From assembly GCF_000060345.1 (NCBI RefSeq), contig NC_008571.1, positions 3,538,501 to 3,602,500 of the forward strand: a DNA stretch of 64,000 nt. The letters run 5' to 3'. This document shows positions 1 through 64,000 of the stretch, one piece after another (the first letter of the stretch is position 1; the number at the start of each line of letters is the position of its first letter). Source of the stretch: Christiangramia forsetii KT0803. Its GTDB lineage: Bacteria > Bacteroidota > Bacteroidia > Flavobacteriales > Flavobacteriaceae. Below the pieces are notes generated by a model, which saw nothing but the letters and a program-made list of their open reading frames with translations, was not told the origin of the DNA and ran no database searches. A program made the translations under genes and the position numbers.

Positions 1-123
1 CAGAATATTTTTATATCGATCTCTTTTTTTAGAAGAATATAGTATGATGAGATATTCCTTTACGAGGGTAAAGGTCTTGCCCGAGCCAGCAGAGGCATTA
101 TAAATAGTAAAAGAGTTTTTCAA
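1..123 (-). CDS. UvrD/AddA-family helicase, N-terminal fragment
   Basis: This is the first 41 codons of a gene that runs off the left edge on the minus strand. The reading frame begins after an in-frame TAA; the best start is TTG at 123-121, giving a protein beginning LKNSFTIYNASAGSGKT. Residues 10-17 (ASAGSGKT) are a Walker A motif followed by FTLVKEYL, the typical opening of UvrD-like superfamily 1 helicases of the AddA/RecB exonuclease type. An enzyme of this kind would unwind DNA at double-strand breaks. No ATG exists in frame upstream, so a TTG start is inferred. It is divergent from the dismutase gene. The nuclease and later helicase motifs lie outside the window, so the exact subfamily is open. 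Confidence 0.75.
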   Translation of the reverse strand, partial: MKNSFTIYNASAGSGKTFTLVKEYLIILYSSKKRDRYKNIL

Positions 124-251
124 AGAAATATTATTATCTAAATTAACTACAATTGTGAAACTTTAAATTTAAAATAAAAATGACTTTTAATGTGTAGATG
201 CTTTTAAGTATTTTATAACACTAAATAATTTCCATTAAATACCTGAATAGC

Positions 252-259
252 TAAATTTG
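252..259 (+). promoter_or_regulatory. putative -7 promoter element for sodA
   Basis: TAAATTTG matches the Bacteroidetes -7 consensus TAnnTTTG and sits 40 bp upstream of the dismutase start codon. No clear TTG -33 element is visible at the usual distance of about 19 bases, so this rests on the -7 element alone. Confidence 0.45.
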
Positions 260-298
260 GGTGAGTTTAAGTACTAATCACTAAAAAATCAGATAATT

Positions 299-907
299 AT
301 GTCTTTTGAATTACCAAAATTAAAATATGCTTTTGATGCATTGGAGCCACATATAGATGCGAAAACTATGGAAATTCACCATGGTAAGCACCATGCGGGT
401 TATACTAAGAAACTAAATGCCGCAATCGAAGGAACCGATATGGATGGAAAAAATATCGAGAACATTTTGAAAAATCTTGATAAGTCTAATAAAGCAGTTC
501 GTAACAACGGTGGTGGATTTTACAATCACAGTTTATTCTGGGAAATTATGTCTCCTGATGGAGGTGGAAAGCCAGAAGGTGAACTTGCAAGCGCGATAGA
601 TGCTGCTTACGGTTCTTTTGAAGCTTTTAAGGAAGAATTTTCAAAAGCTGCGGCAGGACAGTTTGGTTCTGGATGGGCTTGGCTTTGTGTACATAACGGA
701 GGTAAAGTAGAAGTTTGCTCAACTCCAAATCAGGATAATCCACTTATGCCAGAAGTAGGTTGTGGTGGAGCTCCAATTTTAGGACTTGATGTTTGGGAAC
801 ATGCTTATTATTTAAATTATCAAAATAAGCGTCCAGAATATATTGATGCCTTCTTTAATGTAATAGACTGGAAAGAAGTTTCAAGTAGATATGCTAAGGC
901 AAAATAA
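299..907 (+). CDS. sodA: superoxide dismutase, manganese type
   Basis: The 202-residue protein is a full-length Fe/Mn superoxide dismutase that converts superoxide to oxygen and hydrogen peroxide. The four metal ligands are visible as H27, H77, D164 and H168, the last two inside the family signature DVWEHAYY. The second-sphere glutamine lies in the C-terminal half (Q145 in [10 protein letters not shown]) and the position before the second ligand is glycine-rich (GGGFYNHS). That is the arrangement of Mn enzymes rather than Fe enzymes. There is no signal peptide, so it is cytoplasmic. It is a single-gene unit with its own -7 element and terminator. Metal choice is inferred from sequence and could be cambialistic. 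Confidence 0.95.
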
Positions 908-935
908 TATTATTAAAACTATTTATATAGCATAG

Positions 936-961
936 AAAAGGCCGCAGATGCGGCTTTTTTT
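936..961 (+). terminator. intrinsic terminator of sodA
   Basis: GCCGC-AGAT-GCGGC (941-954) forms a tight GC stem followed by seven T residues, about 30 bp after the sodA stop codon. Confidence 0.85.
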
Positions 962-986
962 ATGCACTTATCTGAGTTAACGCCAT

Positions 987-1060
987 AAAAAAAGGCGGAA
1001 TAAATTCCACCTTTCTTTGCCCCAAATCTACCATGAACTTAACCTACTTATGCTATGGTA
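987..1060 (-). ncRNA. tandem small RNA gene, copy 1
   Basis: Read on the minus strand from 1060 to 987, this 74-nt unit has a 5' stem (TACCAT pairing with ATGGTA) closing a 20-nt loop, a linker GATTTGGGGC plus an A-run, and a 3' stem GGTGGAAT/ATTCCGCC ending in seven T. The 3' stem has a G-U wobble on the minus strand, where the plus strand would have a C-A mismatch, which fixes the strand. The unit recurs nearly identically at 1207-1282 and 1421-1494. It contains no plausible reading frame. It lies downstream of purF on the same strand, but each copy has its own promoter-like element, so I read it as an independent sRNA rather than a 3' UTR. Family unknown to me. Confidence 0.65.
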
Positions 1061-1063
1061 CAA

Positions 1064-1128
1064 TAAATATATATCGAATTATCTTCTGAAATTTAATTTT
1101 TAGACGAAATACCCAGATATTAGTTAAA
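1064..1128 (-). promoter_or_regulatory. promoter and upstream element of sRNA copy 1
   Basis: On the minus strand, TATATTTA occupies -11 to -4 relative to the first base of the RNA stem (1060 as +1). A conserved block ending in TCTA abuts -41, and the complement of ATTAGTTAAA occupies 1119-1128. The same three elements occur at the same offsets in the other two copies, although the sequence between them differs. Confidence 0.55.
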
Positions 1129-1206
1129 TAGCTGTTTTTTAGTTTTTTGAGTGTTTGATCGATTAATTTTCTGGTTATAACTAGTTGATACTTCATTTTA
1201 TGTCAT

Positions 1207-1282
1207 AAAAAAAGGCGGAATTAAAATTCCACCTTTTTTTGCCCCAAATCTACCATGAACTTAACCTACTTATGCTATGGTA
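1207..1282 (-). ncRNA. tandem small RNA gene, copy 2
   Basis: Second copy of the unit at 987-1060, read from 1282 to 1207. The 5' stem-loop is identical. The terminator stem is one base pair longer (GGTGGAATT/AATTCCGCC), which accounts for the two extra bases, and it keeps the G-U wobble that only pairs on the minus strand. The A/T extension is symmetric, so pairing is preserved. It ends in seven T. Confidence 0.65.
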
Positions 1283-1285
1283 TAT

Positions 1286-1350
1286 TAAAGATAATAAGAA
1301 TCTATCTTCGATTTTGTTTTTTTAGATGAAGTGCCTGTAAATTAGTTAAA
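1286..1350 (-). promoter_or_regulatory. promoter and upstream element of sRNA copy 2
   Basis: TATCTTTA at -11 to -4 relative to 1282, the block GCACTTCATCTA ending at the same -41 offset, and TTTAACTAAT at the same -59 to -68 offset as in the other two copies. Confidence 0.55.
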
Positions 1351-1420
1351 ATACTGAAATTCAAAAAAGTGAAAAATAATTAAGGGATATTTTGCTACAA
1401 ATTTGGAGTTGAGTAGAAAT

Positions 1421-1494
1421 AAAAAAAGGCGGAATAAATTCCACCTTTTTTTGCCCCAAATCTACCATGAACTTAACCTACTTATGTTATGGTA
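1421..1494 (-). ncRNA. tandem small RNA gene, copy 3
   Basis: Third copy, read from 1494 to 1421, and the one nearest the purF stop codon (79 bp away). It differs from copy 1 by single bases only: one in the loop, giving ACATAAG for GCATAAG, and one in the pyrimidine-rich linker. Both stems and the seven-T tail are kept. Start-to-start spacing between copies is about 212-222 bp. Confidence 0.65.
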
Positions 1495-1497
1495 TCA

Positions 1498-1562
1498 CTA
1501 AAGTATATAGAAATGAACAACGCACAAAGAATATTAGACCAAGTGCAGTTATATTAGTTAAA
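1498..1562 (-). promoter_or_regulatory. promoter and upstream element of sRNA copy 3
   Basis: TACTTTAG at the -7 position (one mismatch to TAnnTTTG), GCACTTGGTCTA ending at -41, and TTTAACTAAT at -59 to -68, all in the same phase as the other copies. A TTG also lies near the -33 position in this copy. Confidence 0.5.
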
Positions 1563-1572
1563 AGGTATAATT

Positions 1573-3471
1573 TTAATAAGCTCGTCCCTCTTTCCCTTCG
1601 AAAAAGTTCATAAATGCTCTATTTACAACCCGGTTACCTCCTGCAGTGGGATAGTTTCCGGTAAAATACCAATCACCGAGGTTTTTGGGACAGGCCAAAT
1701 GTAGATTATCTACCGTTTGATAAATAACTTTTACCTCTGCATTCACATCTTCATCACATAACAATTCTGAAATTTTATCAGAAATTTCTTCATCGGTAAA
1801 AGGATCATAAATTTCCTTTACAAAATTTTGAACATCCTTATCGTCCAGGTCTACCTGTTCTTTACATTTATTGTAAACTTTTTCTACAATGTCGTATTGG
1901 TTATTATCCTTTAAAAGTTCAAGAGCCGCTCTAAAAGCTACCAGACCTTCTAATCTGGCCATGTCTATTCCGTAACAATCTGGATATCTAATTTGTGGTG
2001 CAGAAGAAACTACTACGATCTTTTTAGGTTTTAACCTATCCATCATTTTAATGATACTCTTCTTTAAAGTAGTTCCCCTAACAATACTATCGTCTATAAT
2101 TACCAGATTGTCTTCTGGTTTTACCACACCATAAGTAACATCATAAACATGTGCAACCAAATCATCACGACTGCTGTCTTCAGTAATAAAAGTTCTAAGC
2201 TTTACGTCTTTGATGGCAATCTTCTCTGTCCTCAATCGGTGAGAAAGTATTTCCTGAAGTCTTGCATCGGTCAAGGTTTCCTTCTCCTCCAGGATAGCTT
2301 CATTTTTTTGCTTATTTAATTCATCCTGTGCAGCTTCCACCATTCCGTAGAAAGATGTTTCAGCTGTATTAGGGATAAAGGAAAAAACAGTTTTAAGGGT
2401 ATCGTGATTTATAGATTTTAAAACGTCTGGCATTAGAAGTCTACCCAGCATTTTTCGTTCTTCATAGATCTCAGCATCACTACCTCTGGAAAAATAAATT
2501 CGTTCAAAAGAACATGCTTTTCTTTCCAGTGGTTCTAAAATTTCTTTGATAGAAACATCACCATTTTTCTTGGTGATAATGGCATTTCCGGGAGGCAGTT
2601 CATGTACATCTTTAAAATCTACATTAAAAACCGTCTGTATTACCGGTCTTTCTGAAGCTACCACCACCACTTCATCATCTTTGTAATAATATGCAGGCCT
2701 AATGCCGGCGGGATCTCTAAGTACGAATGAATCTCCATGTCCAATCAAACCGGCCATTGCATAACCACCGTCCCAATCTTTGGAGGATTTTCTGAGGATC
2801 TTGGCAACATTTAGTTTTTCTGCTATTACCGGTGATGCTGTAACCTTTGAATACCCTTGCTTTTTTAGCTTCTTATATAACTTACGAACTTCATCATCCA
2901 GAAAGTGACCAATCTTTTCCATCACGGTAACCGTATCGGCTCTTTCTTTAGGATGCTGACCAAGCTCCACAAGATTATTGAAAAGCTTATTCACATTAGT
3001 CATATTAAAATTCCCGGCCACAATAAGATTACGATGCATCCAGTTGTTCTGTCTAAGAAATGGATGTACGCTTTCTATGCTGTTTTTCCCAAAAGTCCCG
3101 TATCTCACATGGCCTAAAAAGACCTCTCCCAGGTAGGGAATATATCTTTTTTGAAGCTCTGTGTCATCCGCATATTCGGGATTGGCTTTTATTTCATCAT
3201 TGATCCTTTCATTGATCTGCGCAAAAATATCCTGTATAGGTTGCGCCTGATTAGAACGAACCCTGCTTATATAGCGTTCTCCGGGTATTGTATTGAGTTT
3301 GATGCTTGCAAAACCAGCACCATCCTGCCCGCGGTTATGTTGCTTTTCCATCATCAGGTACATCTTATTTACACCATAAAATGCTGTACCATATTTTTCC
3401 TTATAATAATCAAGAGGTTTTAAAAGCCTTATATGTGCAATTCCGCATTCGTGTTTTAAAGCATCACTCAT
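1573..3471 (-). CDS. purF: amidophosphoribosyltransferase-type enzyme, long form
   Basis: The protein has an N-terminal class II glutamine amidotransferase domain and a C-terminal phosphoribosyltransferase domain, the layout of PurF, which makes 5-phosphoribosylamine from PRPP and glutamine in purine synthesis. Visible are C9 after a short leader (HECGIA), NRGQDGAG at 46-53, GHVRYGTFG at 120-128, DPAGIRP at 253-259 and the PRPP loop VIIDDSIVRGTT at 457-468. At 632 residues it is over 100 longer than typical PurF. Where PurF usually has HNGN, this protein has GNFNMTN (153-159), so the oxyanion-hole region differs. It may be a divergent paralogue rather than the main PurF. PurN lies in the same minus-strand cluster, which fits purine synthesis. 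Identity as the amidotransferase-PRTase family is firm; exact role less so. Confidence 0.85.
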   Translation of the reverse strand: MSDALKHECGIAHIRLLKPLDYYKEKYGTAFYGVNKMYLMMEKQHNRGQDGAGFASIKLNTIPGERYISRVRSNQAQPIQDIFAQINERINDEIKANPEYADDTELQKRYIPYLGEVFLGHVRYGTFGKNSIESVHPFLRQNNWMHRNLIVAGNFNMTNVNKLFNNLVELGQHPKERADTVTVMEKIGHFLDDEVRKLYKKLKKQGYSKVTASPVIAEKLNVAKILRKSSKDWDGGYAMAGLIGHGDSFVLRDPAGIRPAYYYKDDEVVVVASERPVIQTVFNVDFKDVHELPPGNAIITKKNGDVSIKEILEPLERKACSFERIYFSRGSDAEIYEERKMLGRLLMPDVLKSINHDTLKTVFSFIPNTAETSFYGMVEAAQDELNKQKNEAILEEKETLTDARLQEILSHRLRTEKIAIKDVKLRTFITEDSSRDDLVAHVYDVTYGVVKPEDNLVIIDDSIVRGTTLKKSIIKMMDRLKPKKIVVVSSAPQIRYPDCYGIDMARLEGLVAFRAALELLKDNNQYDIVEKVYNKCKEQVDLDDKDVQNFVKEIYDPFTDEEISDKISELLCDEDVNAEVKVIYQTVDNLHLACPKNLGDWYFTGNYPTAGGNRVVNRAFMNFFEGKEGRAY

Positions 3472-3512
3472 ATCGTAGTTTCCTTTAGGAATAAGTTTGT
3501 TGTGTTGGTCAC

Positions 3513-3538
3513 AAAAAAAGCCCTGAAATTACAGGGCG
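3513..3538 (-). terminator. intrinsic terminator after the PfkB kinase gene
   Basis: On the minus strand GCCCTG-TAATTT-CAGGGC is followed by seven T, directly after the kinase stop codon at 3544 and before the purF start at 3471. It separates the two genes transcriptionally. Confidence 0.85.
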
Positions 3539-3543
3539 TTATG

Positions 3544-4467
3544 TTAATCTAGTTGTGTTTCAAATTGTGTTAATTTCCTGAACTTGTCCAGCCTTTTATC
3601 CACCTGCTCACCTGTTAGGGATTGCATCCTTTCTGTTCCAAATTTTTCAACGCAGAAAGAAGCGAGATTAGAACCATATATAATGGCACTTTTCATATTT
3701 TCAAAAGAAATATCTCCGGTTCTGGCAAGATATCCTATAAATCCGCCAGCGAAAGTGTCACCTGCGCCCGTTGGATCAAAAACTTCTTCTAATGGAAGCG
3801 CTGGAGCAAAGAATATCTGATCTTTATGGAAAAGTAAAGCGCCATGCTCCCCTTTTTTAATGACTACATATTTTGGGCCCATTTCTTCGATCTTTCTGGC
3901 AGCCTTCACTAATGAATATTCACCTGAAAGCTGTCTTGCTTCCTCATCATTAATAGTAATTACATCTACTTTCTCGATTACTTTCATCAAGTCTTCCAGG
4001 GCATTGTCCATCCAGAAATTCATGGTATCTAAAACTGTAAGTTTTGGATTTTCTACCTGCTCCAGAACGCTTAGCTGAACTAAAGGATGTAAATTTCCTA
4101 ACATTACAAACTCTGCGTCTTTATGCGACTCCGGTACAACGGGGTTGAAATCTGCAAGCACATTAAGTTGCGTGTCCAGTGTATCTCTGGTATTAAGGTC
4201 ATTATGATATTTACCACTCCAAAAGAATGTTTTACCACCTTTTACAATTTCAATACCTTCTATATCTATATTGTTCTTTTTAAGAAGATCTAAATATTCA
4301 TCAGGGAAATCTTCTCCAACTACTGAGACTACAGCGCTGTTAATATCAAAATTTGAAGCGGAAAGTCCAATGTAAGTGGCTGCACCACCTAAGATTTTAT
4401 CGGTTTTTCCAAAAGGAGTTTCAATAGCATCGAACGCAACGGTTCCAACAATAAGTAATTTACTCAT
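3544..4467 (-). CDS. PfkB-family carbohydrate or nucleoside kinase
   Basis: A 307-residue ribokinase-superfamily kinase. The N-terminal glycine pair (GGAATYIG) that binds substrate and the C-terminal signature DPTGAGDTFAGG (anion hole and catalytic Asp237) are both present. The substrate cannot be told; adenosine kinase-like and sugar kinase members share these motifs. I start it at ATG 4467 (MSKLLIVGTVAF) and not at the longer frame beginning at 4512. The first 15 residues of the longer form do not look like the fold, and a TATATTTG promoter core lies between the two starts, which would place the upstream start before transcription begins. It has its own terminator. Confidence 0.85.
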   Translation of the reverse strand: MSKLLIVGTVAFDAIETPFGKTDKILGGAATYIGLSASNFDINSAVVSVVGEDFPDEYLDLLKKNNIDIEGIEIVKGGKTFFWSGKYHNDLNTRDTLDTQLNVLADFNPVVPESHKDAEFVMLGNLHPLVQLSVLEQVENPKLTVLDTMNFWMDNALEDLMKVIEKVDVITINDEEARQLSGEYSLVKAARKIEEMGPKYVVIKKGEHGALLFHKDQIFFAPALPLEEVFDPTGAGDTFAGGFIGYLARTGDISFENMKSAIIYGSNLASFCVEKFGTERMQSLTGEQVDKRLDKFRKLTQFETQLD

Positions 4468-4489
4468 AACGGGTTTTAAATTGACGCTG

Positions 4490-4497
4490 CAAATATA
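4490..4497 (-). promoter_or_regulatory. putative -7 promoter element of the PfkB kinase gene
   Basis: TATATTTG on the minus strand, 22 bp upstream of ATG 4467. It supports the shorter start because a longer protein starting at 4512 would overlap it. Confidence 0.5.
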
Positions 4498-4540
4498 CAG
4501 TTTGTTTTTCAAGGTATAAACCTCAAATTAGTTCAATATG

Positions 4541-5005
4541 TTAAGCTTTGTAACCGGTGTCTTCTAAGAGGTCTTTCCCTTTAGATGCCATCACGGCTAA
4601 AGCATCGCAACGTTCATTCTGAGGATGATCATTATGGCCTTTGATCCATTGAAATTGAACTTCATGTCTTCGGAAAACTTTTAAAAATGCTTTCCATAGA
4701 TCAGTATTTTTTCGATTTACAAAATTCTTCTTTTCCCAATTAAACACCCAGCCTTTATTTACTGCATCTGCCACATATTTCGAATCTGTAAAGACTTTTG
4801 CCGGAGTCCCCGGGTTTTTGAGTTTACTGATGGCGACAATTACAGCCATTAATTCCATGCGGTTGTTTGTAGTAAGCTTAAAGCCCTGGGCATATTCCTT
4901 TTTATAGGGTTTGCCAACCCATTCCATGACCACTCCAAAACCTCCGGGACCTGGATTACCTCTTGCAGCGCCATCGGTGTATATATGAACTTTGGGAGTT
5001 TGCAT
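4541..5005 (-). CDS. rnhA: ribonuclease HI
   Basis: The 154-residue protein is a bacterial-type RNase HI that cleaves the RNA strand of RNA-DNA hybrids, for example at primers and R-loops. The four catalytic acids are D11 (YTDGAARGNPG), E51 (NNRMELMA), D74 (FTDSKYV) and D134 (ERCDALA), with the conserved H124 in KGHNDHP. The length is the usual one and there is no extra hybrid-binding domain. Its ATG overlaps the purN stop codon by one base (TAATG), so the two are translationally coupled, purN first. The pairing is probably just an operon of convenience. Confidence 0.95.
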   Translation of the reverse strand: MQTPKVHIYTDGAARGNPGPGGFGVVMEWVGKPYKKEYAQGFKLTTNNRMELMAVIVAISKLKNPGTPAKVFTDSKYVADAVNKGWVFNWEKKNFVNRKNTDLWKAFLKVFRRHEVQFQWIKGHNDHPQNERCDALAVMASKGKDLLEDTGYKA

Positions 5006-5601
5006 TAGTTATTATCTTCTAATATTTGCTGAATTACTTCCGGGAAGTGCTTATACTCTAATTCGTGAATTTTTCCTGCGAGACTTTCAGCTGTATCATG
5101 ATTTTCTATGCTAGTTGTTGCCTGAAAAATAGTATTTCCTTCATCATATTTTTCATTTACAAAATGAATGGTAATACCGCTTTCAGTTTCTTTTTCAGCA
5201 ATGATCGTTTCATGTACTTTATTGCCGTACATCCCTTTTCCGCCGTATTTAGGCAATAATGCTGGATGAATATTTATTATTTTATCTGGAAATTCCTCTA
5301 TGATATTTGATGGGAATAACCATAAAAATCCTGCGAGAACAATAAGATCCGGATCAATATCTTTTAAGATGTTTAGCACATCATTTGTATGGTACAGGGC
5401 TTCTTTATCAAATAAAAGCGCTTTTACATTAAGATCATGCGCACGTTTTAAAACTCCTGCAGATCTGCGGTTGGAAAGAACCGCAACAACCTCAATATTT
5501 TTGGATTTCTGGAAGTATTTTATGATATTTTCGGCATTGGTACCGGAACCGGAAGCAAAAATTACAATCTTTTTTGTGTTCGTACTTTCTTTATCACTCA
5601 A
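5005..5601 (-). CDS. purN: phosphoribosylglycinamide formyltransferase
   Basis: PurN transfers a formyl group from 10-formyltetrahydrofolate to glycinamide ribonucleotide, the third step of purine synthesis. The motif FASGSGTNAENI binds the phosphate; the catalytic triad is N110 and H112 (INIHPALLP) and D153 (EKYDEGNTI). The size, 198 residues, is normal. The start is TTG at 5601-5599; there is no in-frame ATG upstream or nearby downstream that keeps the first beta strand (KIVIFASGSG). It is the first gene of a purN-rnhA pair and divergent from acpP, sharing a 147-bp intergenic region. Confidence 0.93.
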   Translation of the reverse strand: MSDKESTNTKKIVIFASGSGTNAENIIKYFQKSKNIEVVAVLSNRRSAGVLKRAHDLNVKALLFDKEALYHTNDVLNILKDIDPDLIVLAGFLWLFPSNIIEEFPDKIINIHPALLPKYGGKGMYGNKVHETIIAEKETESGITIHFVNEKYDEGNTIFQATTSIENHDTAESLAGKIHELEYKHFPEVIQQILEDNN

Positions 5602-5710
5602 AATAAGCTTGTTAACATTTATTAGGATGTAAAATTAATTGCTTTCAATGAATTTATGTAAATTACCACCACATTTTTAGAGGAAAAATCGGTTTTAAAA
5701 TAAAGTTTTT

Positions 5711-5718
5711 TATTTTTG
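5711..5718 (+). promoter_or_regulatory. putative -7 promoter element of acpP
   Basis: TATTTTTG matches TAnnTTTG and is 30 bp upstream of the acpP ATG. The -33 region is AT-rich with no clean TTG. Confidence 0.55.
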
Positions 5719-5748
5719 CCACCTAATCAAAATTAAAAGAATAAAATT

Positions 5749-5985
5749 ATGTCAGACATTGCATCAAGAGTAAAAGCTATCATCGTTGACAAATTGGGAG
5801 TTGACGAAAATGAAGTTGTAAACGAAGCCAGCTTCACCAACGACTTGGGTGCTGATTCACTAGACACAGTAGAATTGATCATGGAATTCGAAAAGGAATT
5901 TGACATCCAGATCCCAGACGATCAGGCAGAGAACATTGCTACTGTAGGTCAGGCAGTTTCATATATCGAAGACGCTAAAAAATAA
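5749..5985 (+). CDS. acpP: acyl carrier protein
   Basis: A 78-residue acyl carrier protein that carries growing fatty acyl chains on a phosphopantetheine arm. S37 in the signature [10 protein letters not shown] is the attachment site, followed by the acidic helix II ([11 protein letters not shown]) that docks partner enzymes. The sequence is acidic and the length typical. It precedes fabF by 13 bp, the classic acpP-fabF arrangement, so the two are surely co-transcribed from the promoter at about 5711. No doubt about the family. Confidence 0.97.
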
Positions 5986-5998
5986 ATCAACACACCAT

Positions 5999-7252
5999 AT
6001 GGAGTTAAAGCGAGTAGTAGTTACAGGCCTTGGTGCCTTAACCCCAATTGGTAACAATTTAGAGGAATATTGGGAGGGACTTATAAACGGTAAAAGTGGT
6101 AGTGCGCCTATCACTTATTTTAATGCCGAAAAGTTCAAGACTAAATTCGCTTGCGAACTCAAAAACTTCAATCCGCTAGATCATTTTGATCGGAAGGAAG
6201 CAAGAAAGCTTGATAGGTTTGCTCAATATGCCATGGTATCGGCAGATGAAGCTATTCAGGATTCCGGGATAGACCTTAATACCGTAGACAAATATCGCGT
6301 TGGCGTAATTTGGGGAGCGGGAATAGGAGGCCTTGAGACTTTCCAGAATGAAGTTATTAATTTTGCAGAGGGCGATGGCTCTCCAAGATTCAATCCTTTC
6401 TTTATCCCGAAAATGATTGCAGATATTGCCCCTGGTAATATCTCCATCAAACACGGGTTTATGGGAGCGAATTATACTACTGTGTCGGCTTGTGCATCTT
6501 CAGCAAATGCTATGATAGATGCGCTAAACAATATTCGTTTAGGTCACAGTGATATAATCGTTTCAGGAGGATCTGAAGCAGCAGTTACTTTAGCAGGAAT
6601 GGGCGGATTTAACGCAATGCATGCCCTTTCTACTAGAAATGATAGTCCTGAAACAGCGTCAAGACCTTTTGATGCTACCAGGGATGGATTTGTACTTGGT
6701 GAAGGTGGTGGTGCGCTTATATTAGAAGAGTATGAGCATGCGAAAGCCAGAGGTGCCAAGATATATGCTGAAGTAATGGGCGGAGGTTTATCCTCAGATG
6801 CTTATCATATGACTGCACCGCATCCTGAGGGTGACGGAGTAGTTGCGGTAATGAAAAATTGCCTGAAAAATGCCGGACTAAAACCGGAAGACGTAGATGC
6901 GATTAATACGCATGGAACTTCAACACCACTTGGTGATGTTGCTGAACTTAAAGCAATAACCAAGGTTTTTGGAGATCATGCTAAAAAAATCAATATCAAT
7001 TCTACCAAGTCTATGACCGGGCATTTACTGGGAGCAGCTGGAGCAATTGAAGCTATTGCGGCAATTCTATCCATGAAATATGGAATTATACCTCCAACTA
7101 TTAATCATGAAAATATTGACGAGAATATCGATCCTGAACTAAACCTTACGTTAAATAAGGCTCAGAAGAGAGAAGTTAATGTAGTAATGAGTAATACATT
7201 TGGGTTTGGCGGGCATAATGCCTGTGTAGTGTTTAAGAAACTTGACGAATAG
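5999..7252 (+). CDS. fabF: 3-oxoacyl-ACP synthase II
   Basis: FabF is the condensing enzyme that extends acyl-ACP with malonyl-ACP in fatty acid elongation. At 417 residues it has normal length. The catalytic Cys165 (VSACASSANA), His305 (NTHGTSTPLGD) and His342 (GHLLGAAGA) form the Cys-His-His triad of the KAS I/II class. It lies between acpP and rnc with gaps of 13 and 3 bp. The acyl-ACP product pool also feeds the acyl-ACP desaturase encoded at 27-28 kb. Identification as FabF rather than FabB is by overall likeness and its partnership with acpP. Confidence 0.96.
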   Translation: MELKRVVVTGLGALTPIGNNLEEYWEGLINGKSGSAPITYFNAEKFKTKFACELKNFNPLDHFDRKEARKLDRFAQYAMVSADEAIQDSGIDLNTVDKYRVGVIWGAGIGGLETFQNEVINFAEGDGSPRFNPFFIPKMIADIAPGNISIKHGFMGANYTTVSACASSANAMIDALNNIRLGHSDIIVSGGSEAAVTLAGMGGFNAMHALSTRNDSPETASRPFDATRDGFVLGEGGGALILEEYEHAKARGAKIYAEVMGGGLSSDAYHMTAPHPEGDGVVAVMKNCLKNAGLKPEDVDAINTHGTSTPLGDVAELKAITKVFGDHAKKININSTKSMTGHLLGAAGAIEAIAAILSMKYGIIPPTINHENIDENIDPELNLTLNKAQKREVNVVMSNTFGFGGHNACVVFKKLDE

Positions 7253-7255
7253 ACA

Positions 7256-7987
7256 ATGAGCGTTATTCGTAACATATTAAATTCCCGTTCTTCTAAAGGC
7301 GGGAATTTTTTTAATATACTTACTCAAATTCTCGGATTTAAACCTAAATCCATTTTACATTATAAAAAAGCCTTTACTCATCGTTCTTTAAACCGAAGGG
7401 ATGAAGATGGAAACGCCATCAATTTTGAACGTATGGAGTTTTTAGGCGATGCCATGCTAAGCGCTGTGGTTGCTTCTCATTTGTTTAAAGCCGTTCCCGG
7501 AGGAAATGAAGGTTATCTAACCAAAATGAGATCTAAAGTGGTTAGCCGGAAGCATTTAAATGAACTAGGGAAAGATTTGGGTCTAATAGAACATGTGCAA
7601 ACCAATATACCAAAAGATCAATTTGGTGTAAATATTCATGGAAATTTATTTGAAGCGCTGGTTGGAGCGATCTATTTAGACCGTGGCTACAAACATTGTA
7701 AACGCTTTATCTATGAGCGCGTGATAAACCCTTATGTTGATATTGAGCAATTAGAAGGGAAAGTGATAAGTTATAAAAGCCTGGTGATTGAATGGTGTCA
7801 GAAGGAGAAGAAAGAATTTGATTTTAACGTATATGAAGATACGGGAAATGATGAACTTAAACACTTCGCTGTGAAATTGCGTATAGGTGGGCGTGTAGTG
7901 GCTAAGGCAAGAGCAACGTCGAAGAAAAAGGCAGAAGAAAAAGCTTCAAAGAGAGCTTATTATGCACTTCAGGCGAAGATCGACTGA
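7256..7987 (+). CDS. rnc: ribonuclease III
   Basis: RNase III cuts double-stranded RNA, including rRNA precursors. The catalytic domain carries the signature ERMEFLGDA (58-66, with E61 and D65) and the second metal-site helix GNLFEALVGAIY (E133). Where the E. coli enzyme has Asp114 this protein has N130. A double-stranded RNA-binding domain follows from about residue 170 (KSLVIEWCQ to KKKAEEKASKRAY). The 243 residues are complete. It is 3 bp behind fabF. The reading frame near its start contains a strong terminator-like hairpin (7279-7312), which could lower expression relative to acpP-fabF. The acpP-fabF-rnc order is common in bacteria. Confidence 0.95.
   Translation: MSVIRNILNSRSSKGGNFFNILTQILGFKPKSILHYKKAFTHRSLNRRDEDGNAINFERMEFLGDAMLSAVVASHLFKAVPGGNEGYLTKMRSKVVSRKHLNELGKDLGLIEHVQTNIPKDQFGVNIHGNLFEALVGAIYLDRGYKHCKRFIYERVINPYVDIEQLEGKVISYKSLVIEWCQKEKKEFDFNVYEDTGNDELKHFAVKLRIGGRVVAKARATSKKKAEEKASKRAYYALQAKID
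7279..7312 (+). terminator. terminator-like hairpin inside the rnc coding sequence
   Basis: AAATTCCCG (7279-7287) pairs with CGGGAATTT (7300-7308) across a 12-base loop, and a run of seven T (7306-7312) ends it. It lies 8 to 19 codons into rnc and encodes part of a leader segment, so it is both coding and a candidate attenuator or RNase III autoregulation site. Whether it terminates in vivo cannot be seen. Confidence 0.5.
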
Positions 7988-8101
7988 TTTTCGAAGATTT
8001 AGCGTATACTAAAACGTTTTCGTAAAAAATTAGGAATTTTAGGGCCTTAGCATCTTCATTTTGTTAATCATATAGTATCTTTAACCTTAAAGTATAAATT
8101 T

Positions 8102-8587
8102 ATGCAATCGCATAAAATGCTTCTGGAAGTTGAAGATGAGCATTTTAATTTAATCGCCATTTATTCCTCACTTGAAGGATATAAAATGGCGTATTTTTTA
8201 AATAAGTATCTCAAAGTTCGACTTGAAAGAGAGCGAATAGATATTGATTTCAATCACGCGGAATATAATGCGTTATATGCGCTGTTTTCTCATAAAGACC
8301 CAAATTCCTATTATAGTTTAGATCTTGTTGCTAACAAATTTAAGGGTAAAACCAAAAAAATTCTAAGTTCGGGATCGCTATTTGAAGAAGAGGAATTGAG
8401 TCCGCAGGAAGTAAATCTGATCCCTGAATATAATAAGGTTGATTATTTTCTAAAAATTAGTGAAGAGATTCAACCAAAAGAATTTAACAGGATTCTTAAC
8501 AAAATAGGACAGATTCCTGGAGTTCAGGGTGCTTATGCGATTGAAATTGAAAATTTAAAATCCAAACAAAATCTAATATTCGAATAA
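8102..8587 (+). CDS. IPExxxVDY family protein
   Basis: A 161-residue protein of the Bacteroidetes IPExxxVDY family, named for a conserved motif here seen as LIPEYNKVDYFLKI near residues 115-128. The molecular function of the family is not established to my knowledge. The protein is cytoplasmic with no signal peptide and no recognisable enzyme motif. Its last base overlaps the first base of the pyruvate kinase start codon (TAATG), so the two are translationally coupled. This coupling with pyk suggests a link to glycolysis or its regulation, but that is inference. There is a 114-bp gap to rnc. Confidence 0.85.
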   Translation: MQSHKMLLEVEDEHFNLIAIYSSLEGYKMAYFLNKYLKVRLERERIDIDFNHAEYNALYALFSHKDPNSYYSLDLVANKFKGKTKKILSSGSLFEEEELSPQEVNLIPEYNKVDYFLKISEEIQPKEFNRILNKIGQIPGVQGAYAIEIENLKSKQNLIFE

Positions 8588-10017
8588 TGCCTACCAATAA
8601 AAAAACAAAAATTGTCGCTACACTCGGTCCTGCAACTAGTAGCAAGGATATATTAAAAAAAATGCTGCAGGAAGGTGTGAATGTTTTTCGTATTAATTTC
8701 TCTCATGCTAATTATGATGATGTAAGAGAAAGAATCAAAATGATTAGGGAGTTGAATGAGGAAGATGGTTTTAACGCTGCTATTTTAGGAGATCTTCAGG
8801 GACCCAAATTAAGAGTGGGTGTAATGAAGGAAGAGGTAGTGGTGAATGAAGGCGATCATATTGTTTTTGCAACGGGAAAAGAATTTAAAGGTACCGCCGA
8901 AAGAGTTTATATGAACTATGACTCTTTTCCAAAGGATGTAAAAGCAGGAGAAAGAATTTTGTTGGACGATGGTAAACTTATCTTTGAAGTGGTGAAAACC
9001 AATAAAAAAGATGAAGTAAAAACTAAAGTTATCCAGGGAGGGCCTTTAAAATCTAAAAAAGGAGTAAATCTTCCAAACACTAATATTTCATTGCCGGCTC
9101 TTACCGAAAAAGATGTGAAAGATGCGATCTTCGCTTGTGAAATGGGGGTTGACTGGATGGCACTCTCTTTTGTAAGACATGCTGAAGATCTTATAGAGCT
9201 TCAGAATATAATTAAACAACATTCTAAATATAAAATTCCTATCGTGGCGAAAATCGAAAAGCCTGAAGGAGTTGCTAATATAGATAAGATCGTAGCTTAT
9301 TGTGACGGACTTATGGTTGCTCGTGGAGATCTTGGTGTTGAAATTCCAGCACAGGAAGTTCCGCTTATTCAGAAGAAATTGGTGCTTACAGCAAAAAAAG
9401 CCAGAATTCCGGTTATTATCGCTACCCAAATGATGGAAACAATGATCACAAGCCTTACTCCAACCAGAGCAGAGGTGAATGACGTTGCAAACTCTGTAAT
9501 GGATGGTGCAGATGCGGTAATGCTTAGTGGTGAGACTTCAGTTGGACAATATCCGGTTCAGGTAATCCAGAAAATGGCTCAGATTCTTCAAAGTGTGGAG
9601 AATTCACCATTAATCAAAGTTCCTCATGAACCCCCTCATGTAAGAACAAAAAGATATATTACAAAGGCAGTTTGTTATCATGCGGCGCATATGGCCAATG
9701 AAATTAAGGCTAAGGCTATTTGTACGCTTACCAATAGTGGATATACCGCTTTTCAAATCTCTGCCTGGAGACCGGAAGCTCATATTCTGGTTTTCACTTC
9801 TAACAGAAGGATTCTTAATCAGTTGAGTTTACTTTGGGGCGTGAAGGCATTCTTCTATGATAAATTTGTAAGTACAGATGAGACTATAGATGATATTAGC
9901 GTAATAGCAAAGCGAACAAAATTTGTTGAAACGGGAGATTTTACAATTAACCTTGCGGCAATGCCTATTACTGCGAAAGGAATGGTAAATACTTTAAGAG
10001 TTTCTGAAATAGAATAG
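8587..10017 (+). CDS. pyk: pyruvate kinase
   Basis: Pyruvate kinase converts phosphoenolpyruvate and ADP to pyruvate and ATP in the last step of glycolysis. The 476-residue protein begins with KTKIVATLGPATSS, has the active-site strand IPIVAKIEKPEGV with the catalytic lysine and metal-binding glutamate, MVARGDLGVEIP, and the helix MLSGETSVGQYPV. Visible order is A domain, B domain (roughly residues 70-170), A domain, and a C-terminal domain of about 115 residues. The start codon overlaps the preceding IPExxxVDY gene. A terminator follows, so the operon ends here. Confidence 0.96.
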   Translation: MPTNKKTKIVATLGPATSSKDILKKMLQEGVNVFRINFSHANYDDVRERIKMIRELNEEDGFNAAILGDLQGPKLRVGVMKEEVVVNEGDHIVFATGKEFKGTAERVYMNYDSFPKDVKAGERILLDDGKLIFEVVKTNKKDEVKTKVIQGGPLKSKKGVNLPNTNISLPALTEKDVKDAIFACEMGVDWMALSFVRHAEDLIELQNIIKQHSKYKIPIVAKIEKPEGVANIDKIVAYCDGLMVARGDLGVEIPAQEVPLIQKKLVLTAKKARIPVIIATQMMETMITSLTPTRAEVNDVANSVMDGADAVMLSGETSVGQYPVQVIQKMAQILQSVENSPLIKVPHEPPHVRTKRYITKAVCYHAAHMANEIKAKAICTLTNSGYTAFQISAWRPEAHILVFTSNRRILNQLSLLWGVKAFFYDKFVSTDETIDDISVIAKRTKFVETGDFTINLAAMPITAKGMVNTLRVSEIE

Positions 10018-10038
10018 TTTTCTGAAACTAAATTATAT

Positions 10039-10077
10039 AACCGGGAATTTATCTAAGGATATATTTCCGGTTTTTTA
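10039..10077 (+). terminator. intrinsic terminator of pyk
   Basis: AACCGGGAA pairs with TTTCCGGTT with a longer loop and is followed by a T-run, 20 bp after the pyk stop. It also reaches the 3' end of the convergent lipoprotein gene at 10075. Confidence 0.7.
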
Positions 10078-10584
10078 ATGGTGAAAATACCGGTCTCCAA
10101 TATTAAGATCTTCCCGAACCAACACATCTGTGATCGTCCTTAACTTGTTACCGTATTGCTTATGCTTAAAAGACACTTTTAATGTGTCTTTGGTTAATTT
10201 CAGGATTTTGAAATATTTATAGTCTTTGTCAGTGTTCAGTAATTTAGGTAGATCTGGACTGCTTATTTTCACATAATAATGGTCGTTTGGTCCTTTTTTA
10301 AACTGCCATTCTCCAGAAAGACTAGGTCCGCAGTCCCTATTTTCTTCATTATTATCAAATACGGTTTGATCTGCTTTGAATGTCTGACGATACGCCAAAA
10401 AACATGGGTTCATATTCATTCGAATATCATCGTTATAGCGACGTGCTATCTTCCAGGTTTTCAGGCTGTCTCCATAAATTAAATTTGAAGCATTTTCAGG
10501 TAAATTGTAGGGCCTATTATCCTCGCTACAAGAGGATAGAAAAAATATTGAACTAATGAAAATTAACAGGAAATGATTTTTCAT
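10075..10584 (-). CDS. predicted lipoprotein of unknown function
   Basis: A 169-residue protein with an SPII signal (MKNHFLLIFISSIFFLSSC), so Cys19 is the probable lipidated residue, and an acidic start to the mature part (SEDNRPYN). That pattern favours export to the outer membrane in Bacteroidetes. The mature domain is rich in aromatic and charged residues (DHYYVKISSPDLP, YKYFKILKLTKDTLKV), resembling the lipocalin-like beta-sheet lipoproteins of the phylum, but I do not recognise a named family. It begins 5 bp after dinB ends, on the same strand, and may share its transcript. Confidence 0.75.
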   Translation of the reverse strand: MKNHFLLIFISSIFFLSSCSEDNRPYNLPENASNLIYGDSLKTWKIARRYNDDIRMNMNPCFLAYRQTFKADQTVFDNNEENRDCGPSLSGEWQFKKGPNDHYYVKISSPDLPKLLNTDKDYKYFKILKLTKDTLKVSFKHKQYGNKLRTITDVLVREDLNIGDRYFHH

Positions 10585-10589
10585 GAATT

Positions 10590-11681
10590 CTAAAATTTAA
10601 ATTTTAACTGGACAAAGATCTCTTTTTGTTCCTCTTTTTTATCTCCTTTTTCAGTATTGAGATTAGATAAACTTATTCCAAGAAGACGTACAGAATTCTT
10701 CATTTTCTCCTGATATAAAAGCTCTTTAGCTATTTCCAGGATCAGGTCTTTATTGGCGATATAGAAGTTAATAGTTCTGCTTCGTGTTTGCTGGGTAAAA
10801 TCACTGTATTTAATCTTTAGCGTAATCGTTTTTCCGGCAACTTTGCTTTTTGTAAGTCGGCGTTCTATCTCTTCTGCAATATTTTCCAGCCGTTCCAGCA
10901 TAAAAATTTCAGAAGAAATATTTTCATTAAAAGTTCTTTCAGCTCCCAGCGATTTTCTAATTCTATGAGGTTTAACTTCGCTTAAATGAATACCTCGAAC
11001 CACATTATAAAAGTGAGTTCCGCTTTTTCCAAAATGTTCAGTGAGATATTCTTCAGATTTCAATTTTAAATCTTTTCCGGTAAAAATCCCTAAACGATAC
11101 ATTTTTTCGGCAGTTACTTTTCCAACCCCATAGAACTTTCTAATATCGAGTTCTTCCAAAAACGCTATGACTTCTTCCGGCTGAACGGTCTTCTGTCCAT
11201 TAGGTTTATTAACGTCGCTGGCTATTTTCGCAATGAATTTATTGATGGAAATTCCGGCGGAAGCATTCAGTCCCGTTTTTTCCTTAATTCGGTCTCTTAT
11301 CTGTTTTGCGATTAAAGTTGCACTGGGATTTCCTTTTTTGTTTTCAGTAACATCCAGATAGGCTTCATCTAATGAGAGGGGTTCTACCAGGTCTGTATAC
11401 TCAAAAAAGATCTCCCTAATCTGGCCTGAAATCTCTTTATATCTTTCAAATCTTGGTTTCACGAAAATCAGGTCGGGACAATTTCGCTTGGCGATTACAC
11501 TACTCATAGCACTACGCACACCAAATTTTCGAGCTTCGTAGCTGGCGGCACTTACCACACCTCTTTGAGAACTTCCGCCAACTGCCACGGCTTTCCCACG
11601 AAGTTCGGGATTGTCCAGTTGTTCTACTGAAGCATAAAAAGCATCCATATCTATATGGATAATTTTGCGAAGTCTTTCCAC
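10590..11681 (-). CDS. dinB: DNA polymerase IV (Y family)
   Basis: An error-prone translesion polymerase of the DinB family, 363 residues. The first metal-binding strand is HIDMDAFYASVE (D11, D13) and the second SLDEAYLD (D105, E106). F15-Y16 lies at the steric-gate position that excludes ribonucleotides. The helix-hairpin-helix region follows (IRKFYGVGKVTAEKMYRLGI) and then the little-finger domain. The C terminus (FVQLKFKF) has only a weak match to a sliding-clamp motif. The start is GTG at 11681. It shares a likely transcript with the lipoprotein gene 5 bp downstream. No LexA-type operator was recognised upstream; the upstream region is occupied by REP-like repeats. Confidence 0.95.
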   Translation of the reverse strand: MERLRKIIHIDMDAFYASVEQLDNPELRGKAVAVGGSSQRGVVSAASYEARKFGVRSAMSSVIAKRNCPDLIFVKPRFERYKEISGQIREIFFEYTDLVEPLSLDEAYLDVTENKKGNPSATLIAKQIRDRIKEKTGLNASAGISINKFIAKIASDVNKPNGQKTVQPEEVIAFLEELDIRKFYGVGKVTAEKMYRLGIFTGKDLKLKSEEYLTEHFGKSGTHFYNVVRGIHLSEVKPHRIRKSLGAERTFNENISSEIFMLERLENIAEEIERRLTKSKVAGKTITLKIKYSDFTQQTRSRTINFYIANKDLILEIAKELLYQEKMKNSVRLLGISLSNLNTEKGDKKEEQKEIFVQLKFKF

Positions 11682-11698
11682 CTGACAAATTTAGTGAA

Positions 11699-11772
11699 AC
11701 TTCATTTCCGAAGCCAAAGGCGCACCGGAAATGATTAGTTTCACTTATCCCGATGCAAGAGGGATCTTATGA
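11699..11772. repeat. 74-bp REP-like direct repeat, copy A
   Basis: First of two 74-bp direct copies; the second is at 11792-11865 with only a handful of mismatches. The core is palindromic: TCATTTCC pairs with GGAAATGA, and here GTGAAAC (11694-11700) and GTTTCAC (11738-11744) extend the stem. A second short stem, ATCCC/GGGAT, follows. Gene-free region 11682-12236 consists mainly of such elements. Confidence 0.75.
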
Positions 11773-11791
11773 ATGATAGGTTTGAATTTCT

Positions 11792-11865
11792 ACTTCATTT
11801 CCGAAGCCAAAGGCGCACCGATAATGATTAGTTTCACTTATCCCGATGCATGAGTGATTTTATGA
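11792..11865. repeat. 74-bp REP-like direct repeat, copy B
   Basis: Second direct copy of the element at 11699-11772. It keeps the central palindrome but lacks the outer GTGAAAC arm and has a degenerate second stem. Confidence 0.75.
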
Positions 11866-11921
11866 TTATGAATAATAAACCTTTTCAATACGCTGTCAGT
11901 TTATTTTGAAAAATGTAGGAA

Positions 11922-12010
11922 TGTCATTCCGACGAAAGGAGGAAACTCCAGTTTCCAGGAATATTAATAATAAAAGATTCTTCTCTTCAATACGTTCCGC
12001 GCTGAATGAC
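11922..12010. repeat. REP-like element bounded by GTCATTC/GAATGAC
   Basis: GTCATTC at 11922-11928 and its inverse GAATGAC at 12004-12010 bound an 89-bp segment beginning GTCATTCCGACGAAAGGAGG. The opening half recurs at 12090-12113. This is the style of extragenic palindrome common in flavobacterial intergenic regions. No gene was seen here. Confidence 0.6.
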
Positions 12011-12089
12011 AATTAATTCTTTCGGAATTGAAATTATACTCAAAATATTTCTCACTCCGTTGCACTGTGTATCAAAATGACCTGGGTTT

Positions 12090-12113
12090 GTCATTCCGAC
12101 GAAGGAGGAATCT
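12090..12113. repeat. partial REP-like element
   Basis: GTCATTCCGACGAAGGAGG, nearly identical to the start of the element at 11922, with a possible inverse arm AAAATGAC at 12074-12081. The rest of the gap up to 12236 holds only the promoter of the next gene. Confidence 0.5.
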
Positions 12114-12208
12114 TTCTATTTAAACCGTACTGACTTGCTTCTTTATTTCTGAAAGATAAAAGTGCCGGTCAATTATAAATCAAATATTCAATTCTAAAAC
12201 ATAAAACT

Positions 12209-12216
12209 TATCTTTG
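12209..12216 (+). promoter_or_regulatory. putative -7 promoter element
   Basis: TATCTTTG is a perfect TAnnTTTG match 20 bp before the ATG at 12237. No clear -33 TTG is present. Confidence 0.5.
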
Positions 12217-12236
12217 ATAGGGTACGAGATAAAAAG

Positions 12237-12902
12237 ATGAAACAAAAAACTGCAATAATTTTAGGTGCTACCGGCTTAACCGGAAGTATTTTGCTGAAAA
12301 AGCTCCTAAATGATGATCGTTATCGAAAGATCAAGGTATTTGCCAGAAATCATGTTCAGCAAAAACATGAGAAAATTGAAGAATATTTGATCGACTTATT
12401 TGAACTTGAAAAAGTAGCTGATCTATTCACTGCAGATGAGGTTTATTGTTGTGTTGGTAGTACCCAAAAGAAAACCCCCGATAATGATACATACAGGATG
12501 GTTGATTTTGGAATTCCGGCCACGGCAGCAAAACTCAGTAGTAGAAATAAGATAAATACTTTTCAGGTGATATCAGCGATGGGTGCCGATGAGAAAAGCA
12601 GGTTTTTTTATAATCGGATAAAGGGCGAAATGGAAGGAGCGGTGCTGGAACAACAGATTTCAAATACCTATATACTGCAACCTTCTTTAATTGGAGGAAA
12701 TAGGAAGGAGAGCCGTCCTTTTGAATTTATCTGGAAAAAAATAATGAGTATTGGTGATAATTTACTCGTGGGAAGTCTTAAAAAATACAGAACCATTCAT
12801 CCAGAAATTATTGCTGATGCCATGATATATCTGGCCAATAATGATTATAGAAGTGGCACCATACCTTCAGATGAAATTAAAAATATTGCTGAAAAGAGAT
12901 AA
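12237..12902 (+). CDS. NAD(P)-binding Rossmann-fold protein
   Basis: A 221-residue atypical short-chain dehydrogenase-like protein. The dinucleotide-binding loop GATGLTGSIL is at residues 10-19 and the core strand ends in CVGSTQKKTPD, with NTYILQPSLIGGNRKE in the substrate half, as seen in the HTATIP2/YwnB-like NAD(P)H-binding group. There is no clear YxxxK catalytic pair, so it may bind cofactor without being a classical reductase. It is cytoplasmic. It is 5 bp upstream of the CYTH gene and starts a four-gene run reaching 14812. The physiological substrate is unknown. Confidence 0.8.
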   Translation: MKQKTAIILGATGLTGSILLKKLLNDDRYRKIKVFARNHVQQKHEKIEEYLIDLFELEKVADLFTADEVYCCVGSTQKKTPDNDTYRMVDFGIPATAAKLSSRNKINTFQVISAMGADEKSRFFYNRIKGEMEGAVLEQQISNTYILQPSLIGGNRKESRPFEFIWKKIMSIGDNLLVGSLKKYRTIHPEIIADAMIYLANNDYRSGTIPSDEIKNIAEKR

Positions 12903-12907
12903 TTGAA

Positions 12908-13378
12908 ATGCAGGAAATAGAACGAAAATTTTTAGTCACTTCAGATAAATTTAAAGAACAGGCTTCAAAAAAGACACTTTTTATTCAGGCTTATTTAAAT
13001 ACACATCCTGAGAGAACTATAAGAATAAGAATTAGCGGCGATAATGCATTTATGACAATTAAAGGGAAGTCTTCTGAAAATGGCTTGTCAAGATTTGAAT
13101 GGGAGAAGAAAATTCCGTTAGGTGAAGCGAAAGAATTGTTGAAATTATGTGAGCCTGGGAAAATTGAGAAATACAGGCATCTCATCCCTTTTGGGGATCA
13201 TACTTATGAAGTAGATGAATTCTTGGAGAATAATAATGGGCTTGTCATAGCTGAAGTTGAACTGCAAAGTGAGGATGAAAAGTTTAAAAAACCCGATTGG
13301 CTGGGAAAAGAGGTGACCGGCAACCTTGATTATTATAATTCAAGTTTAATAGCAAAACCATTTAAAAACTGGAAATAA
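12908..13378 (+). CDS. CYTH domain protein (inorganic triphosphatase-like)
   Basis: A 156-residue single-domain CYTH protein. The defining ExExK motif is present at the N terminus as EIERK (residues 3-7), and the tunnel-lining alternation of charged residues follows (RTIRIRI, MTIKGK, FEWEKKI, EVDEFLE, AEVELQ). Bacterial members of this size hydrolyse inorganic triphosphate or bind nucleotide triphosphates. The product is cytoplasmic. The last base overlaps the start of the next gene (TAATG), so translation is coupled. Triphosphatase activity is a family expectation, not something the sequence proves. Confidence 0.88.
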   Translation: MQEIERKFLVTSDKFKEQASKKTLFIQAYLNTHPERTIRIRISGDNAFMTIKGKSSENGLSRFEWEKKIPLGEAKELLKLCEPGKIEKYRHLIPFGDHTYEVDEFLENNNGLVIAEVELQSEDEKFKKPDWLGKEVTGNLDYYNSSLIAKPFKNWK

Positions 13379-13878
13379 TGAATAGAATTTTATATTTTCT
13401 TGTCATTGGTCTTTTAGTTGGGTGCATGGATGTACCAAATAATGAAGCTTCAGAAAATAAGGAGATAGAAGTTAAAAAAGATTCCGTAGTAACTCCAGAT
13501 ATCGCTTCAATAGAAAAGCAATTAAAAAAAGACGGTTATCAGACTTTTAGTTATAAAGCGGGGGACACCACCTATTTAATGCAACAATACTATATGGTAT
13601 TTTTGAAATCCGGTCCTAAACGTAATCAGGATTCTACAAAAGCAGCTGAACTTCAGAAGCAGCACTTAGCGCATCTAGCCAGGCTTGATGAAGAAGGTTA
13701 TACCAGCTTAACCGGACCAATGGGAGATGACGGGGATTTACGCGGGATCGTAGTTTTCAATACCGCCACTCAAAAGGAAGCCGATAGTCTGGCAAATTTA
13801 GACCCAATGGTGGAAGCAGGAAGACTGGTCGTGGAAGTTCGCCCATGGTGGGTGGCCAAAGGGGGCAAACTTAAATGA
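13378..13878 (+). CDS. lipoprotein with YciI-like domain
   Basis: A 166-residue protein with a short SPII signal (MNRILYFLVIGLLVGC), Cys16 being the likely lipid site, then a charged linker and a C-terminal domain of about 95 residues resembling YciI: YYMVFLKSGPKR, QKQHLAHLARLDEEG, GPMGDDGDLRGIVVF, ADSLANLDPMVEAG. YciI domains are small alpha-beta barrels of dimeric enzyme-like proteins with a conserved His-Asp pair; a candidate is H76 and the D in DPMV. A lipid-anchored YciI domain is not unusual in Bacteroidetes, but no substrate is known. It overlaps the CYTH gene by one base. Confidence 0.75.
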   Translation: MNRILYFLVIGLLVGCMDVPNNEASENKEIEVKKDSVVTPDIASIEKQLKKDGYQTFSYKAGDTTYLMQQYYMVFLKSGPKRNQDSTKAAELQKQHLAHLARLDEEGYTSLTGPMGDDGDLRGIVVFNTATQKEADSLANLDPMVEAGRLVVEVRPWWVAKGGKLK

Positions 13879-13882
13879 TATT

Positions 13883-14812
13883 ATGAAACCATCTAATAAA
13901 TTACCTGAACTTAACTATGTAGGCAATGAAGAAAAAAAGCTTACACTGCATTTATTCTTTCAGATTTTAGGAAAGATTAGAATGTGCTTTGCTTCTAGAA
14001 AAAATCATTGGTGGTATATCACCTTATATGTTTATGAAAAGGGCTTCACAACGGGACCAATATCTATAAATAACGGTTTTGACACTTTTTCGCTTAATTT
14101 GAACATACTTCAAAGCAGACTTGAGATCACTAAGAGCAGCGGGGAAACCAAGGAATTTGATTTATACAAAGGACTAAGCGTTGCTACGTTTTATAATAAT
14201 GTTATTAATTTTCTAGAAGATCTTGAAATTCAGGTTGAAATAAAAGAGAAACCATATGATTTAAATATTGATAAAGAGTTTTCAGAAATAACCGATATTC
14301 ATAATTATGACAAGGAGTATAGTACTTCCTTTTGGAAAACCTTTCAATGGGTAGATTCAGCTTTTAAAGAATTTAGTGGACGATTTTATGGAAAAACCTG
14401 TCCTATTCATTTGTACTGGCATTCGATGGATTTGGCGGTAACTCGTTTTTCCGGAAAAAAAGCACCCGAAATGGCTAAAGAAGCAAGAATTTCTGATAGG
14501 GATGCTTATACCCATGAATGTATAAGCTTTGGATTCTGGGCCGGAGATAAAAATGTTCAGGAACCAGCCTTTTATTCTTATACGTATCCGGGACCGGAGA
14601 ATATGAATTTACAAGAACTTAATCCCAAAACAGCCAACTGGGTGCTGAATAATGGCTCTTATATGGCAATCTTAACGTATGCCGACCTTAAAAAAGAGAA
14701 TAATCCTCGAAATGTATTGCTTGATTTCATGGAGTCGGCCTATCAGGCTGGAGCTAAATTAGCCGGCTGGGATGTTAAAACTTTTGAAGTACCTACTTTG
14801 AAAGATCTCTAG
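13883..14812 (+). CDS. DUF5996 family protein
   Basis: A 309-residue cytoplasmic protein of the DUF5996 type. Supporting segments are the N-terminal ELNYVG..TLHLFFQILGKIRM, HWWYITLYVYEKGFTTGPI, the middle SVATFYNNVINFLEDL, and the C-terminal SYMAILTYADLKKENNPRNVLLDFMESAYQAGAK. The tryptophan and histidine positions (HLYWHSMDLAVTRFSG) are characteristic of the family. The function is unknown. It ends in the palindromic tetranucleotide CTAG, which supplies the stop codon TAG for both this gene and the convergent thioredoxin gene. It is 4 bp behind the YciI-like lipoprotein gene and is the last gene of the run. Confidence 0.8.
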   Translation: MKPSNKLPELNYVGNEEKKLTLHLFFQILGKIRMCFASRKNHWWYITLYVYEKGFTTGPISINNGFDTFSLNLNILQSRLEITKSSGETKEFDLYKGLSVATFYNNVINFLEDLEIQVEIKEKPYDLNIDKEFSEITDIHNYDKEYSTSFWKTFQWVDSAFKEFSGRFYGKTCPIHLYWHSMDLAVTRFSGKKAPEMAKEARISDRDAYTHECISFGFWAGDKNVQEPAFYSYTYPGPENMNLQELNPKTANWVLNNGSYMAILTYADLKKENNPRNVLLDFMESAYQAGAKLAGWDVKTFEVPTLKDL

Positions 14813-15105
14813 ATTGAAGTAATCTTATTTTTAATTTCTTCTTTAGGCAATACCCCCGACTGTCGCCACATTTGTTCTCCATTTTTAAAAATGATCATGG
14901 TAGGAACGCCCCGCACCTGATATTTTGCAGCTAACGGTTGATTTTTATCCACATCAATTTTTACAATTTTCACCTTATCGCCAAGTTCTTTCTTCACCTG
15001 CTTCAGAATTGGAGCCAGGGATTTACAGGGGCCACACCAGTCTGCATAAAAATCGATTAAAACCGGAGTTTCACTTTTGATGATATCATTAAAACTACTT
15101 TTCAT
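14809..15105 (-). CDS. thioredoxin
   Basis: A compact 98-residue thioredoxin with the active site WCGPCK (C24, C27) after strand PVLIDFYADW and the cis-proline loop VRGVPTMIIF. It reduces protein disulfides in the cytoplasm; there is no signal peptide. Unlike longer thioredoxins it lacks an N-terminal helix extension. It is convergent with the DUF5996 gene and shares four bases (CTAG) with it. The specific partner proteins cannot be inferred. Confidence 0.93.
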   Translation of the reverse strand: MKSSFNDIIKSETPVLIDFYADWCGPCKSLAPILKQVKKELGDKVKIVKIDVDKNQPLAAKYQVRGVPTMIIFKNGEQMWRQSGVLPKEEIKNKITSI

Positions 15106-15165
15106 AAACTGAAATTTGAAAAATAAAGATAAGGATTAGGAATGAAGCTTTTATTTAAGAAGAGG

Positions 15166-16014
15166 TTAAAAAGTGCCTACCAGTCCCACTCGTCCAAGAC
15201 CAAGATGCATTTTCCACGAAATCACTTTTTCCTTTTGAACGCCATAGTCCCTTTCAAAATTTAGGTATTTATCTATGCTATCTACCACAGCTACACTGAT
15301 GGCTAGACTAAGCCCCACGTCAGTAAGCCAGTGTGCACCCGACCATAATCGTGATACAGGTGAAATAAGCCCAACACCCATAAGTCCCGCTTTTACAAAT
15401 GGATTTTTAAATTGCTTGGAAAGTGCATACATAGTAGTAAAAGATAATATGGTGTGTCCAGACGGGAATGAATGGTACTTCCCTTCACTACTGAATGGAT
15501 CAAAGCTGTTTTTACCTTCCTCAGCCGATGGTCTGGCACGTCCTACTGCAGTTTTTGAAATAGACTGAATGATTCCCGAAGCTGTCGCTGCAGAAATCAT
15601 TAGCACTCCTGTTTTCCTTATTTTTTCGTTCTTCGTAAACAATCCAACCAGATAAACTGCTCCTGTAAGGCCATAATTATTTTGCGGACTACCAAAGTAC
15701 CATCCAATATCCTTAACCAGAGTTGGAGCGTCTTCTCCCTGCTTAACAAAATATTCGTTTGTTTCTTCATCAAAAATGTATAGAGCAGCCGTTCCGGCAA
15801 CCACTGCTCCTGCAGTAATAAAATCATCTTTTTGCCACTTTAGGGGAGCAGTATAGGCTTTTTTGATTCCACCAAATGCACTTTGTCCATCATATTTCAT
15901 CAAATCCCAGGTTCTGCTTAGAGTGTCCTTAGACTTTACCTCCTGAGCATCAACCTTGTTTAGGGATATAAACACAAGAATAAAACTGATAGATATTTGT
16001 ATAATTTTTTTCAT
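15166..16014 (-). CDS. PAP2-family membrane phosphatase
   Basis: A 282-residue exported protein with a signal peptide (MKKIIQISISFILVFISLNKVDAQ) and the three PAP2/acid phosphatase motifs: KTAVGRARP (154-162), SFPSGH (182-187, catalytic His) and SRLWSGAHWLTD (221-232, nucleophile H228 and D232). Hydrophobic segments near residues 65-81, 115-126, 137-150 and 208-218 fit a membrane-embedded periplasmic-facing enzyme. Family members act on phosphatidic acid, undecaprenyl pyrophosphate or lipid A phosphates. The aspartate-rich segment before motif 2 is longer than in simple UppP-like proteins. The exact lipid substrate is not evident. It is on the same strand as the efflux operon downstream of it but separated by 68 bp. 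Confidence 0.88.
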   Translation of the reverse strand: MKKIIQISISFILVFISLNKVDAQEVKSKDTLSRTWDLMKYDGQSAFGGIKKAYTAPLKWQKDDFITAGAVVAGTAALYIFDEETNEYFVKQGEDAPTLVKDIGWYFGSPQNNYGLTGAVYLVGLFTKNEKIRKTGVLMISAATASGIIQSISKTAVGRARPSAEEGKNSFDPFSSEGKYHSFPSGHTILSFTTMYALSKQFKNPFVKAGLMGVGLISPVSRLWSGAHWLTDVGLSLAISVAVVDSIDKYLNFERDYGVQKEKVISWKMHLGLGRVGLVGTF

Positions 16015-16082
16015 ATAATTTCAAAATAGGGACCTCAAATTCTTAAGTATAAGGTCACATTCAACTAACAACTAAGATTTAA

Positions 16083-17480
16083 TTATTTCCATCCACCACC
16101 CAGGGCTTCATAAAGATCTACTACCGCTTTTAACTGATTATATTTTGCATTGGAAAGATCTAAACTGGAATTAAGCGCATTCTCTCTGGCGGTAAGTACC
16201 TCCAGATAATTTGCAAGTCCGTTATTTAATAATTCTTCTGAATATTCTGTAGCGAGATCATAAGCATTATATTCTTTTTGCTTCACTTCAATTTTATTTG
16301 TCGCTGCCTCATAAGAATAAAGAGCATCAGATACTTCTTTGCTGGCGGTTAAAATAGCTCTTCTAAATTCTAATCTTGCCTGTTCCTGCTGAGCTACTGA
16401 AACTTCATATTCCGTTCTAATTCGTCTTCCGTTTAAAATTGGTTGAGCGAGTCCGCCCATTACTGTAGCAAAAAGCGAACTGGCATTAAATAGATCTCCA
16501 GATTCAAGTGCCTGTAAACCTCCGGTCGCGGTGAGTCTAAGCGAAGGATAAAAATTGCTTTTCGCGAGATTTGTAAGTTCAAAGGCATTTACTAAATCAT
16601 ATTCTGCAGCTATCACATCGGGGCGGTTTCTTAATAATTGTACAGGGACACCTATGTTCAAATCTGTAGTGATCTCCTGCTCTTCAAGTTCTGATCTTTC
16701 AATTTGAATAGGAGCTACTCCAAGTAAAATTGACAATGTATTTTCTAGTAATCTTTCCTGATTTTTAAGATCAATTAATATGCCCTGTGCCGTATACAGT
16801 TGAGCTTCGGTTTGCTTAACCCCAACCTCTGTAAGGTTTCCAGCCTCTTTTAGCGCTTGTGTTGTCTCCAGACTATTTTCACGGTTATCAATCGTTTCTT
16901 CGGTAATTTTTATCTGCTCATCCAGAGACAATAATTGGTAATAAGTAGAAGCAATATTCGCTATCAACCTTGTTTTTACAGCCTGATGAGCTGCAATACT
17001 CTGTAAATAGCTCGCATCAAAAGCACGCTTCTGGCTTCTTATCTTACCCCAGATATCGGCTTCCCAGGAAAGGTCTGCACTTAACTGATACTGATCTAAA
17101 GAACTAAACTGATTACCAAACTGGCTGTTTTCAGATAATTTCTGATGAGTGTACGAGGCATTTCCATTTATAGTAGGTAGATAGCCAGCTTTACCCTGTT
17201 TTACGTAGGCTTCAGCTGCAATTATTTGCTGAAGAGCGATCCTGATATCGATATTATTCTGAAGACCCTGCTCAATATAATCCTGAAGAATAGGATCTGT
17301 AAACATTTCGGTCCAGGATATAGTTGCCATATTCAGGCTATCCTGTTCGATATTATCGGTTCTATAATAGTCTTCTTTTACTACTTCCGGCTGATCATAA
17401 TCTTTTGCCACGAAACAGGATTGAAGGTTTAGAAGACCAATTCCGGCAATAAGGAACTTATAATTTATTATTCGTTTCAT
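16083..17480 (-). CDS. outer-membrane efflux lipoprotein, TolC/NodT family
   Basis: A 465-residue outer-membrane channel of the NodT type, with an SPII signal ending at Cys22 (LLNLQSC) and two repeats of the OEP fold (roughly 60-250 and 275-460), each with long amphipathic helices and the loop motifs PTINGNASYTHQ and PSLRLTATGGLQ. The signature LRNRPDVIAAEYDLVNA is typical of NodT lipoproteins. It forms the exit duct for the RND pump encoded just upstream on the same strand, 21 bp away. It is the last gene of the operon regulator-adaptor-pump-channel. Confidence 0.93.
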   Translation of the reverse strand: MKRIINYKFLIAGIGLLNLQSCFVAKDYDQPEVVKEDYYRTDNIEQDSLNMATISWTEMFTDPILQDYIEQGLQNNIDIRIALQQIIAAEAYVKQGKAGYLPTINGNASYTHQKLSENSQFGNQFSSLDQYQLSADLSWEADIWGKIRSQKRAFDASYLQSIAAHQAVKTRLIANIASTYYQLLSLDEQIKITEETIDNRENSLETTQALKEAGNLTEVGVKQTEAQLYTAQGILIDLKNQERLLENTLSILLGVAPIQIERSELEEQEITTDLNIGVPVQLLRNRPDVIAAEYDLVNAFELTNLAKSNFYPSLRLTATGGLQALESGDLFNASSLFATVMGGLAQPILNGRRIRTEYEVSVAQQEQARLEFRRAILTASKEVSDALYSYEAATNKIEVKQKEYNAYDLATEYSEELLNNGLANYLEVLTARENALNSSLDLSNAKYNQLKAVVDLYEALGGGWK

Positions 17481-17501
17481 CTTAAATAATACTTTTCTGA
17501 A

Positions 17502-20500
17502 TTAATGGTTTTCTATTGCTTCCGGTTTCTTTCCAATTTTCTCCTGAAGCCATTGGAATAGTATGAACAGGATTGGAATTACAAATACACCAGTAACCGT
17601 TCCTATTAACAAACCTCCGGCAGCACCGGTACCAATGGAGCGATTTCCTTCTGCTCCAACACCTGTGGCGAGAACCAGAGGAAGAAGTCCTAGTATAAAG
17701 GCAAATGAGGTCATTAAGATGGGGCGGAGTCTGGCTTTTGCTCCATGTATTGCCGCATCTGCGATGGACTCTCCATTTCGTCGTCTCTGGATGGCAAATT
17801 CCACGATTAGAATCGCATTCTTAGCCAGCAAACCAATTAACATGATCAATGCGATCTGGAAATAAATATTATTCTGTAATCCTGCGAACTTTGTGGTGAT
17901 GTAAGCTCCGAAAACTCCCAGTGGTAGTGAGAGCAATACCGAGAATGGCAATAAATAGCTCTCATACTGCGCAGCCAGAAGAAAATAAACAAACACGATA
18001 GAAAGTAAGAATATCGTAGTTGTCTGGTTACCGGCATTTACCTCTTCCCTTGTTAAACCGGAATAGGCTGTAGTATAATTTTCAGGTAAGGTAGAGGCAA
18101 CTTCTTCAATTGCAGCAATCGCATCTCCCGAGCTATACCCGGGATTTGTAGCTCCTGAAAGTTTGGTGGAATTGAACAGGTTAAATCTTGTTACAGATTG
18201 CGGGCCATAAACCCTCTTCAGATTAACAAACTGGGTTATGGGTGTCATTTCACCTGTGGAAGTTCTAACATATAGTTTGTTAAGATCACTTTTTTCTGCA
18301 CGATCTTCAGGCAACGCCTGGACATATACACGATATTGTTTACCAAATTTGGAAAAATCGGCGGCGTAAACTCCACCTATATAACCCTGTAAGGTTGAAA
18401 AGATCTCGTTCACTGTAACACCTTTTTCCTTGGCAAGTGGAACATTCAGCTCCAGTTCATATTGAGGATAATTGGTATTAAATGATGATTGTGCGTATTG
18501 AATTTCCGGTCTTTGAGATAATTTCTGAATAAATTCCTGATTAGCAGCATCCAGCTCATCAAAACTCGAGCCTGAACGATCCAGCAGGTTTACTTCAAAT
18601 CCAGAGGAGTTACCAAAACCGGGAATACTCGGTGGAGAGAAGAATATGATATTGGCCTCTGGAATTGTTGCTGCAATGCCAAATAATTTTCCAGTAAGCG
18701 ATTCTATAGATAACTCATCGGTATCCCTACTATCCCAATTATCGAGTTTTATGAAGCCAAGCCCGTAATTACTTCCCGCTCCATTGATCAAACTTCTACC
18801 CGAAATGATAGAAACCCCTTCAATTCCATCCATATCTTTTACCTTATTATATAAAAGATCGTTTACTTCTTGAGTTCTGTCTATGGAAGCTCCGGCGGGA
18901 AGTTCAATATTTACAAAGATCAATCCTCTGTCCTCATCAGGAACAAATCCTGACGGCGTGGAGGAAGATGCCCACCAAATTCCTCCTACGGCTACTATTA
19001 GAATTAATGCGGTGATCCATTTATTTTTATAAAGGAAACTCAGGGAACGGCCATATCTTTCTATGGTCGCATTAAAGCCTTTATTAAATGCATCATAGAA
19101 TCTCTGCAGGAAAGATTTCTTGGATTTCTCTTTTTCATCGTGAGTTTTCAGGAAAAGAGCACATAAGGCCGGACTTAGTGTAAGTGCATTAACCGCCGAA
19201 ATAAAAATGGCTACAATTAGGGTAATACCAAATTGCTCGTAGAATACACCGGTAGGTCCTTTTATAAACGTCACAGGAATAAATACCGCTGCCATTACCA
19301 GGGTAATTGATACAATAGCTCCTGAAATTTCATGCATCGCATCTATAGTTGCCTTTTTGGCACTTTTAGCACCTTCATCCAGTTTAGAGTGCACTGCCTC
19401 TACCACTACAATCGCATCATCTACCACAATACCAATGGCAAGCACCAGTGCAAAAAGGGTTAACAGGTTTATGGAATATCCGAACAGGTTCAGAAAAAAG
19501 AAAGTACCAATTATAGATACCGGAACCGCAATCGCCGGAATAAGCGTAGACCTGAAGTCCTGTAAAAAGACAAATACTACTAAAAATACCAGGATAAAGG
19601 CTTCAATAAGCGTAGTAGTCACTTTATTTATAGAAGCGTTTAGAAATTCATTGGTGTTGTAAGGAACATATAATTCCATACCTGCGGGTAGATCTTTTTC
19701 AATTTCCGCAAGTCGGTCTTCAATTTCCAGGATAATATCTCGCGCATTGGAACCCTTGGTCTGGAATACCCCCATGTTTACAGCGGGCAGGCCTCTGGTT
19801 TTGGAACCTCCGCTATAGGATTGGGCATCCAGTTCTATTTTCGCGACATCTTTAAGTCTAAGAAACTCTCCATTACCCATCGCTTTAATAACAATATCAC
19901 TGTACTGCTCTTCAGAATTGTATCTACCGCTATATTTGATAGTATAAGAAAAGGCTTCGCCATTATTCTCCCCTAAAGATCCTGCAGCGGCCTCGAGACT
20001 TTGTTCATTCAACGCTCCAATTACATCAGAAGGTACCAGGTTGTATGCAGCCAGTTTATCGGGTTGAAGCCAGATACGCATCGCATAATCCTTGCCTCCA
20101 AAAACCTGAACATTTCCAACCCCATTTACCCTTTGGATTTCAGGAATAACATTGATTTTTAGGTAGTTTTGTATAAAAGTGTCATCGTAATCCTCATTAT
20201 TACTGAAAACAGAAAAGAACATTAAGGCACTGGTTTGTTGCTTCTGAGTAGTAACCCCGGTTTGTTTAACCTCGGCAGGTAGCAATGGATTAGCCCTTGC
20301 TACACGGTTTTGCACGTTCACCGCAGCGATATCCGGATCAACGTCCTGGTCAAAAAATACTGTAATTTCAGCAGTACCATTATTTGTGGCGGTTGAGGAT
20401 AAATAAGTCATTCCCTCCACTCCGTTCAGCTGTTCTTCAATAGGGATTATAACACTTTCCAGCACCGTTTCGGCATTCGCACCTGGATAGGAGGTGCTTA

Positions 20501-20633
20501 CAGATACAGTTGGTGGAGCAATATCTGGATATTGGGTAATAGGGAGATTGGATAATCCCAAAACCCCAAGAATTACTATAATGATGGAGATCACCGTAGA
20601 GAGTACGGGTCTTTCTATAAATGTCTTTAGCAT
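17502..20633 (-). CDS. RND multidrug efflux permease, HAE1 family
   Basis: A 1043-residue inner-membrane proton antiporter of the AcrB/MexB class. It has the two large periplasmic loops and twelve expected transmembrane helices. The first helix opens MLKTFIERPVLSTVISI, and the proton-relay pair D405-D406 sits in helix 4 (GIVVDDAIVVVEAV), aligning with AcrB D407/D408. The C-terminal half has GLLAKNAILIVEFA and RLRPILMTSFAFILGL. It pumps drugs, bile-like compounds or dyes out of the periplasm and inner membrane with the adaptor and channel flanking it. Substrate range cannot be read off. Gap to the channel gene is 21 bp and to the adaptor 22 bp. Confidence 0.96.
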   Translation of the reverse strand: MLKTFIERPVLSTVISIIIVILGVLGLSNLPITQYPDIAPPTVSVSTSYPGANAETVLESVIIPIEEQLNGVEGMTYLSSTATNNGTAEITVFFDQDVDPDIAAVNVQNRVARANPLLPAEVKQTGVTTQKQQTSALMFFSVFSNNEDYDDTFIQNYLKINVIPEIQRVNGVGNVQVFGGKDYAMRIWLQPDKLAAYNLVPSDVIGALNEQSLEAAAGSLGENNGEAFSYTIKYSGRYNSEEQYSDIVIKAMGNGEFLRLKDVAKIELDAQSYSGGSKTRGLPAVNMGVFQTKGSNARDIILEIEDRLAEIEKDLPAGMELYVPYNTNEFLNASINKVTTTLIEAFILVFLVVFVFLQDFRSTLIPAIAVPVSIIGTFFFLNLFGYSINLLTLFALVLAIGIVVDDAIVVVEAVHSKLDEGAKSAKKATIDAMHEISGAIVSITLVMAAVFIPVTFIKGPTGVFYEQFGITLIVAIFISAVNALTLSPALCALFLKTHDEKEKSKKSFLQRFYDAFNKGFNATIERYGRSLSFLYKNKWITALILIVAVGGIWWASSSTPSGFVPDEDRGLIFVNIELPAGASIDRTQEVNDLLYNKVKDMDGIEGVSIISGRSLINGAGSNYGLGFIKLDNWDSRDTDELSIESLTGKLFGIAATIPEANIIFFSPPSIPGFGNSSGFEVNLLDRSGSSFDELDAANQEFIQKLSQRPEIQYAQSSFNTNYPQYELELNVPLAKEKGVTVNEIFSTLQGYIGGVYAADFSKFGKQYRVYVQALPEDRAEKSDLNKLYVRTSTGEMTPITQFVNLKRVYGPQSVTRFNLFNSTKLSGATNPGYSSGDAIAAIEEVASTLPENYTTAYSGLTREEVNAGNQTTTIFLLSIVFVYFLLAAQYESYLLPFSVLLSLPLGVFGAYITTKFAGLQNNIYFQIALIMLIGLLAKNAILIVEFAIQRRRNGESIADAAIHGAKARLRPILMTSFAFILGLLPLVLATGVGAEGNRSIGTGAAGGLLIGTVTGVFVIPILFILFQWLQEKIGKKPEAIENH

Positions 20634-20655
20634 AAATTTTCTTTTTCAGTAAAGC

Positions 20656-21786
20656 TTATCTGAATACTTTTTCTATGGGTTTCGCAATGCTGTCAAACGG
20701 TGTAGGCTGAGGTTTGATTTCGGTATCGGGACGTAGTTTGGCCAGGCCTTTGGCTACAATGCTATCTCCTTTCTGAACGCCAGATTCTACGACGTATAAA
20801 TTATCTACACTGGCTATAACCTTGATTATGGAAGAGTTCACCTTATTACCTGCACCTAATTTGTATATAAGAATATTTCCCTGCTGCTCGTAGGTAGATT
20901 CCTGAGGTATAACGATGGCATTTTCATAAATTTTTGGAATCAATATGCGACCACTATTTCCGTTGGTAAGTATTCTTGACGGATTATTAAAAACAGCTCT
21001 AAAGGAGATAGAACCGGTGTTTTCATTCACCTGGGAATTGATGGTTTCAATAGTACCTTCTTCACTGTATGTACTTCCGTTAACAAGTTTCAATTGAACT
21101 TTTGGCATATTTTCAATCTTATCCTGAATAGTGGTACCATCTTTTTCCTGTAAAAAATCGAGGTATTCTGTTTCACTCATTGAAAAGTATGCATATACTT
21201 TACTAATATCACTTACAGTAGTAAGTGGCTGCTGACTACTTGGGCTTACCAGTGCGCCTTCCCTTAATTTAATAGAACCAACATAGCCATCTACCGGACT
21301 CTTAATATTTGCATATCCTATATTGGCAGCGATACTATTGTAGCCGCTTTTTGCCTGCTGAAGTTTAGCCTTTGCAGTTTCCAACTGAACTTCACTAATG
21401 ATATTTTTTTCTACCAACGGTTTCAATTTATCAACTTCCACTTGTGCTGCATTTACATTTGCTTTTGCTGCGGCGGCATCCTGATTAAGAGACTGTGTTT
21501 CCAGTTTAAAAAGGATTTGACCTTTTTTAACCTTCTGTCCTTCATCTACAAGTACATTGGTGATGTAACCAGAAACTTTAGCTCTAACCTCACTATTTAT
21601 AATACCTTCTATACTTACCGGGTAAGAAGTGTAGCCGGTAACGGTTTTAGTAGGAACCTCTGTAACAGGGTAGGGCATCGCCTGTTGGGCAGGTGCTGCC
21701 TGCGCCTGTGATTTACCATCTTTACCACAACTCATCATCAATAGCGTTGTTGCAAGAAGTGCTATATATTGGATATTTCTTTTCAT
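20656..21786 (-). CDS. RND efflux periplasmic adaptor (membrane fusion protein)
   Basis: A 376-residue lipoprotein adaptor of the AcrA/MexA class. The SPII signal ends at Cys20 (LLMMSCGKD). The order is barrel-sandwich/lipoyl half (GYITNVLVDEGQKVKKGQILFKL), an alpha hairpin (about 90-145, rich in Ala, Lys and Gln), the second lipoyl half (IKSPVDGYVGSIKLREGALV), and beta-barrel and membrane-proximal domains. It bridges the RND pump and the outer-membrane channel. It is co-directional with the pump, 22 bp upstream of it, and downstream of the regulator by 28 bp. Confidence 0.94.
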   Translation of the reverse strand: MKRNIQYIALLATTLLMMSCGKDGKSQAQAAPAQQAMPYPVTEVPTKTVTGYTSYPVSIEGIINSEVRAKVSGYITNVLVDEGQKVKKGQILFKLETQSLNQDAAAAKANVNAAQVEVDKLKPLVEKNIISEVQLETAKAKLQQAKSGYNSIAANIGYANIKSPVDGYVGSIKLREGALVSPSSQQPLTTVSDISKVYAYFSMSETEYLDFLQEKDGTTIQDKIENMPKVQLKLVNGSTYSEEGTIETINSQVNENTGSISFRAVFNNPSRILTNGNSGRILIPKIYENAIVIPQESTYEQQGNILIYKLGAGNKVNSSIIKVIASVDNLYVVESGVQKGDSIVAKGLAKLRPDTEIKPQPTPFDSIAKPIEKVFR

Positions 21787-21814
21787 AATTTTTAGATATC
21801 TACTTTCGAGGGAA

Positions 21815-22297
21815 TTACTTAACTATTTCTTCGTTCATTTTCAGAATGGTTTGCTCAAGATTTTCCTTTTGAGCGATCAGGTATTTTTTATATAGCCTGC
21901 CAACACCACCGGTGGTTTCAAACTTTTCTTTATTATGTGTTGAATTGAATTCATGTATTTTTTCAATTAATCTGATGTCTTCCTTAATTTCATCCAGCTT
22001 TTCTTTCAGTGTATTTTTCAAGTAGGTTTTACTGGCGCGGAAGTACCTTTTTCTATCCCCGGATTTTGTAAAATACTCCACTTTTTTTGTTTGGAGTAGA
22101 AAATTTAATTGGGTGGAAACGGAACTTTTACTAGCCCTGGTAATTTCAATAATTTCCTCAAACGTATGACCGTCATTAGGAGAGAGAATCATGATCACGT
22201 AAATTCGTGCAGCCAGGGGAGCCAGGTTATGTGCCTTTTCAAAATGCACCCCAATCTCTTCTATCAACTTCTTTTTTTCCGGAGAACAACAATCCAT
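21815..22297 (-). CDS. GbsR/MarR-type transcriptional regulator of the efflux operon
   Basis: A 160-residue winged-helix regulator. The N-terminal half contains a helix-turn-helix (TFEEIIEITRASKSSVSTQLNFLLQTKKVEYFTKSG followed by RKRYFRA wing) of the GbsR/MarR type. The second half is a helical dimerisation coil. It is the first gene of the operon regulator-adaptor-pump-channel, so it likely represses its own operon. A palindrome at 22337-22354 between -33 and -7 positions is a good operator candidate. The MDCCSPEK N terminus has a Cys pair, possibly redox-sensing, though that is conjecture. A ligand is not known. Confidence 0.88.
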   Translation of the reverse strand: MDCCSPEKKKLIEEIGVHFEKAHNLAPLAARIYVIMILSPNDGHTFEEIIEITRASKSSVSTQLNFLLQTKKVEYFTKSGDRKRYFRASKTYLKNTLKEKLDEIKEDIRLIEKIHEFNSTHNKEKFETTGGVGRLYKKYLIAQKENLEQTILKMNEEIVK

Positions 22298-22322
22298 ATT
22301 TAAAATATCATAAATTAGTTTG

Positions 22323-22330
22323 CAAAAATA
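22323..22330 (-). promoter_or_regulatory. putative -7 promoter element of the efflux operon
   Basis: TATTTTTG on the minus strand, 25 bp upstream of the regulator ATG. A TTCG close to the -33 TTTG consensus lies 19 bases further upstream, inside the palindrome. Confidence 0.6.
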
Positions 22331-22336
22331 AGATTG

Positions 22337-22354
22337 GTTCGGTGATATCCGAAC
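22337..22354 (-). promoter_or_regulatory. candidate operator of the efflux operon
   Basis: GTTCGG-TGATAT-CCGAAC is a perfect 6+6 inverted repeat lying between the -33 and -7 positions of the regulator promoter. A related half-site GTTCG is seen about 15 bp further upstream. A dimeric winged-helix repressor of the GbsR/MarR kind is expected to bind such a site, but binding is inferred. Confidence 0.6.
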
Positions 22355-22391
22355 TAAACAAACTTAAATGTTCGTTAAATAAATTTGCCAA

Positions 22392-22418
22392 TAAAAAACC
22401 CGGAGCGTATGCCCGGGT
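22392..22418 (-). terminator. intrinsic terminator after the isoaspartyl peptidase gene
   Basis: On the minus strand ACCCGG and CCGGGT pair around a nine-base loop and are followed by six T residues, 26 bp after the stop codon at 22444. It lies just upstream of the efflux operon promoter and insulates it. Confidence 0.7.
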
Positions 22419-22443
22419 CATAGTATCATTTATAAAGAATTTT

Positions 22444-23508
22444 TTAGTCTTCGAAAATCCCTATTTCCAGGTCACCCTGGGTGTTCATAGTTGCTCTGTA
22501 CATTCCTGCAGTATTAAATTCCATAGAAACATTTCCAGCGTGATCAATAGCTATAATTCCACCATTGCCCCCTAATTCGGGCTGCTTTTTCTGAATAACT
22601 TCTGAAGCCGCTTCCTGCAGGCTCAAACCTTTATATTCCATCATCGCCGAAATATCATAGGCAACCACACCTCTTATAAAATATTCTCCCCATCCTGTAC
22701 TTGAAACTGCGCAGGTTTCGTTGTTAGCATATGTGCCTGCACCAATAATAGGAGCATCACCAATTCGGTTATATTTTTTATTACTCATTCCCCCGGTAGA
22801 GGTTCCGGCAGCGAGATTGCCATTCTTATCCAAAGCTGCGCAACCTACGGTTCCAAATTTTTCATCTTTTATAAATGGATCGTAGAAAGCGGTTTTATTA
22901 CTTTTTTCCTGATCTCGTTTCCGGGCTCTTTCCATCGCCTTAAAACGATTTTCGGTATAGAAATATTCAGGATCAACAATTTCAAGGCCCTGTTCTTTCG
23001 CAAACTGCTCGGCTCCTTTTCCTGAAAGTAATACATGTTCTGAATTCGTCATTACCTCATAAGCCAGGTTTATGGGATTCTTCACGTTGGTCACTCCCGC
23101 AATGGCTCCGGCATTTAAGGTTTTACCATCCATTATAGAAGCATCCAGTTCATTTTTTCCTTCATTCGTGAAAACCGCTCCTTTTGCTGAATTGAAAAGA
23201 GGACTATCCTCCATCACATTTATTGTTCGTTGAACGGCTTCCATCGCTGTCCCTCCATTTGCCAGAATTTCGTGTCCGGTTCTAATAGCTTCTTCCAGCT
23301 TATTTTTATAGGCTTGTTCCAACGAATCGCTCATATTTTCCTTTAAAATAGTTCCGGCACCTCCGTGAATTACAATTCCGAAGTTCTGAACGCTATCATT
23401 TTCCTTATTTTCTTTAGAAGTAGATTTAACAGTTTCCTGTTTACGCTGATTTGAATCATTACAGGACATCAAACAGATTAGGCTAAAAAGCAAGAGTAAA
23501 TTTTTCAT
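22444..23508 (-). CDS. exported isoaspartyl peptidase / L-asparaginase
   Basis: A 354-residue Ntn-hydrolase of the type-2 asparaginase/isoaspartyl peptidase family, which splits L-asparagine and beta-aspartyl peptides. The precursor autocleaves before the catalytic Thr in FGTVGCAALD (Thr220 in this numbering), and the substrate loop GTSTGGMSNKKYNRIGD and GAGTYAN are conserved. It carries a lipoprotein signal (MKNLLLLFSLICLMSC, Cys16), so it acts in the periplasm or outer membrane, as in other Bacteroidetes. I use ATG 23508, nine bases inside a longer frame, because it gives the normal signal length. It is divergent from the 3-hydroxyanthranilate dioxygenase gene. Confidence 0.93.
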   Translation of the reverse strand: MKNLLLLFSLICLMSCNDSNQRKQETVKSTSKENKENDSVQNFGIVIHGGAGTILKENMSDSLEQAYKNKLEEAIRTGHEILANGGTAMEAVQRTINVMEDSPLFNSAKGAVFTNEGKNELDASIMDGKTLNAGAIAGVTNVKNPINLAYEVMTNSEHVLLSGKGAEQFAKEQGLEIVDPEYFYTENRFKAMERARKRDQEKSNKTAFYDPFIKDEKFGTVGCAALDKNGNLAAGTSTGGMSNKKYNRIGDAPIIGAGTYANNETCAVSSTGWGEYFIRGVVAYDISAMMEYKGLSLQEAASEVIQKKQPELGGNGGIIAIDHAGNVSMEFNTAGMYRATMNTQGDLEIGIFED

Positions 23509-23632
23509 ATAATTCATTTGTATCGAAAGTTAATCAAAATATACATGGCTATAAAAAACGAACTCCAAAATTAATAATCTGAAGACTCCCTTGTTTGGTG
23601 CATATTCAGTAATTTTAGATAAAATAATTGTT

Positions 23633-24175
23633 ATGTCAGTAGAAGGGCCATTCAACTTAAATAAATGGATAGAACAGAATAGGGAAAGTCTAAAACCGCC
23701 TGTTGGAAATAGAAATCTTTATAAAGAATCGGGAGATTATATCGTGATGATCGTTGCGGGTCCAAATGCCAGGAAGGATTATCATTATAATGAAACCGAA
23801 GAGCTTTTTTACCAGCTAGAGGGTAATATTGAAATTAATATTCAGGAGGATGGTAAGAAGAAAACCATGAAACTGGGTCCCGGGGATATGTACCTGCATC
23901 CGGCAAAGGTTCCGCATTCACCAATACGACACGAAGGATCTATTGGCCTCGTTGTGGAGCGTAAAAGATTTAATGAAGACGGTAAAGACGGACTTATCTG
24001 GTACTGTGATAATTGTAATAACAAATTGCACGAAGTTTACTTTCCGCTGCAGGATATAGAAACAGATTTTTTAAAGCATTTTAGAAATTTCTACAGTAGT
24101 AAGGAGCTTAGAACCTGTGATAATTGCGGAGAAGTGATGCCGGCAGATGAACGATTCACAGCAGTTGAGGAATAG
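23633..24175 (+). CDS. nbaC: 3-hydroxyanthranilate 3,4-dioxygenase
   Basis: A 180-residue cupin dioxygenase that opens the ring of 3-hydroxyanthranilate in tryptophan (kynurenine) degradation. All hallmark residues are visible at family numbering: iron ligands H51, E57 and H95, substrate residues R47, R99 and E110, and the rubredoxin-like iron-binding cysteines C125, C128, C162 and C165. I use ATG 23633 (MSVEGPFNLNKW), not the frame open from 23591, since family members start there. The aldehyde dehydrogenase next door could act later in the same pathway. No other kynurenine-pathway gene is in the window. Confidence 0.96.
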   Translation: MSVEGPFNLNKWIEQNRESLKPPVGNRNLYKESGDYIVMIVAGPNARKDYHYNETEELFYQLEGNIEINIQEDGKKKTMKLGPGDMYLHPAKVPHSPIRHEGSIGLVVERKRFNEDGKDGLIWYCDNCNNKLHEVYFPLQDIETDFLKHFRNFYSSKELRTCDNCGEVMPADERFTAVEE

Positions 24176-24189
24176 CGGTTTATTTTTAC

Positions 24190-24197
24190 TATTTTCG
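24190..24197 (+). promoter_or_regulatory. putative -7 promoter element of the aldehyde dehydrogenase gene
   Basis: TATTTTCG is a one-mismatch TAnnTTTG core 37 bp before the ATG at 24235. A TTG about 22 bases upstream (24165-24167) may be the -33 element. Confidence 0.45.
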
Positions 24198-24234
24198 CAA
24201 CACTACACAAATTAATCGATAAAAACATAAATTA

Positions 24235-25788
24235 ATGAGCAAAATCGCTGAAGAATTCGGGATTAAACAAGCCCTGAAAGATTTAGGTTTAAAAGACATC
24301 AATAACGGAACCTCAACCGGAAACGACTGGTTTAGTAACGGAGATATCATAGAATCTTATTCTCCTGTTGATGGAGCACTTATAGGAAAAGTAAAAGCCA
24401 CAACTAAGGAAGATTATGAAAAAGTGGTTACTACCGCTGAAAAAGGCTTTAAAGAGTGGAGAACCTGGCCTGCGCCACAACGTGGTGAGGTGGTTCGCCA
24501 ATTCAATGATGAATTAAGAAGATTGAAAGAACCTCTTGGAAAACTGGTTTCCTATGAAATGGGAAAATCTTACCAGGAAGGTCTAGGTGAGGTACAGGAA
24601 ATGATAGATATCTGTGATTTCGCGGTAGGTCTTTCACGTCAGCTTCACGGTTTAACTATGCATAGTGAGCGTCCAGGACATAGAATGTACGAGCAATACC
24701 ATCCACTTGGAATAGTAGGAATTATTTCTGCTTTTAATTTTCCTGTGGCAGTTTGGGCCTGGAATACGGCGCTGGCATGGGTTTGCGGAGACGCCTGCAT
24801 CTGGAAAGGTTCAGAAAAGACGCCATTAACTTCAGTAGCCTGCCAGAATATCGCTGCAAAAGTATTTGAAGAGAATAAGGTGCCTGCAGGAATTTCAAGT
24901 TTGATTACCGGCGATTATACGGTTGGTGAGATGATGACCAAAGATGACCGAGTACCATTAATTTCGGCTACCGGATCAATCAAAATGGGTAAAATTGTTG
25001 CGCAGGCAGTAGCAGCCAGACTTGGAAAGTCCCTTTTAGAATTAGGTGGTAATAATGCTATTATTGTTACTCCAGATGCCAATATCAAGAATACTGTAAT
25101 AGGTGCTGTGTTTGGAGCTGTAGGAACTTGTGGGCAGCGTTGTACTTCTACAAGAAGACTTATTGTTCATGAAGATGTGTACGATAAAGTGAAAGATGCC
25201 GTAGTAAAAGCTTACAAACAGATCAAGATTGGAAATCCACTTGATGAGAATAATCATGTAGGGCCGCTTATCGATAAAGATGCGGTTAAGAATTATCAAA
25301 CTGCTTTAAAGAAAGTAGTTGATGAAGGTGGTAAGATTTTGGTTGAAGGTGGAGTTTTAGAAGGTGAAGGTTATGAAAGCGGATGCTATGTAAAACCTGC
25401 AATTGCTGAAGCTGAAAATCATTTTGAAATCGTACAGCATGAAACTTTTGGTCCGGTACTTTATCTAATGAAGTATAAAGGGGATGTAAGTGATGCGCTT
25501 AAACTTCAGAATGGAGTGAAACAAGGACTTTCTTCAGCAATTATGACCAATAATTTAAGAGAAGCCGAAAGATTCCTTTCTACGGAAGGATCAGATTGTG
25601 GAATTGCCAATGTGAATATTGGAACTTCAGGCGCTGAAATTGGTGGAGCCTTTGGAGGTGAAAAAGAAACCGGTGGAGGTCGTGAATCTGGATCTGATGC
25701 CTGGAAGATTTATATGAGAAGACAAACAAATACAATTAATTATACCACCGAATTACCTCTTGCACAGGGGATAAAATTCGATCTATAG
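24235..25788 (+). CDS. aldehyde dehydrogenase, ALDH7-like
   Basis: A 517-residue NAD(P)-dependent aldehyde dehydrogenase. The general base E269 (LLELGGNN) and the nucleophile C303 (CGQRCTSTRR) are in place, with NAD-fold motifs in NFPVAVWAWN and SATGSIKMG. The overall likeness, including the N-terminal FGIKQALKDLGLKD and C-terminal GGRESGSDAWKIYMRR, is to the ALDH7 group (alpha-aminoadipic semialdehyde dehydrogenase; antiquitin-like). Substrate could be a lysine-derived semialdehyde, or, because of the adjacent 3-hydroxyanthranilate dioxygenase, 2-aminomuconate semialdehyde. I favour family membership and leave the substrate open. Confidence 0.9.
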   Translation: MSKIAEEFGIKQALKDLGLKDINNGTSTGNDWFSNGDIIESYSPVDGALIGKVKATTKEDYEKVVTTAEKGFKEWRTWPAPQRGEVVRQFNDELRRLKEPLGKLVSYEMGKSYQEGLGEVQEMIDICDFAVGLSRQLHGLTMHSERPGHRMYEQYHPLGIVGIISAFNFPVAVWAWNTALAWVCGDACIWKGSEKTPLTSVACQNIAAKVFEENKVPAGISSLITGDYTVGEMMTKDDRVPLISATGSIKMGKIVAQAVAARLGKSLLELGGNNAIIVTPDANIKNTVIGAVFGAVGTCGQRCTSTRRLIVHEDVYDKVKDAVVKAYKQIKIGNPLDENNHVGPLIDKDAVKNYQTALKKVVDEGGKILVEGGVLEGEGYESGCYVKPAIAEAENHFEIVQHETFGPVLYLMKYKGDVSDALKLQNGVKQGLSSAIMTNNLREAERFLSTEGSDCGIANVNIGTSGAEIGGAFGGEKETGGGRESGSDAWKIYMRRQTNTINYTTELPLAQGIKFDL

Positions 25789-25810
25789 TTTAGTTTTTTA
25801 AGTGTTATCC

Positions 25811-25841
25811 AAGCCCGCTATAAATTTTAGCGGGCTTTTTT
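25811..25841 (+). terminator. intrinsic terminator of the aldehyde dehydrogenase gene
   Basis: AAGCCCGCTA pairs with TAGCGGGCTT around a seven-base loop, followed by a T-run, 22 bp after the stop. Confidence 0.9.
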
Positions 25842-25972
25842 GTTATTTGGTTTTTAAGGGATTGGTCAAAAATTGATCATAATTCGTAGTTAAATCAAAC
25901 ATAAATAGAGAGCTAATTTTGTCTTCGAAACGAATAATCTTTATTTTCGATATCTATTAAATTTGATATTTT

Positions 25973-26377
25973 ATGAGCGGATTTTCCAGAGAAAAGGCAG
26001 CAGAAGAGCATTCTAAAAGAACCGAGGAGTTTGAAAAGGAGGATGTTGAGAAAGTAATTGATGAGGAAGCAAAAATCCTTGATAAGTTCGAAAATAAGGG
26101 GAAATTGAAGCGTTATATGGATGATGCAAAAATCTTATTTTCGCTGGTTCGGGATTATGCAAGCGGAGAATATCGTGAAATCCCTTTCAATATTGTTGCG
26201 GCTGCAGGTGCAGCATTACTTTATGTGTTATCGCCAATAGATTTAATCCCCGATTTTATTCCGGTGCTTGGTTATCTGGATGATGCTGCGGTAATCGCAT
26301 TTTGCCTGAATCTCATGGAGAAAGACCTTGCAACTTATAAGGCCTGGAAAAATCAGATGCTCAAAAAGCTCAATTAG
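25973..26377 (+). CDS. YkvA-type DUF1232 membrane protein
   Basis: A 134-residue protein whose C-terminal third is the DUF1232/YkvA domain: one or two transmembrane helices flanking the motif LSPIDLIPDFIPVLGYLDDAAVIAFCL. The N-terminal half is charged and helical (REKAAEEHSKRTEEFEKEDVEKVIDEEAK). The role of the family is unknown; its pattern of proline and aspartate in membrane helices is highly conserved. Two TAnnTTTG-like cores lie just upstream (in TTTATTTTCG and TTAAATTTGA). It is followed by a strong terminator shared with the convergent gene. Confidence 0.85.
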   Translation: MSGFSREKAAEEHSKRTEEFEKEDVEKVIDEEAKILDKFENKGKLKRYMDDAKILFSLVRDYASGEYREIPFNIVAAAGAALLYVLSPIDLIPDFIPVLGYLDDAAVIAFCLNLMEKDLATYKAWKNQMLKKLN

Positions 26378-26399
26378 TTAATTATATAAGTTGAAGAAT

Positions 26400-26431
26400 A
26401 AAAAAACCGCTCTAAAGGAAGCGGTTTTTTT
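26400..26431. terminator. bidirectional intrinsic terminator
   Basis: AAACCGCT and AGCGGTTT flank an eight-base loop, with A-run on the left and T-run on the right, between the convergent DUF1232 and beta-barrel protein genes. Confidence 0.85.
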
Positions 26432-26450
26432 ATTTCAGTAATAAAGTAAT

Positions 26451-27005
26451 TTAAAATCTATATCCAACATTAAAGCCAGCGTTAAACTCAATAGCAGAGA
26501 ACCTGTCTTTTACTTCTTCACTAAAATTTCTGGCGATATTTATAAAAGGCCCTAATACAAAAGTATTGTTGAAATTCCATTTGTAACCACCACCAAGACC
26601 AATCATAAAAGTGTTCATATCTGTAATAATGTCCCCGCTGAATTCAGGTTCCAAAGCATCCGGCGCGTCCTCACTAAATTCTCCGGTTCTATATTTTAAA
26701 AATGGATTCGCATATAAACCAGAAGCGGGAGAGTCTTCCCCAAAATAATAGTTGTAGCCTAATTTATAACTCTGGGTACTAAATTCTCTGGATCCTTTTT
26801 CTGAATGATAATTAATTCGGTCATTGATCAAAAGAACTCCTTCCAGTGATTGGTGATCATCAATAAAGCGTTCATAGCCTAATTCTACTGAAGCAATAGC
26901 AATAGTATTCGCAATATTGAATTTCACTTCATTAAATTTCTCCTGTGATTGTAAAAATCCAAACTGGAATAAAATGATCGGTAAAACAAATAGTATTTTT
27001 CTCAT
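26451..27005 (-). CDS. predicted outer-membrane beta-barrel protein
   Basis: A 184-residue exported protein with a Sec signal (MRKILFVLPIILFQFGFLQSQ) and alternating beta-strand patterning through the mature part: FNIANTIAIASVELGYERFI, YKLGYNYYFGE, GLYANPFLKYRTGEF, IGLGGGYKWNF. The last residues end in an aromatic (NVGYRF), as BamA-dependent barrels do. It looks like a small eight-strand barrel (OmpA/OmpW-like size) with no obvious enzymatic function. Convergent with DUF1232 and 67 bp downstream of the desaturase gene on the same strand, with a terminator between, so it is separately transcribed. Confidence 0.8.
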   Translation of the reverse strand: MRKILFVLPIILFQFGFLQSQEKFNEVKFNIANTIAIASVELGYERFIDDHQSLEGVLLINDRINYHSEKGSREFSTQSYKLGYNYYFGEDSPASGLYANPFLKYRTGEFSEDAPDALEPEFSGDIITDMNTFMIGLGGGYKWNFNNTFVLGPFINIARNFSEEVKDRFSAIEFNAGFNVGYRF

Positions 27006-27022
27006 AGGTGGGTATAGGTTAT

Positions 27023-27052
27023 AAAAAACCCGCTCTAATGAAAGCGGGTTTT
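27023..27052 (-). terminator. intrinsic terminator of the acyl-ACP desaturase gene
   Basis: On the minus strand AAACCCGCT pairs with AGCGGGTTT, followed by a T-run, 20 bp after the desaturase stop. Confidence 0.85.
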
Positions 27053-27072
27053 ACTAATATTCATTATCAGGT

Positions 27073-28077
27073 CTAAACCATTCCGTTAGATTCAACCCAT
27101 TTAAATTTATGCTGATCCTGAGGAACAGCAATTCTATCTGCAATTCTGGTCATTCTATCTGGCAGTGCCATTAGATAATCCCTTGCTTTTTCAGCATCAT
27201 CTGTTAAAGAACGCATCTTATCTATTTCCCAGTATCCATTCAGTTTCTTCAGAATATCGATATAATCGTAGGTTGTATAAACCCCGAGTCTTTGTGCTGC
27301 ATTGGAGAAGTTTTCAAAAGCTTCAGCAATTCCCTGTCCAGATTCTCTAATGAATTGAGCAGGCATCACGATTTTTTTCTTCATCATATCCTGAAAAGCT
27401 AGCATCATTTCACTAGGATCGTGCTCAAAAATTGTCTTTACGAACTCGCGATAAGCCATATAATGTCTCATCTCATCTCCGGCAATGATATTACACATTT
27501 TCCCGAGCATTTTATTACCCTTTTTCTTAGCAAGTTGTCCTACCCGTTTATGGGAAATATTGGTCGCCAATTCCTGAAAACTCGTATAAACAAAATTTCT
27601 GTAGGGATCTCTTCCGGTACCGATGTCAAATCCGTCATTGATTAGGTGCTGGGTAGTTTTCTCTACTTCTTTCATATCTACCCTTCCTGAGAGATATAAA
27701 TATTTATTGAGAGTATCACCATGACGATTTTCCTCACCGGTCCAGTGTCTCACCCATTTTGCCCAAACATTCTGTTCTCCGCGACTGGCACCGTGCTGTT
27801 GTACACCTTCCATATCCATTAACCAGGATTCGTAAGTAGGTAAAGCTTCTTCAGTAACCATATCTGCAACAAGAACAACCCAGAAATCATATCCTAATTC
27901 CTTAGCTTCTTCTCTAATTTGATGCACTTCTTCAAATCCTTTGTCATCCTGAAGATTTGGAAGCATATCTGTAGGTTGCCAGATCTCATTAACGGGGATA
28001 AGGTATTCATCGATAAAACCCTGAACAGATTTTTCGACCGTTTGCATTACTTCTAAACGTATATTATCTAATGCCAT
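27073..28077 (-). CDS. acyl-[acyl-carrier-protein] desaturase
   Basis: A 334-residue soluble diiron desaturase of the stearoyl-ACP type, introducing a double bond into acyl-ACP. The ligand motifs are WTGEENRHGD (E116 and H119) and AGDEMRHYMAY (E202, H205), with the other bridging carboxylates near E77 and E169. The substrate is the acyl-ACP made by the fatty acid genes acpP/fabF found earlier, so it sets membrane unsaturation. The 5' untranslated region is unusually long: the best -7 core is 132 bp upstream at 28210-28217. Position of the double bond is not determinable. Confidence 0.92.
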   Translation of the reverse strand: MALDNIRLEVMQTVEKSVQGFIDEYLIPVNEIWQPTDMLPNLQDDKGFEEVHQIREEAKELGYDFWVVLVADMVTEEALPTYESWLMDMEGVQQHGASRGEQNVWAKWVRHWTGEENRHGDTLNKYLYLSGRVDMKEVEKTTQHLINDGFDIGTGRDPYRNFVYTSFQELATNISHKRVGQLAKKKGNKMLGKMCNIIAGDEMRHYMAYREFVKTIFEHDPSEMMLAFQDMMKKKIVMPAQFIRESGQGIAEAFENFSNAAQRLGVYTTYDYIDILKKLNGYWEIDKMRSLTDDAEKARDYLMALPDRMTRIADRIAVPQDQHKFKWVESNGMV

Positions 28078-28209
28078 TTTTTAAATCTTTACTAAAACAA
28101 TTATAAGCCATTATATTTAGGGCCTTTTCCTTATAATATCTGCAATAAGCATGCAGTTTTTACAATTCCATAAAATCAAATGATTTTAAAAATGGAAAGG
28201 ATTGAACTT

Positions 28210-28217
28210 CAAAGATA
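28210..28217 (-). promoter_or_regulatory. candidate -7 element, distant from the desaturase gene
   Basis: TATCTTTG on the minus strand, 132 bp upstream of the desaturase ATG. No -33 TTG was found. If real it would give a leader of about 125 nt. Confidence 0.4.
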
Positions 28218-28251
28218 TGAATATGCGCTTAGAAGCTATAATAAAAAAAGC

Positions 28252-28980
28252 CTAATTTCTTCCCTGTTCATCTGGATATAGGGTAAAAACAGGGTCACTT
28301 TGATAAATTTCTTTGGAATTTACATCGATTGCCGAGATAGCTCCCTTAAAAGCCGCTCCTGTATCTACATTCCAGATATTTGCTTTTTTTACAGGCTCGC
28401 TTTCCCCAATTCGGGTAACCGGGGTGTGTCCTATATAGATTTCTTTAAAATGCTGAAGTCTTTTCGGGTAGAATTGGTCTTCGGGGTTTAAATTATCTTT
28501 CATAGAGAGTGCCATTTCCCACAGTGTGCGATCCCAATAAAAGCTCGTTTCATGATATTCAAAATCGGGACCGTGAAGGTTTGTGAATCCCGCATGAACA
28601 TATAAGCGATCTTCATCATCCTTATAAAAATTGAACATTTCCCTGAAGAAGTTTATATGTGCTTTCTTCTCATCCTCACTGAAATTTCTATATGCATCAA
28701 TGCTGGATTGTCCGCCATGTTCCAACCATTTTTCATTCTTTTCGTCTTTTTCCAGCCATCTATGCGCAAGATCGTCATGATTTCCCCTTATAAAAACACA
28801 GGAATTCTGTTTTGCCAACTCTATAAGATAGGTCACGGTATTTGCAGAATCGCTCCAACCATCTACATAATCTCCTAAAAAAATGAGTTGATCTTTTGGA
28901 GAAAGATTTATTCTTTCAAGCAACTGGATTAAAGCCTTTAAGCCTCCATGTAAATCTCCAATAGCAAGTTTTCTCGACAT
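28252..28980 (-). CDS. metallophosphoesterase, PPP-type Ser/Thr phosphatase-like
   Basis: A 242-residue calcineurin-like phosphoesterase of the PrpA/ApaH size. The metal-binding motifs are IGDLHGGLKAL (residues 7-17), FLGDYVDGWSDS and FIRGNHDDLAHRW, with a late H in IGHTPVTRIGE and the final NVDTGAAFKGA. Bacterial members dephosphorylate phosphoproteins or cleave dinucleoside tetraphosphates. It is cytoplasmic. It lies 2 bp after an AlbA_2 domain gene on the same strand. Which substrate it uses here is unknown. Confidence 0.88.
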   Translation of the reverse strand: MSRKLAIGDLHGGLKALIQLLERINLSPKDQLIFLGDYVDGWSDSANTVTYLIELAKQNSCVFIRGNHDDLAHRWLEKDEKNEKWLEHGGQSSIDAYRNFSEDEKKAHINFFREMFNFYKDDEDRLYVHAGFTNLHGPDFEYHETSFYWDRTLWEMALSMKDNLNPEDQFYPKRLQHFKEIYIGHTPVTRIGESEPVKKANIWNVDTGAAFKGAISAIDVNSKEIYQSDPVFTLYPDEQGRN

Positions 28981-28982
28981 AT

Positions 28983-30119
28983 TTAATTGTATTTTACCTT
29001 TCTTAAAATCCGCATACTTTCTTTATATGAATGGTATACTTCCTCATTATAGGCCTTAAGATAAGGTTTGGCTTCTTCGAGTTTGGTTAAAGCCTCGCTA
29101 AAATTATTTAAATAGCATAATAAATATGTAGAAGGTAAGTTTTTAAGGTCTCGCTTATCGCCAGCATTGAGATCATAGCCTTTCTTTAATTTCATAATCA
29201 CTGCCTGGTTGGTATTGTATATATGGTACAGGGTTTTTTTATCAAATCTTGGGGGTTCAAATAATAATTTACTGTCTATATCATAATTTCCATTGTCTCG
29301 AAAACTAATGGTTACCTCTTCCAGTGGATAATATTGAAACTGGTCATGAAAACCAAGGTGTACATATTCTGTAATCCTAAAATTATTATGATCCTGTACA
29401 ATGCTTACTTCATCCAAATCTGAATAAAATAACTTCACCTGTTCATTGATAAGTTCAATATCTACTCTAGAGAAATATGTTTCCCCTTTTATCTTTTTTT
29501 CCTTACCTGCCCAGCAAACCACAAAATACTCCTTAAAGACTTTATAGGTAGGTTTATAGTCCCGTCTCTTTTTCATAAAGTCAAAAACACCATCAAGTGT
29601 ATATTCAATGTTGTTATGTGAGTGGTTTTCAATGGAAGCCACTAACTCTGAATTCACGTCCTTTATTTCAATGTCAAAAACCTTCGGCATACTAATACTG
29701 CCGTCCCTCAGAAAAACAGAGCCACCATAATATTTCCAGATATTTTTTCTAAAAGAGCATATTTTGCCATTATTTGGACGAATAGTCACCAACCCAACCA
29801 CTAAATGATCTGGTAAATGAGGAAAAGGAATGTTTTCATAAGAAATAATAGGCGGATTACTGAGATAAGCATTTATGAGATTTTGAATCTTACTATCATC
29901 AAAAAAGTCGATTCCCACTATTTTACTATCCTCATCTTCCACACCAATAACGATGTACGAATTATTCTCGGGATTTGAGTTAGAAAGGGCACAGATATGT
30001 TTTAAGAATTTTGCTTTCCCCTCTTTTTCACCAATATTCAACTGGCGCTTTTTGTCATAAAAACTGTTCTCATCATTATGAGCAAGCAGATTTTTAATAA
30101 GAAGGCGTTTGTTGATCAT
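28983..30119 (-). CDS. AlbA_2-domain putative nucleic acid-binding/ATP-binding protein
   Basis: A 378-residue protein whose N-terminal half is the AlbA_2 (Schlafen-like) domain: FLKHICALSNSNPENNSYIVIGVEDEDSKIVGI and the basic segment HLVVGLVTIRPNNGKICSFRKNIWKYYGG. Such proteins are linked to RNA or DNA binding and transcription control in bacteria. The C-terminal half (about 200-378) is unique to me, with many aromatic and acidic residues and a helical tail. It is 26 bp downstream of the SDR gene and 2 bp upstream of the phosphoesterase gene, all minus, so it is probably one transcript. Function unknown. Confidence 0.72.
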   Translation of the reverse strand: MINKRLLIKNLLAHNDENSFYDKKRQLNIGEKEGKAKFLKHICALSNSNPENNSYIVIGVEDEDSKIVGIDFFDDSKIQNLINAYLSNPPIISYENIPFPHLPDHLVVGLVTIRPNNGKICSFRKNIWKYYGGSVFLRDGSISMPKVFDIEIKDVNSELVASIENHSHNNIEYTLDGVFDFMKKRRDYKPTYKVFKEYFVVCWAGKEKKIKGETYFSRVDIELINEQVKLFYSDLDEVSIVQDHNNFRITEYVHLGFHDQFQYYPLEEVTISFRDNGNYDIDSKLLFEPPRFDKKTLYHIYNTNQAVIMKLKKGYDLNAGDKRDLKNLPSTYLLCYLNNFSEALTKLEEAKPYLKAYNEEVYHSYKESMRILRKVKYN

Positions 30120-30145
30120 GGTTTTATAGCTGTCAGCTTAAAGCT

Positions 30146-30898
30146 TTATGCTTTTTTATCTAATATGGTACTCGAAGCCTGCGCTGTAGGCATAACTGTA
30201 AGGTCAGCGATATTAACATGATAAGGTCTGGTAACCACAAAATGAATAATATCTGCAATGTCTTCCGGCTGTAAAGCCTTAAATCCCTGATATACTTTTT
30301 CAGCTTTATCAATATCGCCTTTAAATCTTACATCACTGAATTCTGTTTGGGTGAGTCCAGGATTCACCGCTCCCACTCGAATTCCATTACCATTCAGGTC
30401 AATTCTCATCCCTTGGTTTATGGCATCTACCGCATGTTTACTGGCACAATAAACGTTTCCGTTGGGATAAACTTCTTTCCCGGCAGTAGAACCAATGTTA
30501 ATAATATGTCCTGATTGTCTTTCTAACATTCCGGGAATAATTGCTTTACTTACATAAAGAAGTCCCTTAACATTAATATCAAGCATCGCATCCCAATCAT
30601 CCATGCTTCCGTTTTGTATGGGGTCAAGACCATGCGCGTTTCCGGCATTGTTTACCAGAACATCTATTTTACTGAACTCTTCCGGCAAGGAAGCTATTTT
30701 TTCAAATACTTCATCCCTCTTCCTCACATCAAAATTGAGGATGTGTACCGAAGTTTCCACAGATAACTCATCTTTTAGTTGTTCCAGACGATCTGAGCGT
30801 CTTCCGCAGAGAATTAAGTTAAATCCTTCCACTGCAAAGCGAATCGCCGTAGATTTCCCAATACCACTCGTAGCGCCAGTAATCAAGGCTGTTTTCAT
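30146..30898 (-). CDS. short-chain dehydrogenase/reductase
   Basis: A 250-residue SDR of the YdfG-like cluster. TGATSGIGKS (near residue 6) is the cofactor loop, NNAG a second motif, and S139-type IGSTAGKEVYPNGNVYCASKHAVDA supplies the Ser-Tyr-Lys triad. It reduces or oxidises small hydroxy compounds, such as 3-hydroxy acids, with NADP(H). The first start codon in the frame is TTG at 30904, but ATG at 30898 (MKTALITGATSG) is the better start. It heads the SDR, AlbA_2, phosphoesterase run on the minus strand. The substrate is unknown. Confidence 0.9.
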   Translation of the reverse strand: MKTALITGATSGIGKSTAIRFAVEGFNLILCGRRSDRLEQLKDELSVETSVHILNFDVRKRDEVFEKIASLPEEFSKIDVLVNNAGNAHGLDPIQNGSMDDWDAMLDINVKGLLYVSKAIIPGMLERQSGHIINIGSTAGKEVYPNGNVYCASKHAVDAINQGMRIDLNGNGIRVGAVNPGLTQTEFSDVRFKGDIDKAEKVYQGFKALQPEDIADIIHFVVTRPYHVNIADLTVMPTAQASSTILDKKA

Positions 30899-31058
30899 AT
30901 TCAAAATTTATTTTCTAATGTAAGAAAGTATTATTTAGCAAACACTATTAAGCTATTAAAGCATGGTTAAGTTCCGTTAAAAAGAGTTAAATCTGAAGCT
31001 TCTTTAAAATCTTGCATAAAGGTTGCCGTTCTCCTCCCAGAACTAATAAAATCTACTT

Positions 31059-31901
31059 ATGAGATATTTGAAAAATGGAACTTTGAAAAGTTTAATGATC
31101 GCAACTTTTATATCGTTGGGATTAGCAAGTTGTAGCGATGATGATTCAAGTGAAGCAACTACAGGTGGAACCGCAAATATGACGGTTAGAATGACCGATG
31201 CACCCGGAGATTATGATGAAGTTAATATCGATGTTCAGGACGTACAGATTAAAGTGGAAGCTGATGCAGAAACTGAAGCAGATATTGATAGTGATGGTTG
31301 GGTAAGTCTTGATGAAGTTGAAACCGGAGTTTATGATCTACTGGAATTAACAGGTGGAATTTCTCAAATTTTGGCAGATTCTGAGGTGCCTGCTGGTTAT
31401 GTTAGCCAGATGAGATTGGTGTTGGGAACTGAGAATACTGTAGTAGTAAATGGGGAATCAAAACCATTAAATACTCCGAGTGCTCAACAATCAGGGTTGA
31501 AACTTCAACTGAACCAGGAGCTGGAAGAAGGTGAAAACTATGCTTTTCTGCTTGATTTTGATGTAGAAGAATCTATTGTAGCTCAGGGGAATGGTGGTTT
31601 TAGTCTTAAACCTGTGATTAGATTAAGCGCTGATGCTGATGCCGGAATTGTAATCGGGAAAGCTGTAATTCCAGCAGCTATAGAAACAAATGTTCAGACT
31701 CTTGTAAAGCTTAGTAATTCTAGCGCAACGATCTCTGCTTACACAGATGCTGAAGGAAATTTTGCTTTAAACGGAGTTCCTGCCGGAACTTATGATTTAG
31801 AGATTATTCCTGAAGTTTCATCGGGTCTTACTGTTTTTGCAGTAAGTGATATTGAAGTTAAACCGAATGAAACCAAAGATCTTGGTGAGTTGGAACTCTA
31901 A
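31059..31901 (+). CDS. DUF4382 domain lipoprotein with carboxypeptidase-regulatory-like domain
   Basis: A 280-residue lipoprotein, SPII signal ending at Cys25 (SLGLASC) followed by an acidic SDDDSSE tether typical of surface export in Bacteroidetes. The first domain matches DUF4382 (TVRMTDAPGDYDEVNIDVQDVQIK, WVSLDEVETGVYDLLELTGG, VPAGYVSQMRLVLG, FLLDFDVEESIVAQGNGGFSLKPVIRL). From about residue 195 comes a carboxypeptidase regulatory-like beta-sandwich (VNKLSNSSATISAYTDAEGNFALNGVPAGTYDLEIIP). Many such proteins bind ligands at the cell surface. Role unknown. A transcription terminator follows; the bat operon starts 151 bp later. Confidence 0.85.
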   Translation: MRYLKNGTLKSLMIATFISLGLASCSDDDSSEATTGGTANMTVRMTDAPGDYDEVNIDVQDVQIKVEADAETEADIDSDGWVSLDEVETGVYDLLELTGGISQILADSEVPAGYVSQMRLVLGTENTVVVNGESKPLNTPSAQQSGLKLQLNQELEEGENYAFLLDFDVEESIVAQGNGGFSLKPVIRLSADADAGIVIGKAVIPAAIETNVQTLVKLSNSSATISAYTDAEGNFALNGVPAGTYDLEIIPEVSSGLTVFAVSDIEVKPNETKDLGELEL

Positions 31902-31924
31902 GGGATTAAATAAAATATTTATTT

Positions 31925-31955
31925 AAAAGGCAGTGTTTAAAAGCACTGCCTTTTT
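31925..31955 (+). terminator. intrinsic terminator of the DUF4382 gene
   Basis: AAAAGGCAGTG pairs with CACTGCCTTTT around an eight-base loop, followed by T-run. Confidence 0.9.
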
Positions 31956-32052
31956 ATTTTAACCTAATTTTAACTACCCTAAATCCAATAAATCTTCAAT
32001 TTGCGACGCTTACTACAAGTACGTATATTCACGACATCAAAATCCGAAAATT

Positions 32053-33057
32053 ATGATGGAAAACGATTCATCTGTTGATATTGCCAGTATCAACGAAAAA
32101 ATTGAAAAAGAAAGTGCTTTTGTAGACTTACTCACCCGCGAAATGAATAAGGTGATTGTTGGTCAAAAACACATGATAGAACGTTTGCTTATAGGTTTGT
32201 TGGGTCAGGGTCATATCTTACTGGAAGGTGTGCCGGGACTAGCGAAAACACTTGCAATTAATACACTTTCACAAGCCGTTCACGGTAGTTTTAGTAGAAT
32301 ACAGTTTACGCCAGACCTTTTACCTGCAGATGTGGTGGGTACGCTTATTTATAATATGAAGGTCAGTGATTTCAGTATAAAGAAGGGTCCTATTTTTGCC
32401 AATTTCGTCTTAGCAGATGAGATTAACCGTGCTCCGGCCAAGGTTCAATCTGCCTTGTTAGAAGCTATGCAGGAAAAGCAGGTGACTATTGGGGACGAAA
32501 CCTTTAAGTTAGACCGACCATTCTTGGTAATGGCCACGCAAAACCCGGTGGAGCAGGAAGGAACTTATCCGTTACCAGAAGCACAGGTTGACCGTTTTAT
32601 GTTGAAAACAGTTATTAAATATCCTCAAATGGCTGAGGAGCAACTAATCATTAGAGCAAACTTAAAAGGTGGTTTTGAAAAAGTGAATCCGGTTGTGGAT
32701 CTTGAACAGATTAAAAGAGCGCAAAGTGCGGCACGAGAAGTCTACATGGACGAGAAGATAGAAAAGTATATTCTTGATATTGTATTTGCCACGCGTACCC
32801 CTGAAAAATATAATCTCGAAGATATTAAACCATTAATCAGTTTTGGTGCCTCCCCAAGGGGAAGTATCAATCTTGCGGTTGCCTCGAAATGCTATGCTTT
32901 TATAAAACGTCGCGGATATGTGGTGCCTGAAGATGTTCGAGCCGTTGTACATGATGTATTGCGTCATAGAATTGGGATTACCTACGAGGCCGAAGCTGAA
33001 AATATCACTTCAGAAGATCTTATCAATAAGATCGTAAACGAGATTGAAGTACCTTAA
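32053..33057 (+). CDS. MoxR-type AAA+ ATPase of the bat operon
   Basis: A 334-residue MoxR-family AAA+ ATPase: Walker A GVPGLAKT (59-66), Walker B FVLADEINRA (119-128) and sensor-like segments QNPVEQEGTYPLPEAQVDRF. Such ATPases act as chaperones that assemble metal- or membrane-protein complexes with VWA partners. It begins the canonical Bacteroidetes bat operon, whose following DUF58, BatA-E genes are close-packed. A second in-frame ATG lies one codon on (32056). No clear promoter core was found, only a partial TCAATTTG at about 32000. Confidence 0.94.
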   Translation: MMENDSSVDIASINEKIEKESAFVDLLTREMNKVIVGQKHMIERLLIGLLGQGHILLEGVPGLAKTLAINTLSQAVHGSFSRIQFTPDLLPADVVGTLIYNMKVSDFSIKKGPIFANFVLADEINRAPAKVQSALLEAMQEKQVTIGDETFKLDRPFLVMATQNPVEQEGTYPLPEAQVDRFMLKTVIKYPQMAEEQLIIRANLKGGFEKVNPVVDLEQIKRAQSAAREVYMDEKIEKYILDIVFATRTPEKYNLEDIKPLISFGASPRGSINLAVASKCYAFIKRRGYVVPEDVRAVVHDVLRHRIGITYEAEAENITSEDLINKIVNEIEVP

Positions 33058-33059
33058 AT

Positions 33060-33147
33060 CAGTTCGCAGTATTTAGTGGCAGTTAACAGTAAAAAAACTG
33101 TCTACTGAAAAATTAGACTGCTCACTGAGACTGAAAACTATCTACTG
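33060..33147 (+). repeat. CAGT/ACTG short-unit repeat between moxR and DUF58 genes
   Basis: The 96-bp gap between moxR and the next bat gene holds four CAGT units followed by six ACTG units, with A-runs between. Left and right halves are inverse, so the transcript can fold. It is the widest gap among the first seven intervals of an otherwise tightly packed operon. Confidence 0.6.
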
Positions 33148-33153
33148 AAAGAG

Positions 33154-34020
33154 ATGGATACAAAAGAACTCCTTAAAAAAGTACGAAAGATAGAAATTAA
33201 GACCCGAAGACTGAGTGATCATGTCTTTGGCGGGGAATATCATTCTACTTTTAAAGGACGCGGGATGACCTTTAGCGAGGTACGAGCTTATCAGTTTGGG
33301 GATGATGTAAGGAGTATAGACTGGAATGTTACGGCCCGTTATAATGAACCTTTTATTAAGGTGTTCGAAGAAGAGCGGGAACTCACCATGATGTTGATGG
33401 TAGATGTTTCCGGTTCTGAAATGTTTGGTACCCAACAGCAATTTAAAAAAGATGTAATTACTGAAATTGCGGCTACCCTGGCATTTTCAGCAACAAAAAA
33501 TAATGATAAGATTGGTTTGATGCTTTTTACAGATCAAATAGAGCTTTATATTCCGCCAAAAAAAGGAAGATCCCATGTGCTTAGAATCATCAGGGAATTA
33601 CTGGAATTTAAACCTGTGGGTAAGAGTACCGATATCAAAGGAGCCTTAAAGTATCTTACCAATGTTATGAAAAAGAAAGCGATCATTTTTTTACTTTCAG
33701 ATTTTATGGCTGATGATTACCAGCATAGCTTGAAAATTATTTCGGGAAAACATGATGTGACCGGAATCAGAGTTTTTGATAAGATGGAAGAAACAATTCC
33801 AAATCTTGGGATGGTGCAAATGCTGGACGAAGAAACCGGTGAGTATGTAACTGTGAATACAGGATCTAAGGCAGTGCGTAGATCGTATTCAAAATATTAC
33901 GAGGAAAGATTAAATTATTTTCACCAAAGTTTTTCATTAAGCGGTGCGGGGGTTATAAATAACCGTACAGATGAAAGCTATGTGAAAAAATTACTGGGCT
34001 ATTTTAAAAGAAGAGCTTAA
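33154..34020 (+). CDS. DUF58 domain protein of the bat operon
   Basis: A 288-residue DUF58 protein. The conserved core is FKGRGMTFSEVRAYQFGDDVRSIDWNVTAR (residues about 32-61), followed by a VWA-like half starting LMVDVSGSEMFG, here with a DxSxS-like DVSGS that could coordinate a metal. No transmembrane segment. DUF58 proteins pair with MoxR ATPases in this operon class across bacteria. The molecular task, presumably handling substrates of the ATPase complex, is inferred. It precedes the BatD-like gene by 7 bp. Confidence 0.9.
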   Translation: MDTKELLKKVRKIEIKTRRLSDHVFGGEYHSTFKGRGMTFSEVRAYQFGDDVRSIDWNVTARYNEPFIKVFEEERELTMMLMVDVSGSEMFGTQQQFKKDVITEIAATLAFSATKNNDKIGLMLFTDQIELYIPPKKGRSHVLRIIRELLEFKPVGKSTDIKGALKYLTNVMKKKAIIFLLSDFMADDYQHSLKIISGKHDVTGIRVFDKMEETIPNLGMVQMLDEETGEYVTVNTGSKAVRRSYSKYYEERLNYFHQSFSLSGAGVINNRTDESYVKKLLGYFKRRA

Positions 34021-34027
34021 AAAAGAA

Positions 34028-35677
34028 ATGTTTAGAAATTACTATAATACATATTTGAAATTCAACCTCTCAGGAGGTCTGGGATTTCTGTTTTTTATAA
34101 GTCTACTATTTTCTTTTTCAGAAATTTCTGCACAAACCAGTATATCTGCTTCCGTAGATTCTACTACCATAAAAATAGGAGAGCAGATAACGTATAAGAT
34201 CGAAGTGGAAACAAACCCTGAAGATCTGGTGGTTTTTCCTGAAGGTGAGACTTTTTCTCCGCTGGAATTGGTGGAATCTCTGGAGATAGACACCATCAAT
34301 GAAAATGGCAATTACAGGTTGTTAAAGGAATATTTTCTAACGCAATTTGATTCAGGAAAATATGTGATCCCAAGTCAGAAAGTACTTATTAAAAACAATT
34401 CTTATTATACAGATTCTATCGCTGTTGAGGTGAATGATGTAGTGGTAGATACCACCAAACAGAAACTTTACCCGATAAAGCCTTCCGTAGAAGTTGATCC
34501 GGGTTTTAGTATTCCTACCTGGGCGTGGTGGTTACTGGGAATCTTTCTAATTGCCGGACTGGTGGCTTTTTTAATTATCAGAAAGAAGAAAAAAGATTCA
34601 GAGGAGTATGAATTGCCACCTTATGAAGAGGCAATGGCCGAACTTCAAAAACTGGATAACTCTCATTTGCTGGAAAACAGGGAGATCAAAGAATATTATT
34701 CCCAGCTTAGTTTTGCGGTGCGTAAATATCTGGATAGAAAAATTTACGATCACGGCCTGGAAAGAACCACCAACGAATTAATCATTTATTTGCGAGCTCA
34801 AAAAGATGCGGGTAAATTGAAACTTTCTGATGGCACCATCAGTGATTTTGAAAAAATCCTTCAGCGTTCAGATCTTGCAAAATTTGCCAGATCTAAGCCC
34901 GATGTAATTACCGCAAAAGAAGATCGTTCAAAAACACAACATATCATCGATGATCTTCGGGCTTCGGTTCCAGAGCCTACTCAGGAGGAATTACTTAAAG
35001 ATGAAGCTTTTCTTCAGGAGCAGGCAAGAAAACGAAAGAAACGTCGCATCATTATAGGTGTGGTAGCAGGAGTGGTTATAATTATTCTTGGAGTTACTGC
35101 ACTTATCGCTACGCAGGGTTACACCTATGTAAAAGACACGTACCTGGGGCATCCTACGAAAGAATTATTGGAGGGAGAATGGATTAGAAGTGAATATGGA
35201 AATCCGTCGGTTGCGGTTACAACACCAAGGGTTTTGGTACGTGGAGAAATTGAAATGCCCCAGGAAGTACAGCAAATGATGGTAGGTTCTGAAACTTTTA
35301 TCTACGGCAGCCTTTTAAGTAATTATTATACAACCTTAAGTACGATCAAGTTTAAAGGTGAGGTGAAATTTGATCTAAAGAAAGCGGTAGATGGTATTTA
35401 TACCAATCTTGAAGCGCAGGGTGCGAGAAATATAGTAATGAAACAGGAAGATTTCACCACCTTGAATGGAGCTAAAGGATTAAAAGTTTTTGGAACCCTG
35501 GATGCTGAAAATCCTGTGACAGGTGAATCTATCCCCAATGAATATGTAATCCTGAATTTTGCTGAAAAAGGAGGTTTTGAACAGATCATCGTTGTATTTA
35601 ATGAAAACGATCAGTACGCCAGGGAGATTTCAGAAAGGATCATCAACTCGGTAGAAATAAATAATTTGAAAGAATAA
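34028..35677 (+). CDS. BatD-like two-transmembrane protein with extra C-terminal domain
   Basis: A 549-residue membrane protein. The order is signal-like helix (about 15-36), a BatD-like beta-sandwich (about 37-155), a first transmembrane helix (PTWAWWLLGIFLIAGLVAFLII, about 163-184), a cytoplasmic helical segment (185-340), a second helix (IIIGVVAGVVIIILGVTALI, about 340-360), then a periplasmic C-terminal domain of about 190 residues. The N-terminal half is like other bat operon BatD/DUF4381-type proteins; the C-terminal domain after the second helix I cannot name. Last base overlaps batA. Probably part of the envelope complex around BatA/BatB. Confidence 0.75.
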   Translation: MFRNYYNTYLKFNLSGGLGFLFFISLLFSFSEISAQTSISASVDSTTIKIGEQITYKIEVETNPEDLVVFPEGETFSPLELVESLEIDTINENGNYRLLKEYFLTQFDSGKYVIPSQKVLIKNNSYYTDSIAVEVNDVVVDTTKQKLYPIKPSVEVDPGFSIPTWAWWLLGIFLIAGLVAFLIIRKKKKDSEEYELPPYEEAMAELQKLDNSHLLENREIKEYYSQLSFAVRKYLDRKIYDHGLERTTNELIIYLRAQKDAGKLKLSDGTISDFEKILQRSDLAKFARSKPDVITAKEDRSKTQHIIDDLRASVPEPTQEELLKDEAFLQEQARKRKKRRIIIGVVAGVVIIILGVTALIATQGYTYVKDTYLGHPTKELLEGEWIRSEYGNPSVAVTTPRVLVRGEIEMPQEVQQMMVGSETFIYGSLLSNYYTTLSTIKFKGEVKFDLKKAVDGIYTNLEAQGARNIVMKQEDFTTLNGAKGLKVFGTLDAENPVTGESIPNEYVILNFAEKGGFEQIIVVFNENDQYAREISERIINSVEINNLKE

Positions 35678-36684
35678 TGTTTGCTAATTTCAATTTTGAG
35701 AATCCGGAATTCTTCTGGTTATTTTTGCTGCTTCCGCTGGCAATAGGCTGGTATTTTTGGAAACGAAACAAGCAGACCCCAGAATTAAAAATTTCCAGCA
35801 CCAAAGGTTTTAAAGCAACATCAGGTATTCTGCCAAAATTAAAACCTGTACTATTCCTTTTAAGATTGTTAGCACTATCGGCGATTATTATGGCGATGGC
35901 AAGACCACGAAGCGTAGATGTTTCCACACAAACCAGCAGTACGCAGGGAATAGACATTGTGATGGCAATAGATGTTTCAGCAAGTATGCTGGCCAGGGAT
36001 CTTCAGCCAAATCGTCTGGATGCAACCAAAAATGTAGCAGAAGAATTTATCCAGGATCGCCCCGGAGATCGTATTGGTTTAGTGGTTTACGCCGGAGAAA
36101 GTTTTACAAAAACACCAATTACCAGTGATAAGGCGATAGTTTTAGATGCTCTGGAAGATATAGAGTATAATAATGTACTTGAAAATGGTACAGCAATAGG
36201 TTCAGGTCTGGCAACCGCAGTGAACAGAATTAAAGATAGTGATGCTGAAAGTAAAGTGATAATTCTGCTTACAGACGGGGTGAACAATGCAGGATTTATA
36301 GATCCAAGTACTGCGAGTGAACTGGCAGTAGAATTCGGAATTAAAGTTTATACCATTGGGGTGGGAAGCAATGGAATGGCGCTTTCTCCTGTTGGAGTTA
36401 ACCCTGCAAATGGTAGGCTCCGATTTGGAAATGTGCAGGTTGAGATAGATGAAGATCTTTTAAAAGAAATTGCTGCGGCTACCGGAGGAAAATACTTTAG
36501 AGCGACCAACAACGAAAAACTGGAGGAGATCTATGCTGAAATTGATTCATTGGAAAAGACTGAAATAGAAGAATTCAAATACTATAATTATGATGAAAAA
36601 TACCGACCATTAGTTTTACTGGCCGGAGGGCTGTTACTTTTTGAAATTCTATTAAGGCTAACAATTTTTAGAGGATTTATATAA
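35677..36684 (+). CDS. batA: BatA, VWA-domain membrane protein
   Basis: A 335-residue inner-membrane protein with a VWA domain exposed between hydrophobic ends. N-terminal helices (about 10-28 and 57-75), then the VWA domain with an intact metal-ion site: DVSAS at 99-103, the threonine in TPITSDK and DGVNNAG. A C-terminal helix ends the protein (LVLLAGGLLLFEILLRL). The gene begins by overlapping the stop of the preceding gene by one base. BatA and BatB are the two VWA components of the Bacteroides aerotolerance operon, in which mutants lose oxygen tolerance; the mechanism is not settled. Confidence 0.93.
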   Translation: MFANFNFENPEFFWLFLLLPLAIGWYFWKRNKQTPELKISSTKGFKATSGILPKLKPVLFLLRLLALSAIIMAMARPRSVDVSTQTSSTQGIDIVMAIDVSASMLARDLQPNRLDATKNVAEEFIQDRPGDRIGLVVYAGESFTKTPITSDKAIVLDALEDIEYNNVLENGTAIGSGLATAVNRIKDSDAESKVIILLTDGVNNAGFIDPSTASELAVEFGIKVYTIGVGSNGMALSPVGVNPANGRLRFGNVQVEIDEDLLKEIAAATGGKYFRATNNEKLEEIYAEIDSLEKTEIEEFKYYNYDEKYRPLVLLAGGLLLFEILLRLTIFRGFI

Positions 36685-36685
36685 A

Positions 36686-37750
36686 ATGTTTGTACTCGAA
36701 GAAAAAATATGGTTTTGGTTATTGCTGGTGATCCCGGTAATCATCCTGCTGTTTCTTATCTTTATTTTCTGGCAGAACAGAACACGAAAAAAATTCGCTG
36801 ATTCTACACTGCTAAAACTTCTCGCTCCAAACAGATCACGTTCTAAACCGGTGATAAAACTAGTGCTAATTCTTCTGGCGTTAGCTAGTTTGGTAATTGC
36901 ATTGGTAAACCCGAAAATGGGGACAAAAATGGAAACGGTAAAACGTGAAGGAGTAGATATTGTCTTCGCGATAGACGTTTCAAAAAGTATGGATGCTGAA
37001 GATATTGCGCCTAATCGCCTAGAGAAATCCAAGCAATTGGTTAGTCAGATTTTAAGCTCTTTGGGAAGCGACCGAGTTGGGATTATTGCTTATGCCGGAG
37101 GGGCTTATCCGCAATTACCGATTACTACCGATTTTTCAGCAGCTAAAATGTTTCTTCAGGCGTTGAATACCGATATGATCTCGTCTCAGGGAACCGCAAT
37201 AAGCGATGCAATAGAACTGGCGACGACTTATTATGACGATGATCAGCAAACCAATAGAGTCTTATTTATAATCAGTGATGGGGAAGATCACGAAGGAAAT
37301 GTGGAGGATATTGCTGAACAGGCTGCAGAGAAGGGAATTCGTATTTTCACCATAGGAGTAGGAACCGAAAAAGGAGGTCCTATTCCGATTAAAAGAAATG
37401 GTGTTGTTCAGAATTATAAGAAAGACAGGCAGGGAGAAACGGTGATAACCAAACTGAATCCGGCGACACTTCAGGAAATAGCGAATGCTACCGATGGTAG
37501 TTATATTGAAGGAAATGTAACCAGCGAGGTAGTAGATAATGTTACCGAAAAATTACAGAATATCGAAAAGACCGAATTCGAGGCAAAACAGTTCGCCGAC
37601 TTTAAATCTCATTTTCAATGGTTTCTGGGATTAGGTTTGGCACTATTATTTCTTGATATCTTTATACTGGAGCGAAGTACCGCCTGGTTAAAAAGATTGA
37701 ATCTTTTCAATGAAAGTAAGAAGAAAGGAGGTAAAGCAGATGAAGATTAA
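36686..37750 (+). CDS. batB: BatB, VWA-domain membrane protein
   Basis: A 354-residue VWA protein paralogous to batA and directly behind it (1 bp gap). N-terminal helices (9-30 and about 57-74), then a VWA domain with DVSKS at 97-101 and ISDGEDHEGN completing the metal site, and a C-terminal helix (FQWFLGLGLALLFLDIFIL). Sequence likeness to BatA is clear in the MIDAS region but the two are distinct. It overlaps the next gene by 11 bp. Together BatA/BatB with the TPR proteins probably form a periplasm-facing complex. Confidence 0.93.
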   Translation: MFVLEEKIWFWLLLVIPVIILLFLIFIFWQNRTRKKFADSTLLKLLAPNRSRSKPVIKLVLILLALASLVIALVNPKMGTKMETVKREGVDIVFAIDVSKSMDAEDIAPNRLEKSKQLVSQILSSLGSDRVGIIAYAGGAYPQLPITTDFSAAKMFLQALNTDMISSQGTAISDAIELATTYYDDDQQTNRVLFIISDGEDHEGNVEDIAEQAAEKGIRIFTIGVGTEKGGPIPIKRNGVVQNYKKDRQGETVITKLNPATLQEIANATDGSYIEGNVTSEVVDNVTEKLQNIEKTEFEAKQFADFKSHFQWFLGLGLALLFLDIFILERSTAWLKRLNLFNESKKKGGKADED

Positions 37751-38603
37751 AAAACAACATATAGTATTTACGGGAGTTTTTCTTTTTGGAATAACGACTA
37801 TTTTCGCTCAGGAAAAGCCTGAAAAACTTCAAAAAGAAGCAAATAAATTTATTGCTGAAGCTCAGGAAGCGCTGTCTGAAAATAACTTTGCGAGTGCCGA
37901 GGCTTCGTATAGAAAAGCTATTTCTAAAGATCCTTCAAATCTTAATGCCAAGTATAATATGGGGAACCTCTATTATGCGAAAGAAAAATCTTTAAATGCC
38001 GAACAGCGTTTAAAAGAAGCCGCAGAGATGGATGCAACAAAAGATGAAAAGCATCATATTTATCATAATCTTGGAAATTCTTTTATGCAACAAAAGAATT
38101 ATCAGGAAGCGGTAAACGCCTTTAAAGAAGCACTTCGTAACGATCCAACAGATGAAGAAACAAGGTATAATCTGGCTTTAGCAAAAAAGATGCTGGAAAA
38201 GGAACAGCAAAATCAGGATCAAAATAAAGAACAGAATAAGCAGGACGACGAGAAGAAAGACGAAAATAAAGATCAGCAGAATAAGGACCAGAAAGACGGA
38301 GAAGGTGACGAAGATGAAGATCAGGATCAAAAGCCTAAAGACGAAGGAGAGAATGAGAAGGATAAGAAGGAAGGCGATGAGAACGAAGATAAGCAGAAAG
38401 ATAAGGGAGATGAGCAGAAGAAGGATGATGGGCAAGGTGATAAGGAAAAGCAACAGCAACCAAAACCTACCCAGGGTCAGCTTTCCCCTCAGCAAATAAA
38501 AAACCTTTTGGAGGCGATGAATAATGAAGAGAAAAAGGTTCAGGATAAAATAAATGCTGAAAAGGCAAAAGGAGTAAAAATAAAATCTGAAAAAGATTGG
38601 TAA
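37740..38603 (+). CDS. batC: BatC, TPR protein with charged tail
   Basis: A 287-residue secreted or anchored protein. I start it at ATG 37740 (MKIKKQHIV), which gives a signal peptide up to FAQ; a frame opens earlier at 37710 but would extend into batB without adding a sensible signal. Three tetratricopeptide repeats occupy about 30-150 (SEAQEALSENNFASAEASYRKAI, NAKYNMGNLYYAKEKSL, NLGNSFMQQKNYQEAV). From about residue 160 a 90-residue low-complexity tail of K, E, D, Q and N follows. TPR proteins in the bat operon act as assembly scaffolds in the periplasm. The tail length is prone to misassembly in repeats but reads in frame here. Confidence 0.85.
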   Translation: MKIKKQHIVFTGVFLFGITTIFAQEKPEKLQKEANKFIAEAQEALSENNFASAEASYRKAISKDPSNLNAKYNMGNLYYAKEKSLNAEQRLKEAAEMDATKDEKHHIYHNLGNSFMQQKNYQEAVNAFKEALRNDPTDEETRYNLALAKKMLEKEQQNQDQNKEQNKQDDEKKDENKDQQNKDQKDGEGDEDEDQDQKPKDEGENEKDKKEGDENEDKQKDKGDEQKKDDGQGDKEKQQQPKPTQGQLSPQQIKNLLEAMNNEEKKVQDKINAEKAKGVKIKSEKDW

Positions 38604-38652
38604 CATTCAGGCTTGTCACTCGACAAAAAAGATGACTATATAGGAGGAAAAG

Positions 38653-40410
38653 ATGAAATTGAGGTATTTAATTTTAAGTTTTTTATTGTTTGCTTCCGGG
38701 CTTATTCAGGCTCAGGTTAGATTTGAGGCGAAAGTAAGTAAGGAAAAGCTGGGAATTAATGAACGGCTTAGAGTAGATTTTGAAATGAATGAAGATGGGG
38801 ATAATTTTAAACCACCATCATTTGAAGGTTTTACCGTTGTGGGTGGGCCCAACCAGAAAATTAGTACCAGTATCCTTAATGGGAAAATGGCTTATTCAAA
38901 GACGTACAGCTTTTATTTGCAGCCAAAGAAAAGAGGAAATTTAAACATTGGGCAGGCAGAGATCATTATTGACGATAAAATCTATAAAACTTCGCCACTT
39001 GCTGTAAATATTACCGCTGCGGTAGATCAACCTACCGATGGTAACAGTAGTGAAATGATCGCAGAAGATAATCTACATCTGGTAGCTGAGGTTTCCAAGG
39101 GCAGTCCTTATCTAAACGAAGCATTTACTGTTGTTTATAAGCTTTATGTGAGTCCGCGGGTGAGTGTAAGTAACTGGAGAGTACTGGATAGTCCCAAATA
39201 CAATGATTTCTGGAGCCAGAGTATCGATATTCAGCAATTAAGGGTTGAAAATGGTGAATATAGAGGAGAGCCATATCGTTATGTAGTACTTAGAAAAACA
39301 ATCCTTTATCCCCAGAAAACGGGAGAACTTAATATAGAGCCTTTAACGCTTTCTATTGCGGTAGATGTACCGAGTGAGCGCAGGGATATTTTTGGTAGCC
39401 GAATTTATAAAACGGTAAATAAAACGGTAGCGGCAGATAATAAGAAGATCAAGGTAAAATCGCTTCCAGCCGGGAAACCTGCTAATTTCACGGGAGCCGT
39501 TGGAAAATTCAATTTTAATGTTACTGCGAGTAAAAATGAATTAAATGCCGGAGAAAGTCTACAGGCGAAAGTGGAGGTTCGTGGGAATGGAAATCTTAAA
39601 CTTTTTGACCTTCCTAACCTTACCGCTCCTTCTTCGCTGGAAATGTATGATCCGGAAAGAAGGGAAAATGTAAATACAAATCTAAACGGAATGCAGGGAA
39701 GTATTTCTGAAACCTATACCGTTGTTCCTACCAGACAAGGGAAATATCCCATCCCAGCCCTGTCATTTTCATATTTTGACCCTTCTTCTGAAACTTATAA
39801 AACCGAAAGCTCAGAGGAACTTTTGATCAATGTGGATAAAGGCCCACTGGCTGGAAATGAACCTTCGGGTCTTTCAGGAGTAAATAAGCAAGCCGTTGCG
39901 ATTGAAGGAAACCAATTTAGGTTTATCAAACTCAACACAAATTTGAAACCCATAAATAGTGAGAGCTTCTTTGGTTCTATAGGTTTCTGGGGAGCGCTGG
40001 TACTTCCTCTTGCAGCGATTCCGCTTTTTATTCTATTCGGAAAGAAGAGAGAACAACGAGCAAATGATGTAAAAGGAAACAGGATTCGAAGAGCAGATAA
40101 ACTTGCCAGAAAATATCTTTCAGAAGCCAGGAAAAGCTTAGGGGATCAAAAGGAGTTCTATCAGGCATTGGAGCGCTCCATGCATAATTATCTGAAAGCA
40201 AAACTTAATATCCAAACTGGAGAAATGAGTAAAGAACGAATTTCAGGTTTGCTACGCGAAAAAGGCGTGAACGACCAAACCAATTCAGATTTTATATCCT
40301 TGCTGGAAAGTTGTGAGTTTGCACGATATACACCTGCATCTTCAGATGCGATGCAACAGGATTATGAAAAAGCGGTTCAGGTAATTTCAACGCTGGATAA
40401 ACAATTATAG
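38653..40410 (+). CDS. batD: BatD, oxygen-tolerance protein
   Basis: A 585-residue BatD: signal peptide (MKLRYLILSFLLFASGLIQAQ), beta-sandwich repeats (about 22-120, 130-260, 275-395), one transmembrane helix (FWGALVLPLAAIPLFILFG, about 440-460) and a cytoplasmic helical C terminus of about 120 residues. The characteristic FEMNEDGDNFKPPSFEGFTVVGGP and KRGNLNIGQAEI stretches are typical. It lies 49 bp after batC and overlaps the batE leader region. It is needed for the aerotolerance phenotype in Bacteroides; likely an envelope assembly factor. Confidence 0.9.
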   Translation: MKLRYLILSFLLFASGLIQAQVRFEAKVSKEKLGINERLRVDFEMNEDGDNFKPPSFEGFTVVGGPNQKISTSILNGKMAYSKTYSFYLQPKKRGNLNIGQAEIIIDDKIYKTSPLAVNITAAVDQPTDGNSSEMIAEDNLHLVAEVSKGSPYLNEAFTVVYKLYVSPRVSVSNWRVLDSPKYNDFWSQSIDIQQLRVENGEYRGEPYRYVVLRKTILYPQKTGELNIEPLTLSIAVDVPSERRDIFGSRIYKTVNKTVAADNKKIKVKSLPAGKPANFTGAVGKFNFNVTASKNELNAGESLQAKVEVRGNGNLKLFDLPNLTAPSSLEMYDPERRENVNTNLNGMQGSISETYTVVPTRQGKYPIPALSFSYFDPSSETYKTESSEELLINVDKGPLAGNEPSGLSGVNKQAVAIEGNQFRFIKLNTNLKPINSESFFGSIGFWGALVLPLAAIPLFILFGKKREQRANDVKGNRIRRADKLARKYLSEARKSLGDQKEFYQALERSMHNYLKAKLNIQTGEMSKERISGLLREKGVNDQTNSDFISLLESCEFARYTPASSDAMQQDYEKAVQVISTLDKQL

Positions 40411-40412
40411 TG

Positions 40413-41162
40413 ATGAGAAAGTTAATATTGTTTAGTTTTTTAATGTTAAGCTTTATTGGGTTTTCTCAAAGTGAAGACCTCTTTGAAGAAGCAAACTCAG
40501 CGTACCAGAGCGGAGACTATGAGGTGGCTGTTTCAAAATATGAAGCGATTCTTGCTAATAATGAAACTTCAGCTGAAGTATATTTCAACCTAGGAAATGC
40601 TCATTACAAAATGAATCATGTAGCGCCAAGTATCTATTATTATGAAAAGGCGCTTCAACTGGACCCTACCGATGAGGATATTAAAAATAATATTGCATTT
40701 GCCCGCAATATGGCAATAGATGATATAGAAGAGGTAGAGGAAACTGGTTTTTCGGTTTGGTTCAATAATTTTATTTCGTCATTTTCATATACCACCTGGG
40801 CTGTTTTCGCCATTATATGTTCAGTACTTTTTGTTAGTTTATTCCTATTTTATTATTTTTCCTACAGGTCTTTAAATAAAAGACTTCTTTTTACTGGAGC
40901 CGTTGTTTTTTTTATACTCAGCCTTGTCTCAGTAATATTTGCATTTCAGCAACAATCTTATTTACAAGACAACCAGTACGCGATTATTTTTGAAGAAGAA
41001 GTTGAGGTTCGCGACGAGCCAAACCTTCGGGGAGAGGCTAGTTTTGAACTTCATGAAGGCACTAAGGCAAAAGTACTGGAAGATTTCCAGGAGTGGTCTC
41101 GAATAGAGCTTTCTAATGGTGCACAGGGTTGGGTAATTTCAGATGAAATTAAAAGACTATAA
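40413..41162 (+). CDS. batE: BatE, TPR protein with SH3-like domain
   Basis: A 249-residue membrane protein: signal or anchor (MRKLILFSFLMLSFIGFSQ), a TPR block (about 23-95: EEANSAYQSGDYEVAVSKYEAIL, AEVYFNLGNAHYKMNHVAPSIYYYEKAL), two transmembrane helices (about 127-151 and 158-177), and a C-terminal bacterial SH3-like domain of about 65 residues (IFEEEVEVRDEPNLRGEASFELHEGTKAKVLED). The frame opens with GTG at 40410 but ATG at 40413 is the start. It ends the bat operon. The SH3 domain probably binds peptidoglycan or a partner. Confidence 0.88.
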   Translation: MRKLILFSFLMLSFIGFSQSEDLFEEANSAYQSGDYEVAVSKYEAILANNETSAEVYFNLGNAHYKMNHVAPSIYYYEKALQLDPTDEDIKNNIAFARNMAIDDIEEVEETGFSVWFNNFISSFSYTTWAVFAIICSVLFVSLFLFYYFSYRSLNKRLLFTGAVVFFILSLVSVIFAFQQQSYLQDNQYAIIFEEEVEVRDEPNLRGEASFELHEGTKAKVLEDFQEWSRIELSNGAQGWVISDEIKRL

Positions 41163-41227
41163 AAATTTTTGATAATAGTTTAACTTTTCGGTATAGTTAA
41201 TCATGCTACTATTTGTCAAAAATCCCC

Positions 41228-41235
41228 TACTTTTG
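41228..41235 (+). promoter_or_regulatory. -7 element nearly touching a GTG start
   Basis: TACTTTTG matches TAnnTTTG exactly but ends only 5 bp before the start codon at 41241, so transcription would begin close to or at the start codon. This suggests a leaderless or near-leaderless mRNA, or that the real start lies further downstream. Confidence 0.45.
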
Positions 41236-41240
41236 CCGCC

Positions 41241-41531
41241 GTGAAGCTATTCTCATACATATTAGGATTTATATTTATAACGTTTCTATTTGCTCCAACG
41301 GTAATATCGTTGATAGATAGAAACGTAGATATTTCTATTGCTTATAATGTTAATGAAGAAGAAAGTTCTTCTAAGAATAATATCAATTTAGAATACAAGC
41401 TTGAAGAAACACTTTCTAATTACGATAGTATTCATTTTCTTCAGATAAGGAAGCTGGATGGTCATTACTACAAAGAGAATGGCTATAAGGTTTTTCTCTC
41501 TATTTCTTCTCCGCCACCAAAGATTGCATAA
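41241..41531 (+). CDS. small membrane-anchored protein of unknown function
   Basis: A 96-residue protein with one N-terminal hydrophobic segment (MKLFSYILGFIFITFLFAPTVISLI) and a hydrophilic tail that ends SPPPKIA; it is read with a GTG start. I do not know a function, though the combination of N-terminal anchor and C-terminal SPPPK looks like a family of flavobacterial proteins. It sits between the bat operon and a SulP transporter gene. An ATG alternative was not found nearby; the frame and hydrophobic leader support GTG. Its own TAnnTTTG lies immediately upstream. I rate it real because it is long, has a leader and fits codon use. Confidence 0.65.
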   Translation: MKLFSYILGFIFITFLFAPTVISLIDRNVDISIAYNVNEEESSSKNNINLEYKLEETLSNYDSIHFLQIRKLDGHYYKENGYKVFLSISSPPPKIA

Positions 41532-41618
41532 TACATAGTCTTAATTTTCAGGTAGCCATTCGGTTACCCAGGGAAGCTTTATAGTTTCCTAGTACACTTA
41601 TTTTTTTAAAAAACAGGT

Positions 41619-41639
41619 TACAGGTTTTTTAAACCTGTA
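41619..41639 (+). promoter_or_regulatory. palindromic operator-like site upstream of the SulP gene
   Basis: TACAGGTTT-TTT-AAACCTGTA is a perfect 9+9 inverted repeat, and AACAGGTT just before it repeats a half-site. A second palindrome, ATACATGTAT, lies at 41643-41652 next to the ATG at 41654. They could be operators or an RNA hairpin in the 5' leader. Confidence 0.5.
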
Positions 41640-41653
41640 CAAATACATGTATT

Positions 41654-43231
41654 ATGTTTAAACATCTTAATAAAGATTTTCCGGCAAGTGTTGTCGTATT
41701 TTTTGTTGCACTACCTCTTTGTTTAGGAATTGCACTTGCTAGTGGAGCACCATTATTTTCCGGGCTAATCGCAGGGATAGTTGGTGGTATTGTGGTTGGA
41801 GCCATGAGTGGTGCCAACCTTGGAGTTAGTGGACCCGCTGCAGGTTTAGCAGCCATCGTTTTGGTAGCTATTTCCAGTCTGGGAGGTTATGAAAACTTTC
41901 TTTTAGCGGTAGTAATTGCAGGAGCTATGCAAATTGTTTTTGGGGTTCTGAAAGCAGGAATTATTGGATATTATTTTCCGTCTTCAGTAATTAAAGGAAT
42001 GCTTACGGGAATAGGGATTATCATTGTTTTAAAGCAAATCCCTCACTTTTTTGGGTATGATGCAGATCCACAGGGAGACTGGGCATTCTTCCAGGCAAAT
42101 GGAGAAAATACTTTTTCCGAGTTATTTAATATTGTAAATAATATTAGCCCTGGCGCAACGCTTATTGCTATTATTGGGATGTCAATTCTTATCCTATGGG
42201 AAGCTGTACTATCTAAAAAAGGAAAAATTTTCAAATTAGTACAGGGACCGTTAGTCGCAGTAGTAGTAGGAATAGTATTTTTTATATTAACAAAGGATAC
42301 TTCTCTGGCGATATCAAATGATCACCTGGTAACTGTGCCTGTACCCGATAGTTTTGATAGCTTTATTGGGCAATTTACACTTCCTTCATTTAGTATGATT
42401 GGTAACCCACAAATTTGGATCACTGCTTTTACCATCGCACTGGTGGCAAGTTTAGAAACTTTATTATCTGTGGAGGCCATAGATAAATTAGATCCGCATA
42501 AAAGAACCACTCCTACTAACAGAGAGCTTTTTGCACAGGGTACAGGGAATATGGTTTCCGGTCTTATTGGTGGACTTCCAGTAACCCAGGTTATTGTAAG
42601 AAGTTCAGCGAACGTGCAATCTGGAGGACAGACAAAAATGTCTGCTATTATCCACGGATTCTTATTACTGATTTCTGTAATAATCATTCCAAATGTTTTA
42701 AATCTAATTCCACTTTCTGTTCTCGCAGCTGTTTTATTTCTGGTAGGTTATAAACTTGCCAAACCGGCACTTTTTATTAAAATGTATAAAGCAGGATGGA
42801 AGCAGTTTGTACCTTTTGTTGTAACCATCGTAGGGATTGTATTTGGAGATCTTTTGATTGGTATTAGTTTAGGATTGATCGTTGGAATATTTGTGATCCT
42901 TATCAAAAGTTACCAGAACTCTTATTTCCTGCATATTGAAAATGTGGAAAACGGAAATAAAACCGTAAAAATGAGATTAGCTGAAGAGGTTACTTTTATT
43001 AATAAAGGAGCGATTCTTAAAGAGTTAAATAAGCTTGAAAAAGATTCTTACCTCATTATGGATGTTTCTAAAACAAGATATTTAGATAACGATATTGTTG
43101 AAATTCTGGATGATTTTAAAATCAAGGCTGAAGAAAGAAACATAAATATCAAAATAATTTCTGAAAGAGGAACGGTAGAAAATCCGGATAGTTACCAGCA
43201 ATTTTTTGAATTAGATAAAAAACCAGCTTAA
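41654..43231 (+). CDS. SulP-family anion transporter (probable bicarbonate or sulfate)
   Basis: A 525-residue inner-membrane transporter of the SulP/SLC26 family. About twelve helices fill residues 10-420, with the conserved GVSGPAAGLAAIV and SVEAIDKLDPHKRTTPTNRELFAQGTGNMVSGLIGGLPVTQVIVRSSANVQSGG segments. The C-terminal STAS domain spans about 430-525. SulP proteins carry sulfate or bicarbonate. The beta-carbonic anhydrase gene directly downstream, on the same strand, favours a bicarbonate uptake role as in BicA, but the substrate is inferred. Two upstream palindromes may regulate it. Confidence 0.92.
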   Translation: MFKHLNKDFPASVVVFFVALPLCLGIALASGAPLFSGLIAGIVGGIVVGAMSGANLGVSGPAAGLAAIVLVAISSLGGYENFLLAVVIAGAMQIVFGVLKAGIIGYYFPSSVIKGMLTGIGIIIVLKQIPHFFGYDADPQGDWAFFQANGENTFSELFNIVNNISPGATLIAIIGMSILILWEAVLSKKGKIFKLVQGPLVAVVVGIVFFILTKDTSLAISNDHLVTVPVPDSFDSFIGQFTLPSFSMIGNPQIWITAFTIALVASLETLLSVEAIDKLDPHKRTTPTNRELFAQGTGNMVSGLIGGLPVTQVIVRSSANVQSGGQTKMSAIIHGFLLLISVIIIPNVLNLIPLSVLAAVLFLVGYKLAKPALFIKMYKAGWKQFVPFVVTIVGIVFGDLLIGISLGLIVGIFVILIKSYQNSYFLHIENVENGNKTVKMRLAEEVTFINKGAILKELNKLEKDSYLIMDVSKTRYLDNDIVEILDDFKIKAEERNINIKIISERGTVENPDSYQQFFELDKKPA

Positions 43232-43286
43232 ATTTAGGTTCATAAGCTTAAGAAAATTGAACCTTAAAATTAAAAAAGATAAAATT

Positions 43287-43910
43287 ATGATTACTGAAAT
43301 AATAAATAAAGAAAAGCAATCTCAATTAAGTCCTGATGCAGTTTTAAACGATCTTATGGATGGAAATAAGAGATTTACAGAAAATAAAATGTACGAGAGA
43401 AATTATTCTTCTCAAATTGAAAAGACCAGCGGAGGGCAGTGGCCTCAAGCAGTAGTCCTTGGTTGTATAGATTCTCGTGTGCCGGTTGAAACAGTTTTTG
43501 ATCAGGGTGTAGGAGATATATTCACTGCCAGGGTAGCAGGTAATTTTGAAAATACCGATATTCTAGGAAGTATGGAATATTCCTGTAAAGTTGCGGGAAG
43601 CAAGTTGGTAATGGTATTGGGTCATGAAGCATGTGGAGCTGTAAAAGCAGCTTGTGATCATGTTGAACTCGGAAATATCACGCATTTATTAAGCAATATT
43701 AAGCCGGCAGTTGAAACGACGAAAACCGATGGTGAGAGAAGTTCAAAGAATGACTCTTTCGTTGCTGGTGTTGTGGAAAATAACGTAAAGCTTACAATAG
43801 ACAGAATCCGTGAAAAGAGTCCTATTCTTAAGGAGATGGAAGAAAATGGAGAGATAAAGATCGTTGGAGGAGTTTACTCAATTTCTAACGGAAAAGTTAC
43901 TTTATTGTAA
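43287..43910 (+). CDS. beta-carbonic anhydrase
   Basis: A 207-residue beta-class carbonic anhydrase that hydrates CO2 to bicarbonate. Zinc ligands C60, H113 and C116 are visible in LGCIDSRVP (60-68) and LGHEACGAV (112-119), and the D62-R64 pair that activates water is present. The start is ATG 43287; the frame also opens at a TTG (43257), but the ATG gives a clean cytoplasmic N terminus. It is 55 bp downstream of the SulP gene. Its partner suggests that bicarbonate is imported and interconverted with CO2 for carboxylation reactions. Confidence 0.94.
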   Translation: MITEIINKEKQSQLSPDAVLNDLMDGNKRFTENKMYERNYSSQIEKTSGGQWPQAVVLGCIDSRVPVETVFDQGVGDIFTARVAGNFENTDILGSMEYSCKVAGSKLVMVLGHEACGAVKAACDHVELGNITHLLSNIKPAVETTKTDGERSSKNDSFVAGVVENNVKLTIDRIREKSPILKEMEENGEIKIVGGVYSISNGKVTLL

Positions 43911-43946
43911 TTCCTTTAACCGGCCTGAATAGGCTATAAAAAAGAA

Positions 43947-43982
43947 GAAAAATCCGGAGCATTGTGTGTTTCGGATTTTTTA
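43947..43982. terminator. bidirectional intrinsic terminator
   Basis: AAATCCG pairs with CGGATTT, flanked by an A-run and T-run, between the convergent carbonic anhydrase and CvpA genes. The loop is about 13 bases. Confidence 0.65.
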
Positions 43983-43987
43983 TTGCA

Positions 43988-44518
43988 TTAAAGTCTGGCC
44001 AGGTCATCTTCATCATTCAACAAGTCTCTTTCCTGAACCTGTTTAATGATAGAGGGTAAAATAATAGGTGCAATACTTTCTACAGGCTCATAAAGAATTG
44101 ATTCTTCCAGAGTTTTATCTTCAATGATTTCAATTCGTTCATTGGTCGCTTTAAAGAACATAATGATCACACTGGCCACAAAAGCCGATTTTATAAATCC
44201 AAAGACACCTCCCAGCAATTTATTAACGATTCCGAGGGCAGCAAAGCCGGCAATCTTAGTCAGCATTTTTCCGGCTAAGGAAATCAGGAATACAATAAGA
44301 ATAAAAGTAATAGCGAAGCTAATGAGGTTAATATATTGAACTTCCCATTCAACATAATTTGAAAGCACATTTCCTACATAATGCGAAAAATGAATAGCGC
44401 CATAGATCCCGGCAACGATTCCTATAAGCGAGGCAAGTTCAGCAAGTAATCCTCTAAAGAAACCACGTACTAATCCGTATAGAAGTACCAGGCTTAAAAT
44501 AATATCTACAGTATTCAT
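43988..44518 (-). CDS. CvpA family membrane protein
   Basis: A 176-residue inner-membrane protein of the CvpA family. Four helices are visible: VDIILSLVLLYGLVRGFFRG, LASLIGIVAGIYGAIHFS, INLISFAITFILIVFLISLAGKML and LLGGVFGFIKSAFVASVIIMFF. The charged C terminus (about 125-176) ends in EDDLARL. In enterobacteria CvpA is needed for colicin V secretion and linked to the purF operon; in others its role is unclear. Here it is alone on the minus strand, convergent with the carbonic anhydrase gene and not near purF. Confidence 0.85.
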   Translation of the reverse strand: MNTVDIILSLVLLYGLVRGFFRGLLAELASLIGIVAGIYGAIHFSHYVGNVLSNYVEWEVQYINLISFAITFILIVFLISLAGKMLTKIAGFAALGIVNKLLGGVFGFIKSAFVASVIIMFFKATNERIEIIEDKTLEESILYEPVESIAPIILPSIIKQVQERDLLNDEDDLARL

Positions 44519-44564
44519 AAATCAAATATCAATTATCCGTAAAGTCTATAAATCAAAAAAGTAC

Positions 44565-44640
44565 ATCATTTTGAACCTGTTTCAGAATCTTATTTAAATC
44601 GTTATCATAAATCTAAGACCCTGAAATAAATTACCATTGA
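44565..44640. repeat. degenerate REP-like element
   Basis: Contains TTTCAGAATCT (44580-44590) and GACCCTGAAATAAATT, in the same order and similar spacing as the better-kept element at 57688-57784. Part of the 523-bp gene-free stretch 44519-45041. Confidence 0.5.
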
Positions 44641-44720
44641 CAAATTTTAAAAATTGGTAATTATGAGGCTAAATATTTAATTGTAAATGCTTCCAATTCC
44701 CGGCCTATCGAAAATTCAAC

Positions 44721-44754
44721 TTAAAATTTGCAGTGAAAGCACTGTGAAATTTTA
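44721..44754. repeat. isolated imperfect palindrome
   Basis: AAAATTT and AAATTTT flank an inner CAGTG-AAAG-CACTG stem. No T-run follows. It has no obvious gene to serve and lies within the same gene-free stretch; apart from REP remnants and an A+T-rich background nothing else was seen there. Confidence 0.45.
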
Positions 44755-44949
44755 GGCTGTTTGAGCTAAACATATTCTTCAGTAAAGATGAATCACTATA
44801 GAGTTCCTAAAATTTAGGTGCTAAACAATAAATTTAGATAAACTTTCGTAAGCCTAGATTTTTTTGGTTCGTTTTTTCATCAATGGAAAAAATGAACAAG
44901 CATCTTAAAAAATACGTCAATTCCCTACACTAGATAAAAATTTTTATCT

Positions 44950-44975
44950 CAGGTCTCGGGGTGACAAAATAATTA
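44950..44975. repeat. REP fragment
   Basis: CTCAGGTCTCGGGGTGACAAAA resembles the right end of the element at 57688-57784 (GGGTGACAAAACAA), and the following 30 bases are also alike (ACGGATAT against TCGGATAT), hinting at a shared origin of the two intergenic regions. Confidence 0.45.
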
Positions 44976-45041
44976 GTATCATAAAAACGGATATCCAGAT
45001 CAAATATAATAATTATAAAATCTAGATGGTATCTTTACGGC

Positions 45042-45398
45042 ATGGCAAGAGATGAACAATTAAAAGAAAGATGGGCAGGAGTTCAAAAGAAACTTTCAGA
45101 TCAGTTTGCAGACGGTGAACTAATGGAGCTGGATGCTATTATCTACCTAATTGGAGTACAGGAGTTGGGCAAACCCCATAAAAGATATAAGAAAGATCAT
45201 AAGATAGATTTAATGCATATAGCCATTTGTACTTTGTTGGAACCTTATGGATATTACGAATTCGATTTTTATGATGATGATGGATGGCCTCATTTTAAGA
45301 TAAAGGAAGAATTACCTACCCTAAAGGCCGGTGAACAAACGGTTTTAATGAAAGAAGCGATCGTGCAATATTTTATGGAAAAAGAGTATATTTCCTAA
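45042..45398 (+). CDS. small hypothetical protein
   Basis: A 118-residue acidic cytoplasmic protein with no signal or membrane segment. Segments such as MELDAIIYLIGVQELGKPHKRYKKDHKIDLMHIAICTLLEPYGYY and WPHFKIKEELPTLKAGEQTVLMKEAIVQYF look like a small conserved domain, but I do not recognise the family. The -7-like core TATCTTTA lies four bases before the ATG, as with the gene at 41241, so its mRNA could be near-leaderless. It stops directly at the start of the ceramidase-like gene, with which it forms a pair. Confidence 0.7.
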   Translation: MARDEQLKERWAGVQKKLSDQFADGELMELDAIIYLIGVQELGKPHKRYKKDHKIDLMHIAICTLLEPYGYYEFDFYDDDGWPHFKIKEELPTLKAGEQTVLMKEAIVQYFMEKEYIS

Positions 45399-46094
45399 AT
45401 GAACCCCGGGAATTTTTTAACCTCTTTTCCGCATGATAGCGGTCCTATTTATCAGGAAACTTTGGCAGGAAGGTTACCTGTAGAGCCTTTTAATACCTAT
45501 AGTAATATTTTCTTTTTGATTATAATTATCTATTTCTCATTGCGGGTTTATAGAGATTATCATAACCATCGCTTTTTAGCATGGAGCCTTCCGGTGTTGT
45601 TTATGGGTTTCATTGGGGGAACGATTTATCACGCTACCCGTAGTCATGATATTTGGATGTATATGGACTGGTTGCCTATTGTTATCCTGTGCCTGTCGGT
45701 TTCCATATACTATACAATTAAGTTGAGGGTAACCTGGCAAAAAAGGCTATTACTTATCTTGTTGGTATTATTTCTTGTTTTTGGCGTTCAATTATTACCA
45801 TTGCCACAACATTTAAATACCTCAGTGGGATATATTGCTACAGCTTTAGGCTTGCTTCTGCCAATCATCACTTACTTCTATACTACAAAGAGCCATCATT
45901 GGGAATTTATTTTATTTGCCTTCTTAAGTTTTGGGGCTGCAATTAGTTTTAGAATTCTGGATAATTTTGTCCATATTCTACCTATGGGAACCCATTGGTT
46001 ATGGCACACTTTCGGGTCTTTATCTGTATTTTTTCTGATGAAGTATATCTATAAAGAGAAATTAACTCCCCTCCCGGTTTCTACTAAGAAATAG
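45399..46094 (+). CDS. ceramidase-like (CREST superfamily) membrane protein
   Basis: A 231-residue protein of seven likely transmembrane helices. The conserved pieces are GGTIYHATRSHDIWMYMDWLP (His, Asp and Ser positions) and GTHWLWHTFGS (HxxxH), the metal-binding signature of the CREST superfamily, which includes alkaline ceramidases and adiponectin-type receptors. It could be a lipid amidase. It directly follows the 118-residue gene (ATG at 45399 after its TAA), so the two may be functionally linked. Substrate unknown; sphingolipids occur in some Bacteroidetes. Confidence 0.8.
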   Translation: MNPGNFLTSFPHDSGPIYQETLAGRLPVEPFNTYSNIFFLIIIIYFSLRVYRDYHNHRFLAWSLPVLFMGFIGGTIYHATRSHDIWMYMDWLPIVILCLSVSIYYTIKLRVTWQKRLLLILLVLFLVFGVQLLPLPQHLNTSVGYIATALGLLLPIITYFYTTKSHHWEFILFAFLSFGAAISFRILDNFVHILPMGTHWLWHTFGSLSVFFLMKYIYKEKLTPLPVSTKK

Positions 46095-46142
46095 AAAACG
46101 GAATAAGCTTTTAAAAGGAGAAGTTTTAGGTTTAAATTTTAT

Positions 46143-46150
46143 TAAATTTG
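46143..46150 (+). promoter_or_regulatory. putative -7 promoter element of pheS
   Basis: TAAATTTG, a TAnnTTTG match, 22 bp before the pheS ATG. A -33 TTG was not clear. Confidence 0.5.
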
Positions 46151-46172
46151 CGCTTCCGAAACGTAATCACCT

Positions 46173-47192
46173 ATGATCGATAAAATTAAAGGACATATCG
46201 CTGATGTTGAAAGCTTTAATGCTAAGACAAAGGATGAAATCGAAGCTTTCCGCATTAAATATCTTGGAAAAAAGGGAATACTGAATGATTTTTTTGCTGA
46301 ATTCAAGAATGTTCCTAACGAACAAAAGAAGGAGTTTGGTCAGGTTATAAATGAGCTGAAAACTGCAGCTCAGGTTAAAGTAAATGCTTTAAAGGAAGAT
46401 TTGGAAAATAATCAGGAAGAAAAGGGTGTTTACGGGGATCTTTCAAGACCGGCAGAACCTGTTGAAATAGGAGCTCGTCATCCAATCTCTATAGTAAAAA
46501 ACCAGATTACCGAGATTTTTTCAAATATAGGTTTCAATGTTTCTGAAGGACCTGAGATGGAAGATGACTGGCATAATTTTACTGCTTTGAATCTTCCGGA
46601 ATACCATCCTGCCAGAGATATGCAGGATACGTTCTTTATCCAAACAGATCCCGATATTTTACTTAGAACCCATACGTCATCGGTTCAGGTGAGATATATG
46701 GAAGAAAACAAGCCGCCAATAAGAACAATTTCTCCGGGAAGAGTATTCAGAAATGAGGCAATTTCAGCAAGATCGCATTGTATCTTTCACCAGGTGGAAG
46801 GATTATATATAGATAAGGATGTTTCGTTTGCAGATATGAAACAAACCATCTTATATTTTACCGAACAGCTATTCGGAAAATCTAAGATCAGGTTAAGACC
46901 TTCCTATTTTCCGTTTACTGAACCTAGTGCCGAGGTGGACGTATATTGGGGACTGGAAACGGAAACCGATTACAGGATCACTAAAGGAACAGGATGGCTT
47001 GAAATTATGGGCTGCGGAATGGTAGACCCTAATGTGCTTAGAAATTGCAATATAGATCCTAAGGAATATTCAGGTTTCGCGTTTGGAATGGGAATAGAAA
47101 GAATAGCGATGCTACTTTACCAAATAGAAGATATTAGAATGTTCTACGAGAACGATCTGCGTTTTCTGGAACAATTTAAATCTGCATTATAA
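46173..47192 (+). CDS. pheS: phenylalanine-tRNA ligase alpha subunit
   Basis: A 339-residue class II synthetase alpha subunit that charges tRNA-Phe together with the beta subunit. An N-terminal coiled coil (about 1-90) is followed by the catalytic core. Motif 2 is in [21 protein letters not shown] and motif 3 in [17 protein letters not shown]; a strand with [10 protein letters not shown] lies between. pheT is not adjacent here, which is normal in Bacteroidetes. Its stop codon overlaps the next ATG by one base, so two small genes are coupled to it. Confidence 0.96.
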
Positions 47193-47368
47193 TGAAAAAA
47201 TACGGCTTCCTGATTTTGGCAATTGTGATCATAGGTATCATAATTTATGTCACGTTTGTTATTGCCTTGATTAAAATTACATTAGGACTTATTTTACTGG
47301 CCGTAGCAGCAGTTCTTTTATGGATACTCTGGCTAAAAATTAAAAAGAAAGCAGAAGAAAAGTTTTGA
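47192..47368 (+). CDS. small two-helix membrane protein
   Basis: A 58-residue protein not listed among longer reading frames: [20 protein letters not shown] then ITLGLILLAVAAVLLWILWL, two transmembrane segments separated by a short loop, with a basic tail (KIKKKAEEKF). It begins at the ATG that overlaps the pheS stop codon (TAATG) and its stop TGA overlaps the TTG start of the next gene by three bases. This tight overlap on both sides is good evidence that it is translated. Function unknown. Confidence 0.7.
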   Translation: MKKYGFLILAIVIIGIIIYVTFVIALIKITLGLILLAVAAVLLWILWLKIKKKAEEKF

Positions 47369-47760
47369 GAAAGGATATTGATATACCTAAAGTTAAAGAT
47401 GTTCATGTGGCTGCAGTAAAAGTCTTCAATGAAGAATTTGAGGCCTATGAATGGAATGTATATTTGATCAACAATACAAATGAAGCTATAGAAATGGTTC
47501 TCATCGTTTCTAAAGGCTTTGATAAGAAAAGGGAAACTTCCCTAATGAGACATAAGATTGAAATTTTGCCTGCTAAGAATTTTGCTAAAGTAGAGTACCT
47601 GCAGGAGGAGGTTCTTAAACTGAACAACGAATTTAAAGTGACTTATTTTGCCGGGACGAAAATGATGGAAAAGATCTTCTTGTTCAAACCACATACGATT
47701 AAAGAAAGTGTTGCCTTAAAAATACCTGTAATTCCCGAAAAAGGGATCCTGGCTAAATAA
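47365..47760 (+). CDS. hypothetical protein behind pheS
   Basis: A 131-residue cytoplasmic protein. It starts at TTG 47365, overlapping the TGA of the small membrane protein gene (TTGA). No ATG occurs in the first conserved-looking stretch, so TTG is the likely start. Sequence features are KDIDIPKVKDVHVAAVKVFNEEFEAYEWNVYLINNTNEAIEMVLIVSKGF and an ending VALKIPVIPEKGILAK. I recall similar proteins being annotated as pheS-linked, but the function is unknown. It ends before a terminator at 47779. Confidence 0.7.
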   Translation: MRKDIDIPKVKDVHVAAVKVFNEEFEAYEWNVYLINNTNEAIEMVLIVSKGFDKKRETSLMRHKIEILPAKNFAKVEYLQEEVLKLNNEFKVTYFAGTKMMEKIFLFKPHTIKESVALKIPVIPEKGILAK

Positions 47761-47778
47761 ATAGAACTTGCTTATAAA

Positions 47779-47812
47779 ACAAAAAGCCCCGGAAATATTT
47801 CCTGGGCTTTTC
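47779..47812. terminator. bidirectional intrinsic terminator
   Basis: AAAAGCCC and GGGCTTTT flank a GGAAATATTTCC inner stem; T-run on the right and A-run on the left, between the convergent pheS operon and lipoprotein gene. Confidence 0.85.
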
Positions 47813-47836
47813 TATTCAACTTGGTTTTAACCTAAA

Positions 47837-49489
47837 CTAATTGAATTTATTGTTAAGGTCTTCAAAGTCACCAATAATTTCTCCACCGCTATTGATCTTT
47901 ACCTTGCCAGATACAAAGATTTTCGAGTCATCTCCCACAAACTCTAAGGTTCCACCGCTATTGATCTGTAGGTCACCGTGAATTTCTACCAATCCTTCTA
48001 CTTTAAAAGTACTATTAGAGTTGATAACAAGATTTTCTGAAGATTTTTTGTTCCCAAGCCTAAAGTTTCCAGACATATTTAGCGTAGAGGCGCTACTTAG
48101 ATTAGCGCTTTTCTCTATAAGCATATCTCCACAGAAGTTTAAAGAACCATTAACATTAAGGTGCTTAAGGTTCATGATTCCGCTGTATGATTCTTCGGTA
48201 CTAGAAGGAATTGTAAGATTTTTATGACCAGTATATGGATCAAATTCTGAGCAGGCAAGGAAATCTCCGGTTACCACATCGCTTTGAGGAGCGATTATTC
48301 TCAAAATTTTTAATCCTGTTCCTGCTGCCAGGTAGATATAATCACCTTTAGCCTGAACAAAGTTGGCGCTTCCGGTAATTTCTGCGATTCCTTCTGCTAC
48401 CAGAGTGAGTTGGTCGTTTAATTTAACGATATCAAGTCCCGCTCCTCCATTAGCCATATAGATAAAATTCCCATCGGTAGAAACGGCATTAGTCACCTTA
48501 TTTTCGGCACTAATACTAGAAGCATCTGGATGAACTCTTAAAGGTAAAGACATAGTTTTATCACCGGCTTCAAAATTATATATTCCTGCACCGGCAGTAC
48601 CTTCAGAAACCAATATATTGTTGCCATACCATGCGATAGTCCTTTTTGATTCAGGTGTAAGCGCAGCTGTTTCAAGAGAAGTGTTTTCTATAAATTCATT
48701 GTTTAGACTGAAGTCCAAAAGACCTTCATCTCCGCTTAACACTGCCAGTTTATCATTACTAAAGGCTGCAGATCTAAGATCACCCAGGCCAATTTCAGCT
48801 TCAGCATTAAAAGCGCTATTGTTTCCCGGGAAATTATAACTTCCAACAATGCCAGAATTTCCACTAATTAAAATTGTTTTGCCTTCGAAATCCAATACAT
48901 GCACTCCCGTGTGACCCGCAAGGCCATAATCCAGATTAAAATCTGAAGAAAACTGGCCATTTTGCGTTGAAACATATCCAAGCAGGGTATGATTTGCACC
49001 TTCACCATTAATGGAAGCCCCCGTAAACACAATGTTATTATTATTGTCTATATATAATGAATTAATATCTGCGATATCAGTCTTCATTCTACTTACAAGT
49101 ACGGGATTGTATTTGTCACTAACATCTACAATATCAATAGCACCAAGGTATATAGAACCTTCTTTGTTGTAGGAAACATACGCATAGTTCCCTTTAACGT
49201 CCACATGAGTAGCTCGAAGTTCTTCACCATTTAATTTTGGTGGCTCCAGGGAAGCAATTTGTTCTATACCGAATATCCATTCAGATTCCTGATTTCTTGT
49301 CGTATTGATACGTTCGATACCAATTACACCAGTCTCATTAAAGTTAATGGCAGTTTGTAATTCTGAAGCATCGGTGGCTACATTAAAATGGGATTGTTGC
49401 GGTTGCGTTTCAGATGTTGTTTCTTCTGTTTGACAGGAAATTAAAAATAAGGCCGAGAGAAGGCATATTCCAAGTAGGTTTTTCTTCAT
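47837..49489 (-). CDS. exported beta-propeller-like lipoprotein with repetitive C-terminal domain
   Basis: A 550-residue lipoprotein, SPII signal ending at Cys19 (LSALFLISC) with a TEETTSE tether. The middle (about 60-410) consists of repeated short strands of beta-propeller style (DVKGNYAYVSYNKEGSIYLGAIDIVDVS, SLYIDNNNNIVFTGASI, VLDFEGKTILISGNSG, DGNFIYMANGGAGLDIV, AKGDYIYLAAGTGLKIL), like LVIVD-repeat proteins. From about residue 437 a beta-solenoid-like domain begins (LKHLNVNGSLNFCGDML to KINSGGEIIGDFEDLNNKFN). The same C-terminal domain is found in the next lipoprotein gene, 183 bp upstream. Probably surface exposed; ligand unknown. Confidence 0.78.
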   Translation of the reverse strand: MKKNLLGICLLSALFLISCQTEETTSETQPQQSHFNVATDASELQTAINFNETGVIGIERINTTRNQESEWIFGIEQIASLEPPKLNGEELRATHVDVKGNYAYVSYNKEGSIYLGAIDIVDVSDKYNPVLVSRMKTDIADINSLYIDNNNNIVFTGASINGEGANHTLLGYVSTQNGQFSSDFNLDYGLAGHTGVHVLDFEGKTILISGNSGIVGSYNFPGNNSAFNAEAEIGLGDLRSAAFSNDKLAVLSGDEGLLDFSLNNEFIENTSLETAALTPESKRTIAWYGNNILVSEGTAGAGIYNFEAGDKTMSLPLRVHPDASSISAENKVTNAVSTDGNFIYMANGGAGLDIVKLNDQLTLVAEGIAEITGSANFVQAKGDYIYLAAGTGLKILRIIAPQSDVVTGDFLACSEFDPYTGHKNLTIPSSTEESYSGIMNLKHLNVNGSLNFCGDMLIEKSANLSSASTLNMSGNFRLGNKKSSENLVINSNSTFKVEGLVEIHGDLQINSGGTLEFVGDDSKIFVSGKVKINSGGEIIGDFEDLNNKFN

Positions 49490-49621
49490 AAGAATCAGTA
49501 TTTCTATGTATTTGGGCAGTTAAAAATAGTAATTAAGCTGAGAAAAGAAATAGAAACTCTATGAACTACAACACTTTTCGATAAAGTGTGAGAAAAACCC
49601 GATAAGAAAATTCTTTCTAAT

Positions 49622-49653
49622 AAAAAAGGCCGGTTTCGCAACCAGCCTTTCCT
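49622..49653 (-). terminator. intrinsic terminator after the 208-residue lipoprotein gene
   Basis: On the minus strand GGCTGGTT pairs with AACCGGCC, with one G-U pair, followed by six T. It lies 20 bp after the stop at 49673. Confidence 0.75.
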
Positions 49654-49672
49654 AATTAGTATGAAGTAAAAA

Positions 49673-50299
49673 TTATTTGATCTTTTGAGAAACATCATTG
49701 AAATCTCCTTCAATAATGGCTTTTTTAGAAATTTTTGTTTTTCCAAGAACTTCTATAGTACTATCACTTCCAAGAAATTTAAGAATAGCGTTATTATGTA
49801 GAACAAGATCTCCTTTTATAACTACTTTTCCTTCTATAACAAGGTGACCTCCATAATTAACTTTTACATCTCCTTCAGTAGTCATATCACCACCAAGGTT
49901 AAAGGTACCTGCATGGTTAACTTTTACCTCATCCTGGACGCTTAATGTTCCACAGATATTCAGTTGATCGCTAACTACGATATTATTCACCTCAATTTCA
50001 CCATGATAAGATTCTGGCGCATCATAAACTGCTAAAAGTTCTTTCGCTCCCTCATAGTGGGCATAAGTGTCACAGTTAGCTAAGGCTCCCTCAAAAGCTC
50101 CAGGTTCATGTAAATTCTTTCCCGAACCGTTTTCAAAATAATAAGGTCCGTCGTGCCATTTATTTACGTCATGTTTTTTCTCTTTTAAAGAATTTTGAAC
50201 CTCGTTTACTTCCTGAGGACTTTCAGAAGAAACATCAGATTGACAGGATGTAAAGGCTAAGGCTGCAATAAAGCAGAAGCTTGCGAATTTTGTGTTCAT
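49673..50299 (-). CDS. lipoprotein sharing the repetitive C-terminal domain
   Basis: A 208-residue lipoprotein (SPII signal, Cys19 in LAFTSC). After a variable region it has a beta-solenoid-like domain (about 103-208) with near-periodic strands: NICGTLSVQDEVKVNHAGTF, GDVKVNYGGHLVIEGKVVIKGD, ILKFLGSDSTIEVLGKTK, ending GDFNDVSQKIK. The C-terminal domain is clearly related to that of the 550-residue neighbour (GDFEDLNNKFN at its end). The two thus look like a paralogous pair created by module sharing. Function unknown; periodicity fits a ligand- or matrix-binding beta-helix. Confidence 0.78.
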   Translation of the reverse strand: MNTKFASFCFIAALAFTSCQSDVSSESPQEVNEVQNSLKEKKHDVNKWHDGPYYFENGSGKNLHEPGAFEGALANCDTYAHYEGAKELLAVYDAPESYHGEIEVNNIVVSDQLNICGTLSVQDEVKVNHAGTFNLGGDMTTEGDVKVNYGGHLVIEGKVVIKGDLVLHNNAILKFLGSDSTIEVLGKTKISKKAIIEGDFNDVSQKIK

Positions 50300-50426
50300 G
50301 ATAAATTGATTATTAGTGATTTGGAAAAGTAAATGTACTACAAATTTAGCTATAGTATCCTTAATAATCGTTGAAATGTATAAATTTCAGGGAGTTAGCC
50401 CATTTGGGTAAGAAAATTCTTAAACA

Positions 50427-51422
50427 TTAATCCAGCTTATCTACAAGTTTATTAAACACCTTTTTAGGATTTTTACCCTCGTAGAGAATCGCATAAACCG
50501 CATTGATAATCGGGGTTTTAGACTTTTTGGCCTTATTAATTTTATAGGCGCTTTCACTGGCATAATAACCTTCTGCCACCATACTCATTTCCATTTGAGC
50601 GCTTTTAACGGTATAACCCTTTCCTATCATATTCCCAAACATGCGGTTACGGCTAAAAACGGAATATCCTGTTACCAGAAGGTCACCTAAATAAGCAGAA
50701 TCATTAATATTACGCTTCATCTTATGCACCTTTTTGATGAATGTCTTCATCTCACGAATCGCATTACTCATAAGAACACTCTGAAAGTTATCCCCATAGC
50801 CCAATCCGTGAGCAATTCCGGCAGCGATCGCATAAATATTTTTTAATACGGCAGCGTATTCGGTGCCAATAACGTCATCGCTAATTTTACAGGTGATATA
50901 GTCACTTCCCAGATATCCCGCAACAATTTCAGCTTTTTTCTCATCCTGGCAGGCCACGGTTAAATAAGAGAGTCTTTCTAAAGCTACTTCTTCAGCATGA
51001 CATGGTCCGGTTAGAATTCCTATATTCTCAAAAGGCACATCAAAATATTCATTAAAATGCTCTCCCACGATGAGGCTGGTTTCCGGAACAATACCTTTAA
51101 TAGCCGAAAAGACAATTTTATCTTTTAGTGAAACATTAAGAGCATCTAATTCACGTTTCAGGAATGCTGAAGGAATTGCAAAAATGATATAATCTGAAGC
51201 CTGCACGGTTTCATTGATATCATTACTAAGATTAAGCTGATTCACATCAAATTCAACCGAACTCAAATAATTTGGGTTATGATCCTGTTTTTTAATATGC
51301 TCAATGGCATAAACACTGCGCATATACCAATTAACCTGTTCCAGGTTTTCACATAACATCTTTACAATTGCAGTGGCCCAACTACCACCTCCAATAACAC
51401 CAAAACTAGGAGCTTTATCCAT
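50427..51422 (-). CDS. gpsA: glycerol-3-phosphate dehydrogenase [NAD(P)+]
   Basis: A 331-residue enzyme converting dihydroxyacetone phosphate to sn-glycerol-3-phosphate for phospholipid synthesis. The NAD fold opens GVIGGGSWATAIVKML; the family signatures ILTGPCHAEEVALE and EYAAVLKNIYAIAAGIAHGLGYGDN hold the catalytic lysine and substrate-binding residues. The C-terminal domain ends in a typical helix bundle. It is cytoplasmic. A good -7 core lies 20 bp upstream. The stretch from 51423 to 51770, divergent to the LysM gene, contains only palindromes and an orphan terminator. Confidence 0.95.
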   Translation of the reverse strand: MDKAPSFGVIGGGSWATAIVKMLCENLEQVNWYMRSVYAIEHIKKQDHNPNYLSSVEFDVNQLNLSNDINETVQASDYIIFAIPSAFLKRELDALNVSLKDKIVFSAIKGIVPETSLIVGEHFNEYFDVPFENIGILTGPCHAEEVALERLSYLTVACQDEKKAEIVAGYLGSDYITCKISDDVIGTEYAAVLKNIYAIAAGIAHGLGYGDNFQSVLMSNAIREMKTFIKKVHKMKRNINDSAYLGDLLVTGYSVFSRNRMFGNMIGKGYTVKSAQMEMSMVAEGYYASESAYKINKAKKSKTPIINAVYAILYEGKNPKKVFNKLVDKLD

Positions 51423-51441
51423 ATAATTACATTCTCTTTTC

Positions 51442-51449
51442 CAAAAATA
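51442..51449 (-). promoter_or_regulatory. putative -7 promoter element of gpsA
   Basis: TATTTTTG on the minus strand 19 bp upstream of the gpsA ATG. An imperfect TTTA -33-like motif lies 18 bases further upstream. Confidence 0.55.
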
Positions 51450-51588
51450 GTGAAATTTGGAAGTATTTAAAGTTTTTCGCTTTTATTCCTACAAATTATT
51501 GAGAATGTTTCAATAGGACAGATTTAGAACTTTAACAATTCAAAGCTCCTTTTTATACAATCTAGCTAAAGTCACTCCGTTATAAACC

Positions 51589-51611
51589 TGTTCATCTTAT
51601 TATGATGAACA
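51589..51611 (+). repeat. hairpin upstream of an orphan terminator
   Basis: TGTTCATC pairs with GATGAACA around a seven-base loop. It lies 30 bp before the orphan terminator at 51643 and is not in any coding sequence. Together they could be a small RNA gene. Confidence 0.5.
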
Positions 51612-51642
51612 TTATTAGTTTTTTTGGTTGGTTATTTAGTTG

Positions 51643-51675
51643 AAAAGACCGTTTCGTTAGAAGCGGTCTTTTTAG
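51643..51675 (+). terminator. orphan intrinsic terminator
   Basis: AAAGACCG pairs with CGGTCTTT around a 12-base loop, then five T on the plus strand. There is no coding gene upstream on this strand (gpsA is divergent), so it may end a small RNA or a leader transcript from 51450-51640. On the minus strand the T-run is only four. Confidence 0.6.
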
Positions 51676-51770
51676 TTATAAGACAATTTTTTTGAAAACT
51701 TTAGGATTGATCAAAGCTCCAAACTTGTTTCACTTTTGTACATTTAGTTAACTAACTATAAATCATTAAA

Positions 51771-52259
51771 ATGGGTATATTTTCATTTATTAAAGACGCA
51801 GGTAAAAAGATTTTTGGAATCGATAAACCTAAGTCTACAGAGGCTGGAACAGACGATGACTTAAAGAAGAATGAAAAAGCAGCGAGAAAATTAGAGCAAA
51901 CTATTAAGGATTTAAATCTGAAAGCCGAAAATTTGAAAATCCATATTGAAAATGATATGGCCGTAGTTTCCGGACGGGCATTGGACCAGGCAACCAGGGA
52001 AAAAATTATATTGGTTGTAGGAAACTCTGAAGGTATTGCACAGGTTGATGATAAAATGGATGTAGAAAATACCGAGCCTGAAGCTGTATTTCACACGGTA
52101 GAAAGAGGAGATACCTTAAGTAAAATATCAAAAGAGCATTACGGGGATCCAAATCAATACCCATTAATATTTGAAGCTAATAAGCCAATGCTTCAGGATC
52201 CTGATAAAATTTATCCAGGACAGGTATTAAGAATACCGCCAATGGAAGCAAACAGATAA
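51771..52259 (+). CDS. BON-LysM protein, Kbp/YgaU-like
   Basis: A 162-residue cytoplasmic or periplasmic-associated protein starting MGIFSFIKDAGKKIFG, matching the E. coli Kbp opening pattern. A BON domain spans about 45-100 (LNLKAENLKIHIENDMAVVSGRALDQATREKIILVVGNSEGIAQVDDKMDV) and a LysM domain the last 55 residues (FHTVERGDTLSKISKEHYGDPNQYPLIFEANKPMLQDPDKIYPGQVLRIPPME). In E. coli Kbp binds potassium. Function here is inferred from this architecture. Promoter-like CACTTTTG at 51731-51738 is 32 bp upstream. Confidence 0.85.
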   Translation: MGIFSFIKDAGKKIFGIDKPKSTEAGTDDDLKKNEKAARKLEQTIKDLNLKAENLKIHIENDMAVVSGRALDQATREKIILVVGNSEGIAQVDDKMDVENTEPEAVFHTVERGDTLSKISKEHYGDPNQYPLIFEANKPMLQDPDKIYPGQVLRIPPMEANR

Positions 52260-52268
52260 AATAAAATT

Positions 52269-52402
52269 AAAAGACTGTTTAGAAATTTTGAGAATGTTAC
52301 ACTGAGAGCAGTCGACGTTCTAAAGCTTGTAGTTCCACGATGAAAAAAGTAGGATCAATCAGCTAAAATGAAGATTCAAAATAGGTTTTTAAACAGTCTT
52401 TT
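52269..52402. mobile_element. MITE-like inverted-repeat element
   Basis: A 134-bp segment bounded by a perfect 13-bp inverted repeat: AAAAGACTGTTTA at 52269-52281 and its inverse at 52390-52402, continuing imperfectly inward (TTTTGAGAATG on the left, a related AATCTTCATTTT on the right strand). The inside holds ACACTGAGAGCAGTCGA, a REP-like motif. No transposase frame. It fills the gap between convergent kbp-like and nadD genes and could be a non-autonomous element; it might also terminate both. Confidence 0.55.
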
Positions 52403-52404
52403 AC

Positions 52405-52989
52405 CTATTTATAAAAATTCATTTCATCAATATACTTCCAAACCTTTTCATCCAGAAGAGGTCCAATATTCTTAGATTCTTTAATTGATTTTCTAATAAA
52501 TGTCGAAGAAATTTCTATGATTGGAGCAGCTACTCTGGTAATTTTCGCGTGAGTTTTAAATTCATCTGCAACTTTACCCGGAGCGATCCTAGGATATACA
52601 TAGATTTCGTGATTTTCTATGATAACCTCTGAATTTTTCCATTTATGGAAACTCTTTAAATTATCCTCTCCCATAATAAGGCAAAAATCGTTAGTAGGAA
52701 ATTTTTCCTGAATATGAGCTAGCGTATTTACGGTGTAATTAGGTTGAGGAAGATCGAATTCAATATTACTCGGCTTTAGTTTTCCATAGCCTTCGCAAGC
52801 CCTGTAAACCATTTCCAGCCGATGATGATTATCCAGCAAGCTACTCTTTTTCTTGTGTGGATTGTGAGGCGTAACCACCAGCCAGATCTCTTCCAGATCT
52901 GAATATTCAGCCATATGATTTGCAATAATCAAATGACCGGTGTGAATAGGATTAAAAGTTCCAAAGAACAAGCCTACCTTTCTATTCAT
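52405..52989 (-). CDS. nadD: nicotinate-nucleotide adenylyltransferase
   Basis: A 194-residue nucleotidyltransferase that adenylates nicotinate mononucleotide in NAD synthesis. The nucleotide motif GLFFGTFNPIHTGHLIIANHM (family GxFDPxHxGH) is at the N terminus and the ISSTFIRKSI motif near the C terminus. It overlaps gmk by four bases on the minus strand and its stop almost touches the inverted-repeat element downstream. It is the last gene of the yicC-gmk-nadD run. Confidence 0.95.
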   Translation of the reverse strand: MNRKVGLFFGTFNPIHTGHLIIANHMAEYSDLEEIWLVVTPHNPHKKKSSLLDNHHRLEMVYRACEGYGKLKPSNIEFDLPQPNYTVNTLAHIQEKFPTNDFCLIMGEDNLKSFHKWKNSEVIIENHEIYVYPRIAPGKVADEFKTHAKITRVAAPIIEISSTFIRKSIKESKNIGPLLDEKVWKYIDEMNFYK

Positions 52990-53573
52990 TCCTCCGGTTT
53001 TTCAGCACCCACATAGTTGGAAACAAGATTGTGAGCTTCTATAAGTGCGGTACCAAGGTGGTTGTTTTCAATTATAAAATCAAACTGTGGAGCTGTGGCT
53101 AATTCTATAGAAGCCTTGGCCACTCTCATATTGATCTTATCGTCACTTTCTGTTTTCCGTTTTTTCAAACGAATCTTTAACTCTTCAATACTTGGGGGCT
53201 TTACAAATACAGCCAGTGTCTTTTCGGGATAGATATTTTTAATATCCAGGCCTCCAACCACATCAATATCAAAGATGACATGTTTTCCTTTCTTCCAGAT
53301 ACGTTCTACTTCACTTTTTAAGGTTCCGTAGAAATTATCCCTGTAAACTTCTTCCCATTCCAAAAATTCATCATTTTTGATCTTCTGCTTAAAATCATGC
53401 AGCGATAGAAAGTAATAATCCTTTCCATGCACTTCATTGCCTCTCGGTTCCCGTGAAGTTGCTGAAATTGAAAAATCCAGTTTTAATTCCTGGTGCTTTA
53501 ATAAGTGACGTACTATCGTAGTTTTTCCAGATCCCGAAGGAGCAGAAAATACGATAAGTTTTCCTTCGCTCAT
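52986..53573 (-). CDS. gmk: guanylate kinase
   Basis: A 195-residue GMP kinase converting GMP and ATP to GDP and ADP. The P-loop is SAPSGSGKTTIVRHLL (about 10-24), with the GMP-binding segment SATSREPRGNEVHGKDYYFL and HVIFDIDVVGGLDIK. The length is standard. It lies between yicC (adjacent, 53574) and nadD (overlap of four bases). This order is common in Bacteroidetes. Confidence 0.95.
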   Translation of the reverse strand: MSEGKLIVFSAPSGSGKTTIVRHLLKHQELKLDFSISATSREPRGNEVHGKDYYFLSLHDFKQKIKNDEFLEWEEVYRDNFYGTLKSEVERIWKKGKHVIFDIDVVGGLDIKNIYPEKTLAVFVKPPSIEELKIRLKKRKTESDDKINMRVAKASIELATAPQFDFIIENNHLGTALIEAHNLVSNYVGAEKPEE

Positions 53574-54431
53574 TTAGAGTACGTTTAGAATTTGTTCTTT
53601 TATTTTTTCCAATTCATCTTTCATCTGCACCACTAATTGCTGCATAGGGGCATAATTGGATTTACTGCCTATAGTATTAATTTCACGTCCGATCTCCTGA
53701 GAAATGAACGCCAGTTTTCTGCCGTTAGAATCTTTAGCGTTGAGGGTTTTCTGAAAATAATCAAGGTGATTGTCAAGCCTTACCTTTTCTTCAGTAATAT
53801 CAAACTTTTCAATATAATAGACGATTTCCTGTTCAAATCTGTTTTCATCTGCCTGCTCCTTGATCTCTGCGATCCCTTTGCGAAGTCGCTCACGTACAGC
53901 ATCTACTCTGTCTGGATCTATTTTAATTACTTCTTCAAGTAAATTCTGAATATTCGTAATTCTTAATTTTAGATCTTTCTCCAGCGCTTTACCTTCATCA
54001 TTTCTGAAACTGTTAATGTCTTTAAGTGCTTCTTTAACCGCTTTTTCAATATCTTTGAATTCTTCATCATCTATCTCATCCCTTTCGGTTTTAAGAGAAT
54101 CGGGCATTTTAATGGCCATTTTCAATAATTCGATTTCGCTGGCATTTACAAGGCCTCTTAGCTGATCCATGTAGTTCTTAACTACTTCAGTATTCACATT
54201 AGTGGAAGTTTGCTCACCGGTGTACTCTACATAAATTGAAAGATCTACTTTACCACGGCCTAAACTGTTAGAGATAATATTCCGAAGATCCAGTTCCTTT
54301 TCTCTATATTGAGATGGAATGCGTGCATTCAGGTCAAAATTTTTACTGTTTAAAGACTTTAGCTCTACAGTGATTTTTTTGTTAGGAATTTGAATAAGGC
54401 TTTTCCCAAAGCCTGTCATAGATTGAATCAT
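53574..54431 (-). CDS. yicC: YicC family endoribonuclease-like protein
   Basis: A 285-residue YicC protein. The N terminus MIQSMTGFGKS is the typical start; KSLNSKNFDLNARIPSQYREKELDLRNII, KGIAEIKEQADENRFEQEIVYYIEKFDITEEKVRL and the end FISQEIGREINTIGSKSNYAPMQQLVVQMKDELEKIKEQILNVL are strongly conserved. YicC-type proteins are reported RNases acting on small RNAs. It directly precedes gmk and has the best promoter seen in the window. Confidence 0.92.
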   Translation of the reverse strand: MIQSMTGFGKSLIQIPNKKITVELKSLNSKNFDLNARIPSQYREKELDLRNIISNSLGRGKVDLSIYVEYTGEQTSTNVNTEVVKNYMDQLRGLVNASEIELLKMAIKMPDSLKTERDEIDDEEFKDIEKAVKEALKDINSFRNDEGKALEKDLKLRITNIQNLLEEVIKIDPDRVDAVRERLRKGIAEIKEQADENRFEQEIVYYIEKFDITEEKVRLDNHLDYFQKTLNAKDSNGRKLAFISQEIGREINTIGSKSNYAPMQQLVVQMKDELEKIKEQILNVL

Positions 54432-54453
54432 GCCTGAATTTTAAATGCTTGCG

Positions 54454-54483
54454 CAAAGATAATCAATTCTATAGCATCTCCAA
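54454..54483 (-). promoter_or_regulatory. promoter of the yicC-gmk-nadD operon
   Basis: TATCTTTG (54454-54461, minus strand) with TTG at 54481-54483 nineteen bases upstream; this is the consensus TTG-N19-TAnnTTTG. The ATG is 22 bp downstream. Confidence 0.7.
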
Positions 54484-54523
54484 TTGAATACGTATTTCAT
54501 AAAACCGGGAATCCATTAAATCT

Positions 54524-55486
54524 CTAAAGTGATTCTACAAACTCCAAAGCTCGTTTTTCGTGATAATAGATGTTAGATCTGGTTACAAATCCAACATGGC
54601 CACCATAGGTAGGCACTTCCAAATATATTTTTACGGATTTTTCAGCTATTTCATAGGGATAACATTCTGGGGAAAGGAAACTGTCATTGGCTGCACTTAG
54701 AATCAGTGTCGGTTTTTGAATCTTCTGAAGATAGCCCAATGCGCTGGTTTTTTTGTAGTAGTCTGAAGCATCGTTGTATCCATGGGCTTTAGAAGTATAA
54801 AGGTCATCAATATCCCTTAACGACTTACAAGCAGAAATTTGTTTTTTCTGAATATGATCTGGGAATTTTTCAGCACGTTCTAATAGATGTTGTTTTAAAT
54901 TCAGTTCAAATCGTTTAGAATAAACAAAGTTCCGCATACGATTAATGGCTCCCAGGGAACCTGAAAGATCACATGGCACAGAAACCCCCACGCTTCCAAT
55001 AATTTCGTCTGGCAAACTTCTATTTTCACCCAAATATTTCATGAGCATATTTCCACCAAGACTAAAACCTACCAGGGCAATTTTTGAATATTTTCCAAGG
55101 CTAAGTATATGAGTGAGTACTTCAGCCAGATCATCACTCGCTCCCGCATGATAGCTTCTAAAAAGTCGGTTTAGCTCTCCACTACAACCCCTGAAATTCA
55201 TCGCAACAGCACTCCAGTTATTATCATTGAAAATCCGGGCCATTCCTTTCATGTAGGGTCGCTCTGTGTTTCCAGCCAGGCCATGTAGAAGGATCACTAA
55301 TTTATCAGATTTCCTGTCACTGGAATAACTCCAGTCCAGATCTATAAAGTCACCATCGCTCAATTCTATACGTTCCCGTTCATAAACAGGAATTTCTACC
55401 TTTCTTAACGTGGCCGAATAGATGGTAGAGGCATCAGCATTTTTAAATATTCCCGGAGGAATATAATTTCCTGTAATAAGCGGCAT
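54524..55486 (-). CDS. YheT family alpha/beta hydrolase
   Basis: A 320-residue cytoplasmic serine hydrolase of the YheT type. The nucleophile elbow GFSLGGNMLMKYLGE and the N-terminal LVILLHGLAGN and FRGCSGELNRL segments are typical; the ending GGHVGFVTRSNIYYHEKRALEF contains the catalytic His. Likely an esterase with unknown substrate. Transcribed minus, divergent from a thioesterase gene 84 bp away. Confidence 0.88.
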   Translation of the reverse strand: MPLITGNYIPPGIFKNADASTIYSATLRKVEIPVYERERIELSDGDFIDLDWSYSSDRKSDKLVILLHGLAGNTERPYMKGMARIFNDNNWSAVAMNFRGCSGELNRLFRSYHAGASDDLAEVLTHILSLGKYSKIALVGFSLGGNMLMKYLGENRSLPDEIIGSVGVSVPCDLSGSLGAINRMRNFVYSKRFELNLKQHLLERAEKFPDHIQKKQISACKSLRDIDDLYTSKAHGYNDASDYYKKTSALGYLQKIQKPTLILSAANDSFLSPECYPYEIAEKSVKIYLEVPTYGGHVGFVTRSNIYYHEKRALEFVESL

Positions 55487-55570
55487 TCATTTTTAATTTT
55501 AATATAAACTTAGGTAAAATAAGCTATGCATGCATACTATTTATTGGTAGTTTTGAAGAAACTGAAGATT

Positions 55571-56068
55571 ATGTATAGCAAGAAATTTGAAATAAGATGG
55601 AGTGATCTGGATGCTAACAGGCATTTGGCAAATTCAGCATTTATAAATTTTATGAGCCATACCCGTATGGGTTTTCTAATGGAAAACGGCTTTGGCCAGA
55701 AACAACTCTCGCATTATAATTTAGGGCCTATAGTTTTTTATGAGCATATATACTATTTCAAGGAAATATTTGCCGGAGAACCGGTAACAGTTACCCTGGA
55801 ACTCAGTGCACTTTCTGAAGACGGAATGTATTTTGAATTTATTCATAAAATTTATGATCATAAGGGTAGGAATTGTGCTACCTGTGAGATGATGGGTTCC
55901 TGGATAGATCTTGAAGAAAGAAAACTTACCACTTTGCCAGATAAACTTTTTCAGCAATTAAATAATACTCCCAAAACCGAAGATTTTAGAACGCTTACTA
56001 AGGAAGATACCCGAAAATATGGAAAACGACCGCATGATCTATCTGCGGACGAAGTAAAAAACCTGTAG
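55571..56068 (+). CDS. acyl-CoA thioesterase (hot-dog fold)
   Basis: A 165-residue 4HBT-type hot-dog thioesterase. I start at ATG 55571 (MYSKKFEIRWSDLDANRHLANS), the family start, not at the frame open from 55526. The active-site strand is RWSDLDANRHL, followed by VFYEHIYYFKEIFAGEPVTV. It would hydrolyse acyl-CoA or acyl-ACP thioesters. It is followed after 6 bp by the gamma-glutamylcyclotransferase-like gene, so a two-gene transcript is likely. The chain length of the substrate is unknown. Confidence 0.88.
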   Translation: MYSKKFEIRWSDLDANRHLANSAFINFMSHTRMGFLMENGFGQKQLSHYNLGPIVFYEHIYYFKEIFAGEPVTVTLELSALSEDGMYFEFIHKIYDHKGRNCATCEMMGSWIDLEERKLTTLPDKLFQQLNNTPKTEDFRTLTKEDTRKYGKRPHDLSADEVKNL

Positions 56069-56074
56069 AGTTTT

Positions 56075-56716
56075 ATGGAGAATGAAATCAATGAAATCTG
56101 GTATGCATGTTATGGTTCTAATATTCGGAAAGAGCGTTTCATGTGTTATATAAATGGAGGTACTCCGCCAGGAGCTTTACGAAATTTTACCGGTTGCTCA
56201 GATAAATCTGAACCAAAAGATAGTAGAACCATTACCATAGATCATGAAATGTATTTTGCCATGAAATCTCCAACCTGGAATGGTGGAGGGATTTGTTTTT
56301 TGAAACCAGAAAAAGATCCTGCAGCGAATACCCTGGGGCGGACTTACCTCATTAATTCCAGCCAGTTTATAGATCTGGTAAGACAGGAACTGAAATTTGA
56401 AGGCGAAATAGTTATAGATTTTGAAGAGCTTGTTAAACAGGGATCTTATAATTGTATGACAGATGGGCGCTATGGATTATTGCTTTATCTGGGAGAGATC
56501 GATGGTAAACCTGTGGTGAGTTTTACCAGCGAAAATTATTTGAGGGATGAGATTAATCCACCGCACGAAGCTTATTTAACTACCATTATTAAAGGATTAA
56601 ATGAAATTTATCATCTGGATGAAGCTGAAATAATTGAGTATTTCAGTAAAAAGGAAGGGATAAGAGATTTAGACATCAAAGATCAACTTAAAGAGATTTT
56701 GAAATTCTCAAACTGA
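56075..56716 (+). CDS. gamma-glutamylcyclotransferase-like protein
   Basis: A 213-residue protein opening with IWYACYGSNI, the YGSN substrate-cradle motif of the gamma-glutamylcyclotransferase fold. Further on are YFAMKSPTWNGGGICFL and LGRTYLINSSQF, which correspond to the later strands of the fold. The second part (about 150-213) is a helical extension not found in minimal members. It may act on gamma-glutamyl amines or be a fold relative with another activity. It directly follows the thioesterase gene. Only the fold assignment is secure. Confidence 0.72.
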   Translation: MENEINEIWYACYGSNIRKERFMCYINGGTPPGALRNFTGCSDKSEPKDSRTITIDHEMYFAMKSPTWNGGGICFLKPEKDPAANTLGRTYLINSSQFIDLVRQELKFEGEIVIDFEELVKQGSYNCMTDGRYGLLLYLGEIDGKPVVSFTSENYLRDEINPPHEAYLTTIIKGLNEIYHLDEAEIIEYFSKKEGIRDLDIKDQLKEILKFSN

Positions 56717-56748
56717 TTTTTATTATCTTAGATATTTAAACTCCGTCC

Positions 56749-57198
56749 ATGCTTAAGGGAAAAAGTTATGCGTTAAAATGGATGTTTAGGATGTCTATTC
56801 TAATCATCGCCCTATTCTTATTTCAAAATTGCACGGTTTACAGAGGTTCCAGTGTAGATATTAACAATGCGATCCAAGAGGAAACTAAAGCGGTTGTTGT
56901 AACTAAAGATGGTGAAAAACTCAAATTTAAAAGATTACTTGAAACAGAGGAAAATTTTATTGGAGTGACCAAAAAACGCCAAACGATAAAATACTTGGAG
57001 AAAAATGGATTTGATTTTGAAAAGCACGGACAACTACGAAATTATATTATTGATTCATTAGAAATCAATGAGATCTATCCAAAGAATAAACCGGTATCCA
57101 CTATAGTGAATATAGGAATTTCGGTTCTTTCTGCCTTAACCGTTTTGGCCGTTGCCGGAGGAATTATCTTCTTTTCAAGCTGGGGTGGATTAGATTAG
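56749..57198 (+). CDS. small predicted lipoprotein with C-terminal membrane helix
   Basis: A 149-residue protein with a lipoprotein-like N terminus (SILIIALFLFQNC, Cys27 from the first ATG) and a C-terminal hydrophobic stretch (STIVNIGISVLSALTVLAVAGGIIFF). In between is a short domain (EETKAVVVTKDGEKLKFKRLLETEENFIGVTKKRQTIKYLEKNGFDF). Start could also be at the second or third Met (residues 12 or 15), which would give a more standard signal peptide. I do not recognise a family; similar two-ended small proteins occur in Flavobacteriaceae. Confidence 0.65.
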   Translation: MLKGKSYALKWMFRMSILIIALFLFQNCTVYRGSSVDINNAIQEETKAVVVTKDGEKLKFKRLLETEENFIGVTKKRQTIKYLEKNGFDFEKHGQLRNYIIDSLEINEIYPKNKPVSTIVNIGISVLSALTVLAVAGGIIFFSSWGGLD

Positions 57199-57274
57199 CA
57201 TATTTGAAGTAGCCTCTTGGTTTTTATTTTTATACATTTATTATCAGAAACTTGAAATTTTAAACTATGCTTAG

Positions 57275-57628
57275 AACCTTCTTTTTGAAAACGGCGATCT
57301 TTATATAGCCGGATGGGCAAGTGATGCTACAAAACATTCTGATGATCCAAAAGGTGGATTTATGAAAATGCCCAAAGCGAATGGTCCAATTAAAAATATT
57401 ACTAGTGAACTTGGTAACCTTGATGGCATTCAAAAGTATGACGAGACCTCTTTTCTTGTATCTGCATGGGATTCGGGAATTATTTATAAAATATCCAAAG
57501 CAGGAGAAGTTGAAATTATAATGGAAGCTGAAAAAAGTGTTGGTGGTATTCTATATATTCCTGAAAGAAAAATTTTAGCCCTGCCCATGAATTTTCAGAA
57601 TAAGTTGCTACTATATAAGTTTGAATAA
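57275..57628 (+). pseudogene. 5'-truncated SMP-30/gluconolactonase-like remnant
   Basis: The frame reads NLLFENGDLYIAGWASDATKHSDDPKGGF before the first ATG (57362), and on to LDGIQKYDETSFLVSAWDSGIIYKISKAGEVE and YIPERKILALPMNFQNKLLLYKF, the C-terminal blades of an SMP-30-like beta-propeller. An in-frame TAG precedes the fragment at 57272. Only about 118 residues survive of an expected 300; the N-terminal two thirds and any signal peptide are absent. Just upstream, MLRTFFLKTAIFI in another frame looks like a leftover signal peptide, suggesting a deletion and frame shift. I read this as a decayed gene. Confidence 0.65.
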
Positions 57629-57687
57629 TTTAAAAGTAGCTTAAATAGTTTTGTATATCCGCAAAGTATCATAAAATCATAAATAGC

Positions 57688-57784
57688 GTCATTCTGTCCC
57701 GATAACTATCGGGATTGTTTCAGAATCTCATAAGACTAAGAATCAATAAGGTAACTTGAGACCCTGAAATAAATTCAGGGTGAC
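57688..57784. repeat. REP-like intergenic element
   Basis: A 97-bp segment that begins GTCATTCTG, contains the hairpin CCCGATAACTATCGGG (57698-57713), then TTTCAGAATCTC, and ends with ACCCTGAAATAAATTCAGGG followed by TGAC. Its outer ends are roughly inverse (GTCATTCTG against CAGGGTGAC). A similar but decayed copy is at 44565-44640. Confidence 0.65.
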
Positions 57785-57836
57785 AAAACAACAATAGGAC
57801 AAAAATCGGATATAAATTTTTAAAAACCATCGCCTT

Positions 57837-58184
57837 ATGAAAGTTATAAATTCCCGCTTTCATGGAATCATCGATTATCTTGTAGTCGTATTTTTGGTGC
57901 TTTCGCCAACGATTTTCGGTTTACCGGAATTAGCTGCTACTTTCGCCTATATTTTAGCTGGGGTTCACCTGTTACTCACTGTTCTTACATCTTTTGAATT
58001 TGGAGTAATAAAACTAATTTCGTTTAAGCTTCACGGAGTTATAGAACTTATAGTTTCATTTGCTTTGGTTGGCCTGGCATTTTATCTTGGTGCGGAAGAA
58101 GGGGGCCTGGCAAGAAATTTTTATATAGGTTTTGCCGTGGCAGTCTTCCTTACCTGGTTGCTTACAAATTATAGGTCGGCTTAA
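57837..58184 (+). CDS. small membrane protein with two-fold repeat (SPW-like)
   Basis: A 115-residue protein of four predicted transmembrane helices made of two repeated halves: FHGIIDYLVVVFLVLSPTIFG, then LHGVIELIVSFALVGLAFYLG, each beginning with an HGxID/E motif. This fits small SPW-repeat-type membrane proteins. The helix between (LAATFAYILAGVHLLLTVLTSF) and the last (FYIGFAVAVFLTWLLTNY) complete the pair. The role is unknown. It stands alone, with the REP-like element just upstream. Confidence 0.75.
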   Translation: MKVINSRFHGIIDYLVVVFLVLSPTIFGLPELAATFAYILAGVHLLLTVLTSFEFGVIKLISFKLHGVIELIVSFALVGLAFYLGAEEGGLARNFYIGFAVAVFLTWLLTNYRSA

Positions 58185-58196
58185 TTTTTTTGCGAT

Positions 58197-59099
58197 CTAG
58201 TTCGTCTTTATTTTTGTCTTTTTAATACTTACCATATAAACTCCAATAAATACTAAAGCTGCGGCCACTCCTTTTGTCCAGGTTAATTTATCGGCACCCA
58301 CAGAAATTGCAAAGGTAATCGCGATTAGTGGCTGAAGATATATAAATGCGCTTATGGTAGATGCAGATAATTGTTTCAGGGCATAAATATTTAGTAAATA
58401 GGTCATAAAAGTGGTTCCCAGAACTACAAATCCCATTTTCCAAATAGCATCAAATGGTAAACTTGCCCATTCAACTGCAACGAATTCATTATAAGTTACC
58501 GGAAGATTGATGAAAATAGCGATGAAGAATAGCCATTTCATCAGGGTGATCGCGTGATATTTTTTAGTGAGTGGTTTTACTAAAATTAGATAAAGTCCAT
58601 AAGAAAAGGCATTCACAATAAAAAGCACATTTCCTAAAGGAACATTGGGGGCATTAAAATTTTCTCCCGAACTAAAAAGTACCAGAACCAGTGCTCCGGC
58701 CATCCCAATGATGATCCCTAAGGTTTTTAATAAGGTAATTCTTTCTTTAATGAGGATGGAAGCAAGAATAAGTACCATTACCGGAGATAATGTAATTATT
58801 ACTGAAGAGTTAATTGGGGTAGACAGGCTTAAGCCTTTAAAGAAGAAAAGCATATTGATGACCATTCCAAAAATTGCACATCCAAGTATTCTGGGCCAGT
58901 CTGAAGTTGCGATCTTTTCTTTGGGAGCAAACAAACTTATTATCCAGAATAGAATTGCGGCTCCGCTAACTCTTAATAAAATAAACCCGAAGGGCTCAAT
59001 ATACAGTGGCATCAAACCTTTTGCTAACGTATGGTTTACGCCATAAATAGCACTTGCGGCAAAGGCGGCCAGAATAGCCAAAAGACGGCTATTATCCAT
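58197..59099 (-). CDS. DMT superfamily (EamA) transporter
   Basis: A 300-residue inner-membrane transporter with ten predicted helices formed by two EamA domains (about 8-140 and 155-290). Conserved features are SAIYGVNHTLAKGLMP at the start and AFIYLQPLIAITFAISVGADKLTWTKGVAAALVFIGVYMVS near the end. EamA proteins move metabolites or amino acids. It overlaps the ArsC-like gene upstream by eight bases on the minus strand, so translation is likely coupled. Substrate unknown. Confidence 0.88.
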   Translation of the reverse strand: MDNSRLLAILAAFAASAIYGVNHTLAKGLMPLYIEPFGFILLRVSGAAILFWIISLFAPKEKIATSDWPRILGCAIFGMVINMLFFFKGLSLSTPINSSVIITLSPVMVLILASILIKERITLLKTLGIIIGMAGALVLVLFSSGENFNAPNVPLGNVLFIVNAFSYGLYLILVKPLTKKYHAITLMKWLFFIAIFINLPVTYNEFVAVEWASLPFDAIWKMGFVVLGTTFMTYLLNIYALKQLSASTISAFIYLQPLIAITFAISVGADKLTWTKGVAAALVFIGVYMVSIKKTKIKTN

Positions 59100-59445
59100 G
59101 AATAGATTCTTTAGCTTCGGCTACGGTTTTTTTAGAATTACCTATAAATATTTTATCGTTATTGATGATTACCGGTCTTTTGAGAAAAGTATGATGTTCC
59201 AGAATGAGGTTTTTGAAACGGCCTTCATCAAGATCTTCGTTTTTCAGATCTTTTTCCTTGTAAAGCTTCGCTCTTTTACTGAAAAGAGATTCATAGCTTC
59301 CCGAAAGCTGCTCCATCTCATCTAATTGTTCTTCAGTGATTTTTTCAGACTTGATGTCCTGCTTAATGAATGAATCTGGTACTTCAAGTTCATTTAAAAT
59401 TCTCTTACAGGTATCACAGGTAGACAAATAATATACTTTTTTCAT
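59092..59445 (-). CDS. ArsC/Spx-family protein
   Basis: A 117-residue thioredoxin-fold protein of the ArsC/Spx/YffB group. The redox-type motif CDTC (residues 9-12 of this start) and the RPVIINNDKIFIG segment are typical. Real arsenate reductases need the CX5R-type arrangement, which I do not see clearly, so a general oxidoreductase or an Spx-like role is as likely. I start it at ATG 59445 (MKKVYYLSTCDTC); a frame open from 59475 adds residues unlike the fold. It overlaps the DMT transporter gene by eight bases. Confidence 0.8.
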   Translation of the reverse strand: MKKVYYLSTCDTCKRILNELEVPDSFIKQDIKSEKITEEQLDEMEQLSGSYESLFSKRAKLYKEKDLKNEDLDEGRFKNLILEHHTFLKRPVIINNDKIFIGNSKKTVAEAKESIHG

Positions 59446-59495
59446 AACCAGATATTTTAGAAGTAAAGAACGCAATTTTCAATCGAAAAATTCCG

Positions 59496-60284
59496 CTATG
59501 CTTTTGGCTTCTTACTTAATTTTAAAAATTCCTCAATTTCAGTCCTTGGGTAGGTCATGATAAAATTTCCTGCTGAGTAAGGTGCAATTTCATAGGCATT
59601 ATAATGCAGTATTATACTCTCTGCTGTAACGCCAATATTTATAGGAAGATGAAATTCATCATTTTCAAAAAACATTCCGGTGCTATTAATATTTTCAGCC
59701 ATAGCAATTTTCTGTTTTTTTCTAAAATCCTTTTCTACGTACTCCATAAACTCTGAAGTAAATAAGTCTTTAGATTCAAGGATGACCCCATTTTCAGCAT
59801 TAAAATTCATATATCTTGTACTGCGGTAACCATGAGCCCCACCGGTAAAAATATCTGTATTGAATTTCAGCGAAATCAGATTAGCATCTTTATATGCCAC
59901 TTTACCATTGATCGTAGCTTCCCAGGGCAATTCATATTCAGGAAATTCCTGGGCAGTCTCTTTATAATTCTTAATAAAATTTACAGCTAGCTCTTCAGGT
60001 TTTTCTACTCCGCCTTCATCCTGATAATCTATGGTGTTTATAAGAAAGTGCTCTATATGTTTATTGATGTTCTGCGATTCTCCCGTGCCATTTTCAGCAA
60101 CTGGAAAAGTCATGCTTATAAAAGTACACTCCCCTTGTTCAGGCTTGCAGTTATCAAGTCTTTTTTCAATGGTTTTTGATGAAAAACTAAGCCCTTTTTT
60201 AACTTCATTTTGAGATTCTTTTTTCTCATCTGCACAGCCTATAGCTACTAAGGCCATTAGCAGCGGTAACAAAATTCTTTTCAC
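59496..60284 (-). CDS. DUF3298/RsiV-type lipoprotein
   Basis: A 262-residue lipoprotein (SPII signal, Cys17 in LVAIGC). The C-terminal half carries the DUF3298 pattern (FNTDIFTGGAHGYRSTRYMNFNAENGVILESKDLF) preceded by a DUF4163-like region (FISMTFPVAENGTGESQNINKHIEHFLINTI). Proteins of this pair sense lysozyme in Bacillus RsiV but here no sigma factor or membrane helix is attached, so it is a lipid-anchored relative. It is likely periplasmic or surface-exposed. Divergent from the cystathionine gamma-synthase-type gene. Confidence 0.8.
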   Translation of the reverse strand: MKRILLPLLMALVAIGCADEKKESQNEVKKGLSFSSKTIEKRLDNCKPEQGECTFISMTFPVAENGTGESQNINKHIEHFLINTIDYQDEGGVEKPEELAVNFIKNYKETAQEFPEYELPWEATINGKVAYKDANLISLKFNTDIFTGGAHGYRSTRYMNFNAENGVILESKDLFTSEFMEYVEKDFRKKQKIAMAENINSTGMFFENDEFHLPINIGVTAESIILHYNAYEIAPYSAGNFIMTYPRTEIEEFLKLSKKPKA

Positions 60285-60325
60285 GATACCTGGGTGTTAA
60301 ATAATAGGATAAAGGTAAAGGCAAT

Positions 60326-60357
60326 TTTGTGATTGCCCAACAGGCGCACTACATTTG
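60326..60357 (+). promoter_or_regulatory. promoter of the cystathionine gamma-synthase-type gene
   Basis: TTTG at 60326-60329 and TACATTTG at 60350-60357, twenty bases apart, matching TTTG/TAnnTTTG. It would give a leader of about 60 nt before the ATG at 60423. Confidence 0.6.
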
Positions 60358-60422
60358 TTTTTCACTTTTTTCCATTTGGAAAGTTCGTAAGGGACAACTA
60401 ATGGAAAAGTCTTATTTCTATT

Positions 60423-61565
60423 ATGAAATTTAACACGAAGACGATACACGGAGGTCAGGAGAATGTAGATCCGGCATATGGATCTGTAATGCCTCCAATT
60501 TATCAAACTACTACATATTCACAAAGCACTCCCGGGGGGCATAAAGGATTTGAATATTCCAGAAGTGGTAATCCAACAAGGGCAAATTTAGAGAAATCCC
60601 TGGCCAGTCTTGAAAATGGCAATTTTGGTCTTGCGTTTGGATCTGGGCTTGCCGCGATAGATGCCGTATTGAAGCTTTTTAAACCCGGAGATGAAATTAT
60701 TTCTACGAACGATCTTTATGGAGGTTCTTATAGGTTATTCACCCGAATTTTTGAAGGTCTTGGGATCAAGTTTCATTTTGTAGGAATGCAGGATGCTGAA
60801 GGGATAGAAGAGTATATCAATGAGAATACAAAGCTTATCTGGGTAGAAACACCAACAAACCCTATGATGAATATCATAGATATTGCAGAAGTTTCAAAAA
60901 TTGCTAAAAAACACGATTTGTTGTTAGCAGTAGACAATACGTTCGCGACACCCTATCTTCAGCAGCCTTTAGGTTTAGGAGCCGATATCATTATGCACAG
61001 TGCCACCAAATACCTTGGAGGCCATAGTGATGTGGTGATGGGAGGCCTGGTGGTTAATGATAAAGAACTGGCAGATAAACTTTATTTTATACAAAATGCA
61101 AGCGGTGCTATATGTGGGCCACAGGATAGCTTCCTAGTGCTTCGCGGAATTAAAACCCTTCATATTAGAATGCAACGTCATTGTGAAAATGGAGCAGCGG
61201 TTGCGAAATTTCTTAGATCAAATCCAAAAGTAGATAAAGTATACTGGCCAGGATTTGAAGATCATCCAAATCATGATATTGCCAGAAAACAAATGTCTGG
61301 TTTTGGCGGAATGATCTCTTTTACGACAAAAGCAAACACCTTAGAGAGCGCCACTAAAATTGTTGAAAAACTTAAAATATTTACTCTTGCTGAATCTCTT
61401 GGAGGAGTTGAATCTTTGGCGGGACATCCGGCAAGTATGACGCATGCTTCAATTCCAAAAGTAGATAGAGAAAAGACTGGCGTGGTAGATTCATTAATTA
61501 GATTAAGTGTTGGAATTGAAGATGAAGAAGATCTTATTGCCGATCTTAGTCAGGCTATAGGATAG
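60423..61565 (+). CDS. trans-sulfuration PLP enzyme (cystathionine gamma-synthase/lyase type)
   Basis: A 380-residue PLP-dependent enzyme of the Cys/Met metabolism family. K196 in MHSATKYLGGHSDVVMGG binds the cofactor; other conserved pieces are SRSGNPTRANLEKSLASLE, WVETPTNPMMNIIDI and GVESLAGHPASMTHASIP. This family covers cystathionine gamma-synthase (metB) and gamma-lyase; the ending SLGGVESL and length fit either. The reaction joins or breaks cysteine, homoserine or cystathionine. No methionine pathway neighbour is present, so the direction is open. Confidence 0.9.
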   Translation: MKFNTKTIHGGQENVDPAYGSVMPPIYQTTTYSQSTPGGHKGFEYSRSGNPTRANLEKSLASLENGNFGLAFGSGLAAIDAVLKLFKPGDEIISTNDLYGGSYRLFTRIFEGLGIKFHFVGMQDAEGIEEYINENTKLIWVETPTNPMMNIIDIAEVSKIAKKHDLLLAVDNTFATPYLQQPLGLGADIIMHSATKYLGGHSDVVMGGLVVNDKELADKLYFIQNASGAICGPQDSFLVLRGIKTLHIRMQRHCENGAAVAKFLRSNPKVDKVYWPGFEDHPNHDIARKQMSGFGGMISFTTKANTLESATKIVEKLKIFTLAESLGGVESLAGHPASMTHASIPKVDREKTGVVDSLIRLSVGIEDEEDLIADLSQAIG

Positions 61566-61663
61566 TCAATTAAATAGTAATAAAAATTTCAGGAGTTGTC
61601 CTTTAAAAATACTTTGTGTTAAGCTGAACTCATATCAACTTATATTTGTTGGTTTATAGCAGT

Positions 61664-61692
61664 TGAGATCCTGAGATAAATTCAGGATGACG
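61664..61692. repeat. short REP-like palindrome
   Basis: ATCCTGA-GATAAAT-TCAGGAT forms a 7+7 hairpin followed by GACG, of the same family as the elements at 57688 and 44565. Confidence 0.6.
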
Positions 61693-61710
61693 TTTCCAAA
61701 TTTAAAATAG

Positions 61711-63873
<2,163 letters not shown>

Positions 63874-63895
63874 TCAGTTTTAGGACATTTAGAAG

Positions 63896-63928
63896 AACCC
63901 TTCAGAATTTAATTTTGAAGGGTTTTTT
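63896..63928 (+). terminator. intrinsic terminator of the GH97 gene
   Basis: AACCCTTC pairs with GAAGGGTT around a 13-base loop, followed by a T-run, 22 bp after the GH97 stop codon. Confidence 0.85.
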
Positions 63929-64000
63929 GTTTAAAAAAATTTCCTTAAAAACTCTAATGAGTTTGTTCACCTCCTGAAGGGTGTTATAATGAACAAGACT

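Follow-up and report, generated by a model that had tools for sequence, protein, structure and literature searches.

Tandem small RNA genes between purF and sodA represent a new RNA family in Flavobacteriaceae with a candidate LytTR-type activator site

Three tandem copies of a small RNA (sRNA) gene reside between purF and sodA in Christiangramia forsetii, within the 64,000-nucleotide stretch of DNA analyzed in this study (hereafter the window). These copies belong to a new RNA family of a known kind of system, namely tandem multi-copy sRNAs under the control of an activator. That the units constitute an RNA gene family is highly probable, and the case is as strong as sequence comparison permits. 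We propose that each unit is a LytTR-activated, trans-acting sRNA that pairs with mRNAs through an invariant linker, and we assign this complete proposal a probability of roughly 0.55.

Members of the Flavobacteriaceae play a major part in degrading marine polysaccharides, and some are pathogens of fish; few of their regulatory RNAs have been characterized. The RNA described here occurs in more than 80% of the sampled genomes of the family and is absent from Rfam. It is probably a core regulator that is central to Flavobacteriaceae physiology. The distribution across the family, the fixed location between purF and sodA, and the direct-repeat nature of the upstream site are additions to an earlier note on this DNA that had drawn attention to the three units.

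The RNA units and their secondary structure

The three units are found on the minus strand at positions 987 to 1059 (copy 1, 73 nucleotides, with a U tail ending at 987), 1207 to 1281 (copy 2, 75 nucleotides), and 1421 to 1493 (copy 3, 73 nucleotides, adjoining purF). The starts of successive units are separated by 222 and 212 nucleotides. A covariance model made from 40 homologues, including the three window copies, scores copies 1, 2, and 3 at 106.2, 103.1, and 100.8 bits, which agrees with the earlier placement of three minus-strand units at these locations. The bounds need a small revision, because the predicted first base lies one base inside each unit as originally drawn. This base is predicted to be the purine of ACCAU (A1059 for copy 1, 1281 for copy 2, and 1493 for copy 3), based on the spacing of the flavobacterial -7 box, which is described at -12 to -5 (PMC9723704), and on a conserved purine at body position 2. 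No second repeat of the sRNA type is present in the window, and the lone other repeat of 40 or more nucleotides is unrelated.

Each unit opens with a 5' hairpin, continues through an unpaired linker (AGAUUUGGGGCAAA), and ends with an intrinsic terminator that has a U tail. The 5' stem-loop and terminator recognized earlier were recovered upon folding all three copies, which yield minimum free energies of -22.9 to -24.1 kcal/mol and z scores of -3.9 to -5.1 relative to dinucleotide shuffles. For every copy, at most 1 of 200 shuffles matches the native stability. Both the U-G pair noted in the terminator stem and the longer stem of copy 2, which is extended by one pair, are real.

A covariance-model search of flavobacterial genomes had been proposed as a check, with the possibility that the stem would not covary. 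The terminator stem does covary. In an alignment of 122 distinct members, which was fitted to the model and is hence biased towards it, standard pairs make up 96.7% of the pair cells, 10 of the 11 pairs in the terminator show two-sided changes, and covariation is scored at 0.298, versus 0.140 for shuffled data and at most 0.086 for slid structures. An independent MAFFT alignment of 40 members has two-sided changes at 5 pairs. The 5' hairpin gives no compensatory proof because it has almost no variation, and what there is consists mainly of A-U/G-U swaps; two-sided compensatory changes in this hairpin are absent among the aligned members. The body upstream of the terminator hardly differs between genera, and the RNA carries about 45 nearly invariant bases.

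The RNA is encoded on the minus strand, as is fixed by the excess of G-U over A-C combinations. Family-wide, there are 165 G-U cells versus 2 A-C cells, and the RNA strand pairs in 96.7% of cells versus 90.6% for its complement. The preference for RNA pairing on this strand, which was originally noted from the window copies, is also seen across the family. A hidden peptide starting at AUGGUAGAU was considered but set aside, as many genera have a 1-nucleotide insertion in the linker that changes the reading frame while the bases are kept.

Distribution and genomic location

By the covariance model, the RNA is found in 242 of 299 sampled Flavobacteriaceae genomes, representing 195 of 236 genera, and in 215 of the 249 genomes of good quality. 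There are 1 to 7 copies per genome. When copy 1 is used as a query, homologues are identified in all of the sampled genus relatives (23 of 23), with 2 to 5 copies each. A collection of 202 copies in 86 loci has a weakest score of 50.8 bits. Exact matches to a 20-base core occur in Flavobacterium, Maribacter, Zobellia, Aquimarina, Winogradskyella, and Salegentibacter, among others. Strong matches beyond Flavobacteriaceae are lacking in 296 phylum-wide genomes, where the best scores (about 31 to 36 bits) are at the level of terminators. The family was not recognized in the earlier note, and a scan of the window against Rfam 15 likewise returned 0 matches at gathering thresholds; the best sub-threshold matches are driven by the terminators.

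Both neighbors of the array are conserved. The purF gene (1573 to 3471, minus strand), which codes for amidophosphoribosyltransferase, is located upstream, and the convergent sodA gene (299 to 907, plus strand) codes for an Fe/Mn superoxide dismutase. Of 118 loci collected with the exact 20-base core, 97 have purF as the near upstream neighbor in the same orientation, and 87 have a superoxide dismutase gene pointing towards the array. The arrays are usually tandem and located between these two genes, and a mobile repeat is ruled out because of this fixed site. The natural reading would be vertical inheritance at one locus accompanied by local duplication. Some arrays also contain decayed, pseudogene-like copies in which the loop or stem is changed (L100:1154-1228 and L103:1918-1990).

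The promoter and candidate activator site

Across 398 distinct units, a TAnnTTTG-like box is located at -11 to -4 from body position 1. The window examples occupy positions 1064 to 1071 (TATATTTA, copy 1), 1286 to 1293 (TATCTTTA, copy 2), and 1498 to 1505 (TACTTTAG, copy 3, where an overlapping ATACTTTA reading is possible), all on the minus strand. A special sigma factor had been offered as one explanation for this element, but it corresponds to the ordinary -7 box of flavobacterial sigma-A, TAnnTTTG (PMC9723704). No general -33 box is evident across the upstream regions compared. A -33-like TTTG is present only for copy 3 (1525 to 1528, minus strand). Among genus copies nearest purF, TTTG is located at -34 in 16 of 24, and it does not recur there in the other 49 copies.

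Two half-sites conforming to GCnTTYRTCtAA are located farther upstream in these 398 units, the distal one at -72 to -60 and the proximal one at -52 to -40. In the window, the proximal and distal half-sites (all minus strand) are found at 1099 to 1113 (GGTATTTCGTCTAAA) and 1119 to 1133 (AGCTATTTAACTAAT) for copy 1, at 1321 to 1335 (GGCACTTCATCTAAA) and 1341 to 1355 (AGTATTTTAACTAAT) for copy 2, and at 1533 to 1547 (TGCACTTGGTCTAAT) and 1553 to 1567 (TACCTTTTAACTAAT) for copy 3, the last of which lies 5 nucleotides beyond the purF stop codon. A strict word test on 358 distinct upstream regions, from which the variant class described below was left out, finds both GCnTTYRTC halves in 165 regions, versus 0.05 expected from shuffles. 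The upstream elements reported earlier are thus real and phase-locked. However, the element 'TTTAACTAAT' and the block ending in TCTA, which had been listed separately, are the two halves of one direct repeat.

LytTR regulators recognize repeats of 9 to 11 nucleotides with 11 to 13 nucleotides between them, and the Escherichia coli LytTR regulator YpdB binds direct repeats of GGCATTTCAT (PMC4847170). The flavobacterial half-site GCATTTCATC is almost identical to this repeat. The promoters also have a LytTR-type layout, wherein two spaced direct repeats are located above the core promoter; the best second half-site match is 20 to 22 base pairs away in 285 of 358 upstream regions. Because repeat length, spacing, and word all resemble LytTR or YpdB sites, a LytTR-type regulator is the likely activator of the sRNA copies. 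AraC-type regulators could use similar repeat spacing.

With a -7 box in fixed phase and a covarying, T-tailed intrinsic terminator, each unit has the sequence characteristics of an independently transcribed sRNA. These features support the earlier view that the copies would be three separately promoted, co-regulated sRNA genes, each with a bipartite activator site.

A search for the regulon of the activator was unproductive, as the phase-locked promoter pattern gave three non-sRNA matches versus three in the control, and the count for the repeat alone equaled that of its control. The genes for secreted proteins that were encountered are leads only. One perfect sRNA promoter pattern, again among counts at control level, precedes a gene for a large secreted Ig-like, adhesin-type protein (G000:C1:473899-473963; L291/L297). 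The promoter layout, with TATACTTTTG in phase, also precedes a gene for a secreted thioredoxin-like protein (G000:C1:1143747-1143811; L294/L308).

A variant class is found in the Maribacter-Zobellia group, where 36 distinct upstream regions belong to copies whose linker is GATTTGGGACGAAAA or a close variant. GGGACG is present in 33 of these variant units. The repeats are missing from 34 of the 36 upstream regions, and TTTG is located near -33 in 56%. This pattern suggests subfunctionalization inside one array.

The linker as a candidate seed

The linker is unpaired in the predicted fold. In the most divergent homologues, L076, L077, and L079, the loop and arms of the hairpin drift while ATTTGGGGCA is kept. 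Because it is both unpaired and retained despite this drift, the linker is the likely seed, and we give slightly better than even odds to base pairing with mRNA through this region. The strongly diverged L079 copy (L079:1501-1575), which adjoins purF, has a different loop but retains both repeats (ACCGTTCATCGA and GCATTTCATCTAA) as well as the linker ATTTGGGGC.

The linker complement, CCCAAATCT, was searched in six genomes of the genus, and 139 matches were examined in context. Sites of the form YCCCAAATCT recur in the genus in the leaders of tsaE, of a gene for a LuxR-type regulator, and of a lipoprotein gene adjacent to the regulator gene. In the latter two leaders, the site stays though its flanks have diverged in some species. 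The predicted linker-leader duplexes range from -13.6 to -20.3 kcal/mol. Raw counts of CCCAAATCT in the six genomes are only moderately above the reversed control, and the three genus-level sites are best treated as leads only. Their recurrence, which was noted without a control search, could instead be explained by transcription-factor sites or by inherited conservation of the leaders. At G000:C1:2184364 (the lipoprotein gene) and 2185620 (L370 and L371), CCCAAATCT in the lipoprotein and regulator leaders is near the palindromes GGTGAAATCACC and GGGGAATTCCCC, which may be operators.

A conserved target across the family was not found in these searches. The tsaE site does not extend beyond the genus, which eliminates it as a family-wide target, and the start regions of susC genes, as compared by eye, have no common complementarity. 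A search of the C. forsetii genome for long antisense sites (16- and 20-nucleotide complements, at most 3 mismatches) yielded nothing beyond the array and chance, and the reversed 16-mer control outnumbers the real matches (59/42 versus 17/16).

Alternative explanations

The earlier note recognized that the copies might be only terminators of longer purF transcripts. This appears to be partly correct for the copy adjoining purF. In 53 of 57 loci, the distance from the purF stop to the start of the first copy is 74 to 143 nucleotides, and the interval contains a terminator-like signal in only 1 of 57. Because there is no other terminator between them, the purF transcript probably ends within the first copy, and copy 3 of the window probably doubles as the purF terminator. 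However, every copy, including the distal ones, has its own phase-locked -7 box, most have the repeats, and a body that is near-invariant across genera is not needed by a terminator. It is therefore very improbable that the units are merely terminators or 3'-UTR segments that yield no separate RNAs. A function that relies mainly on binding or titrating a protein, either as a CsrB-like sponge or as a ligand for an RRM protein, is a more credible although still unlikely option. Multiple copies would fit titration, as would the invariant hairpin sequence and the failure to find a family-wide target, and the FopS sRNAs of Bacteroides bind the RRM protein RbpB (PMC11697453). On the other hand, no motif is repeated within one RNA, and the linker persists in divergent homologues whose loop changes.

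The RNA might also correspond to a transcript that has already been reported. Rfp18 of Flavobacterium psychrophilum is, like the present RNA, a conserved, structured flavobacterial sRNA; it is conserved across Flavobacterium and expressed in Flavobacterium columnare (PMC9723704). The family described here does occur in genus Flavobacterium, and an RNA with at least three stem-loops, as reported for Rfp18 (PMC9723704), could be two tandem copies. Rfp18 pairs via its third stem-loop whereas a single unit here has two, although the RNAs were compared by description only. We consider identity with Rfp18, or with another conserved Rfp transcript, to be improbable. That the RNA belongs to the FopS/GibS family of Bacteroides as a divergent representative is still more doubtful. 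FopS (RF04319) is the best sub-threshold Rfam match from Bacteroidetes (20 to 21 bits), and the two RNAs have UUCAUGG and UAGAUUU in common. However, the covariance score of 20.4 to 21.1 bits is far under the gathering score of 56, and shuffled sequences are as similar in 68 of 5000 and 47 of 1000 trials, so that neither result supports membership. Moreover, the 5' region of FopS is single-stranded, carries the R1' seed, and lacks such a hairpin (PMC11697453), whereas the predicted 5' end here is within the hairpin. Intermediates between Bacteroides FopS and the Flavobacteriaceae RNA were absent from the phylum sample.

Relationship to known systems

FopS is nevertheless a close parallel in organization, being a multi-copy RNA of Bacteroidota of about 65 to 75 nucleotides with a conserved seed followed by an intrinsic terminator (RF04319; PMC11697453). 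There are 12 to 15 FopS copies per genome, which are expressed from canonical promoters, and those of Bacteroides thetaiotaomicron include 9 intergenic, 4 antisense, and 1 3'-UTR-derived copy (PMC11697453). Unlike FopS, the RNA described here begins with a hairpin, is encoded at one tandem locus, and lies behind a direct-repeat activator site.

Multi-copy sRNAs under two-component control include Qrr (LuxO), the csRNAs (CiaR), and LhrC (LisR). These also form dosage banks of near-identical copies, each with its own activator site, but they come from other phyla, answer to other regulator families, and are compared here by layout. RNAIII (AgrA) and VR-RNA (VirR) are regulatory RNAs located behind direct-repeat LytTR sites, but each is a longer, single-copy RNA from Gram-positive bacteria, in contrast to the bank of short sRNAs here.

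Proposed mechanism

In the LytTR-activated sRNA proposal, each unit would be an independent gene whose product, a trans-acting sRNA of 73 to 75 nucleotides, belongs to a family that spans Flavobacteriaceae and is uncatalogued. A LytTR-type response regulator would bind two direct half-sites (GCnTTYRTC) that are 20 to 22 base pairs apart and centered near -46 and -66, and would recruit sigma-A RNA polymerase to the TAnnTTTG -7 box. The RNA would begin at the ACCAU purine, fold its sequence-invariant 5' hairpin, expose AGAUUUGGGGCAAA, and stop at the intrinsic terminator, with tandem copies raising the dosage. The linker seed might then pair with YCCCAAAUCU-type sites in mRNA leaders, probably altering translation or stability.

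A broader picture, to which we give somewhat less than even odds, is that the purF-sodA array is a tandem dosage bank for a family-wide core sRNA that would relay a LytTR two-component signal to many mRNAs via one invariant seed in the linker. One copy in the Maribacter-Zobellia group would have diverged from the rest, with a promoter of its own and a changed linker, GGGACGAAAA.

Elsewhere in the window, a 74-nucleotide non-coding sequence is tandemly duplicated at 11699 to 11865 with 93% identity and 93-nucleotide spacing. This duplication lies immediately past the start of a minus-strand gene that resembles DNA polymerase IV.
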